A DNA stretch of 35,005 nt, taken from Hyphomicrobiaceae bacterium (lineage in GTDB: Bacteria; Pseudomonadota; Alphaproteobacteria; Rhizobiales; Hyphomicrobiaceae). The stretch's first letter is position 1, and the number at the start of each line of letters is the position of its first letter. The notes beneath the pieces were generated by a model that saw only the letters and a program-made list of their open reading frames with translations, did not search any database and had not been told where the DNA came from. Positions 1 through 35,005 of this stretch are shown here, one piece after another. The position numbers and the translations under genes are program-made. Where the stretch lies: contig JAFMSC010000002.1 of NCBI GenBank assembly GCA_017353825.1, positions 1-35,005 of the forward strand. The letters run 5' to 3'.

Positions 1-263
1 CCTCGAGCGAAGGCCCGCAGCCCTGTCGTCTGGCAGGAGTTCAATCGAACGCGCCACCGATCTGCGCGTGTCCGCGTTCACACCGTTGGGTTTGGACCAA
101 TTTTAAGTTGGCGCTGACAGAAGGGCCTCTTCCGGCGCGTTCTCGACATTCTCGTCGAATCCCGCCGGCGCAAAGTAGATCCGGAAATCGAGGACCATCG
201 AGGCTGGATGGGCGAGGACCAATGAGGAAATCGATTGGGGTGAACTAACGGAAGGCTTGATCC

Positions 264-650
264 ATGACTATTCGTCTGTGTGCACAAGGCGACATCCTGA
301 TCGAGCGGGTCGAGGATGCCGCGGCCTACGGGCAAGTTTTCAATCCGTCCATCAAGGACCCGTTGTCATCGCCGAAGGCGAGGCGACGGGACATCATCAC
401 CGGCTGCTGGGCTCGGTTACGACGTATCGCGACGACGCCATCGCGCGCGAGCTTCCCTCGGGGCTGTACATCGCGCACGTGATAGCGCGAGATCGAGGCA
501 ACCGTATAAAGATCATCGCCTATGGCGCGGCAAGAGCGCAAACATCCAACTCTTATGATCGTTACGGTATCCTCGTTCACAATGGCGAACCGCGTGTCTA
601 CCGGATCGAACGCCATCGGAGGCGGCTTCGCATCCCTTTTGAGGTGCGAT
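264..650 (+). pseudogene. Frameshifted remnant of a small conserved protein with an AEGEATGHHHR motif
   Basis: The ATG at 264 follows a GGAAGG-like ribosome site and opens a reading frame that begins MTIRLCAQGDILIERVED. After about 30 residues the similarity moves to another frame near position 350. That second frame reads VVIAEGEATGHHHRL and then YRDDAIARELPSGLYIAHVIA, ending near 650 without a clear stop shared with the first part. From memory, small proteins that start with a QGD motif and carry an AEGExTGHxH motif form a family of unknown function, so the two halves look like one gene broken by a single-base change. It could also be a sequencing error. Nothing here shows what the intact protein does. 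The 1-263 stretch before it shows no gene that I can support. Confidence 0.45.
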
Positions 651-827
651 GCTGCCGTCCTAGAGGCCTAAGCGCAGCTCCGTTCAGGCATGGACGAGGG
701 TCCGGTACTCGATTGGGCCTCGTCAGGCCGCCCGCCCCTGATTGGTGGCCTGCGCACGGGAGTGGCGGAGGCCACGGCCTGGTCCATCCTTGCGCGGTCT
801 ATCGTTGAGCGGTGCGCCGAGTGAGCG

Positions 828-2237
828 CTAGCGGTTGACAAATCGAGTGCAGTTTACGCGCAAGTCGGGCGCCGATATCTGGCATTCAACGAAGCGCGTC
901 TCGCTGAGAAATTGAACTCGCAGCACGGTCCGGTCACTGGATGGCGGATTTCGGGCAGGCGTGTAATAGGCGACACGTGCGTGCCGGATGCTTCCGACAC
1001 AGGGATCGTTGGAAAATTCTCCGACCGCACGCCTTTCTTCCCGAAATTCGATCTTGCCGTGTGTCGGCGCGGAGATGATTTCGACAATTGGGGGCGGAAG
1101 GCTGCTGCAATTGGGGCCCGAGTTGACAAAGCTTCTGATTATGACGGGTGCAGCTTGCACCTTGGACGCCTGGGTCCCCGTCGCCTGTGATGGCGCTGCT
1201 GCGACCTTCCCTATTGTTCCGGCCGGCCGGTCGTCCTCGATACGCTTTGCATCCGTGGCGCCGTGCTCTTCCTCCGATCTTTTCGTTGCCGCATCCTGCG
1301 CCGGCGCATGTGCGCTGGCCTGTCGCTCGAGGTGCTCGATCTGCGCCCGCGCGATCGGTGCGAACTCCCCGTTCGGGTAGCGCTCCAGATAGGTGCGCAT
1401 CACGGCAGGGTTCGAGCTGTTCTTCGCGGATTCCCAGAACTCCAGCTCAATCTGCTGCGCGCTCGTGCGCGGCTTTATGAAGTAGAACCTCGCCGTCAGC
1501 GCCGAGTGCTCCCACGGTACCTGCCGGCGGGCGGTTGCGTGCATCACATCATTGCGCACGTTTATGAGGATCGATGTCAGATCGTCACCCGGCGTAGCAA
1601 TATATTTCAGGAGCGCTGCCGTATAGGGCGAGTTCCGCCCGGCTCCGTCCAGGGCAACGTTTCCAGGCTGTGTTGAGAAGCCGATCAGGGTCCCTTCCCC
1701 CGATTCCACGGAGGCAAAACCGCGTCCGATCTCAGCCGAGCGAGTTCCCAGCGCGCGGGCCAGATTGCGCGCCAGCGGATTGTCGCGGCAGGCGTCGATG
1801 ATCAGGATGTTGGTCGTCGTCCCCTGCTCCATCGAACGCTGCACGAGATCGAGGCGCACCAGCTCGAAATCGACCGCGGACGCCGAAGCGAGTTCGGCAT
1901 CGATCGGCACCAGATAGTTCTGCCCAGCCACCTGCAGCCCGTGTCCCGCGTAGAAGAAGAGACCGGCCTCGGCGCCGCCGAGCGCCTGAGCGAAGTCGCG
2001 GACTGCGCGATCCAGCGCAGCCTTGCCGAGGTCCCGCCGCTCGGTCACGGCAAACCCCAGCTTGGCAAGCTTCGCTGCGAAATCAGCGGCGTCGTGCTTC
2101 GGGTTGGGGAGCCGGGGAGCGTGCTTATACTCGGAGTTGCCGATCACCAAAGCGACGCGCCCGCTCCCCGCACAAGCGGCACGCGCGCCGGACAGTGCGA
2201 TGAGAAGAACGAGAAACGTGTGCAGGAAGCCGCGCAT
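828..2237 (-). CDS. Secreted caspase-fold (metacaspase-like) protease
   Basis: The product is 469 residues. The start at 2237 was chosen because GGAAGGAC lies just before it and a signal peptide follows (MRGFLHTFLVLLIALSGARA). A longer frame exists upstream but lacks both. Residues 26-255 are a peptidase C14 caspase domain: RVALVIGNSEY opens it, the catalytic His is H99 in FFYAGHG, and the catalytic Cys is C150 in IIDACRDNP. Residues 265-302 form the short helical repeat common after bacterial caspase domains (FWESAK, YLERYPNGEF). A low-complexity linker leads to a C-terminal domain (about 360-469) with four cysteines that I do not recognise. Family members cleave after Arg or Lys. The signal peptide implies action outside the cytoplasm. 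A TPR relic lies upstream on the same strand. Substrate and role cannot be read from the sequence. Confidence 0.85.
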   Translation of the reverse strand: MRGFLHTFLVLLIALSGARAACAGSGRVALVIGNSEYKHAPRLPNPKHDAADFAAKLAKLGFAVTERRDLGKAALDRAVRDFAQALGGAEAGLFFYAGHGLQVAGQNYLVPIDAELASASAVDFELVRLDLVQRSMEQGTTTNILIIDACRDNPLARNLARALGTRSAEIGRGFASVESGEGTLIGFSTQPGNVALDGAGRNSPYTAALLKYIATPGDDLTSILINVRNDVMHATARRQVPWEHSALTARFYFIKPRTSAQQIELEFWESAKNSSNPAVMRTYLERYPNGEFAPIARAQIEHLERQASAHAPAQDAATKRSEEEHGATDAKRIEDDRPAGTIGKVAAAPSQATGTQASKVQAAPVIIRSFVNSGPNCSSLPPPIVEIISAPTHGKIEFREERRAVGEFSNDPCVGSIRHARVAYYTPARNPPSSDRTVLRVQFLSETRFVECQISAPDLRVNCTRFVNR

Positions 2238-2379
2238 GTCCTTCCGCCATCTGGATGACAAACCAAACGCTGGCAGCCGAGATGTGGGGCGTACTGCAAC
2301 AGAGGCGCCGAGTCCATGATCTTTCCACGTCGCCATAGCCCCTGCGGTTTTCGCCTTCGTGCTACGTGGAAGCAGGGGC

Positions 2380-2640
2380 AGGCAGGCACCGTCGCGCCAT
2401 CGCGGGAGTCTTGACATAATTCCTGCAGCACACTGTAGTACGTTTGGGACAGGTGGTTCGGCCCCAGTGCCTTCTCGCGGATGGGAGGCTACGCTGATAG
2501 ATCGGGTCGGCCTCGGCATAGCGGCCCTGGTCCTCGTACAGACTGGCTAGGTTGTTGAGGACGGTGGCGACAGTAGGAAAGAAGTCTGTCCCCAGCACAA
2601 GGACCGTGCATGAGGGCTGCACGACGAGCCGCTCGCAATA
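2380..2640 (-). pseudogene. Relic of a kinesin-light-chain-type TPR repeat gene
   Basis: On the minus strand one frame reads VATVLNNLASLYEDQGRYAEADPIYQRSL. This is a near-complete 42-residue TPR unit of the kinesin light chain type. Near 2480-2490 the repeat continues in a different frame, where the translation resembles the usual REKALGPNH followed by a degenerate next unit (YYSVLQEL). No start codon or full-length frame is present. The fragment sits directly upstream of the caspase gene on the same strand. Such TPR proteins often occur beside caspase-fold proteins, so this may be a broken former partner, but that link is inference. Confidence 0.6.
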
Positions 2641-3394
2641 GGCAACCGCGCTGCCGACGCTGCGCAGATCGAGCGCCACGGCGCGGTGCTACGGGTTACG
2701 CTTGGGGCGGGGTGGCCGCTGGTCGTGATCCTGGGCGGGAAAGGTCTCGACGGCATCGTGTCGAAGGCCGCGCCATCCCGAATGCGGGCCTTGCACACGG
2801 CGGCGGTGCTCGCCGTCTGGCGCGACCAGGGCCGCGATGTCGAGATTGCCGGTGGAGCAGGGGTACGTGGTTCGACGCCGTCGGCCAGCACACGATCCTG
2901 CCCCTCCAGGACGGGCAGGGCCGCATTCTGGCCTTGTAGGTGCCGCACTCGGCGGCAACCGCAGCGACGGCGTCGCGTTTCGAAAGCAATTGCCGCTGTG
3001 GCCCGCATCGAGGTGGCGCTTGTCGAGATTGTGCCGGTTAGCGGCGGCTTTCTGCCGATGCCGCCCTCGCTCACCATCCGCAAAACGCCCGACGCTGCTC
3101 TGGAGCTTGCGCTGGTCGATCCCCGTCTCGCCCCGGTCGATGGCCCCGACGCCGATGCCGCCGGCAGTAGGACGGCCGAAGGCTCGCGCCTGCGACGACG
3201 AGCAACAACCACGTCCCCTTCCTTCCGCGCGGCCAGCGAGAGGAAATTCGTTCGGCTGGTACTATTTAGGTGGTACCTAAGCAGCGTTGTCTGGTTTCGC
3301 CAACGCAGACGACCTCCGGAGTACACGGAAAGCAGACAGTCGGCGGGTGGCGCGATGTGCCACACAGAAGGGGACGTCGCTCCCAGAATGCTGC
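2641..3394. other. About 750 bases with no recognisable gene
   Basis: Long open frames exist on both strands, as expected at this GC content, but none shows a ribosome site, a known motif or a plausible composition. The surroundings (TPR relic, transposase relic) suggest decayed accessory DNA. Confidence 0.5.
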
Positions 3395-4054
3395 TTACAC
3401 GGTTGGCCGCCTCATACTGGCGTGGGCGACCGATCCTATCGCCCAGCCGAGGAGGGCAACGATCAACGGCCACTTGACGTGATCGAAAGCGCCGAACGCA
3501 TAGTAGACCAGGAACTTGAATTCACGCGTGGGCTGCGACATCAGCCCTATCAAGAACTGCACGCCGAAGAGCACGATTGGCGACACTACGAACAGGGTCA
3601 AGTACAGCCTGTGCCTCGCAAAGAAGCTCAATACCGCGACAATTGCGGCTGTGATGGCCAGTAAAGTAAAGTAAAGTAAAGTAAAGTAAAGTAAAGTAAA
3701 GTAAAGTAAAGTAAAGTAAAGTAAAGTAAAGTAAAGTAAAGTAAAGTAAAGTAAAGCGTACCTCGCCGAAGTACTCAGATAAGAACCAGTTCCGAGGAAC
3801 CCGGTCAGCAGCAGGCCCCAGGCGAGGCCAACGAAGAGGAGCGGCGTGTCTTCGATCAAAGGGAAGAGCCGCGTATATCCCAGCGCCAGGAAGGTGAGAA
3901 TCGACAAAGTCGGCCAGGCCGAAAAAAATGCCCCGTGCATCAGCCCCCATGAATGAAACGTCGGCCAGTGCAGCACGCCATACACGTAGCCGAGGGGCCA
4001 CATCAGGAAGAAACCGACAACGGCCGATGTGACCGCTCGAATGACAGTCCGCAT
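3395..4054 (-). CDS. Polytopic membrane protein with an in-frame pentanucleotide repeat tract (candidate phase-variable gene)
   Basis: The product is 219 residues with about five hydrophobic segments. The ATG at 4054 has GGAGAA nine bases upstream. The N-terminal part (MRTVIRAVTSAVVGFFLMWPLGYVYG) and the C-terminal part (HVKWPLIVALLGWAIGSVAHA) both look like membrane helices. Between them, 19 copies of TTTAC (coding strand) encode LLYFT six times plus LL. The 5-base unit is not a multiple of three, so the downstream half stays in frame only when copy number changes by multiples of three. At 19 copies the gene is open to its stop at 3395. One alternative frame stops at 3628-3630, the other at 3522. 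I do not recognise the family. An IS630 relic lies just upstream. A decaying gene with a neutral repeat is the other reading. Confidence 0.6.
   Translation of the reverse strand: MRTVIRAVTSAVVGFFLMWPLGYVYGVLHWPTFHSWGLMHGAFFSAWPTLSILTFLALGYTRLFPLIEDTPLLFVGLAWGLLLTGFLGTGSYLSTSARYALLYFTLLYFTLLYFTLLYFTLLYFTLLYFTLLAITAAIVAVLSFFARHRLYLTLFVVSPIVLFGVQFLIGLMSQPTREFKFLVYYAFGAFDHVKWPLIVALLGWAIGSVAHASMRRPTV
3661..3755. repeat. Pentanucleotide microsatellite, GTAAA x 19
   Basis: Nineteen perfect tandem copies of GTAAA on the plus strand (TTTAC on the coding strand of the membrane protein gene) without a single interruption. All three reading frames of the tract translate to the same FTLLY cycle with no stop, so a copy-number change is only felt downstream. 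Confidence 0.98.
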
Positions 4055-4190
4055 GGCACATTCTCCGCGTGGCGCATTCATGAGCGCGAGGGAAGTGTGC
4101 ATATTGGGCGTTCTGGCGGCAAGAGCGGGCGCGCATCGGCGCGACTTCCGTAGTGGGTCATCAGCAACGGCACCCTCCCAGCACAAGACT

Positions 4191-4454
4191 GCACTAGGCC
4201 CGGTCCACACCAGCAAGGCCACGCTCGCCGCGCTGGCGGCCCGCGCCCATTGGCTCACGGTCGAGTGGCTGCCCAAGTACGCGCCCGAGCTCAATGACAT
4301 CGAGGTGGTCTGGCACGACCTCAAGGCCCACAATCTGGCGCATCAGACGTTCACAGACACGCGCACCCTCGACCAAACCATCCACGCCGCGGTCACCGCC
4401 TTGAACCTGGAGCGAAACCGCGATCTGTTGGGCAACTCACGAATCTCTGCTTAG
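4191..4454 (+). pseudogene. C-terminal fragment of an IS630-family transposase
   Basis: The frame reads GPVHTSKATLAALAAR and then LTVEWLPKYAPELNDIE, followed by VVWHDLKAHNLAHQTF. This is the C-terminal end of the DDE_3 endonuclease of IS630/Tc1-type transposases. The glutamate in LNDIE is the third catalytic acid. The N-terminal DNA-binding domain and the first two aspartates are absent, and the frame runs upstream into unrelated sequence, so this is a truncated relic of about 88 residues ending at the stop at 4452-4454. I could not identify terminal inverted repeats. Confidence 0.8.
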
Positions 4455-4582
4455 TCCTAACCGGACATGCGATGCGCAAGCGTGATCTGTTGGCCGAGCA
4501 AGGACAACTTGCGGTAGGAGCGGAGGACGATGCATGGTTGCCAAGGTCGGATTGTACAACTTATTGATTTTACGTAGAATTT

Positions 4583-4631
4583 TGGAGCGGGCGAAGGGAA
4601 TCGAACCCTCGACACTCAGCTTGGGAAGCTG
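4583..4631 (-). tRNA. 3' half of tRNA-Gly(CCC), likely integration-site repeat (att core)
   Basis: On the minus strand the segment runs from the anticodon stem and loop (CAGC, TTCCCAA, GCTG; anticodon CCC) through a variable loop, a complete T arm (GAGGG TTCGATT CCCTT), the 3' acceptor strand CGCCCGC, discriminator T and encoded CCA. The 5' half (acceptor GCGGGCG and D arm) is missing: the sequence before the anticodon stem does not resemble a tRNA. From the anticodon stem onward it looks like ordinary bacterial tRNA-Gly(CCC). A 3' tRNA fragment directly in front of a tyrosine integrase is the classic duplicated att core of an element inserted in a tRNA gene. With this orientation the full tRNA-Gly should lie at the far right end of the element. 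None is in the window. Confidence 0.85.
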
Positions 4632-4676
4632 CGTAAACCGTGCAAAAAGCCCCCGTTTTCCTGGATTTTCGTCACC

Positions 4677-4696
4677 CCTTGTCGCAACCTTGTCGC
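4677..4696 (+). repeat. Tandem 9-base direct repeats before the integrase gene
   Basis: CCTTGTCGC occurs twice with a 2-base gap, giving an 11-base period, between the tRNA fragment and the integrase start. Short direct repeats with about one helical turn of spacing at this place fit arm-type binding sites of a tyrosine integrase, which is an inference. Confidence 0.5.
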
Positions 4697-4737
4697 GAGG
4701 GTAGGGTGCGCAAGGCGCCAACTGACGGGAGGTTACA

Positions 4738-5910
4738 TTGGCTATCAGGCGACGCACGTGGACGTGGAAGGGCGAAGAGCGGAGCGCTTGGGTCTGTGAT
4801 TACCTCGACGCGAATGGGAAGCGTCATCTGAAGACGTTCCGGACCAAGGGCGAGGCCATCGACTATGCTGCCGAGACGCGCATTGAGCTCCGCCAGGGCC
4901 TCCATGTCCCCGATCGCGACTCTCTCACCGTCGAGGAAGCCGGCCAGCAATGGCTCACAGCCTGCGAAAACGACGGCCTGGAGCCCGCGACGCTGCAGAC
5001 CTACCGTCAGCATCTGTGCCTGCACATCGCCCCCAGGATCGGCCACAAGCGGCTCAGAGAGCTCACTGTGCCGGTGCTCAGGGCCTTCCAGGACCAGTTG
5101 CGCGCTGATGGCCGGTCGCAGGCTCTGACCAAGAAGACTATCACCTATCTAGGCGGGCTCATTGCCGATGCCCAGGAGCGGGGCTTGGCTGTGCGCAATC
5201 CTGTCCGGGAGCGCAAGCGCAAGAGGAGCCGCGGGAAGGCCGCCAGGCGTCATGAGAAGCGCCTCGAGGTTGGAGTTGATATCCCAACGCCAGAGGAAAT
5301 TCGGGCCATCCTGGGGGCCGCCACAGGCTATAGGCGGGCCTTCTTCATGGTGGCCGCCATGGCCGGCCTGCGCGCCTCCGAGCTGCGTGGGCTGCGATGG
5401 TCGGATGTCAATTTCCCGAAGGCGACGATCACCGTCGCCCAGCGCGCCGACAAGTGGTGCGTGATCGGCAGCCCCAAGGCTCACGCCAGCCAGCGGGAGA
5501 TCCGCGTGGCGCATGAGGTCGTGCTGGCCCTCAAGGAATGGAAGCTTGCCTGCCCGCATGGGAAGCTGGGACTCGTGTTCCCAAACGGCCGGGGCAATGT
5601 GGAGCTGCTTGCCAACATCAGGCGCCGGCATTGGCATCCGCTGCAGATCGCGGCCGGAGTGACCAGGGAGGAGGACGGCGAGACCGTCGCTAAGTACGGC
5701 GGGCTCCATGCGCTGCGGCACTTCTTCTGCTCATGGTGTGCGAACTCGCGCGAGCAAGGCGGGCTCGGCCTTACCCTGAAAGAGACGCAAGTCCGGATGG
5801 GGCACGCGACCCTAAGCCAGACCGCAGACCGATATGGCCATCTGTTTCATGGCGATGGCAAGCGCGAGCAAGAAGTTCTGGCGGCCGGGGCGCGCGCCCT
5901 ATTGGGCTAA
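4738..5910 (+). CDS. int: Tyrosine recombinase / phage-type integrase
   Basis: The product is 390 residues and starts at TTG 4738, with GGGAGG five bases upstream. Residues 15-60 fit the N-terminal arm-binding domain, and about 62-160 the SAM-like core-binding domain (LTVEEAGQQWL, then TYRQHLCLHIAPRIG). Residues 185-385 are the catalytic domain. The active-site set is present: R212 in AGLRASELRGL, probable K247, H324-x-x-R327 in LHALRHFF, H356 in RMGHAT, and the nucleophile Y366 in DRYGHLF. It catalyses site-specific insertion and excision of the element. Its position beside the tRNA-Gly fragment says the tRNA 3' end was the target. All catalytic residues are intact, so the enzyme could still work even though the element looks degraded. 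Confidence 0.95.
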   Translation: MAIRRRTWTWKGEERSAWVCDYLDANGKRHLKTFRTKGEAIDYAAETRIELRQGLHVPDRDSLTVEEAGQQWLTACENDGLEPATLQTYRQHLCLHIAPRIGHKRLRELTVPVLRAFQDQLRADGRSQALTKKTITYLGGLIADAQERGLAVRNPVRERKRKRSRGKAARRHEKRLEVGVDIPTPEEIRAILGAATGYRRAFFMVAAMAGLRASELRGLRWSDVNFPKATITVAQRADKWCVIGSPKAHASQREIRVAHEVVLALKEWKLACPHGKLGLVFPNGRGNVELLANIRRRHWHPLQIAAGVTREEDGETVAKYGGLHALRHFFCSWCANSREQGGLGLTLKETQVRMGHATLSQTADRYGHLFHGDGKREQEVLAAGARALLG

Positions 5911-6143
5911 ACCATCCACGTCGCCAACGGCACGCCAACGCAGACCACCCACAGCACCACCGACCCCACCACGCGCTGCCGCCGGCGCCGCCGGAACACC
6001 GCGAGCCACTCGATCAGCGCCGCCTCAGCCTCGGCGAGACGACGGTCGCGGACGATGCGGCGGACGTGATTGAGCCTTAGGCCGCTTCTTCCGTCCAGTG
6101 CAGGCGCTCGACGGTCACGCGGTTCTCGCGTTCGTTGTGCCAT
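5907..6143 (-). CDS. Possible small membrane protein downstream of higA
   Basis: This open frame of 78 residues overlaps the end of higA by 67 bases. Its last third is a clear membrane helix (VVGSVVLWVVCVGVPLATWMV) after a basic stretch, and the codons outside the overlap are GC-rich at the third position, as in real genes here. The only ATG in frame lies inside higA and has no good ribosome site, so start and reality are doubtful. If real it would be the last gene of the leftward toxin-antitoxin group, ending against the integrase gene. Confidence 0.28.
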   Translation of the reverse strand: MAQRTREPRDRRAPALDGRSGLRLNHVRRIVRDRRLAEAEAALIEWLAVFRRRRRQRVVGSVVLWVVCVGVPLATWMV

Positions 6144-6376
6144 AGATCAAACTGCATCTGGAGTGCCATCCAGAAACGGGCCCCATTGCCGAAGGCCTGC
6201 CCGAGCCGCTGGGCCATGTCGAGCGAGACGGCGCGCTTCTCGTGCACCAGCTCGGACAGCGTGGTGCGGGTCACACCCAGGTGCTCGGCAAGATCGGTGA
6301 TGGTCATGCCGAGCGCCGGTAGGATGTCCTCCCGTAGGTACTCACCAGGATGCGGCGGTTCGCGCTTAGCGGCCAT
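6077..6376 (-). CDS. higA: HigA-type antitoxin
   Basis: The product is 99 residues and begins MAAKREPPHPGEYLRED at 6376, with GGAGG six bases upstream. It carries an HTH_3/XRE DNA-binding domain: the helix-turn-helix is ITDLAEHLGVTRTTLSELVH, followed by KRAVSLDMAQRLGQAFGNGA. The PHPGE N-terminus is typical of HigA. It should bind and neutralise the HigB toxin and repress the operon through the palindrome at 6658-6678. Its start overlaps the end of higB by 11 bases, in toxin-first order as usual for higBA. Location inside the integrated element suggests a role in keeping the element. Confidence 0.93.
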   Translation of the reverse strand: MAAKREPPHPGEYLREDILPALGMTITDLAEHLGVTRTTLSELVHEKRAVSLDMAQRLGQAFGNGARFWMALQMQFDLWHNERENRVTVERLHWTEEAA

Positions 6377-6656
6377 GGTAATCCTCCAGTTGCACGTCGT
6401 ACGGCCCGTCATCGTCCCATTTGAAGGTGATACGCCAGTTGCGGTTGACGAGCACTGAGAACGTCCCTCGGCGATCGCCGGTCAATCGATGGAACTTGTA
6501 CCCCGGCATCGCGAGCTCTCTGGGCGATGTGGCTACATCCAGGGCATTGAGGATGCGCCACACCTTGGCGCGCCAATCCGGGCGAATGCCGCTAGGGTCG
6601 TCGTCCTCCCAGTAGCGCCGCAACGCGCTATCACTGATCCGGTCCCCGTCGAGCAT
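6366..6656 (-). CDS. higB: HigB-type toxin (RelE/ParE superfamily ribonuclease)
   Basis: The product is 96 residues from the ATG at 6656. A GTG at 6671 would add five residues. Core motifs are those of the plasmid-maintenance killer family: LNALDVATSPRELAMPGYKFHRLTGDRRGTFSV, then NRNWRITFKWDDDGPYDVQLEDYH. The usual family N-terminus (IxSFxxK) is replaced by ISDSALRRYWEDDDPSGI, which is unusual. HigB proteins are ribosome-dependent mRNA endonucleases. A TTGACA element at 6685-6690 and the operator put the likely transcription start within a few bases of the ATG at 6656. There is no ribosome site before it, so a leaderless message is possible. Confidence 0.92.
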   Translation of the reverse strand: MLDGDRISDSALRRYWEDDDPSGIRPDWRAKVWRILNALDVATSPRELAMPGYKFHRLTGDRRGTFSVLVNRNWRITFKWDDDGPYDVQLEDYHGR

Positions 6657-6657
6657 G

Positions 6658-6690
6658 GCGTTACGTGGCACGTAACGCGTAACGTGTCAA
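6658..6690 (-). promoter_or_regulatory. higBA promoter with a perfect 21-base palindromic operator
   Basis: Positions 6658-6678 form a perfect palindrome with 10-base arms (GCGTTACGTG and CACGTAACGC) around one central base. Half a further site (CGTAACGTG) follows at 6678-6686. A consensus -35 box TTGACA lies on the minus strand at 6690-6685, so the palindrome covers the spacer, the weak -10 and the start point. This is the expected place for autorepression by HigA or HigBA. Confidence 0.75.
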
Positions 6691-6707
6691 GGCCCCCGCT
6701 GGGGCGG

Positions 6708-6884
6708 TCATGGCTTGCCCTGCTTGTCCCTGATTTGCATAAGGTGAGTGTTCGCCCAGGCCAGATTGCCATCGATGTTGTCGAGGATTGGTATGAGCCG
6801 GGGATGGACGTAGCCCTGTGCGAAGAAGTTCAGCCACACGCCGATGGCGATCCACCACAGCAGTTTGGTTTGGCGGTCGCTCAC
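6708..6884 (-). CDS. Small single-pass membrane protein, 58 residues
   Basis: It starts at GTG 6884, which shares bases with the stop of the upstream gene (GTGA overlap), so it is probably translationally coupled. The product begins MSDRQTKLLWWIAIG, with a membrane helix at residues 8-23 (LLWWIAIGVWLNFFAQ), then a soluble tail with YVHPRLIPILDNIDGNLAWA. Small anchor-plus-tail proteins of this kind are common in alphaproteobacterial accessory DNA, but I know of no function. It lies between the RHH-like gene and higB, all on the minus strand. Confidence 0.6.
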   Translation of the reverse strand: MSDRQTKLLWWIAIGVWLNFFAQGYVHPRLIPILDNIDGNLAWANTHLMQIRDKQGKP

Positions 6885-7069
6885 TTCCTGGCCCCCTTCG
6901 CCTTCTTCGGATCCGGCATCTTACCCCGCTCAATGGCGTGGCGGAGCACCAGGCGCTCCAGGTAGCTGCTCACCGGCCGGCCGTCCTCTTCGGCGAGCTC
7001 CTTGATTGCCTTCGCGAGGGTCTCGTCGACCCGTGTCGATAGAACCACCAGTCTCTTCTCCTTCGGCAT
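6881..7069 (-). CDS. Small RHH/CopG-like protein
   Basis: The product is 62 residues from the ATG at 7069 (MPKEKRLVVLSTRVDETLAKAIK). A start at 7105 would add twelve residues. The pattern of a beta strand (RLVVLSTRVDE), a helix (LAKAIKELAEEDGR) and a second helix beginning PVSSYLERLVLRHAI matches ribbon-helix-helix DNA-binding proteins. The tail is basic (PKKAKGARK). It is probably a transcriptional regulator of the element, or the antitoxin half of a lost pair. It heads the leftward group and faces the ERF gene across a short divergent region with AT-rich TACATTAT. Confidence 0.65.
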   Translation of the reverse strand: MPKEKRLVVLSTRVDETLAKAIKELAEEDGRPVSSYLERLVLRHAIERGKMPDPKKAKGARK

Positions 7070-7240
7070 GGGCCGCACATAAGCGGCTTCAAGTTGAAAG
7101 AACATGCTTGCCCGCGTCTACTTCCCATGCATAATGTAGACGCTGAGGGTTGGCAAGAGCCAGCCTCAAAACGGGAGCGGGGCCACGCAGTGCTTCACCA
7201 CCGCGCAGCCCCTGGCCCACACAGCGAGAGGAGCCTCGCC

Positions 7241-8173
7241 ATGAAGGTTGATTCGCATAAGGCCTCAAACGGCGACGGGAGGACAACTGCTGTCGCCGTC
7301 CCTCCACGGAAACCGAAACCCGCGGTGCAGATCGCAGCCGCCGTACCGCCCACCACGTTGCTCGGCCGGATCATCGATGTTGCCGGTCGCGCTGATATCG
7401 ACGTGGAGAAGATTAAGCAGCTGGTTGACCTGCACAAGTCGATGCAGGTGGCCGAGTGGCAGCGCCTGTTCAACGAGTCGATGGTCAAGTGCCAGCAGGC
7501 GCTCGACCCAGTGCGCCGCAACAAGTCGAACTCATCCACGAACAGCCGCTACGCCGACCTCGCCCAGCTGGCCGAACAGGCCCTGCCGATCATCCACGCC
7601 CACGGCTTCGCGGTGTCCTTCTCTGAGGCCGAGCCGCGGAAGCCCGACCATATCGGGGTTGCTGTGAGCGTTCGGCACCAGGGCGGCTACACCGAGGTCA
7701 GCACGTGGAACGTGCCGCAGGACCTGTGCGGCCTAAAGGGCCAGGTCAACAAGACGGCCATCCATGGGTGGGGATCGGCGATCACCTACTGTCGCCGATA
7801 TTCCCTGCTGGCGAGCTTCAACATCATTGTATCCGGAGACGACGACGGTCAGGCCGCGGGCGGACAGAAGAGCGCCGCCCAGGCCCGCCGTGATGGCAAG
7901 TGGCCGATCCTGGAAGCCAAGCTGCGCTCGGCCAAGAGCATGAGCGAGCTGCAGGACATCTGGAACGAGTTCCGGTTCGAGATAAAGGCATGGCCTGCCG
8001 CGTGGCGCGACTGCGCCGTGGCGGCCAAAGAGGACGCCAAGACCCGCCTCGGTGGGACAATGACGGCCTTGCACGAGTCGCTACGGCAGCTCGAGCGTCC
8101 CGAGCCCAGGGAGGCTGACATTGAGCAGTGGGGCGGCGCTGAGCCCCGCGTGACCAGGCTGAGAAACGGCTGA
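7241..8173 (+). CDS. ERF-family single-strand annealing protein
   Basis: The product is 310 residues. The ATG at 7241 has GAGAGGAG upstream, and the 49 codons open before it look non-coding. Residues about 75-215 match the ERF superfamily: FNESMVKCQQAL, RYADLAQLAEQALPIIHAHGFAVSF, GGYTEVSTW, then the hallmark KTAIHGWGSAITYCRRYSLLASFNI followed by an acidic GDDDG. ERF proteins, as in phage P22, anneal complementary strands during phage recombination. The C-terminal third is more variable. No partner exonuclease or SSB gene is nearby, so the recombination module is incomplete. A terminator follows immediately. This is the clearest phage gene besides the integrase. Confidence 0.88.
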   Translation: MKVDSHKASNGDGRTTAVAVPPRKPKPAVQIAAAVPPTTLLGRIIDVAGRADIDVEKIKQLVDLHKSMQVAEWQRLFNESMVKCQQALDPVRRNKSNSSTNSRYADLAQLAEQALPIIHAHGFAVSFSEAEPRKPDHIGVAVSVRHQGGYTEVSTWNVPQDLCGLKGQVNKTAIHGWGSAITYCRRYSLLASFNIIVSGDDDGQAAGGQKSAAQARRDGKWPILEAKLRSAKSMSELQDIWNEFRFEIKAWPAAWRDCAVAAKEDAKTRLGGTMTALHESLRQLERPEPREADIEQWGGAEPRVTRLRNG

Positions 8174-8184
8174 GGTTTTCAACC

Positions 8185-8211
8185 GGCTGGTCATCTATGG
8201 CCAGCCCTTTT
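8185..8211 (+). terminator. Rho-independent terminator after the ERF gene
   Basis: GGCTGGTCA pairs with TGGCCAGCC (one G-T pair) around a 4-base TCTA loop, followed by CTTTT. It lies 11 bases after the ERF stop and before the next ribosome site. Confidence 0.8.
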
Positions 8212-8227
8212 CATTGGAGAAGACGAC

Positions 8228-8470
8228 ATGTTTGACAAACACAAACTGGACGACCTGCCCCCGCCACACCTGCTTCGCATCCCCATAGACGCCGCGACCG
8301 CGCTGGTGAGCACCATCATCTCCGAGCTCCCGCACATGCCGGCCAGCGTCCGTGCCGAGCTGCTCACGTTCACGGCCGACCCCACGGTGTGGAATGCCGG
8401 CAGGCTCATCAACGCACTGCGCTATGCAGGGCATCCAGGGTTGGCGCGAGAAGTGGAGGATGTTCTGTGA
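8228..8470 (+). CDS. Hypothetical phage-type protein, 80 residues
   Basis: The ATG at 8228 follows TTGGAGAAGACGAC, a good ribosome site. The product (MFDKHKLDDLPPPHLLRIPID, ending REVEDVL) is acidic and helical with no motif that I recognise. It is the first of five small genes that overlap or abut each other, its stop overlapping the next start. The set resembles the small accessory genes of phage early regions. Confidence 0.65.
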   Translation: MFDKHKLDDLPPPHLLRIPIDAATALVSTIISELPHMPASVRAELLTFTADPTVWNAGRLINALRYAGHPGLAREVEDVL

Positions 8471-8592
8471 TGGGGAGCCTGTTCGGATATTTCGCCACCT
8501 GGGGATATTTCGGGTTCTGGCGATGGCTGGCTGCGGCGGCGATCTTCCTGGCCGTCGTGACCGTGTGGAGCTGGCTTGGGAGGCGCTCATGA
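8470..8592 (+). CDS. Very small membrane protein, 40 residues
   Basis: It starts at ATG 8470, sharing one base with the preceding TGA. The product begins MGSLFGYFATWGYFGFWRW and continues into the helix LAAAAIFLAVVTVWSWLG, so it is a single-pass membrane peptide with a very aromatic N-terminus. The stop overlaps the next start (ATGA at 8589). Tight overlaps on both sides support translation; no function can be assigned. Confidence 0.5.
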   Translation: MGSLFGYFATWGYFGFWRWLAAAAIFLAVVTVWSWLGRRS

Positions 8593-8780
8593 ACCTCGCC
8601 AACCGCATCACCGCGCTGCTGTGCTCGCTGACGACATTGCAAATCCGCGCCATGTCACCCGTGGACAAGCAACAGCTCTGCAACGAGTGCCTTCCCGTCT
8701 TGCAGGCGGCCATGCCGCCTCAGGCGCAGATCAAGGCCGGTGTGCTCTACGAACTCAAGCGGGGGGATCGCCCACAATGA
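8589..8780 (+). CDS. Hypothetical small protein, 63 residues
   Basis: It starts at ATG 8589 within a four-base overlap and ends in another (ATGA at 8777). The product begins MNLANRITALLCSLTTLQIRAMS and is mostly helical, with two cysteines at its centre (QLCNECL). There is no recognised family. It is placed in the element because of the unbroken chain of overlaps. Confidence 0.5.
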   Translation: MNLANRITALLCSLTTLQIRAMSPVDKQQLCNECLPVLQAAMPPQAQIKAGVLYELKRGDRPQ

Positions 8781-9043
8781 ACAGCACCATCAACTTCATC
8801 CGCGGGGTGTTCCACTGGATCGCCCTGACAGCTTTCTGGGGCTGGAACGCCGTCATGGCCTATCTTGGCTATGTGACCTGGGCGGCACTCCACGAGACGC
8901 CGCCCGAGTTCAGCCATACGGCCACAGCGCGCGCCGGCTACGACGCTGGCGTGACCTTCGGGATGTTCGCCATCCTGCTCCTCTGGGCGCTCGTCGCCGG
9001 CATCCTCTACATGATCGCGGCCAGCACTCGGAGGGCGCCGTGA
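8777..9043 (+). CDS. Two-pass membrane protein, 88 residues
   Basis: It starts at ATG 8777 in a four-base overlap. Two membrane helices are visible: residues about 10-38 (VFHWIALTAFWGWNAVMAYLG and on) and 62-82 (FGMFAILLLWALVAGILYMIA), joined by a polar loop with PPEFSHTATARAGYDAG. This arrangement resembles small alphaproteobacterial phage and island membrane proteins. The role is unknown. The stop overlaps the next start (GTGA at 9040). Confidence 0.6.
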   Translation: MNSTINFIRGVFHWIALTAFWGWNAVMAYLGYVTWAALHETPPEFSHTATARAGYDAGVTFGMFAILLLWALVAGILYMIAASTRRAP

Positions 9044-9162
9044 CCAAGCTGCTCATCGTGCTCGCAGCCGGCGCCTTGCTGCTGGCCCTGGTTAGTCCAG
9101 GGCCAGCAAGCCGGCCTAAGGTCCCGCGGTCATCGCCGCCGGGCCTGGTGCTGATCGCTTAA
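9040..9162 (+). CDS. Very small membrane or secreted peptide, 40 residues
   Basis: It starts at GTG 9040 in a GTGA overlap with the preceding stop. The product is MTKLLIVLAAGALLLALVSPG followed by a short proline-rich basic tail. The N-terminus could be a signal peptide or a membrane anchor. Support comes only from coupling and hydrophobicity. Confidence 0.42.
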   Translation: MTKLLIVLAAGALLLALVSPGPASRPKVPRSSPPGLVLIA

Positions 9163-9187
9163 ACTCGGATTCTGTAGGGGAACCAAT

Positions 9188-9545
9188 ATGTCCAAACTCG
9201 CATATGCCATCGTGCTCGCGTGCTGCCTCGCTACAGAGGCGCACGCCTTTGATGATGAGGCTTTCTGCCGGGCGTTCCAGGTCGAGGCTGTGAAAATCAA
9301 CCGCGACATCGGCACCAGGGTCGATAACATCACGGTGCTCGACGGGCTGGGTTCGCGCCTACGGCACGGCGCTCGGGGTCGTGCTCGACGGGCAGGTGGA
9401 AATCCGGCCGGGCCCACCCCCAGCTGCCGAGCACGCGGACATGCGCCCTGGTCCGGTCTTCGGCCTGCGTCCGCGCGGGCGGAAGTCCGATACGGGGATC
9501 GGCGAAAGCATCGGCCGCGCGTTCGGGGCGAGGAGGGCGCCATGA
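9188..9545 (+). pseudogene. Secreted protein gene, probably frameshifted
   Basis: GTAGGGGAA precedes the ATG at 9188. The first 54 residues are a good secreted protein: a signal peptide (MSKLAYAIVLACCLATEAHA) and then FDDEAFCRAFQVEAVKINRD and a segment ending NITVLDGL. Near 9345 this frame turns into arginine- and glycine-rich nonsense. The next frame reads sensibly from about 9345 (GWVRAYGTALGVVLDGQVEI onward) to the stop at 9543-9545 but has no start of its own. A lost or gained base around 9340-9350 would join the two. Alternatively the second frame is a separate gene with an unseen start. Confidence 0.4.
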
Positions 9546-9822
9546 GAAAAGGCCTAATTATTACGGGTTTCTCGCCCTCGCCGGCTGCATGAGCACCGAT
9601 GAGCAAATCGCCGCGAGCGCTCGCGAGGCGCTCGGGCCGAAGGTCGTCGCAGACTTCTGCGCGATGCCCGAGCAACAGAAGCTGGCCTATCTCACCAAGC
9701 GCCTGCGCTTCAGCGAGGGAAGTGCCGTGAACGTCGGCGGCCGTTGGTACGACTCGACCGTGGTGACCAGCCGCGAGCTGGCCGCGGAACGGGTGACGTG
9801 GCGTAGGAATCTAGGCTGTTGA
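9542..9822 (+). pseudogene. Small lipoprotein gene with a one-base frameshift in the lipobox region
   Basis: The ATG at 9542 overlaps the preceding stop and reads MRKGLIITGF, then runs into a premature stop at 9590. Moving one base near 9570 gives a standard lipoprotein signal ending in LALAGC, followed by MSTDEQIAASAREALG and 70 more residues to the stop at 9820-9822. A missing T in the TTT before CTCGCC would explain this. The downstream part could still be translated from its own ATG at 9589, but the product would lack its membrane signal. The function is unknown. Confidence 0.6.
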
Positions 9823-9858
9823 GCTTCGAGGGCGCTTCCCCGCACCGGCGCCCCTGAG

Positions 9859-9895
9859 ACGCCGCCACCTGCTCCCCTGGGTGGCGGCGTTTTCG
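9859..9895 (+). terminator. Strong Rho-independent terminator at the end of the element genes
   Basis: An 11-base perfect stem (ACGCCGCCACC with GGTGGCGGCGT) with a 10-base loop, followed by TTTCGTT. It closes the rightward small-gene group 36 bases after the last stop. Confidence 0.88.
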
Positions 9896-9939
9896 TTCGA
9901 GAACCTGACCTGCACCGGGCAGGCCTCGAGCTGGACTGA

Positions 9940-9958
9940 GTGATGTCCCGGTGATGTC
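9940..9958 (+). repeat. Tandem 8-base direct repeats beside tRNA-Pro
   Basis: GTGATGTC occurs twice with a 3-base gap, an 11-base period, 50 bases from the 3' end of tRNA-Pro. The geometry matches the repeat pair before the integrase but the sequence differs, so it could be the arm-site remnant of another integration event. That is inference. Confidence 0.4.
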
Positions 9959-10007
9959 TTCTCGAAATCGAGGTTTGGAGAGCGCCGCGGTAACTGCCTG
10001 AAATAAT

Positions 10008-10084
10008 TGGTCGGGGCAGAGGGATTCGAACCCCCGGCCCCCTGCTCCCAAAGCAGGTGCTCTACCAGGCTGAGCTATGCCCCG
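10008..10084 (-). tRNA. tRNA-Pro(UGG)
   Basis: Complete cloverleaf on the minus strand: acceptor CGGGGCA with TGCCCCG, D arm TAGCTCAGCCTGGTAGAGC, anticodon arm CCTGC TTTGGGA GCAGG (anticodon TGG), T arm CGGGG GTTCGAAT CCC, discriminator A and encoded CCA at 10008-10010. Confidence 0.97.
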
Positions 10085-10250
10085 ACACGGGGGCGGATCC
10101 AACAGGCTCTTCCGCCGAAGTCCAGAGCGTTTTACAGGTTCCGGTCGAAAGTGCATAGGCCCCGCTGTCGGCCTTTTCGGCCGACCCACGGCGCCCCCGG
10201 CCCGGAACCTCCCGCCGCCGGGCCGATGCAAAGCGGTTCTGGAGAGCGCT

Positions 10251-10745
10251 ATGAGCGTCCGCCTGATGGTCCTCAACGGGCCGAATCTCAACCTCCTGGG
10301 GGTCCGCGAGCCCCATATCTATGGCACCACCACGCTCGCCGCGATCGAGGCGAGCTGCCGGGAGTTCGGAGGGGCGGCGGGCATCGCTGTCGCCTTCCAC
10401 CAGTCCAACCACGAGGGCGCCCTCATCGACCTTGTGCACCAGGCGCGATCGGCGGCCGACGCCATTATCATCAACCCGGCCGCGCTCTCCTTCACGTCCA
10501 TCGCCCTCCTCGACGCGCTTAAGGCCTTCGAGGGTCCCGTGGTGGAGGTGCATATCTCCAATATCCACGCCCGCGACGAATTGCATAGCCGCTCGATTAT
10601 CTCCAGCGTCGCCCGCTGCGTGATCTGCGGGGCCGGCCCCTACGGCTACGTCCTCGGCCTGCAGGCGGCGGCCAACCTGCTGAACGCGCTGCCCCTCTCC
10701 CTTTCCCCGCAGGCGGGGAGGGGGAACGCCCCTACAGCCCGCTGA
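10251..10745 (+). CDS. aroQ: Type II 3-dehydroquinate dehydratase
   Basis: The product is 164 residues and starts at ATG 10251 behind GGAGAG. It converts 3-dehydroquinate to 3-dehydroshikimate in the shikimate pathway, in the cytoplasm, as a dodecamer in known members. Family landmarks are clear: LNGPNLNLLGVREPHIYG with catalytic Y24, FHQSNHEGALID, and VEVHISNIHARDELHSRS with catalytic H101. The substrate-loop segment reads NPAALSFTS instead of the common NPGAYTHTS, which suggests a divergent paralogue. The last 18 residues come from an inverted repeat (CCCCGC and GCGGGG at 10705-10718) and look like read-through into intergenic sequence. The gene is convergent with the next and overlaps it by 14 bases. 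Confidence 0.95.
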   Translation: MSVRLMVLNGPNLNLLGVREPHIYGTTTLAAIEASCREFGGAAGIAVAFHQSNHEGALIDLVHQARSAADAIIINPAALSFTSIALLDALKAFEGPVVEVHISNIHARDELHSRSIISSVARCVICGAGPYGYVLGLQAAANLLNALPLSLSPQAGRGNAPTAR

Positions 10746-11508
10746 ACCAGTTGTAACCCTGCTCCTCCCAGTAGCCGCCAGGATACTGGTTCACCACCGA
10801 GAGGCCCACCACGTGCTTTGGGTTCTTGAACCCGAGCTTCGTGGGGATGCGAATGCGTAGCGGAAACCCGAACTTGGTCGGCAGCGGCTGGCCGTCGAAT
10901 TTTAGTGTCATCTGCGTCTGCGGATGCAGCGCGGTGGCCATGTCGATCGAGCTCGAATAGCCCTCCGCACAGGCGAAGTGCACATAGTTGGCTCGGAGGT
11001 CCGCGCCGATCCGCTCCAGGAACACGCGCAACGGCACCCCCGTCCACTTGCCGATGGCGCTCCATCCCTCCACGCAGATGAGGCGCGTGATCTGCGTTTC
11101 CTGGGGCAGCGCGTTGAGTTGCTCGAGGCTCCACGGTCGTTGGTTCTCGACCAGCCCGTCCAGGACCAGGCGATAGCTGTCCTCGTCGACGTCTGGGGCG
11201 TCCTCCTCGTCGTAGTAGGCGTTGAACCGGAACGGGCGGACGATGGCGCTCTCGGGGTAGGTCTCGGCAAGGCGGCTGGGATCGAACAGGCGCGCCTGCA
11301 CCCAGTCGTTGAACTCCGAGATCTTGCGCAGCACGCGCTCCGCCGATGCGCTGTCGGAGACACCGCACCCTGTGAGCAGTACCAGCGCGCCCACGCTTGC
11401 CCCGTTGCGCAGGAACAGGCGTCGCGCCGGATCGGGAAGCAGCCCGGCCGCATCCCTGACGAGGAGGCGGACATCGATCCCTGAAATGGCCCCGCGCCGT
11501 TTTCGCAC
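10732..11508 (-). CDS. Tat-exported molybdopterin-dependent oxidoreductase (sulfite oxidase/MsrP family), putative lipoprotein
   Basis: The product is 258 residues from GTG 11508, preferred because GGAGG lies six bases upstream. A TTG at 11523, overlapping the stop of the cytochrome gene, would add five residues. The N-terminus has twin arginines (RR at 29-30, RRLFLRNGAS) and a lipobox ending LLTGC48, so it is probably a Tat-exported lipoprotein. Residues 90-255 are the oxidoreductase molybdopterin domain, with the Mo ligand C145 in TRLICVEGWSAIGKW and the C-terminal YPGGYWEEQGYNWFSGL. It sits in one operon with a four-haem-histidine cytochrome b, the likely electron partner. Substrate is not determined; MsrP-type reduction of oxidised methionine is one option, sulfite or sulfoxide chemistry another. 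Confidence 0.9.
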   Translation of the reverse strand: MRKRRGAISGIDVRLLVRDAAGLLPDPARRLFLRNGASVGALVLLTGCGVSDSASAERVLRKISEFNDWVQARLFDPSRLAETYPESAIVRPFRFNAYYDEEDAPDVDEDSYRLVLDGLVENQRPWSLEQLNALPQETQITRLICVEGWSAIGKWTGVPLRVFLERIGADLRANYVHFACAEGYSSSIDMATALHPQTQMTLKFDGQPLPTKFGFPLRIRIPTKLGFKNPKHVVGLSVVNQYPGGYWEEQGYNWFSGL

Positions 11509-11519
11509 CGCAGCCTCCG

Positions 11520-12149
11520 TCAACGCCCCAGGACCATGGCGCGCAGGCTTCTCGGCACCAGCAGCGCCATTACCACGTGCACAACCAGGAACAAAGCGAT
11601 GAAGGCCATCGCGAAAAAGTGCACGAGCCGCGCCCCTTCATAGCCCCCGAACAGTACCGCCAGGGGCCTCAGCTGAACCGGCTTCCAGACGGCGAGCCCC
11701 GAAGCGACGATCACCAACCCGGCCACGAGCACGCCGAGATAGAGCAGCTTCTGCACGGCGTTATAGACGCTGAGGTCGGCATGGCTGAGGCGCCCCGTCA
11801 GCGCCACCGCCAGATCGGCCATCACGCTTCGGGCCGAGACGGGCAGCAGCTTGCGGCGCAGCCGGCCGGTGACGAGCCCTGCCACCAGGTAGACAAGACC
11901 GTTGGCGGCCAGCACCCACATGGCCGCGAAGTGCCACAATAACCCGCCAGCCAACCATCCGCCGAGGGTGACCTCGCTCGGAAACGTGAACGGAAAAAGC
12001 GGCGAGGCGTTGTAGATCTGCCATCCCGATCCGATCATGATCAGCATGGCAACGGCATTGATCCAGTGCGTGATGCGGACGTAGAGAGAGTGGATGGCCG
12101 GCCGGCGGCCCACGGCCTTTTGAGCTTCGGCTTCGGCGAGGCTATTCAC
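11520..12149 (-). CDS. Cytochrome b561-type membrane subunit (cytochrome b/b6 domain)
   Basis: The product is 209 residues with four to five membrane helices. Probable haem ligands are H28 (RITHWINA), H73 (GGLLWHFAAMW), H177 (ARLVHFF) and H191 (FLVVHVVMA), the pattern of prokaryotic di-haem cytochrome b561 and hydrogenase-type cytochrome b. It would pass electrons between the quinone pool and the exported molybdopterin protein encoded just downstream, whose possible TTG start overlaps this stop. The start at 12149 has no strong ribosome site visible, so the first residues are less sure. Confidence 0.9.
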   Translation of the reverse strand: MNSLAEAEAQKAVGRRPAIHSLYVRITHWINAVAMLIMIGSGWQIYNASPLFPFTFPSEVTLGGWLAGGLLWHFAAMWVLAANGLVYLVAGLVTGRLRRKLLPVSARSVMADLAVALTGRLSHADLSVYNAVQKLLYLGVLVAGLVIVASGLAVWKPVQLRPLAVLFGGYEGARLVHFFAMAFIALFLVVHVVMALLVPRSLRAMVLGR

Positions 12150-12242
12150 AGGTCCGTCATTGGGTCTGGATACGCATCTTCAGCGGACTAAAATTGGCCC
12201 CTCCAGCGTCTATGGGCTAGCCAACTTTTCGGGAGGATCCCC

Positions 12243-12887
12243 ATGTCTTCGTTCATGCCGGCAACAAGCTTGACCTCGAGACGATGGCCTCGCCCACTCG
12301 GCGCGGTTGCGCTGGGCCTCACGCTGCTCGCATCGGCTGTATGGGCGCAGGACGCCCCTCTGCGCGTGCGCGGCACCATCGAGCGGGTCGACGGCGGGGT
12401 CTACGTCGTCAAGTCGCGGGACGGTGCCGAGTTGAAGCTGACCCTCGCTGCCAATGCCAAGGTGTCGGCGATCGTGCCCGCCAAGCTCGCGGACATCAAG
12501 CAAGGCCAGTACATCGGCGTGGCCGCCATGCCCCAGGCCGACGGCAGCCAGAAGGCGCTTGAGGTGCACATCTTTCCGGAGGCCCTGCGCGGCCTGGCCG
12601 AAGGCTTTCAGCCCTGGGACCTGGCGCCGAAGAGCACCATGACCAACGCCAATGTCGAAGCCCAGGTCACCTCCGCCGACGGCCAGACGCTGACGCTCAA
12701 GTACAAGGATGGAGAAAAGAAGATCATCGTGCCCGCTGGCACGCCCATTGTCTCCTTCGCTGCAGGCGACGCCGGCGACCTGAAACCCGGTGCCAAGATC
12801 TTCGTCGGCGGCGCCAAGAAGCTGCCCGACGGCACCCTGGAAGCGGCGCGCGTCAACGTGGGCAAAGGCACCGCACCTCCGATGTAG
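12243..12887 (+). CDS. Secreted protein with repeated beta-rich (OB-like/DUF5666-like) domains
   Basis: The product is 214 residues; the ATG at 12243 has GGGAGGATCCCC in front. A signal peptide covers about the first 36 residues (GAVALGLTLLASAVWAQ). The mature part has two similar beta-rich halves: RVRGTIERVDGGVYVVKSRD with LKLTLAANAKV, and VEAQVTSADGQTLTLKYKDG with KIIVPAGTPIV. Each is followed by a segment on exposure limits such as LADIKQGQYIGVAAM or AGDLKPGAKIFVGG. This is typical of DUF5666-like periplasmic proteins of unknown role. It is divergent from the molybdopterin operon, so both may respond to the same condition. Confidence 0.82.
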   Translation: MSSFMPATSLTSRRWPRPLGAVALGLTLLASAVWAQDAPLRVRGTIERVDGGVYVVKSRDGAELKLTLAANAKVSAIVPAKLADIKQGQYIGVAAMPQADGSQKALEVHIFPEALRGLAEGFQPWDLAPKSTMTNANVEAQVTSADGQTLTLKYKDGEKKIIVPAGTPIVSFAAGDAGDLKPGAKIFVGGAKKLPDGTLEAARVNVGKGTAPPM

Positions 12888-13499
12888 CCCCGGCGAGACG
12901 GGTCAGACCCACGGGGATCTGACCTGGCTCCAACGCTGATGGCGGAATGTGGGCGAAACCCACGGGCGTTGTGCCCTCTAGGTCGCCAGCGGTCCCCTTC
13001 ACGAACTCGACGTCTCAAGCAATTGCCTTCAGGTCGGACCCGTGGTTTCCCGCGTTTCGCCCGCGCGCGGGTTTGTCAGGGGCTGCGGTGCGCTCGTTGT
13101 GCCATTCCATCAAGTCGCAGGGTCCAGGGCCTTGCATCCTGAAGCGTGCCGCAAACGCCTCTTGCAACAGGCGAGCGCCTGCCGCACCAGTTTTGGTCTC
13201 GCCTTAATTGGCGCAAGCTGGGCGCCGCCGAGCGGCTGGGCGTCCGGATTGCTGCGCGCGACTGCCAGGACGACCTCGTCGGTCTGAGCGTCGAGGGCGC
13301 TTCAAGCGTACTTGGTGGCCCTCGTTTAACCTGTGGCCTGGATGGCCGGCGGGCGGGCTGTCCTCGGATTCCCAACCTTCAAGGTACCGCGTTTTCTCAC
13401 GGCGCTCCCCTGAACGTGGCGAGATGATTCGCCTCACGGCCGACGCAGCTGCCGGTTAGACCATTCGTCGCGGCGACCTTCGAAAGAACGGCACGGGGC
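12888..13499. other. 612-base intergenic stretch with one hairpin
   Basis: An inverted repeat (GGTCAGA at 12901-12907 with TCTGACC at 12918-12924) follows the preceding gene directly and could end its transcript, though no T run follows. The rest has only chance open frames on both strands, and I see no gene, RNA or promoter that I can support. Confidence 0.5.
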
Positions 13500-14165
13500 A
13501 TGCGACGCTTGGCATACAGCGCTTGTCTATGGCTCTGCTGTTTGAGCTTGCGGCTGCCAAGCCTTGCGGAAGATCCGAACTCCTGCAAGGGCAGCCTCTT
13601 GGTGTGGCCGAACACGGCACCCACGCTCTACTTGTCGTGGACCGGCACGATTGCCGATCCGATGGCCGAGTGCATCAGGGCTCAATTCGACAAGGTGCGC
13701 GGGACCACCACCCGCGTGGTGCTGGAGCTCGATTCAGAGGGAGGGTATCTTCCCGCAGCCGAAGATGCGATCGCGACGCTGCGGAAAATCCGCCGGACGC
13801 ATCTTCTTGTAACCGTCGTTTCTCGCGGCAGGAAGTGTTGGTCGGCCTGCGTACCGGTCTTCTTGACAGGCAAGCGTCGCCACGCCGCGCTCGCGAGCAC
13901 TTGGCTGTTCCACGAGGTCAGCGCATGGGCTCAGGAGGGCAGCAGCCGCTACAAGACCGTCGACCGAGCCGTGAGCGACCGCGTGTTCCGCGATTATTTT
14001 CTTGCGGCCGGCGTCTCTGAACAGTGGCTCAAACGCCTGTATATCGTCATTCCCCATGCCAACTATTGGCAAACAGGGCAGAACCTCTGGGAAGATAAGA
14101 GCGGCATCATAACCTATCCGCTGGACAATCTCGTCCCGCGCAACACCGAGCGACCCAAATATTGA
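13500..14165 (+). CDS. Secreted ClpP/crotonase-fold serine protease-like protein
   Basis: The product is 221 residues with an N-terminal signal peptide (RLAYSACLWLCCLSLRLPSLA). The core resembles the periplasmic ClpP-class family: VVLELDSEGGYLPAAEDAI forms the oxyanion-type glycine loop, CWSACVPVFLTG supplies a candidate catalytic S115, and ASTWLFHEVS a candidate catalytic H138. The C-terminal part (residues 140-221) is not recognised. Family members cut peptide bonds near or in the membrane, but the target is unknown. The ribosome site is weak, so the exact start is less certain. Acetyl-CoA synthetase follows convergently. Confidence 0.75.
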   Translation: MRRLAYSACLWLCCLSLRLPSLAEDPNSCKGSLLVWPNTAPTLYLSWTGTIADPMAECIRAQFDKVRGTTTRVVLELDSEGGYLPAAEDAIATLRKIRRTHLLVTVVSRGRKCWSACVPVFLTGKRRHAALASTWLFHEVSAWAQEGSSRYKTVDRAVSDRVFRDYFLAAGVSEQWLKRLYIVIPHANYWQTGQNLWEDKSGIITYPLDNLVPRNTERPKY

Positions 14166-14262
14166 CACCTGGTAGAGGGATCAGGCGTTGCCCGCCGTCC
14201 GCCGGTACCCGCGAGGGCGGATTTGCCGGCTTGCCCTAATCCCTCCTACGCCACGCCGGTCC

Positions 14263-16218
14263 TCACGCCCGCCCGCCCGTCCGCTTGTTCTGGCGATTGT
14301 TGACGAGGTCGTCCACCACGGCCGGCTCCGCCAGGGTGGAGGTATCCCCCAGGTTGGAGAAGTCGTCCTCGGCGATCTTCCTGAGGATGCGGCGCATGAT
14401 CTTGCCGGAGCGGGTCTTGGGCAGACCCGGCGCGAACTGGATGAGATCGGGCGTAGCCAGCGGGCCGATCTCCTTTCTCACGTGGGCTACCAGCTCCTTT
14501 TGCAGTTCCTCGCTCGGCTGGTAGCCGGCGATCAGCGTCACGTAGCAGTAGATGCCCTGACCCTTGATGTCGTGGGGGTAGCCCACCACGGCGGCCTCGG
14601 CCACCTTGGGGTGAGAGACCAGCGCCGATTCCACCTCAGCCGTGCCGAGGCGGTGGCCCGACACGTTGATCACGTCGTCGACACGGCCGGTGATCCAGTA
14701 ATAGCCGTCCTCGTCGCGCCGGCACCCGTCGCCCGTGAAATACTTGCCGGGGTAGGTGGAGAAGTAGGTCTGCACGAAGCGCTCGTGGTCACCGTAGACC
14801 GTGCGCATCTGGCCGGGCCAGGAGTCCAGGATCACCAGGTTGCCTGAGGTGGCGCCCTCCAGCAGGGCGCCCTTCTCGTCCACCAGCGCGGGTTTGATGC
14901 CGAAGAACGGCCGCGTGGCCGAGCCTGGTTTGAGCTTGGTGGCGCCAGGCAGCGGCGTGATGAGGATACCGCCGGTCTCGGTCTGCCACCAAGTGTCCAC
15001 GATCGGGCAGCGCCCCTCGCCCACCACGCGGTGATACCACTCCCAAGCCTCGGGATTGATGGGCTCGCCCACGGTGCCGAGCAGCTTGAGCGAGGAGCGG
15101 TCGGTGCGCTTGACGTAGTCGTCGCCTGCACCCATCAGCGCGCGGATCGCCGTAGGCGCGGTGTAGAAGATGTTCACGTCCCACTTGTCGATTACATGCC
15201 AGAAGCGCGAGGGCGTCGGGTAGTTCGGCACACCCTCAAACATCAGCGTGGTGGCGCCGTTGGAGAGGGGACCGTAAAGGATGTAGCTGTGGCCCGTGAC
15301 CCAGCCGACGTCGGCCGTGCACCAGTAGATGTCGCCGTCGTGGTAATCGAACACGTACTGGTGCGTCATGGAAACGAAGGTGAGATAGCCGCCCGTCGTG
15401 TGCAGCACGCCCTTGGGCTTGCCGGTGGAACCGGAGGTGTAGAGGATGAACAGCGGGTCCTCTGCGCTCATCTCCACCGGCGGGCAGTCGGCGCTCACCT
15501 TCACCAGCTCGTCGTGCAGCCAGATGTCGCGTCCCTTCGCCCAGGGGATGTCGGCCCCGGTGCGGCGCACCACCAGCACCTTTTCGTCGCCCCTGCAGTT
15601 TTTGAGCGCCTCGTCGGTGTTTTTCTTGAGCGGGATCGGCCGGCCGCCGCGCACGCCCTCGTCCGCTGTGACGATGAACTTGGAGTCGCAGTCGTTGATG
15701 CGCCCCGCCAAGCTGTCGGGCGAGAAGCCGCCGAACACCACCGAGTGGATGGCACCGATGCGGGCGCAGGCCAGGATGGCGTAGGCCGCCTCAGGGATCA
15801 TCGGCAGGTAGATGGTGACGCGGTCGCCCTTCTTGACGCCGTTGGCCTTCAGCACGTTGGCGAACTTGCACACCCGCTCATGCAGCTGCCGATAGGTGAT
15901 GCGCTCGTCGTGGGTGGGGTCGTCGCCCTCCCAGATGATGGCCACCTGGTCGGACCGCTTCTTCAGATGACGGTCGATGCAGTTGTAGGAGGCGTTGAGA
16001 GTGCCGTCCTCGTACCACTTGATGGAGATGTTGCCCGGCCCGTAAGAGGTGTCCTTCACCTTGGTGTAGGGCTTGATCCAGTCAATGCGCTTGCCAGCCT
16101 CACCCCAGAACCCGTTCGGGTCCTCCACCGAGCGCTTGTACAGGCCCAAGTACTTCTCGTTGTCGAGGTAGGCGCGAGCGGCCCATTCGGCCGGCACGTT
16201 ATAGACCTTCTCGGACAT
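14263..16218 (-). CDS. acs: Acetyl-CoA synthetase (AMP-forming)
   Basis: The product is 651 residues, the usual length, starting at ATG 16218 behind GGAGGAAAAG. It activates acetate with ATP and CoA to acetyl-CoA in the cytoplasm. The ANL-superfamily signature is present ([20 protein letters not shown]), as are the acetate-pocket and adenylate motifs ([30 protein letters not shown]). The C-terminal catalytic lysine segment [17 protein letters not shown] is also present, where acetylation commonly regulates the enzyme. An inverted repeat lies 70-97 bases upstream. It gives the cell an entry for acetate that joins with the beta-oxidation operon further right. Confidence 0.98.
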
Positions 16219-16286
16219 CGCGCGCTTTTCCTCCCATGGAACTACGCCGTTGAGCCCTATTTATCTGCAGCCGGCAGCAATGGGCA

Positions 16287-16314
16287 ACCGCCCGTTGGTC
16301 GAATGCCGGGCGGT
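16287..16314. promoter_or_regulatory. Inverted repeat upstream of acs
   Basis: ACCGCCCG and CGGGCGGT form perfect 8-base arms around 12 bases, 69-96 bases before the acs start. The AT-rich GATAAATAGG lies between it and the gene. It could be an operator or a leader hairpin. Confidence 0.35.
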
Positions 16315-16787
16315 GGCTTGACCGATGTAAGCGCTCATCGCCTTGCTTTTGAGGGCCGGCCGCCTGGCTCTCCGCACCAAACCGTTCCCGGGCGACCCGG
16401 ACAAACTCCTCCAGATGCCGGGCCAGCATCAGCATGGAAGGGGCAAAGGCGAGTGGAGCAAGACCGAGAAGAGGATGACTGCAAGCCAGTTGACGAAAAC
16501 GATCCCTCCGTCACTGGCCTTCTCGTGATCAAACTCTTGCCGCCAATCCCCTTTCCGAGCCAAGCGCCGCCGGTGGCGCCGATGCTTCTCCGCGTCGATG
16601 GCCCCGACGAGGGGCGGGCTTGATCGCGAACGTCGGCGTCAAGCGCACGCGATGTCACGCGCCGGGGATGGCCGACCGAACACAAAGGCGATCGGGCAAG
16701 CGCGATGATTGGCGCATTTCGGACCTCACGCCTCGTGCCCCAAACGGCGATCGAGCCGCGGGATCGGATCCGCTGGGTTCGGATTCG
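16315..16787. other. Intergenic stretch between acs and ctrA
   Basis: I see no supported gene. On the minus strand a frame ending at 16429-16431 contains a short hydrophobic segment (FVNWLAVILFSVLLHS) after a basic stretch, but no start codon with a ribosome site was found. It may be a relic of a small membrane protein. Confidence 0.4.
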
Positions 16788-17483
16788 CTACGCCGCGACG
16801 TTGTTGGTGTTGGGGTCGCGCAGGACATAGCCGCGGCCCCACACCGTCTCGATGTAGTGCTGGCCGCCGGTGGCCGCCTGCAACTTCTTGCGCAGTTTAC
16901 AGATGAACACGTCAATGATCTTGAGCTCGGGCTCATCCATGCCACCGTAGAGGTGGTTGAGGAACATCTCCTTGGTCAGCGTCGTGCCCTTGCGCAGCGA
17001 GAGCAGCTCCAGCATCTGATATTCCTTGCTCGTCAGATGCACGCGCTGGCCGTTCACCTCCACCGTCTTGGTGTCAAGGTTGACGCGCAGGTTGCCGGTC
17101 TCGATTACCGACTGGGCGTGGCCCTTGGAGCGACGCACAATGGCATGGATGCGGGCGATAAGCTCGTCCTTATGAAACGGCTTCGTCATGTAGTCGTCGG
17201 CGCCGAAGCCCAGCCCGCGGACTTTGTCTTCGATGCCGGCGAGGCCGGACAGGATCAGGATGGGCGTTGAGACCTTGCTTACCCGGAGTGTCTTGAGCAC
17301 TTCGTAGCCGCTCATGTCGGGCAGGTTCAGGTCGAGAAGGATGATATCGTAGTCGTAGATCTTGCCAATATCCACACCCTCCTCGCCGGTCTCGGTGATG
17401 TAGACATTGAACCCTTCAGATTGAAGCATCAGCTCGATGCTCTGCGCGGTTGCGCTGTCGTCTTCGATCAGAAGGACCCGCAT
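16788..17483 (-). CDS. ctrA: Cell-cycle master response regulator CtrA
   Basis: The product is 231 residues from ATG 17483, with GAGAGGAATAAC in front. The receiver domain (1-115) has acidic pocket E7-D8-D9, phosphoacceptor D51 in [15 protein letters not shown], and K101 in MTKPFHK. The OmpR-type winged helix (125-225) has [17 protein letters not shown] and the DNA-reading helix [18 protein letters not shown]. The sequence [34 protein letters not shown] is near the CtrA hallmark. The C-terminus ends VAA, like the degradation signal of Caulobacter CtrA. CtrA controls replication start, division and flagellar genes in alphaproteobacteria. A near-consensus CtrA site lies upstream, and sciP, the gene for its inhibitor, is 1.7 kb away. 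Confidence 0.98.
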
Positions 17484-17585
17484 TGTTATTCCTCTCTTCC
17501 CTGACCCGCTGAGAGTCCCGCTGCCCACGCACGAAGGAGACGTACTGCCGAGGCCAAGCCCACTGGCGAAGCTAGACGCCACAAG

Positions 17586-17600
17586 TTAACGAAAGCTAAT
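17586..17600. promoter_or_regulatory. Near-consensus CtrA binding site upstream of ctrA
   Basis: TTAA, seven bases (CGAAAGC), TAAT. The full CtrA box is TTAA-N7-TTAA, so this has one exact and one near half-site. It lies 103 bases before the ctrA start and fits autoregulation. Confidence 0.5.
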
Positions 17601-18186
17601 TTTGCATTACGCCCTTGCGGCGCTTTGCACAACCGCTTCGTGCTGGCGCAGCACGCCTAGAAACCCACGCGCAGTCAACGACACGCGACGCAACCACCCA
17701 AGCTCCAGGTGCTTGGCCGCCGACCTTATGACGCGGCCGCCCTGCCGAAGAGACAAGGGAGGCAAGTTCCAACTTTTGTCGCTTTGGATGAGCCCCAGCG
17801 ACCAGCCCCGGACACGGTTTCGGGCGCAATTCCGGTGGCCGGGCCGAACCTAACTGATTTGCGAACGGGGCCCTAGAGGGGTAGAAGCAAAAAATTTCCC
17901 CTTGCGCGGCGCTGCCGAATTGGGCTGAGCTAACGTTGCTTTACCGCAACTTAAGTGCTCCCGCATAGCGTGCGCGGGGCGCGCGCGAAAGCCGGGCTCG
18001 GCCCGAACAGATCGATCCGGTGGTCGATCCGATCCAAACGGCACTAAGGATGCCGTCGCGCTCTTGGGTCGGCATGAGCACTGGTCGCCGGGTCGGCACA
18101 CAAAGCGCAAGCGTTGACGTGCAAAAGGATGCGAGACAAGCCATCTGCGGGATGCGGTCTAACATTGGGGTGTTGGGGTACGCACG
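17601..18186. other. Divergent intergenic region between ctrA and fliJ
   Basis: About 590 bases without a supported gene. In many Rhizobiales fliI precedes fliJ here; no fliI sequence is present. A small inverted repeat (GTTGC TTTACC GCAAC) lies at 17935-17950. Confidence 0.5.
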
Positions 18187-18558
18187 ATGAAGCCACGTGA
18201 TTCCGCGGTCCGGGCGAAGCGGTTCGAGGTCGCCGAGAGTGGGCGCAAGGTCGCATCCCTGGAAGGAACGATCCGCGATTTCGAGCACTTGGCGTCCGAG
18301 CTCGCACGACAGATCGCGAACGAGGAGGATCGCACCGGAGTAAGAGACCAAGCTCACTTCGCCTATTCCACGTTCGCCAAGGCCGCGGCCCAGCGGCGCG
18401 CCAATCTTCTCACCTCCGTGGAGGACCTCAAGGGGAAGCTGGCGGCGGCCAAGCGCGAGTACGAGGAAGCGGCGCTCGCCCTAAAGCGGCTCGAGCCCAC
18501 CGAGGAGCGCGACCGTGTGCACCACAAGGGCGACCCCCGCGCGGCCGCCGGCGGCTGA
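18187..18558 (+). CDS. fliJ: Flagellar export protein FliJ
   Basis: The product is 123 residues. It begins MKPRDSAVRAKRFEVAESGRK and continues VASLEGTIRDFEHLASELAR, then AHFAYSTFAKAAAQRRANLL and a heptad-rich helix. This is the long coiled coil typical of FliJ in Rhizobiales. FliJ works with the ATPase FliI as a chaperone-like stalk in flagellar type III export at the cytoplasmic side of the membrane. It lies beside ctrA as in related genomes, but no other flagellar gene is in the window and fliI is not adjacent. The start at 18187 has a weak ribosome site. The gene is followed after 34 bases by a lipoprotein gene. Confidence 0.85.
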   Translation: MKPRDSAVRAKRFEVAESGRKVASLEGTIRDFEHLASELARQIANEEDRTGVRDQAHFAYSTFAKAAAQRRANLLTSVEDLKGKLAAAKREYEEAALALKRLEPTEERDRVHHKGDPRAAAGG

Positions 18559-18592
18559 ACCGGCCTTGCGCTCGTCCCGGGCAGCCAGAGCG

Positions 18593-19180
18593 ATGAAGAC
18601 CCCTGCGGCCGCGAAATGGCCCCGCCTCACGGGGATCGGCTTGGTCCTGGCCGGCGGGGTTGGCGGCTGCACCGCCGCCAACCTGCCAAAGCTGCCCTCA
18701 CTCCCTCTGCTTCCTACCCCATCTGAAACCGCGGCAGCGACCGGGTCGGGCCCCCAGGAGGCCTCGCTGATGGTTTCCGGCACGCCGACGGGCGTGTTCA
18801 CCGAGGTGGCGCGCGAGGTACTCGGGTGCTGGTTCGGCGCCGGCGGGCCGCTCAAGGCAAGCCACGTCTACCACGCCGAAGCCGAGCCGCCGGCCAAGGG
18901 TGGGGCGGCCGTGATCGTCATCCACGAGCGCGACGTGTCCTTCAACGACCAGCGCGGCCCGCGTGCCTACCGTATCTCGTTCGGCGACGAGGCGGGCGGC
19001 GTGCACGTGGTCGCCACGGCCCTCAAGTTCGACGGGCCGAAGGCACAGGCGATGGCGCGCGACGTGGAGACCTGGGCCAAGGGCGGTACGGGCTGTCAGC
19101 TGCGCGCCCTCTATCCGTCGCCGGCGCCGCCCTCATCGGCCAAGACGGCCAAGGCTCCAGCTCCGACCAGGAAGCACTGA
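18593..19180 (+). CDS. Putative lipoprotein of unknown function
   Basis: The product is 195 residues from ATG 18593. A lipoprotein signal is visible (GIGLVLAGGVGGC, then TAANLPKLPSLPLLP). The proline-rich linker is followed by a compact domain with VAREVLGCWFGAGGPLKASH, AAVIVIHERD and the C-terminal YRISFGDEAGGVHVVATALKF. I do not recognise the family. It follows fliJ at 34 bases and may be co-transcribed. A start at 18515 would overlap fliJ and displace the signal, so it was rejected. Confidence 0.7.
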   Translation: MKTPAAAKWPRLTGIGLVLAGGVGGCTAANLPKLPSLPLLPTPSETAAATGSGPQEASLMVSGTPTGVFTEVAREVLGCWFGAGGPLKASHVYHAEAEPPAKGGAAVIVIHERDVSFNDQRGPRAYRISFGDEAGGVHVVATALKFDGPKAQAMARDVETWAKGGTGCQLRALYPSPAPPSSAKTAKAPAPTRKH

Positions 19181-19231
19181 GGTTCGGCGCGGAACTGGCC
19201 GCATCCGGCCGGGCGATTGGTCGCTGGACGG

Positions 19232-19510
19232 TCAGTCCCGGTAGTCCTGGACACGCGTGGCGCGCAGCCCAGGCAGGCCGTGGCGCTCGATGGAGCGTTG
19301 CCACGACAGGAACTCGTCGATGGTGAGCTTATAACGCTCGCAGGCCTCCTCGAGGCTCAGCAAACCGCCGCGCACGGCCGCAACCACCTCGGCCTTGCGC
19401 CGGATCACCCAGCGCTTCGTGTCCTTGGGCGGAAGATCGGCGATGGTAAGCGGGCTCCCGTCCGGCCCGATCACATAGCGGACCCGCGCCCGGTATTGTT
19501 GTTCGGTCAT
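19232..19510 (-). CDS. sciP: SciP-type CtrA inhibitor (DUF1153)
   Basis: The product is 92 residues from ATG 19510. It matches the DUF1153 family throughout: RVRYVIGPDGSPLTIADLPP, KDTKRWVIRRKAEVVAAVRG and GLLSLEEACERYKLTIDEFL, then SWQRSIERHGLPGLRATRVQ. In Caulobacter SciP binds CtrA and blocks its activation of target genes in G1. The helix-turn-helix-like middle (LLSLEEACERYKLTIDEFLSWQ) is the conserved core. Being next to ctrA and fliJ makes a compact cell-cycle block, and CtrA-type sites upstream suggest that CtrA turns on its own inhibitor. Confidence 0.93.
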   Translation of the reverse strand: MTEQQYRARVRYVIGPDGSPLTIADLPPKDTKRWVIRRKAEVVAAVRGGLLSLEEACERYKLTIDEFLSWQRSIERHGLPGLRATRVQDYRD

Positions 19511-19622
19511 GATGCTCGTTACACTAGTCAGACCTGGCACCACGCTAGAGGAATGCGATTAAAATCAACCTACTGGTGTGGGTAAATACTTGGAGAAGCA
19601 TTGCGCCGCATTAAGGTGGGCG

Positions 19623-19652
19623 ATGGTTAATCAGGCAATTGCCCTGGTTAAT
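19623..19652. promoter_or_regulatory. Two CtrA-type half-sites upstream of sciP
   Basis: TGGTTAAT occurs at 19624-19631 and 19645-19652, 21 bases (two helical turns) apart. The first, with the preceding A, is the complement of TTAACCAT, a known CtrA half-site form. They lie 114-142 bases before the sciP start, and also upstream of mnmA. Confidence 0.5.
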
Positions 19653-19866
19653 TTTGAAACGGTCAGAGCTGGAGCTGAACGAATATAGTTCTCTCCGGTT
19701 TTTTGGCCCGATCGCCGGGGCAAGGTGTGCGGGGTTCAGGTCGGCTGGCGAACCGGCAGGGCTTGGGCGGGCGCGGGGCAGGGCGTGGGGCGCTGCCGTC
19801 TAGCTGTGGCGCTGCTGTGCGTCTTGATTGCGCCGGCGCGTCTCGCCATATTCGGAAACTGTAGAC

Positions 19867-19896
19867 GGGGACGGTAGCGTCCCCCCGGCGGTTTTT
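19867..19896 (+). terminator. Hairpin with T run just before mnmA
   Basis: GGGGACG pairs with CGTCCCC around GTAG, and five Ts follow eight bases later. It has the shape of a Rho-independent terminator but sits 38 bases before the mnmA start with no gene ending upstream on this strand, so it could be a leader attenuator. Confidence 0.4.
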
Positions 19897-19933
19897 CTTG
19901 TCTCGCGGCTGCGAAGCACATCGACGGGCGCCC

Positions 19934-21109
19934 ATGCCTCCCAACCCGCCAACCGGCCCGCTTGCCGCAAGGACAGGGCGCCGCATCATCGTCGCCATGT
20001 CAGGCGGCGTCGATTCCTCGGTCGTCGCCGGGCTGCTCAAGCGCGACGGACATGACGTGATCGGCGTCACGCTCCAGCTCTACGACCACGGCGAGGCGCT
20101 CGGGCGGCGCGGCAGCTGCTGCGCCGGCCAGGACATCCACGACGCCCGCCGGGTGGCCGACAGGCTCGGCATTCCCCACTACGTGCTCGACTACGAGGCC
20201 CGCTTCCGGGCCGGCGTCATAGAGGCGTTCGCCGACAGCTACGCGGCGGGCGAGACGCCGATCCCGTGTGTCGCCTGCAACCAGAAGATCAAGTTCCGCG
20301 ACCTGCTCGATACCGCCCTCAAGTTGGGGGCGGACTTGCTGGCGACGGGCCACTACATCGAGCGCCGTGACGGGCCGGCCGGACCTGAGCTTTATCGCTC
20401 GCACGACGCCGAGCGCGACCAGAGCTATTTCTTGTTCACCACCACGCGCACCCAGCTCGCCCGGCTGATGTTCCCGCTGGGGAGCCGGCCAAAGCGTGAG
20501 GTGCGGGCGTTGGCGCGCGAGCTCGATCTGCCCGTAGCCGACAAACCAGACAGCCAGGACATCTGCTTCGTGCCCAAGGGGCGCTATAGCAGCCTGGTCG
20601 AGCGCCTCAGGCCCGGCGCCGCCGAACCCGGTGCCATCGTGCATGTGGACGGCCGCGTGCTGGGGCGCCACAACGGCATCATCCACTACACCATCGGCCA
20701 GCGTCACGGGCTAGGCGTATCGGGCCCCGCCCCGGTCTACATCGTGCGCCTCGACGCCGCGAACCGCGAGGTGGTGGTGGGCCCGCGCGAGAGCGTCTTC
20801 ATGCGCAGCCTCGTGCTGCGGGACGTGAACTGGTTGGGTGACGAGCCGCTACCCGCTGCAGGTCAGGACGTCGCGGTGCGCATCCGTTCCACCTCCCCGC
20901 CGCAGCCGGCCCGCGTGTATCATAACGGCGAGCGAGTGCGCGTCCGGCTCCGCGCCGGCGAATACGGCGTCGCCCCAGGCCAGGCGTGCGTATTCTACGC
21001 CGACGCAGGTGCGCGGGCGCGGGTGCTGGGTGGCGGCTTCATCGAGAGCGCCGCGGCGGCAGGCGAGGGAGCGCCGGACGCCGTTGGTAGGGAGCTGGTA
21101 GGGTCCTAG
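19934..21109 (+). CDS. mnmA: tRNA-specific 2-thiouridylase MnmA
   Basis: The product is 391 residues from ATG 19934. A start at 19898 is open but has no support. MnmA adds sulfur to U34 of tRNA-Lys, -Glu and -Gln. The ATP PP-loop is SGGVDSS (23-29). The catalytic pair is C115 in [12 protein letters not shown] and C211 in [14 protein letters not shown]. The tRNA-binding middle ([19 protein letters not shown]) and the C-terminal beta barrel ([28 protein letters not shown]) are complete. Length is slightly above the usual 360-380 because of short extensions at both ends. Confidence 0.97.
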
Positions 21110-21165
21110 AGCCGCCGCCGGGGCGGCCTGCTGGTGGAGTGGAAGGCATGGGAAGGGAGGTGGCG

Positions 21166-21864
21166 ATGACGTCCAGTCCTCGGACGACGAAGCGGAAGCG
21201 CAGAAGGCAGATGCGTCCGCCGTCCATGGACGAGGCCGCGGTTAAGAGCGCCTACCGGCGCTGGGCCCCGGTCTACGACAACACGTTCGGGCGGGTGGCA
21301 GCAGAAGGGCGCAAGCACGCCGTCGAGATCATCAACCGCGGGAGCGGCCGGGTGCTGGAGGTGGGTGTGGGCACCGGCCTGTCGCTGCCGTCCTATCGGC
21401 GCGATCTGGAGATCGTCGGCATCGACCTGTCGCCCGATATGCTGGAGAAGGCGCGCGCGCGTGTGGCAGCCGAGGGGCTCCGTAACGTCAGCGGCCTTCA
21501 CGAGATGGACGCGGGCGACCTCAAGTTCCCCGACGGCTCGTTCGACACCGTGGTGGCCATGTACGTGATGACGGTGGTGCCAGAGCCCGAGAAAGTGATG
21601 CGCGAGCTCGCCCGCGTGTGCCGACCGGGCGGCGAGGTGCTGCTCGTCAACCATTTCAGCTCCGCGGAGGGCATGCGCGGCTGGGTGGAGCGGCAAATGG
21701 CGCCCTTCGCCCACAAGATCGGCTGGCGCCCCGTGTTCGACGTCGAGCGCGTGATGGGCTGCGGCGACCTGCAGCTGATCGAGAAGCGCGGGCTACGCCC
21801 CCTTCGCCTCTTTACCATGATGCGCTTCCGCAAGGCCGGCGGCGAGGGGCGGGCGGCGGCGTGA
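21166..21864 (+). CDS. SAM-dependent methyltransferase, PmtA-like phospholipid N-methyltransferase
   Basis: The product is 232 residues. The ATG at 21166 has GGGAGG five bases upstream; two earlier starts (21139, 21148) lack this. After a basic N-terminus (KRKRRRQ) comes a class I methyltransferase fold: SAYRRWAPVYDNTFG, then motif I VLEVGVGTGLSLP (63-75), IVGIDLSPDMLEKAR, and FDTVVAMYVMTVVPEPEKVM. AYxRWAPxYD with VGVGTGxSLP is typical of the Rhodobacter/Rhizobium PmtA group, which methylates phosphatidylethanolamine to phosphatidylcholine at the membrane. The specific substrate is inferred from overall resemblance only. It follows mnmA by 56 bases. Confidence 0.78.
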   Translation: MTSSPRTTKRKRRRQMRPPSMDEAAVKSAYRRWAPVYDNTFGRVAAEGRKHAVEIINRGSGRVLEVGVGTGLSLPSYRRDLEIVGIDLSPDMLEKARARVAAEGLRNVSGLHEMDAGDLKFPDGSFDTVVAMYVMTVVPEPEKVMRELARVCRPGGEVLLVNHFSSAEGMRGWVERQMAPFAHKIGWRPVFDVERVMGCGDLQLIEKRGLRPLRLFTMMRFRKAGGEGRAAA

Positions 21865-21923
21865 ACGTTCCGCGCAGCTCATTGGCATCGGGCTGAGCAA
21901 CGTCTTCAAATGTTGAGCCAACC

Positions 21924-23228
21924 CTACGCGGCCAGCTGCATCTGCGCCGCGTTCTTGCCTTCGAGGATGGCGGCGACGCCCATGCCGCCGGCGGTGCAGA
22001 TGGAGATCAGGCCGCGGCCGCCGTGCCTGGAGAGGAGCTTGGCGAGGTTGGCGAGGATGCGGGCGCCGGTCGCGGCGAACGGATGGCCGAAGGCGAGGCT
22101 CGACCCGTGCACGTTGAGCCTCGAGCGATCGATGGGGCCCAGCGGCTCGTCGCGGCCGAGGTGGGTCTTGCAGTAGGCGGGATCCTCCCAGGCCTTCAGC
22201 GTGGCCAGCACCTGCGCGGCAAAGGCCTCGTGGATCTCGTAGAAGTCGAAGTCCTGCAGTTTGAGGCCATTGCGCAAGAGCAGCTGGGACACCGCGACGG
22301 TGGGCGCCATCAGGAGCCCCTCGCCTGCAACGAAGTCGAGAGCGGAGGTCTGCGCATCGATGAAGTAGGCCTCAACCGGCAGGCCGCGGCTGGTCGCCCA
22401 TTCTTCCGAGGCCAGCAGCACGGCGGCGGCGCCGTCGGTAAGCGGAGTGGAGTTGGCGGCGGTGAGGGTGCCGCGCCCAGATTTGTCGAACGAGGTCTTC
22501 AAGCTGGCCATCTTCTCCAGGTTGATGTCCTCGCGCATGTTGTTGTCGCGGTACACGCCAGCATACGGCAGCACCAGATCGTCCATGTAGCCCGAGCGGT
22601 AGGCCGCGGCGGCCTTCTTGTGGCTCTCGAAGGCAAGCTTGTCCTGCTCAGCCCGGGAAATGTGCCACTCCTGCGCCATCAGCTCGGCGTGCTGGCCCAT
22701 GGAGAGGCCTGTGCGCGGCTCGGCCACCGACGGCGGCTGCGGCGCGAGCTCTCCGGGCGTGAAGCCCTTGAAGGCCTTGAGCCGGTCGGCAAAGGAGCGC
22801 GCGTTCTGCGCCTCGACCAGGCGGTGTGCGAACTTCTCCTTGAACACGATGGGCGCATCCGAGGTCGTGTCTGAGCCCATGGCTATGCCGCTGTCGATCT
22901 GGCCGACGGCGATCTTGGCGGCCAACCCCATGGCCGCCTGCAGGCTGGTGCCGCACGCCTGCTGCATGGTGATGCCGGGCGTTGTGGGCGCGAGCTTGGT
23001 GCCCAGCACCGCCTCGCGCGCCAGGTTCCAGTCCCTGGAGTGGGTGACGACGGCGCCACCCACCGCCTCGTCGATGTGCACGCCAGCGAGGTGGTACTTG
23101 TCGACCAGCCCGTTGAGCACGGCAGTGAGCATCTCTAGGTTGGATTTGTCCGCAAAGAGCGTGTTGGAGCGGCAGAACGGGATGCGCAAGCCGCCGATCA
23201 CCGCCACGCGCCGAAGGGTTTGGTTCAT
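21924..23228 (-). CDS. fadI: Acetyl-CoA C-acyltransferase (3-ketoacyl-CoA thiolase, FadI type)
   Basis: The product is 434 residues from ATG 23228, last gene of the leftward beta-oxidation operon. It cleaves 3-ketoacyl-CoA to acetyl-CoA and a shortened acyl-CoA. The nucleophile is C92 in MQQACGTSLQAAMG. The C-terminal active-site blocks are complete: NVHGSSLAFGHPFAATGARI with catalytic His, and ICTAGGMGVAAILEG with catalytic Cys. The middle segment RLKAFKGFTPGELAPQPPSV and MGQHAELMAQEWHISRAEQD resembles FadI, the partner of FadJ, more than FadA. The gap to fadJ is 125 bases and holds a hairpin. Confidence 0.93.
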   Translation of the reverse strand: MNQTLRRVAVIGGLRIPFCRSNTLFADKSNLEMLTAVLNGLVDKYHLAGVHIDEAVGGAVVTHSRDWNLAREAVLGTKLAPTTPGITMQQACGTSLQAAMGLAAKIAVGQIDSGIAMGSDTTSDAPIVFKEKFAHRLVEAQNARSFADRLKAFKGFTPGELAPQPPSVAEPRTGLSMGQHAELMAQEWHISRAEQDKLAFESHKKAAAAYRSGYMDDLVLPYAGVYRDNNMREDINLEKMASLKTSFDKSGRGTLTAANSTPLTDGAAAVLLASEEWATSRGLPVEAYFIDAQTSALDFVAGEGLLMAPTVAVSQLLLRNGLKLQDFDFYEIHEAFAAQVLATLKAWEDPAYCKTHLGRDEPLGPIDRSRLNVHGSSLAFGHPFAATGARILANLAKLLSRHGGRGLISICTAGGMGVAAILEGKNAAQMQLAA

Positions 23229-23322
23229 TGAGGGCTCCGATGGGGCCAGACCGTGCGGGCCTGCCCCGTTCTGCAACCTGTTTGCCACCTAACGGTACGC
23301 TCGCTCAGACGGCGTGCCATGC

Positions 23323-23343
23323 GGTCAGACCCGGGGGCTGACC
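23323..23343. repeat. Inverted repeat inside the fadJ-fadI gap
   Basis: GGTCAG and CTGACC face each other across ACCCGGGGG. It lies between two operon genes, where a hairpin could stabilise or attenuate the message. A related GGTCAGACCC sequence recurs at 12901 and, on the other strand, at 34550. Confidence 0.5.
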
Positions 23344-23353
23344 CCGACGACAG

Positions 23354-25360
23354 CTAGGCCACGGCGGGCCTTCGCAGCACCTCCACGTTCGACTTCTCCT
23401 CATTGGCGGCGAAGTGCAGCGGGCCGCCGCGGAAGGGTGCAAAACCGGTGCCGAAGATCACGCCGGCGTCGACGAGGTCGCCGCTTTCGACGATTTTCTC
23501 CTCGCGCACGCGCTCGGCCTCGTGGATCAGGGGGGCGACCAACTCGCGGCCCAGCCGCTCCAGCTCGCCCTTGTCCCATGCCGTCTGCGGCTGCGCCTTC
23601 TGAGGCTTGCCGTCCTTCCAGACGTAGAAGCCCTCGCCCGATTTCTTGCCGAGCTTGCCCGCCGCCACCATCTGGTCGAGCTTGGAGACACCCGGCGGCG
23701 CGATCTTCAGGATGTTGCCGACGCTGGCACACACGTCGAGGCCTACGGTGTCGGCCAGCTCGACGGGCCCCATGGGCATGCCGAAGGTGCGGGCGGCCTC
23801 GTCGATCTTCTCCTTCATCTCGCCGCGGTCCACGCGCTGCAGCGCCGCCATCATGTAGGGGCCGAGCACACGGTTGACGACGAAGCCGGGGCTACTCCGG
23901 GCGACCAGTGGGAGCTTGTCAATGGCGGTGACGAAATGACACCCCTTCTGCACTTCCTCTTCGCGCGTGTCCTTGCCGCGGATAACTTCGACCAGGGGCA
24001 TCTGCGCGACGGGATTGAAGAAGTGGATGCCGATCAGGCGGCCCCGATTGGCGAGCGGCTCGGCGATCTCTTCGATCATGATGGAGGAGGTGTTGGTGGC
24101 GAGCACGGCGCCGGGCTTGAGCGTGCCCTCGATCGCCTTGAACAGGTTTTGCTTGGACTCCAGCCGCTCCACGATCGCCTCGATCACCACGTCGGCGCGG
24201 CCGATATTGGCGCCGCTGGGATCGGCCAGCAGGCGGGCCGCGGCGGCATCGCGTTCCGCCTTGGTTCTGAACTTGCGCTGGAACAGTTGCTTCTGCTTGG
24301 CGATGCCCTTGGCGATCTGGTCGGCGTTCACGTCCTGCAGCGACACCTCCATGCCGGAGGCCACGCACCAGCCGGCGATGTCGGCGCCCATCACACCGGC
24401 GCCGATCACCTGCACACGCAGGGGCTTGAAGGGCACTTCCTTGGGCGCCTGCCCCTTCAGCATCTCCATGAGCTTGAACACGCGCCGCAGGTTGCGCGAG
24501 GTTGGGCCCATCATTAGCGGCGCGAACGCGCGCGTCTCCGCCGCCTTCATGCCCTCGAGATTGGCGGCATGGGTCTCGAACAGCTCGATGAGCTTGAAGG
24601 GCGCGGGATAATGGTCCTCGCGCCCCTTCTTGGCGGTCTCGTAGCGCAGCTTCTTGGCAAGCAACTCGCGCGCCGGCCATTGCCGCGCCAGGTCCTTCCA
24701 GAAGGCCACCGGCTTCGACTTCAGCCTGCGCTCGATCGCCTTGCGGGCGGCCCACGGCAGGCTGAGCGGGCTCGCCACCAGTTCGTCAACGAGGCCCATG
24801 CCGCGCGCGGCACCTGCGCGGATCATGGAGCCCTTCAACATCATGGGCATGGCGGTGAGCGCGCCGGCTTGGCGGATCGAGCGCGCGGTGCCGTTGAAGC
24901 CGGGGAAGAGCCCAAGTCGCACCTCGGGGAACCCGAGCTGCGTGGCGTCGTCGCGCGTGGCGATGCGCCAGTGGCAGGCGAGGGCCAGCTCCAGGCCTCC
25001 CCCCAAGCAGAAGCCGTGGATGCAGCACACCACGGGGATCGGCATGCGCTCGATCCGATCGAGGTAGCCGTTGACAAGGCTCACGCTCTCGATCACCTCG
25101 CGCTCGCTCGTCAGCTGCTCGAACTCGCGCACGTCGGCGCCGACGATGAAGCCCTTCTCCTTGCCCGAGATGATGATGAGCCCGACCAGGCGGCGATCGC
25201 GCGCGCCGCGCTCCACCGCCTGCACAATGGCGCCCAGCTCTTCCAGCGCGCGCCGGCTGAACGAGTTCTGGCTCTCGCCCTCGCGGTCGAAGACCGCCCG
25301 GGCAATGCCCCACATGTCGACCGAGTAGCGCCAGTCGCGCAGCGCGTTGATGTCCGTCAT
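23354..25360 (-). CDS. fadJ: Fatty-acid oxidation bifunctional enzyme (enoyl-CoA hydratase / 3-hydroxyacyl-CoA dehydrogenase), FadJ-like
   Basis: The product is 668 residues, starting at ATG 25360, 13 bases after fadE ends, with GAGG upstream. The crotonase domain (about 10-200) has the oxyanion loop IHGFCLGGGLELALA with E124, and LGFPEVRLG with E146, so hydration should be active. The NAD-binding domain starts at about 316 with QVIGAGVMGADIAGW (GxGxxG) and has ATNTSSI and catalytic H446 in GIHFFNPVAQMPLVEV. The C-terminal HCDH domains follow (PGFVVNRVLGPYMMAA, then KSGEGFYVW). Together with FadE and FadI it completes the beta-oxidation cycle. Confidence 0.96.
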   Translation of the reverse strand: MTDINALRDWRYSVDMWGIARAVFDREGESQNSFSRRALEELGAIVQAVERGARDRRLVGLIIISGKEKGFIVGADVREFEQLTSEREVIESVSLVNGYLDRIERMPIPVVCCIHGFCLGGGLELALACHWRIATRDDATQLGFPEVRLGLFPGFNGTARSIRQAGALTAMPMMLKGSMIRAGAARGMGLVDELVASPLSLPWAARKAIERRLKSKPVAFWKDLARQWPARELLAKKLRYETAKKGREDHYPAPFKLIELFETHAANLEGMKAAETRAFAPLMMGPTSRNLRRVFKLMEMLKGQAPKEVPFKPLRVQVIGAGVMGADIAGWCVASGMEVSLQDVNADQIAKGIAKQKQLFQRKFRTKAERDAAAARLLADPSGANIGRADVVIEAIVERLESKQNLFKAIEGTLKPGAVLATNTSSIMIEEIAEPLANRGRLIGIHFFNPVAQMPLVEVIRGKDTREEEVQKGCHFVTAIDKLPLVARSSPGFVVNRVLGPYMMAALQRVDRGEMKEKIDEAARTFGMPMGPVELADTVGLDVCASVGNILKIAPPGVSKLDQMVAAGKLGKKSGEGFYVWKDGKPQKAQPQTAWDKGELERLGRELVAPLIHEAERVREEKIVESGDLVDAGVIFGTGFAPFRGGPLHFAANEEKSNVEVLRRPAVA

Positions 25361-25373
25361 GGTGTGTGCCTCG

Positions 25374-27878
25374 TCATTCTGCCGCGGCGCTCTCAATGGC
25401 GCGCGCGTTGTGCCCCGCCATCATGTAATGCGGCATCAGCTCCGCGGGATCGAAGTGGTCCACGGCAATCACACGCGCTACCAGCGCCTCCAGCTCGCGC
25501 AGCTGCGCCGCTTCCGCATCAGAGATGTCGCCCAGCTTCGCCGCATCGCCCACCCAGTCGGTGCCATGCACCCGGCGCACGCGGCCGGCGCGCACCGCGC
25601 GATCAAGCTTCCTCTCCGCCGTCTCGGCCGCCACGGCCTTGGCCAGGGTGACCTCCAACAGGCCGGTGGGATCGTCAGGGTTGTCCGACACATAGATGTA
25701 GCGGGTAAGGCGGTCGCGCACATCGCCAGGTGCCAGCACTAGCTCCACGCACTTGTGCGCAAGCCAGTCCGGCGCTGGCTTGTAGTGGGCACCAAGTGGG
25801 AACACCGCCAACCGCATCAGCCAGCGCACGGGAAACGAGGGGAAGTTGTCGATGTTGCCGCGCAGCGCCTCCTGAAAGCGGTGGAGGCCATTGCGGGCGC
25901 AGAGCGCCACGATGTGCCGGTCGCCCTCGGGCTTGCCGTCGTCCTCGTAGCGCTTCAACACGCAGGCGAGCAGGTAGAGCTCGGAGAGCGCGTCGGCGAG
26001 GCGGCCGGTGAGCTTCTGCTTGGTCTTGAGCCCGCCACCGAGCACGGCGACCGTGAGGTCGGCCACGAATGCGAAGTTGCGCGAGGCGCGCCACAGCTGG
26101 CGGTACGCCTCGGCCGTGCCGTAGGCCTTGTCGGGCACGCGCCCAAAGAGCCCGCCGGTGAGGTTGTGGAACGCCGCCCCGAACACGTTCGACACCGCGA
26201 AAGCGACGTGGTCGGTGAACGCCCGCTCGAAGGCCGCCAGCCCGCGCTCATCATCGCTGTCCTGACAGGCCTCGATCTCCTTGTAGAGGTACGGGTGCGA
26301 GCGCAGGGCGCCCTGTGCGAAGGTGATGAGCGAGCGCGTGAGGATGTTGGCGCCCTCCACCGTGATGGCCACCGGCATCATCTGGTAGGCGGACTGCAGG
26401 TAGTTGGACGGCCCGTCGCACACGCCCCGGCCACCGTGCAGATCCATGGCGTCGTTGACCGATCGGCGCATGCGCTCGGTGGTCTGGTATTTCATGATGG
26501 CCGAGATCACGGACGGCTTCTCGCCGCGGCTCACCATGGACGCCGTAACCCCGCGCGCCGCCTCGGTGACATAGGCGTTCTCCACCATGCGCGCGAGCGG
26601 CTCTTCCAGGCCCTCCATTTTGCCGATGGGGAAGTCGAACTGCTTGCGGATGCGCGCGTAGGCGCTGGTGTTGCGCAGCAGCGATTTCACGCCGGCCGCG
26701 GCCGACGAGGGGAGCGAGATGGAGCGGCCCGCAGCGAGGCATTCCATCAGCATACGCCAGCCCTGGCCCACCATCTTCTCGCCGCCGATCACCCAGTCGA
26801 TGGGGATGAAGACGTTCTTGCCCCATATGGGGCCGTTGGGGAACGCCGCACCCGAGGGCAGATGGCGCCGGCCGATCTCGACGCCTGGATGCCCCGCCGG
26901 AATAAGCGCCACTGTGATGCCGCGCTCCTCCCCGCCGCCCAACAGGTTGTCCGGGTCGAAGACGCGGAAGGCGAGGCCAACCAGCGTGGCCTGCGGCGCC
27001 AGCGTGATGTAGCGCTTCTCCCAGGAGAGGCGCATGCCGACGACCTCGTTGCCCTCGTGCATGCCGCGTTCGACGTAGCCCACGTCGCGCATGGTGGCGG
27101 CGTCGGAACCGGACGCGGGGCCCGTCAGCGCGAAGCACGGCACCTCCACGCCCTGGGCTAGGCGCGGTAGGTAGTGCTCTTGCTGCTCGGGGGTGCCGTA
27201 CTTTTCAATCAGCTCGCCGGGGCCGAGCGAGTTCGGCACCATAACAATAGTGCATGCGTCCGGGGAGCGCGAGGCGATGCGCCCGAGGATGAGCGACTGA
27301 GCCTGCGGTGAGAAGCCGAGGCCGCCGTGCGCTTTGGAGATGAGCATGCCGAGGAAGCCTTGACGCTTCACGAAGTCCCACACTTCCTTGGGAACTTCCC
27401 TTTCATTGTGGCGGATGGTCCAGTCCTTGAGCATGCGGCACAGCTCGTTGGTCGGGCCGTCGAGGAAGGCCCTCTCCTCCTCGGTGAGGGTAATGGGCGG
27501 AACGCTGCGCAACTTGCCCCAGTCGGGTTGGCCGGAGAACAGCTCGGCGTCGAAGCCGATGGTGCCGGCCTCCAAGGCGGCCTTCTCCGTGTCGGAAACC
27601 TTGGGGAGATTTCGCCTGATCAATTGGAACATGGGCCGGACCAGCAGGGCGTGCCGGATGGCCGGTACACACAGGGCCACAAGGACGGCTGCGACCACCC
27701 AGCCCGCGGCGCCGAGCCAACCCGGCGCCAGCTTATGGGGCGCGTCCATGAGGGCGCCGGTTTGCCACAGGAGCAGCGCCACGGCCAAGCCCGCCGCCCA
27801 GGCCCATAGCGGAGCCCGGCGCATGCCGAGCGCAAACGCACCGATGACGTAGAGGACCAGTAGCACCAGCTCGGGCAT
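25374..27878 (-). CDS. fadE: Membrane-anchored acyl-CoA dehydrogenase FadE
   Basis: The product is 834 residues from ATG 27878, with GGGAGGTG before it; length matches the long FadE type. It performs the first oxidation step of fatty acyl-CoA. The N-terminus has two to three membrane helices (LVLLVLYVIGAFALGM, LWAWAAGLAVALLLWQ, and GWVVAAVLVALCVPAI). The dehydrogenase core follows: GFLGMLISKAHGGLGFSPQA, CFALTGPASGSDAATMRDVG for FAD and substrate binding, and YQTTERMRRSVNDAMDLHGG. The extra C-terminal domain of FadE (residues 600-834) is complete. It heads the fadE-fadJ-fadI operon behind a promoter with a palindromic operator. Confidence 0.96.
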   Translation of the reverse strand: MPELVLLVLYVIGAFALGMRRAPLWAWAAGLAVALLLWQTGALMDAPHKLAPGWLGAAGWVVAAVLVALCVPAIRHALLVRPMFQLIRRNLPKVSDTEKAALEAGTIGFDAELFSGQPDWGKLRSVPPITLTEEERAFLDGPTNELCRMLKDWTIRHNEREVPKEVWDFVKRQGFLGMLISKAHGGLGFSPQAQSLILGRIASRSPDACTIVMVPNSLGPGELIEKYGTPEQQEHYLPRLAQGVEVPCFALTGPASGSDAATMRDVGYVERGMHEGNEVVGMRLSWEKRYITLAPQATLVGLAFRVFDPDNLLGGGEERGITVALIPAGHPGVEIGRRHLPSGAAFPNGPIWGKNVFIPIDWVIGGEKMVGQGWRMLMECLAAGRSISLPSSAAAGVKSLLRNTSAYARIRKQFDFPIGKMEGLEEPLARMVENAYVTEAARGVTASMVSRGEKPSVISAIMKYQTTERMRRSVNDAMDLHGGRGVCDGPSNYLQSAYQMMPVAITVEGANILTRSLITFAQGALRSHPYLYKEIEACQDSDDERGLAAFERAFTDHVAFAVSNVFGAAFHNLTGGLFGRVPDKAYGTAEAYRQLWRASRNFAFVADLTVAVLGGGLKTKQKLTGRLADALSELYLLACVLKRYEDDGKPEGDRHIVALCARNGLHRFQEALRGNIDNFPSFPVRWLMRLAVFPLGAHYKPAPDWLAHKCVELVLAPGDVRDRLTRYIYVSDNPDDPTGLLEVTLAKAVAAETAERKLDRAVRAGRVRRVHGTDWVGDAAKLGDISDAEAAQLRELEALVARVIAVDHFDPAELMPHYMMAGHNARAIESAAAE

Positions 27879-27942
27879 GGCTTTCACCTCCCTGCAGGCG
27901 CGGCGAATCACGCCTGTTACGTCATGCTAGATCAAGGCCTTA

Positions 27943-27971
27943 AATCTAGGCTAAGTTGACGTTAACGTCAA
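27943..27971 (-). promoter_or_regulatory. Promoter of the fadE operon with a perfect 16-base palindromic operator
   Basis: TTGACGTTAACGTCAA at 27956-27971 is a perfect palindrome. On the minus strand its first six bases are a -35 box (TTGACG), followed after exactly 17 bases by TAGATT (27948-27943) as -10. The operator therefore covers the -35 box, 78 bases before the ATG. The motif resembles operators reported for LiuR-type regulators of acyl-CoA genes; that assignment is inference and no regulator gene is in the window. Confidence 0.65.
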
Positions 27972-28279
27972 AGTCGGTGGTCGGTCGGGTCGGGCGCCAG
28001 CCAGACCTTCAGGCTACCCTTACGCTGGTAGCGTCATCATTTTGTGGACTCATCTCTCACAATCTCATGACTACACGATTTCACACAACAAATGTTCGGC
28101 GCAGACGCATCGGAAGCCGATGTTGGGTCGGCCGGATCCGCCCGCCTGATCCAGACCTGCCTCCTCGCCGCGAGTGCTCCGGGCTGAGCGCGAGGCGCTC
28201 TGCGGATCCTCAAAGAGCCTCACCACCATCCAACAGCAGCCAACGGCCTATCTTGCCGTCAACGCTCGGTCGGCTCAGG

Positions 28280-28425
28280 TGACTTTGGAGGTCTCGGCCT
28301 GGCGTTCAAAGCGTTCTTCCGCCGCGTCAAGGCCGCGAGGCGCCGGACTTCCCGCGTTTCAAAGCCAAGGAACGGCTCTCCGGCTATGTCATGCCCGAGG
28401 CGATTGGCTTCCCGTGCACGCCGGG
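28280..28425 (+). pseudogene. Relic of a TnpB (IS200/IS605-type OrfB) gene
   Basis: One frame reads LAFKAFFRRVK and the next frame (from about 28337) continues EAPDFPRFKAKERLSGY. Joined, they match the conserved TnpB segment in which an aromatic FxxFFRRVK is followed by GFPRFKxKxR. The rest of the protein, including the RuvC-like catalytic part, is absent, so it is a short decayed fragment. The flanking stretches 27972-28279 and 28426-28634 show no further gene that I can support. Confidence 0.5.
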
Positions 28426-28634
28426 CAAGGGGGCACCAGGGGCACCATGGCAAGCGCGCCTGTCGGGCTTCGGCGAGATCGCGTCGCGCCCCGCCAAGCG
28501 CGCACATCGGGCCCCGCGTCGCCTCGCCAGGTCGCGAACCGACCTGGGGCGTTGAAGGCGCCTGCGAACAAGTCATCACAGCCGCAGAGCGATATTTGGT
28601 CACAATGCGTCGCAACGCGCTTGATGGCGTTCGT

Positions 28635-30020
28635 TCATTTGACCTCCACCGTGAGCCGCATCGACGGGTGGATGCCGCAGAACGCCTCGTAGGTGCCCGG
28701 CTGGGGGAACCTTATCGTCACGCTCTCGCGTGGCTCCTGGGCGCCGGAGTTGAAGTTGAGCTTTGCGTCGAATATGCGCACGTTATGCGTGCGCGTATCG
28801 TCGTTGAGGACGGTGAGGGCCTGTGCCGCCTTGAGGCGAACGTGGCCGGGATTAAAGGTCTTGTTGATCTGGCTCACGACGGTGGCGTCCTGAGGCGGCG
28901 GTGGGCTCACGGGCCGGCCGCCGGCCACCCAGGGCTCGGTGGACGGTTGCGGAGGCGTGTCGCTCGACAGGGTCTCCAGGAACGCGACGAGGTCGGTGCG
29001 CTCGTCGTCGGTGAGACGCAGCTTCGCCGGCAGATCCCTGCTGCGCGTCGGGCGGTCTAACCCGCCCTCCTCGTAGTGCCGCAGCACGTCGTCAAGGGTG
29101 GCCAACGAGCCGTCGTGCATGTAGGGCGCGGTCCAAGCCAGCTCGCGCAGGGTTGGCGTCTTGAAGGCATGATCGGCGGCGGGCAGGCCGATCTCTTTGC
29201 CGCGTCCCCTGTCGCCGTCCGGCAGTCCGATGTCGTAGAAGTTGTGGTCCGTGAAGTCGAAGCCGACGTGACAGGAGATGCAGCGGCCTTTACCGGCGAA
29301 CAGCCGAAAGCCGCGCACTTCCGATGGGGTGAGCGCATCGGCCTTGCCGGCCACCCACGCATCGAAGCGCGTGGGCGGCGAGACCAGCGTGCGCTCGTAG
29401 GCGGCCAGTGCGCCGGCGATGCTGTGCGGCGAGACCTCCGGGTCCTCCGGGAAGGCCGCCAGGAACGCGCCCCGGTAGCTCTCGTCCCTGGCCAGGCGCT
29501 GCGCCGCCGTCTCCAGCGTGCTGCCCATCTCGTCGGGGTGTTCCACAGGAAAGTGCACCTGCTCTTCCAGGCTCGATGCGCGACCGTCCCAGAACAGGAG
29601 CGGGCTGAACGCCGCGTTCCACAGCGACGGCGTGTGGCGCGCGAGGCTCCGGCCGGTGACACCCTTGCCTCTAACCTCACCGTCCGTGAAAGCGAGGCGG
29701 GGATCGTGGCAGGAGGCGCAGGCGATCGTGCCGACCGAGGACAGGGCCTTGTCCGCGAACAGCCGCCGGCCCAGCGCGATCTTCTCGGGCGTGGGCGCAT
29801 TGTCGGCGGGATAGGGGACAAACCCCGGCCGCGTGAACTTCTCCTTCAGGCCCGCGAATGGGTCGGGCGACTGCGCTCTGGCCTGACGATCGATCGTGGC
29901 CGCCGGCTTGAGGCCCGCCAACGCGACGAAGACGGCCGCCGCACCCATGGCCGCCTTCAGTCGGCGTCCGCGCGACGTTGACACTGTCGGTCGTGGACGC
30001 ATCGGGGCCAGCTTGCTCAT
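28635..30020 (-). CDS. Di-haem cytochrome c peroxidase/MauG-family protein fused to an amicyanin-like cupredoxin domain
   Basis: The product is 461 residues. ATG 30020 overlaps the stop of the upstream gene (ATGA). An export signal covers about residues 18-50. The peroxidase part (55-355) has two c-type haem sites, C101-A-S-C104-H105 and C247-I-S-C250-H251, plus FWDGRASSLEEQ, TPTLREL and APYMHDGSLATLDDVLRHY with M301 as a likely haem ligand. After a proline-rich linker (355-380) comes a cupredoxin domain with likely copper ligands H412 (THNV), C448, H451 and M454. The C-x2-H-x2-M spacing is like that of amicyanin. A periplasmic enzyme that takes electrons directly from its own copper domain is the simplest reading. 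Its substrate, hydrogen peroxide or a partner protein, is unknown. Confidence 0.9.
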   Translation of the reverse strand: MSKLAPMRPRPTVSTSRGRRLKAAMGAAAVFVALAGLKPAATIDRQARAQSPDPFAGLKEKFTRPGFVPYPADNAPTPEKIALGRRLFADKALSSVGTIACASCHDPRLAFTDGEVRGKGVTGRSLARHTPSLWNAAFSPLLFWDGRASSLEEQVHFPVEHPDEMGSTLETAAQRLARDESYRGAFLAAFPEDPEVSPHSIAGALAAYERTLVSPPTRFDAWVAGKADALTPSEVRGFRLFAGKGRCISCHVGFDFTDHNFYDIGLPDGDRGRGKEIGLPAADHAFKTPTLRELAWTAPYMHDGSLATLDDVLRHYEEGGLDRPTRSRDLPAKLRLTDDERTDLVAFLETLSSDTPPQPSTEPWVAGGRPVSPPPPQDATVVSQINKTFNPGHVRLKAAQALTVLNDDTRTHNVRIFDAKLNFNSGAQEPRESVTIRFPQPGTYEAFCGIHPSMRLTVEVK

Positions 30021-30868
30021 CGGGTCATGGAGGAGGTGTGGAGCTCGATTTGCGAGATCAGGGCCGACATCTCGCCCACATCGAGCGCCGGCTTGGGCGG
30101 CGGCAGCGGCGCGGGCCAGGCCGCCTTGAGCTTGCCGAACGCCGCGCGGACCTTGGCCAGGGAGTCGGCGTCGAGGAGCGGCGGGCCGGCTGCGGCTTCC
30201 TCGATGACGCGCTCGGCACGCCATACGAAACCGCGGCTGTCCTGGTACTCCACGGGCTTTACAAAGACGCCGTTCTCCATGGATTCCGCGTATTCCGACT
30301 GCGCCGAGCGCAGCACCTCGATCGCCGACTGGACCACGAAGCGCTGCTCCGGCCGCATGAACGTCTTGGCGGTCCCGAGTGCGGCGTCGATGCGCTGCTC
30401 AACCGGTTTCAGGGCCCGTTCGTAGGCGCCCTTGCGCTTGGCTTTGACGGTCTGGGCCAGCGCCTTGAGCTCGCGCCCAAAGGGCCGCATATTGTGCAGC
30501 TTGATGTACTTCTCCATCAGGCCGTAGAGCTCCTCGGTGGGGTGCAGGAAGTGCGGCAGTGCCTCGTCCCACAGCTCCAGGTCGATCAGCTGCTGACCGA
30601 CAAGCAAATGGCCGCGCGTCAGCTCGATGTCCCGGTAGAAGCGGACACGGGTGTCGGTCGGGCCGCCGTCGGTGAGGTAGGCCTCGCCGCCTTCGCCGGA
30701 GTTCAGGTTGGCGCCGCCGTTGAGCGCCGGCGGCAGCGGCGCGCCGTGGGCCTTGTGTTCCATCTCGTCATGGTCCACGTCCTGGGCGCCGATCCCCTGC
30801 GCCATCGAGGCGCTGGCGACGGTGGCAACACCGATGCCGACCCAAAGCTTGCGCGTGAACTTGGCCAT
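30017..30868 (-). CDS. Periplasmic helical protein of unknown function, partner of the di-haem/cupredoxin protein
   Basis: The product is 283 residues from ATG 30868, chosen for AAGGAGGG upstream rather than the GTG at 30874. A signal peptide (KLWVGIGVATVASASMAQGIGA) is followed by a His/Met/acidic stretch, DVDHDEMEHKAHG, that looks like a metal-binding tail. The rest is predicted helical: VRFYRDIELTRGHLLVGQQL, then LWDEALPHFLHPTEELYGLM and long charged helices to a C-terminal LISQIELHTSS. The histidines in RGHLLVG and LPHFLHP could bind metal or haem. I do not recognise the family. The four-base overlap with the peroxidase gene implies coupled production of the two proteins. Confidence 0.75.
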   Translation of the reverse strand: MAKFTRKLWVGIGVATVASASMAQGIGAQDVDHDEMEHKAHGAPLPPALNGGANLNSGEGGEAYLTDGGPTDTRVRFYRDIELTRGHLLVGQQLIDLELWDEALPHFLHPTEELYGLMEKYIKLHNMRPFGRELKALAQTVKAKRKGAYERALKPVEQRIDAALGTAKTFMRPEQRFVVQSAIEVLRSAQSEYAESMENGVFVKPVEYQDSRGFVWRAERVIEEAAAGPPLLDADSLAKVRAAFGKLKAAWPAPLPPPKPALDVGEMSALISQIELHTSSMTR

Positions 30869-31015
30869 AGCCACCCTCCTTCGGCTCCGGCGGGCTGTGC
30901 TGGGTGAAGTATACTCTGATTTTCAAGAATATGCGGTAGACGAGCGTCAGGACCCTTTCCGCGCCCCTTCGTGTTATATCTCCACCCCTAAGAAGGGGTT
31001 GACCCGTCTCGACGC
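30869..31015. promoter_or_regulatory. Divergent promoter region between the peroxidase operon and piuC
   Basis: AT-rich elements stand out in GC-rich surroundings: TATACT (minus strand, 30908-30913) as a candidate -10 for the leftward operon, TTATAT near 30973 for piuC, and an imperfect dyad ATTTTCAAGAAT at 30919-30930. An iron-responsive site would make sense for piuC, but no clear Fur or Irr box is present. Confidence 0.35.
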
Positions 31016-31675
31016 ATGATCCTGGCGATCTCCGACATCCTCTCTCACGGCGACGTGACAGCGCTTCGCGACGGCCTCGCCCAGGCCACATTCCTGCGCG
31101 GCGAAATGACGGCGGGTTGGGCCGCGCAGTCCGTCAAGTCCAACCTGCAGGTCCACGACGGCCCGGACGTCGAGGCCATGCGCTCGCTGGTGCGGACGCG
31201 CCTCATCGAGCACCCGATATTCGCCCTGGCCACGCGGCCCAAGACCATCATCGGCCCCCTGTTCGGGCGCTACCTGCCTGGCCATGCCTACGGCACTCAC
31301 GTTGACAACGCCTTGATGGGCGGAGCGCGCACCGATGTGTCCTTCACCCTGTTCCTGTCGGACCCGGCAGGCTACGACGGCGGCGAGCTCATCATCGATA
31401 CGCCCTCGGGCGAGGAGGCCTTCAAGCTGGCGGCCGGCAGCATCGTCACCTACCCCGCGACCACGCTGCACAGGGTGATGCCGGTGACGCGCGGCGAGCG
31501 CCTCGGCGCCGCCGGCTGGGTGCGGAGCTATCTGCGCGATCCGGCCGAGCGCGAGCTGCTGTTCGATCTGGAGACGGCACGGCGCCGCCTGTTTGAGCGC
31601 GAAGGCAAGACCGCCGAGGCGGACCTCCTCGCCAAATGCGCCACCAACCTCATGCGCATGTGGTGCGACGACTGA
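31016..31675 (+). CDS. piuC: PKHD-type Fe(II)/2-oxoglutarate hydroxylase, PiuC family
   Basis: The product is 219 residues, close to the family's usual 225. The jelly-roll iron site is complete: H95 and D97 in GTHVDNALM, H152 in TTLHRVMPVTRGER, with R161 or R162 for 2-oxoglutarate. Further landmarks are FGRYLPGHAYG, DVSFTLFLSDPAGYDGGELI and YPATTLHRV. PiuC is regulated by iron and linked to iron uptake in several proteobacteria; the hydroxylated target is not settled. No TonB receptor lies next to it here. Instead it is divergent from the di-haem/copper operon, so a link to metal or redox stress is possible. Confidence 0.92.
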   Translation: MILAISDILSHGDVTALRDGLAQATFLRGEMTAGWAAQSVKSNLQVHDGPDVEAMRSLVRTRLIEHPIFALATRPKTIIGPLFGRYLPGHAYGTHVDNALMGGARTDVSFTLFLSDPAGYDGGELIIDTPSGEEAFKLAAGSIVTYPATTLHRVMPVTRGERLGAAGWVRSYLRDPAERELLFDLETARRRLFEREGKTAEADLLAKCATNLMRMWCDD

Positions 31676-31851
31676 GGGCCGGCGGCTCCCGCGGCTTTAT
31701 AGAGATGCGCCCCGCGCGAGCTGGCTCGGCCGGCAGGGGAAAACCGCCGGCCAGCCGTCTCCCCCCTCCCCTCAACCTTCTCGCGTTTCGCGGCGACTGC
31801 CCGACCTCTCCCCGTTCGCGCCCGCACAGCCGATGGGGAGGGCCAGGTATC

Positions 31852-33903
31852 TCATTCCGCCGCGGCCCGGTGCGCGGCGAGCACGTTGTCGGCCAGCTTA
31901 CCCGTCAGTTCAGCCAGGTGGTGGAACTTCGCGGTATACGTGCCGACGCCGGCGGTGGCCGAGCGCAACTCCACGATCAGGTCCTGGATCTCCGACTCGG
32001 GCAGCTGCGCCCGCACCACGTCCCAACCCGGCCAGCCCTCGCGGGCATCGAAGCCCAGGATCTGGCCGCGCCGCTGCGAGATCATGGCGTTGACCTTCGC
32101 GGTGGCGTCGGACGGTATCGCGATCTCCACTTCCATCACCGGTTCCAGCAGCACCGGGCTGCACTTGGGCACGCCCTCGGCCATGGCGATGCGGCCCGCC
32201 TGGCGGAAGGCCATGTCGGAGGAGTCTACTGAGTGATACGAGCCGTCCGTGAGCGTCACGGCCACGTCCACCACCGGAAAGCCGCCCAGCGGCCCTCTCT
32301 GCAGGTAGTCCTGCACGCCGATTTCCACCGAGGGGATGAACTGGCGCGGCACCACCCCGCCGGTGATGGTCTCGGCGAACTGGAAGCCGGTGCCGCGCGC
32401 TAGCGGCTTGATGTCGATGACCACGTCGCCGAACTGACCGTGGCCGCCCGACTGCTTCTTGTGCCGGCCGCGGACCTCGATCCCCTTGCGGATCGTCTCC
32501 TTGTAGGGCACCTGGCGCGGCCTCGACTCGGCGTCCACGCCGTACTTGCGCTTGAGCCGCTCCAGGGCGACGCGCAGATGCATCTCGCCCTGGCCCCAAA
32601 GTACCATCTGATGCGTGTCCTTGGCATGGTCTAGGCGCAGCGACGGGTCCTCCTCGGTGAGCTTGGCCAGCGCGGCCGTCAGCTTCACCTCGTCCTTGCG
32701 GTCCTTGACGCCGATGGCGATGCCGTAGACGGGCTGCGGCGGCTCAGGCGCAGCGACTTGCGTGCAGCCCGCCTTGTCCGCGGAGAGCGTTTCGCCGGAG
32801 AGCGTCTTCTCGAGCCGCCCCAGAGCCACCGTCTCGCCGGCCTTCGCCGGCCCGCGCTTGCGCGCCTCCTGGCCCATCAGCGAGAACGCCGCCGCCGCCC
32901 GCTCCTCGGCGTGGGGGCCATGCACCACCGTGCCTTCGCCGAACTCGCCTGCCAGCACGCGCACCACGCTCATCTTGCCGCCGTGCGGGGTATAGACCGT
33001 CTTGATCACGTGGGCCGCCGATTTGACGTTCTCAAGCTTCAGCCGCTTGGCGGTGCGATCGACAAACGGGGCCTCGTGGCGCAGGGCCTTCAGGAGGCGC
33101 AGGATACCGTTACCGTTCTCGGCCGAGCCCAGCAGCACCGGCACGATCAGGCCCTCTTGCATGTCCTTGACCAGATCGGCGAACACCTTATCGCGCGTGG
33201 GCTGCACGTCGGCGAGCAGCTGCTCCATCAGCTCGTCGTCGTAGTCGGCGAGCTGCTCCAGCATGCGAAAGCGCGCCTCGCTCTCCCGGTCCTTGAGCGC
33301 CGTCGGGACCTCGACCACCTCGGCATTGGCCTGCTTGCGGTAGACGAACGCGCGTTCGAGCGCGAGGTCGACGACGCCGGATGCCCCGCCGTTCTCCCAG
33401 ATCGGTATCTGCCGCAACACCAGCGGCTTGGTGCTGGCGGGCTGTAGGGTGGGCAGGATGTCGCGCACGCGCGCGTCGAAGGAATCGATCTTGTTGAGGA
33501 ACAGGAAGCGCGGGATGCCGCGGTCCTCCAGTCGCTTCAGGATGAGCTGCAGAGCGGCTACGCGCTTGGGGTCGGGTTCGCACACGACGACGGCGGCATC
33601 GCACGCGGTGAGCGCAAGCGCCCCCTCGTGCTGGAATTCGATGGAGCCTGGACAGTCGATGAAGGTGAAATTGTCGCCGAGGAAGGTTGCGTCAGCAATG
33701 TTCAGCTCGACGCTCATGACGTGGTCGCGCGCCTCCGGGGAGGCGTCGCCAACGGTGTTCTTGTCGGCAACCACGCCCTGCCGGGTGACGGCGCCGCAAC
33801 GGGTCAGGATGGCTTCGAGCAGAGTGGTTTTGCCAGAGAGATAAGGCCCAACCAGTGCGATGCAGCGGGAGCTGCGGCCGGCCGGGCCAGCGGATTGCCC
33901 CAT
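31852..33903 (-). CDS. Elongation factor G-like GTPase (paralogue of FusA)
   Basis: The product is 683 residues from ATG 33903, with GAGGAGG upstream. G motifs are present: G1 GPYLSGKTTL, G3 DCPGSIEF and G4 NKID. G1 and G3 differ from true EF-G, which has AHIDAGKTTT and DTPGHVDF. Domains II to V follow (KTVYTPHGGKMSVVRVLAGE; EDPSLRLDHAKDTHQMVLWG with QGEMHLRVALERLKRKYGVD; and a C-terminal QRRGQILGFDAREG). This matches the FusA-like proteins commonly annotated EF-G-like in alphaproteobacteria, whose ribosomal role is unclear. Canonical fusA would sit in the str operon, which is not here, so this is a second copy. Confidence 0.93.
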   Translation of the reverse strand: MGQSAGPAGRSSRCIALVGPYLSGKTTLLEAILTRCGAVTRQGVVADKNTVGDASPEARDHVMSVELNIADATFLGDNFTFIDCPGSIEFQHEGALALTACDAAVVVCEPDPKRVAALQLILKRLEDRGIPRFLFLNKIDSFDARVRDILPTLQPASTKPLVLRQIPIWENGGASGVVDLALERAFVYRKQANAEVVEVPTALKDRESEARFRMLEQLADYDDELMEQLLADVQPTRDKVFADLVKDMQEGLIVPVLLGSAENGNGILRLLKALRHEAPFVDRTAKRLKLENVKSAAHVIKTVYTPHGGKMSVVRVLAGEFGEGTVVHGPHAEERAAAAFSLMGQEARKRGPAKAGETVALGRLEKTLSGETLSADKAGCTQVAAPEPPQPVYGIAIGVKDRKDEVKLTAALAKLTEEDPSLRLDHAKDTHQMVLWGQGEMHLRVALERLKRKYGVDAESRPRQVPYKETIRKGIEVRGRHKKQSGGHGQFGDVVIDIKPLARGTGFQFAETITGGVVPRQFIPSVEIGVQDYLQRGPLGGFPVVDVAVTLTDGSYHSVDSSDMAFRQAGRIAMAEGVPKCSPVLLEPVMEVEIAIPSDATAKVNAMISQRRGQILGFDAREGWPGWDVVRAQLPESEIQDLIVELRSATAGVGTYTAKFHHLAELTGKLADNVLAAHRAAAE

Positions 33904-34248
33904 GAGTTCCTCCTCAATTTTGCGCTCAGGCAATGGGACGCCCCCAGCTCGCGCGCGCCCCGCGCCTGAGCTTCATGGGGCGCGTGACAGTATCGTGAAC
34001 CCGCGCCTCAGCCGGCGCAAGCGCTAACGGGGCCCCAACAGTTCGAGGGGTGCGCCCGACGCTCTTGCTGCATATGCGAGACCGAACAGTCACGATCTTT
34101 TCAACCGAAACTTGAGCGTCGCCACGAAGTGCCCGCAAATCGGGCGTACACAGTGGGTCAGACGCGGACAAGGACAGGGCTTGGAGCCGCAGGTTTGGCA
34201 GGAATTTTTGGCTGGAACCAACGCCTGGGCGTGCGGGTTTGGAGCGTC
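33904..34248. other. 345-base intergenic stretch
   Basis: No supported gene. A GGGTCAGACGCGG sequence at 34155-34167 resembles the GGTCAGACCC motif seen in three other gaps. Confidence 0.4.
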
Positions 34249-34473
34249 ATGGGAATCGAGACACTCAACAGCGCTGCGTGGGCGGCCGGCTTCGCCATGG
34301 CCGCCTCGGAGGATGCCTTCGACGACGCCGTGCGCGTCAAGGAGGAGGCGGCCGACACCGATTGGCGGCCACGCGAGGCCGTTCTGGTGCGCCCGGTCGA
34401 GAAGTCGGACCGGCTCAAGGCGCTGTTCGGCTTCTTCCACTTCAGTCGGCGCGCACCCGTTTCGCCGGCCTAA
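34249..34473 (+). CDS. Hypothetical small protein, 74 residues
   Basis: It starts at ATG 34249 behind GGAGCG. The product begins MGIETLNSAAWAAGFAMAAS, then has an acidic segment (EDAFDDAVRVKEEAADTDWR) and a basic end (SDRLKALFGFFHFSRRAP). I know no family. Codon use fits the neighbouring genes. A longer start at 34129 has no ribosome site. Confidence 0.5.
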   Translation: MGIETLNSAAWAAGFAMAASEDAFDDAVRVKEEAADTDWRPREAVLVRPVEKSDRLKALFGFFHFSRRAPVSPA

Positions 34474-34549
34474 GTGCCGACCTGAGCGTGGGTCAGCGCG
34501 GTGCGGGGCCGCTTTCGAACCACTTGGGCACAAAGCTCGCCCGACGAAC

Positions 34550-34559
34550 GGGTCTGACC
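34550..34559. repeat. Copy of the dispersed GGTCAGACCC motif
   Basis: GGGTCTGACC, the reverse complement of GGTCAGACCC, lies between the small hypothetical gene and the hydrolase gene, 6 bases from the hydrolase stop. Confidence 0.5.
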
Positions 34560-34565
34560 ACGTCA

Positions 34566-35005
34566 TCACGGGTATCTGCCCGCCGGAGCGCTGGCAACCC
34601 ACCCCAGAACATCGTCGTGGTGCACCGACACCCACAGGTGTCCGGCGTTTGGCAGCTCGGTCATGACGCAATGGGGAATGCGCTGCGCCAGCGCGCGCAC
34701 GGCCGCCAGCGGCACGTTGCAATCGCGGCTGCCGATCCAAAGGCGGGTCGGCGCACGGATCTTGCCAAGATCGACCTGCCACGGACGTGAGAACATGACA
34801 AGGTCGATGGTGGGCCCGGAGGTACCGGGCCGCAACCCCTCGCTGAAGCTGCGCAAGATGCGCTGACCGACATCGGGACGGCGAATCAGCCGCTTGTCGG
34901 GGCGCGCCGCGCGCCAGGTGGTGAGCCGGCTGGCGAGCCGCGGCGTGTGCGCCAGGCTCCAGCGGAACGCGCGCATGGCGGTGGAGACCGTGCGCGGCCG
35001 CCGCG
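34566..35005 (-). CDS. Alpha/beta hydrolase, C-terminal part (cut by the window edge)
   Basis: The open frame runs off the right edge; about 145 C-terminal residues are visible. The end has the alpha/beta-hydrolase pattern IRAPTRLWIGSRDCNVPLAA with the catalytic acid D, and MTELPNAGHLWVSVHHDDVL with the catalytic His. The cap-region segment before it (RPWQVDLGKIRAP) also fits. The nucleophile elbow and N-terminus lie outside, so the substrate class (esterase, epoxide hydrolase, haloperoxidase-like) cannot be judged. Confidence 0.8.
   Translation of the reverse strand, partial: RRPRTVSTAMRAFRWSLAHTPRLASRLTTWRAARPDKRLIRRPDVGQRILRSFSEGLRPGTSGPTIDLVMFSRPWQVDLGKIRAPTRLWIGSRDCNVPLAAVRALAQRIPHCVMTELPNAGHLWVSVHHDDVLGWVASAPAGRYP

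Follow-up and report, generated by a model that had tools for sequence, protein, structure and literature searches.

Five chained small genes, probably accessory genes in a phage-type operon led by ERF, from a Hyphomicrobiaceae bacterium

The window analyzed here is a stretch of 35,005 nucleotides from a Hyphomicrobiaceae bacterium (assembly GCA_017353825.1, contig JAFMSC010000002.1, positions 1 to 35,005). The genome bin to which it belongs comprises 639 contigs, with a completeness of 84% and a contamination of 2.6%. Five small open reading frames, here ORF1 to ORF5, follow a gene for an ERF single-strand annealing protein within an element that has an integrase at one end. The features of the element are as follows, in order along the window.

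4583 to 4632, minus strand: 3' part of a tRNA-Gly(CCC), an att-like half site that marks the element's integrase end; contig C122 carries the intact gene, with an identical 3' part
4738 to 5910, plus strand: tyrosine integrase (Pfam Phage_integrase, 4.7e-14; phrog_1, 1.9e-55)
6881 to 7105, minus strand: small ribbon-helix-helix (RHH; Arc/CopG-like) protein, a candidate repressor divergent from the operon (sub-threshold matches)
7108 to 7145, plus strand: candidate promoter TTGCCC-16-CATAAT over an inverted repeat, a candidate operator (promoter scan and inverted-repeat search)
7241 to 8173, plus strand: ERF single-strand annealing protein, encoded by the operon's first gene (Pfam ERF, 2.6e-15; phrog_155, 5.8e-30)
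8185 to 8206, plus strand: terminator-like hairpin between ERF and ORF1 (9-bp stem, then CTTTT)
8228 to 8470, plus strand: ORF1, 80 amino acids, soluble helical protein
8470 to 8592, plus strand: ORF2, 40 amino acids, peptide with one transmembrane (TM) segment, an exchanged cassette
8589 to 8780, plus strand: ORF3, 63 amino acids, soluble protein with the C-terminal end GVLxxLxRG
8777 to 9043, plus strand: ORF4, 88 amino acids, protein with two TM segments
9040 to 9162, plus strand: ORF5, 40 amino acids, GTG start, one TM segment and a Pro-rich tail
9188 to 9822, plus strand: mosaic stretch with a truncated secreted-protein gene, a C-terminal piece of the C622 113-amino-acid gene and a 77-amino-acid ORF (9589 to 9822)
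9856 to 9893, plus strand: operon terminator hairpin (stem-loop), with TTTTCGTT at its 3' side

A sequence-only reading of this DNA had described a chain of five overlapping ORFs at 8228 to 9162, and we confirmed that all five frames are open on the plus strand with the lengths it gave (80, 40, 63, 88 and 40 amino acids). The overlaps, described as one to four bases, are indeed -1 or -4 nucleotides at the junctions TGATG, ATGA, ATGA and GTGA. The claim of three membrane peptides likewise agrees with a 19-residue hydrophobic stretch in each of ORF2, ORF4 and ORF5 (Kyte-Doolittle maxima of 1.9, 2.5 and 2.3, respectively). Each of the five starts has a partial Shine-Dalgarno match. The five linked genes are confirmed as a chain; the operon is larger, however, since its first gene is the ERF recombinase at 7241.

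Tight coupling had been offered as a strong sign of translation, but taken alone it is a weak one here. We counted chains of at least five ORFs, each of at least 38 amino acids and linked by -1 or -4 junctions, in dinucleotide shuffles. The local 1.1 kb gave such chains in 3 of 1000 shuffles; the whole window, because its DNA is GC-rich, gave them in 28 of 60. Coding scores are low for ORF2 (8.7 bits) and ORF5 (7.6 bits). The case for real genes rests on conservation, as overlaps alone are weak evidence.

Comparison with related loci on other contigs showed that purifying selection acts on ORF1, ORF3 and ORF5, in which nonsynonymous changes are far fewer than the neutral expectation. Between the window and C622, dN/dS is 0.055 for ORF1 and 0.036 for ORF3 (p about 2e-7 for each), and 0.052 for ERF. 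For ORF5, compared with the C189 copy, to which it is 78% identical, dN/dS is 0.175 (p = 2e-4); C622 has a copy too. Loss of the frames or ratios like those of noncoding DNA had been named as what would refute the genes; instead, the frames are kept in related loci, with dN/dS far below 1 for these three.

ORF4 has distant homologues with open frames in two other genomes, G055 (1.1e-6) and G014 (2.5e-5). The G014 homologue belongs to a prophage, where it lies upstream of terminase genes, in keeping with a phage-type origin. Both homologues resemble DUF4064 at scores below the family cut-off. No other copy of ORF4 was found in the window's own genome bin, and a match in G051 (E = 0.008) was discarded.

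The bin holds eight ORF3-family loci (seven besides the window) and five ORF1-family loci; all copies come from this one bin, in which short contigs may derive from other strains or free phages. In the closest relatives, C622 and C189, the order is ERF recombinase, ORF1, membrane peptide, ORF3 and, further on, ORF5. The gene content of the related loci is as follows.

C622: ERF, ORF1, 41-amino-acid TM peptide, ORF3, 48-amino-acid TM peptide, 113-amino-acid ORF, 54-amino-acid ORF, ORF5
C189: ERF, ORF1, 65-amino-acid TM protein, ORF3, ORF5
C534: ORF1, 41-amino-acid TM peptide, ORF3-like
C110: ORF1, ORF3
C353, C272 and C436: ORF3-like alone

Junctions at these loci are -1, -4 or -8 nucleotides, spacings that are enriched among closely spaced or overlapping codirectional gene pairs (PMC12548453). 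Two 121-amino-acid ORF3 relatives (L040:3344-3709 and L041:2384-2749) look like two tandem ORF3-like units, an internal duplication.

Outside the bin, ORF3 relatives are nearly absent across about 800 related genomes, among the matches listed. Among 397 other genomes from the order, a three-row profile found none. One relative (G065) was found in 148 close-relative genomes and one doubtful match in 326 genomes of the class, in each case among matches listed, where weak relatives may be missed. A match in G600 was discarded, as it overlaps another gene and has a poor frame. Phages and plasmids searched with the ORF3 relatives gave no match, and viral contigs scanned with ORF1, ORF3, ORF4, ERF and paralogue queries gave no relatives. 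A conserved ERF stretch, searched against genome contigs, found only three distant ERFs, all lacking the chain of small genes. The same gene order, for which a search in other prophages and islands had been proposed, recurs with its junctions at loci of the same bin.

Family searches placed none of the five small proteins. ORF1 to ORF5 gave nothing significant against Pfam, PHROGs or PADLOC, whose models of known anti-phage defense proteins match none of them, and the ORF3 family gave nothing significant against NCBIfam. A single-sequence AlphaFold model of ORF1 has four helices (pLDDT 70) and no match in the PDB below an E value of 1; that of ORF3 has two helices (pLDDT 57) and is too poor for use.

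ORF2 differs from its neighbors. Nucleotide identity between the window and C622 is 96% for ERF, 92% for ORF1 and 92% for ORF3, but 50% for ORF2, and the borders of the replaced segment coincide with gene boundaries. ORF2 was probably replaced through recombination rather than diversified in place, because dS (0.86) and dN (0.78) are both raised, against a dS of 0.13 to 0.39 in the flanks; divergence through selection alone was set aside, as it leaves the raised dS unaccounted for. A TM peptide also occupies this slot in C622, C189 and C534. The window and C622 peptides are still related, with a local score of 60 that was reached by 0 of 2000 shuffles. Selection lends no support to ORF2 as a gene, whose status rests on position, junctions, coding score and this weak but significant peptide match.

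Several signals could control the operon. The inverted repeat GCGTCTAC-N14-GTAGACGC encloses the -10 element of the sole sigma-70-like promoter found. The divergent gene at 6881 to 7105 has weak, sub-threshold RHH matches (NikA-like, 1.7e-4; RHH_1, 0.008; PHROG Arc-like repressor, 8e-4), and this gene and the palindromic promoter are each weak alone as a sign of phage-type repressor control. The same element also contains, again divergent from ERF, a membrane ORF of 58 amino acids and genes for a HigB toxin and an HTH antitoxin. At all five ORF1 loci (the window, C622, C189, C534 and C110), ORF1 is preceded by a GC-rich hairpin with T-rich DNA after it; in C534 and C110, no other gene separates this hairpin from the divergent regulator. 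We regard the hairpin as a candidate attenuator. The sequence directly 3' of ORF5 in C189 and C622, which contains strong hairpins, reappears in the window at 9820 to 9896, past the mosaic insert; the operon therefore ends near there.

The integrase and the tRNA-Gly half site mark an integrated, phage-type element, which is classed as phage-derived rather than a complete phage because no structural phage genes were recognized in it or on contig C622. The 5' half of the tRNA-Gly(CCC) is absent at 4583 to 4632, and a second att end of the element was not found within the window. The stretch from 9188 to 9545 is a mosaic of broken genes, within which 9350 to 9545 is 91% identical to C622:3754-3949 only. 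With its far end missing and 9188 to 9545 scrambled, the element may be a dead remnant.

Opposite the tRNA-Gly(CCC) 3' half, the element is bounded by a complete tRNA-Pro(TGG) at 10008 to 10084, with its 3' end facing the element. As att partners, this tRNA and the tRNA-Gly half are mismatched, which suggests a deletion, a second insertion or misassembly. Related elements seem to occupy different tRNAs, because in C189 about 450 bp separate the end of the operon copy from the 3' end of a tRNA whose sequence points to tRNA-Ser (L008:1-75). Just beyond the tRNA-Gly half site is a DDE_3 transposase fragment (4095 to 4454). Further out, a perfect (AGTAA)n pentamer array of about 19 units (3660 to 3757) lies in a minus-strand membrane-protein frame with LLYFTLLYFT repeats, possibly a phase-variable or assembly-affected locus.

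Taken together, these comparisons make it likely that ORF1 to ORF5 are genuine genes that are translated and serve as accessories in a phage-type operon led by ERF. We infer that they make up the distal portion of an early operon in an element derived from a temperate phage; the element has a phage recombination gene (ERF), an integrase and a tRNA attachment half site. The divergent Arc/CopG-like protein, a candidate repressor, would bind the palindrome over the promoter at 7108 to 7145. Once repression was lifted, ERF would be made first, and the hairpin upstream of ORF1 would lower or control read-through. The five small genes could then be made in a fixed ratio via termination-reinitiation at the overlapping codons. 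ORF1 and ORF3 would form a conserved soluble (cytoplasmic) core of accessory proteins, and ORF2, ORF4 and ORF5 are predicted to be placed in the inner membrane.

Our best guess at what these proteins do is a tentative one. They may act early on the host, aiding recombination by ERF, with membrane peptides that alter the envelope, for instance so that superinfecting relatives are kept out. The slot of ORF2, whose content has been exchanged between near-identical elements, could be the specificity determinant, e.g., for superinfection exclusion. A more far-reaching proposal, which we consider unlikely, is that ORF1, the TM peptide and ORF3 make up a new self-contained micro-operon on several mobile elements of one lineage. 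Here, two conserved cytoplasmic proteins would work together with a membrane peptide that can be exchanged. Controlled by an Arc-like repressor and a leader hairpin, they would decide which related elements enter or stay.

The main rival reading, which we hold to be rather doubtful, is a module for regulation or stability. In it, ORF3 (with ORF1) and the small DNA-binding protein would be a control pair that recurs in the genome independently of phage, and the TM peptide would be toxin-like or signaling. Of the eight places with ORF3 relatives, six also have a divergent small RHH-like gene alongside (the window, C189, C110, C353, C272 and C534), and the relatives recur without ERF. At three loci an ORF3 relative stands without ERF or ORF1, so ORF3 is not tied to recombination, which counts against the ERF-led reading. 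In G065, the relative (L042:1237-1719) is the C-terminal part of a protein with an HTH-like N terminus; its coding score is low and its frame partly overlaps a minus-strand ORF. However, the RHH assignment is weak for most of the divergent genes, with Pfam detecting the domain weakly in two and not in four of the equivalent genes. In addition, the genes are divergent, unlike the codirectional genes of typical type II toxin-antitoxin operons. Toxin families gave no match, and for ORF1 and ORF3, considered as a type II toxin-antitoxin pair, nothing matched in Pfam, PHROGs or, for the ORF3 family, NCBIfam.

Several small TM proteins in succession could instead suggest a lysis cassette, with ORF4 and its two TM segments in the role of holin or antiholin and with ORF2 and ORF5 as peptides akin to holins or spanins, and the G014 relative of ORF4 does lie upstream of terminase genes. 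We nevertheless judge this improbable. Nothing between 4738 and 9822 in the element codes for an endolysin, Pfam and PHROGs gave no match to a holin or spanin family, and the genes are linked to ERF rather than to late genes. Moreover, ORF1 and ORF3 are soluble and are present without ORF4 and ORF5 in C534 and C110. That the ORFs are spurious frames in GC-rich DNA, as chains equally long in about half of the shuffled windows and the low coding scores of ORF2 and ORF5 might imply, is extremely unlikely, being refuted by strong purifying selection for ORF1, ORF3 and ORF5 and opposed by the recurrence of order and junctions at other loci and by the homologues of ORF4.

For the accessory genes of the ERF-led operon, conservation evidence is now given for several small proteins that are absent from every family library searched. 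The approach shows a way to tell real chained micro-genes from the chance chains that abound in GC-rich DNA. The pair of almost identical operons, set apart by a single membrane peptide of 40 codons, is also a natural experiment on the role of that peptide.

The first gene of the operon is a member of the PHROG and Pfam ERF family, and the five small genes stand outside it. In Salmonella phage P22, Erf works with the small proteins Abc1, Abc2 and Arf (PMC9836394). The P22 recombination region resembles this operon in combining an ERF-type annealing protein with very small accessory proteins; unlike it, this operon has several membrane peptides among the predicted partners and one slot that has undergone exchange, and no sequence match was found. 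Superinfection exclusion proteins of temperate phages, such as SieA of P22, are located in the inner membrane, and their genes are usually expressed from the prophage. The peptides described here are similarly predicted to be inner-membrane proteins of a temperate element and would act on the host envelope. They differ from SieA-type proteins in that no homology was found and in that their genes lie behind a recombinase, in an operon predicted to be repressed.
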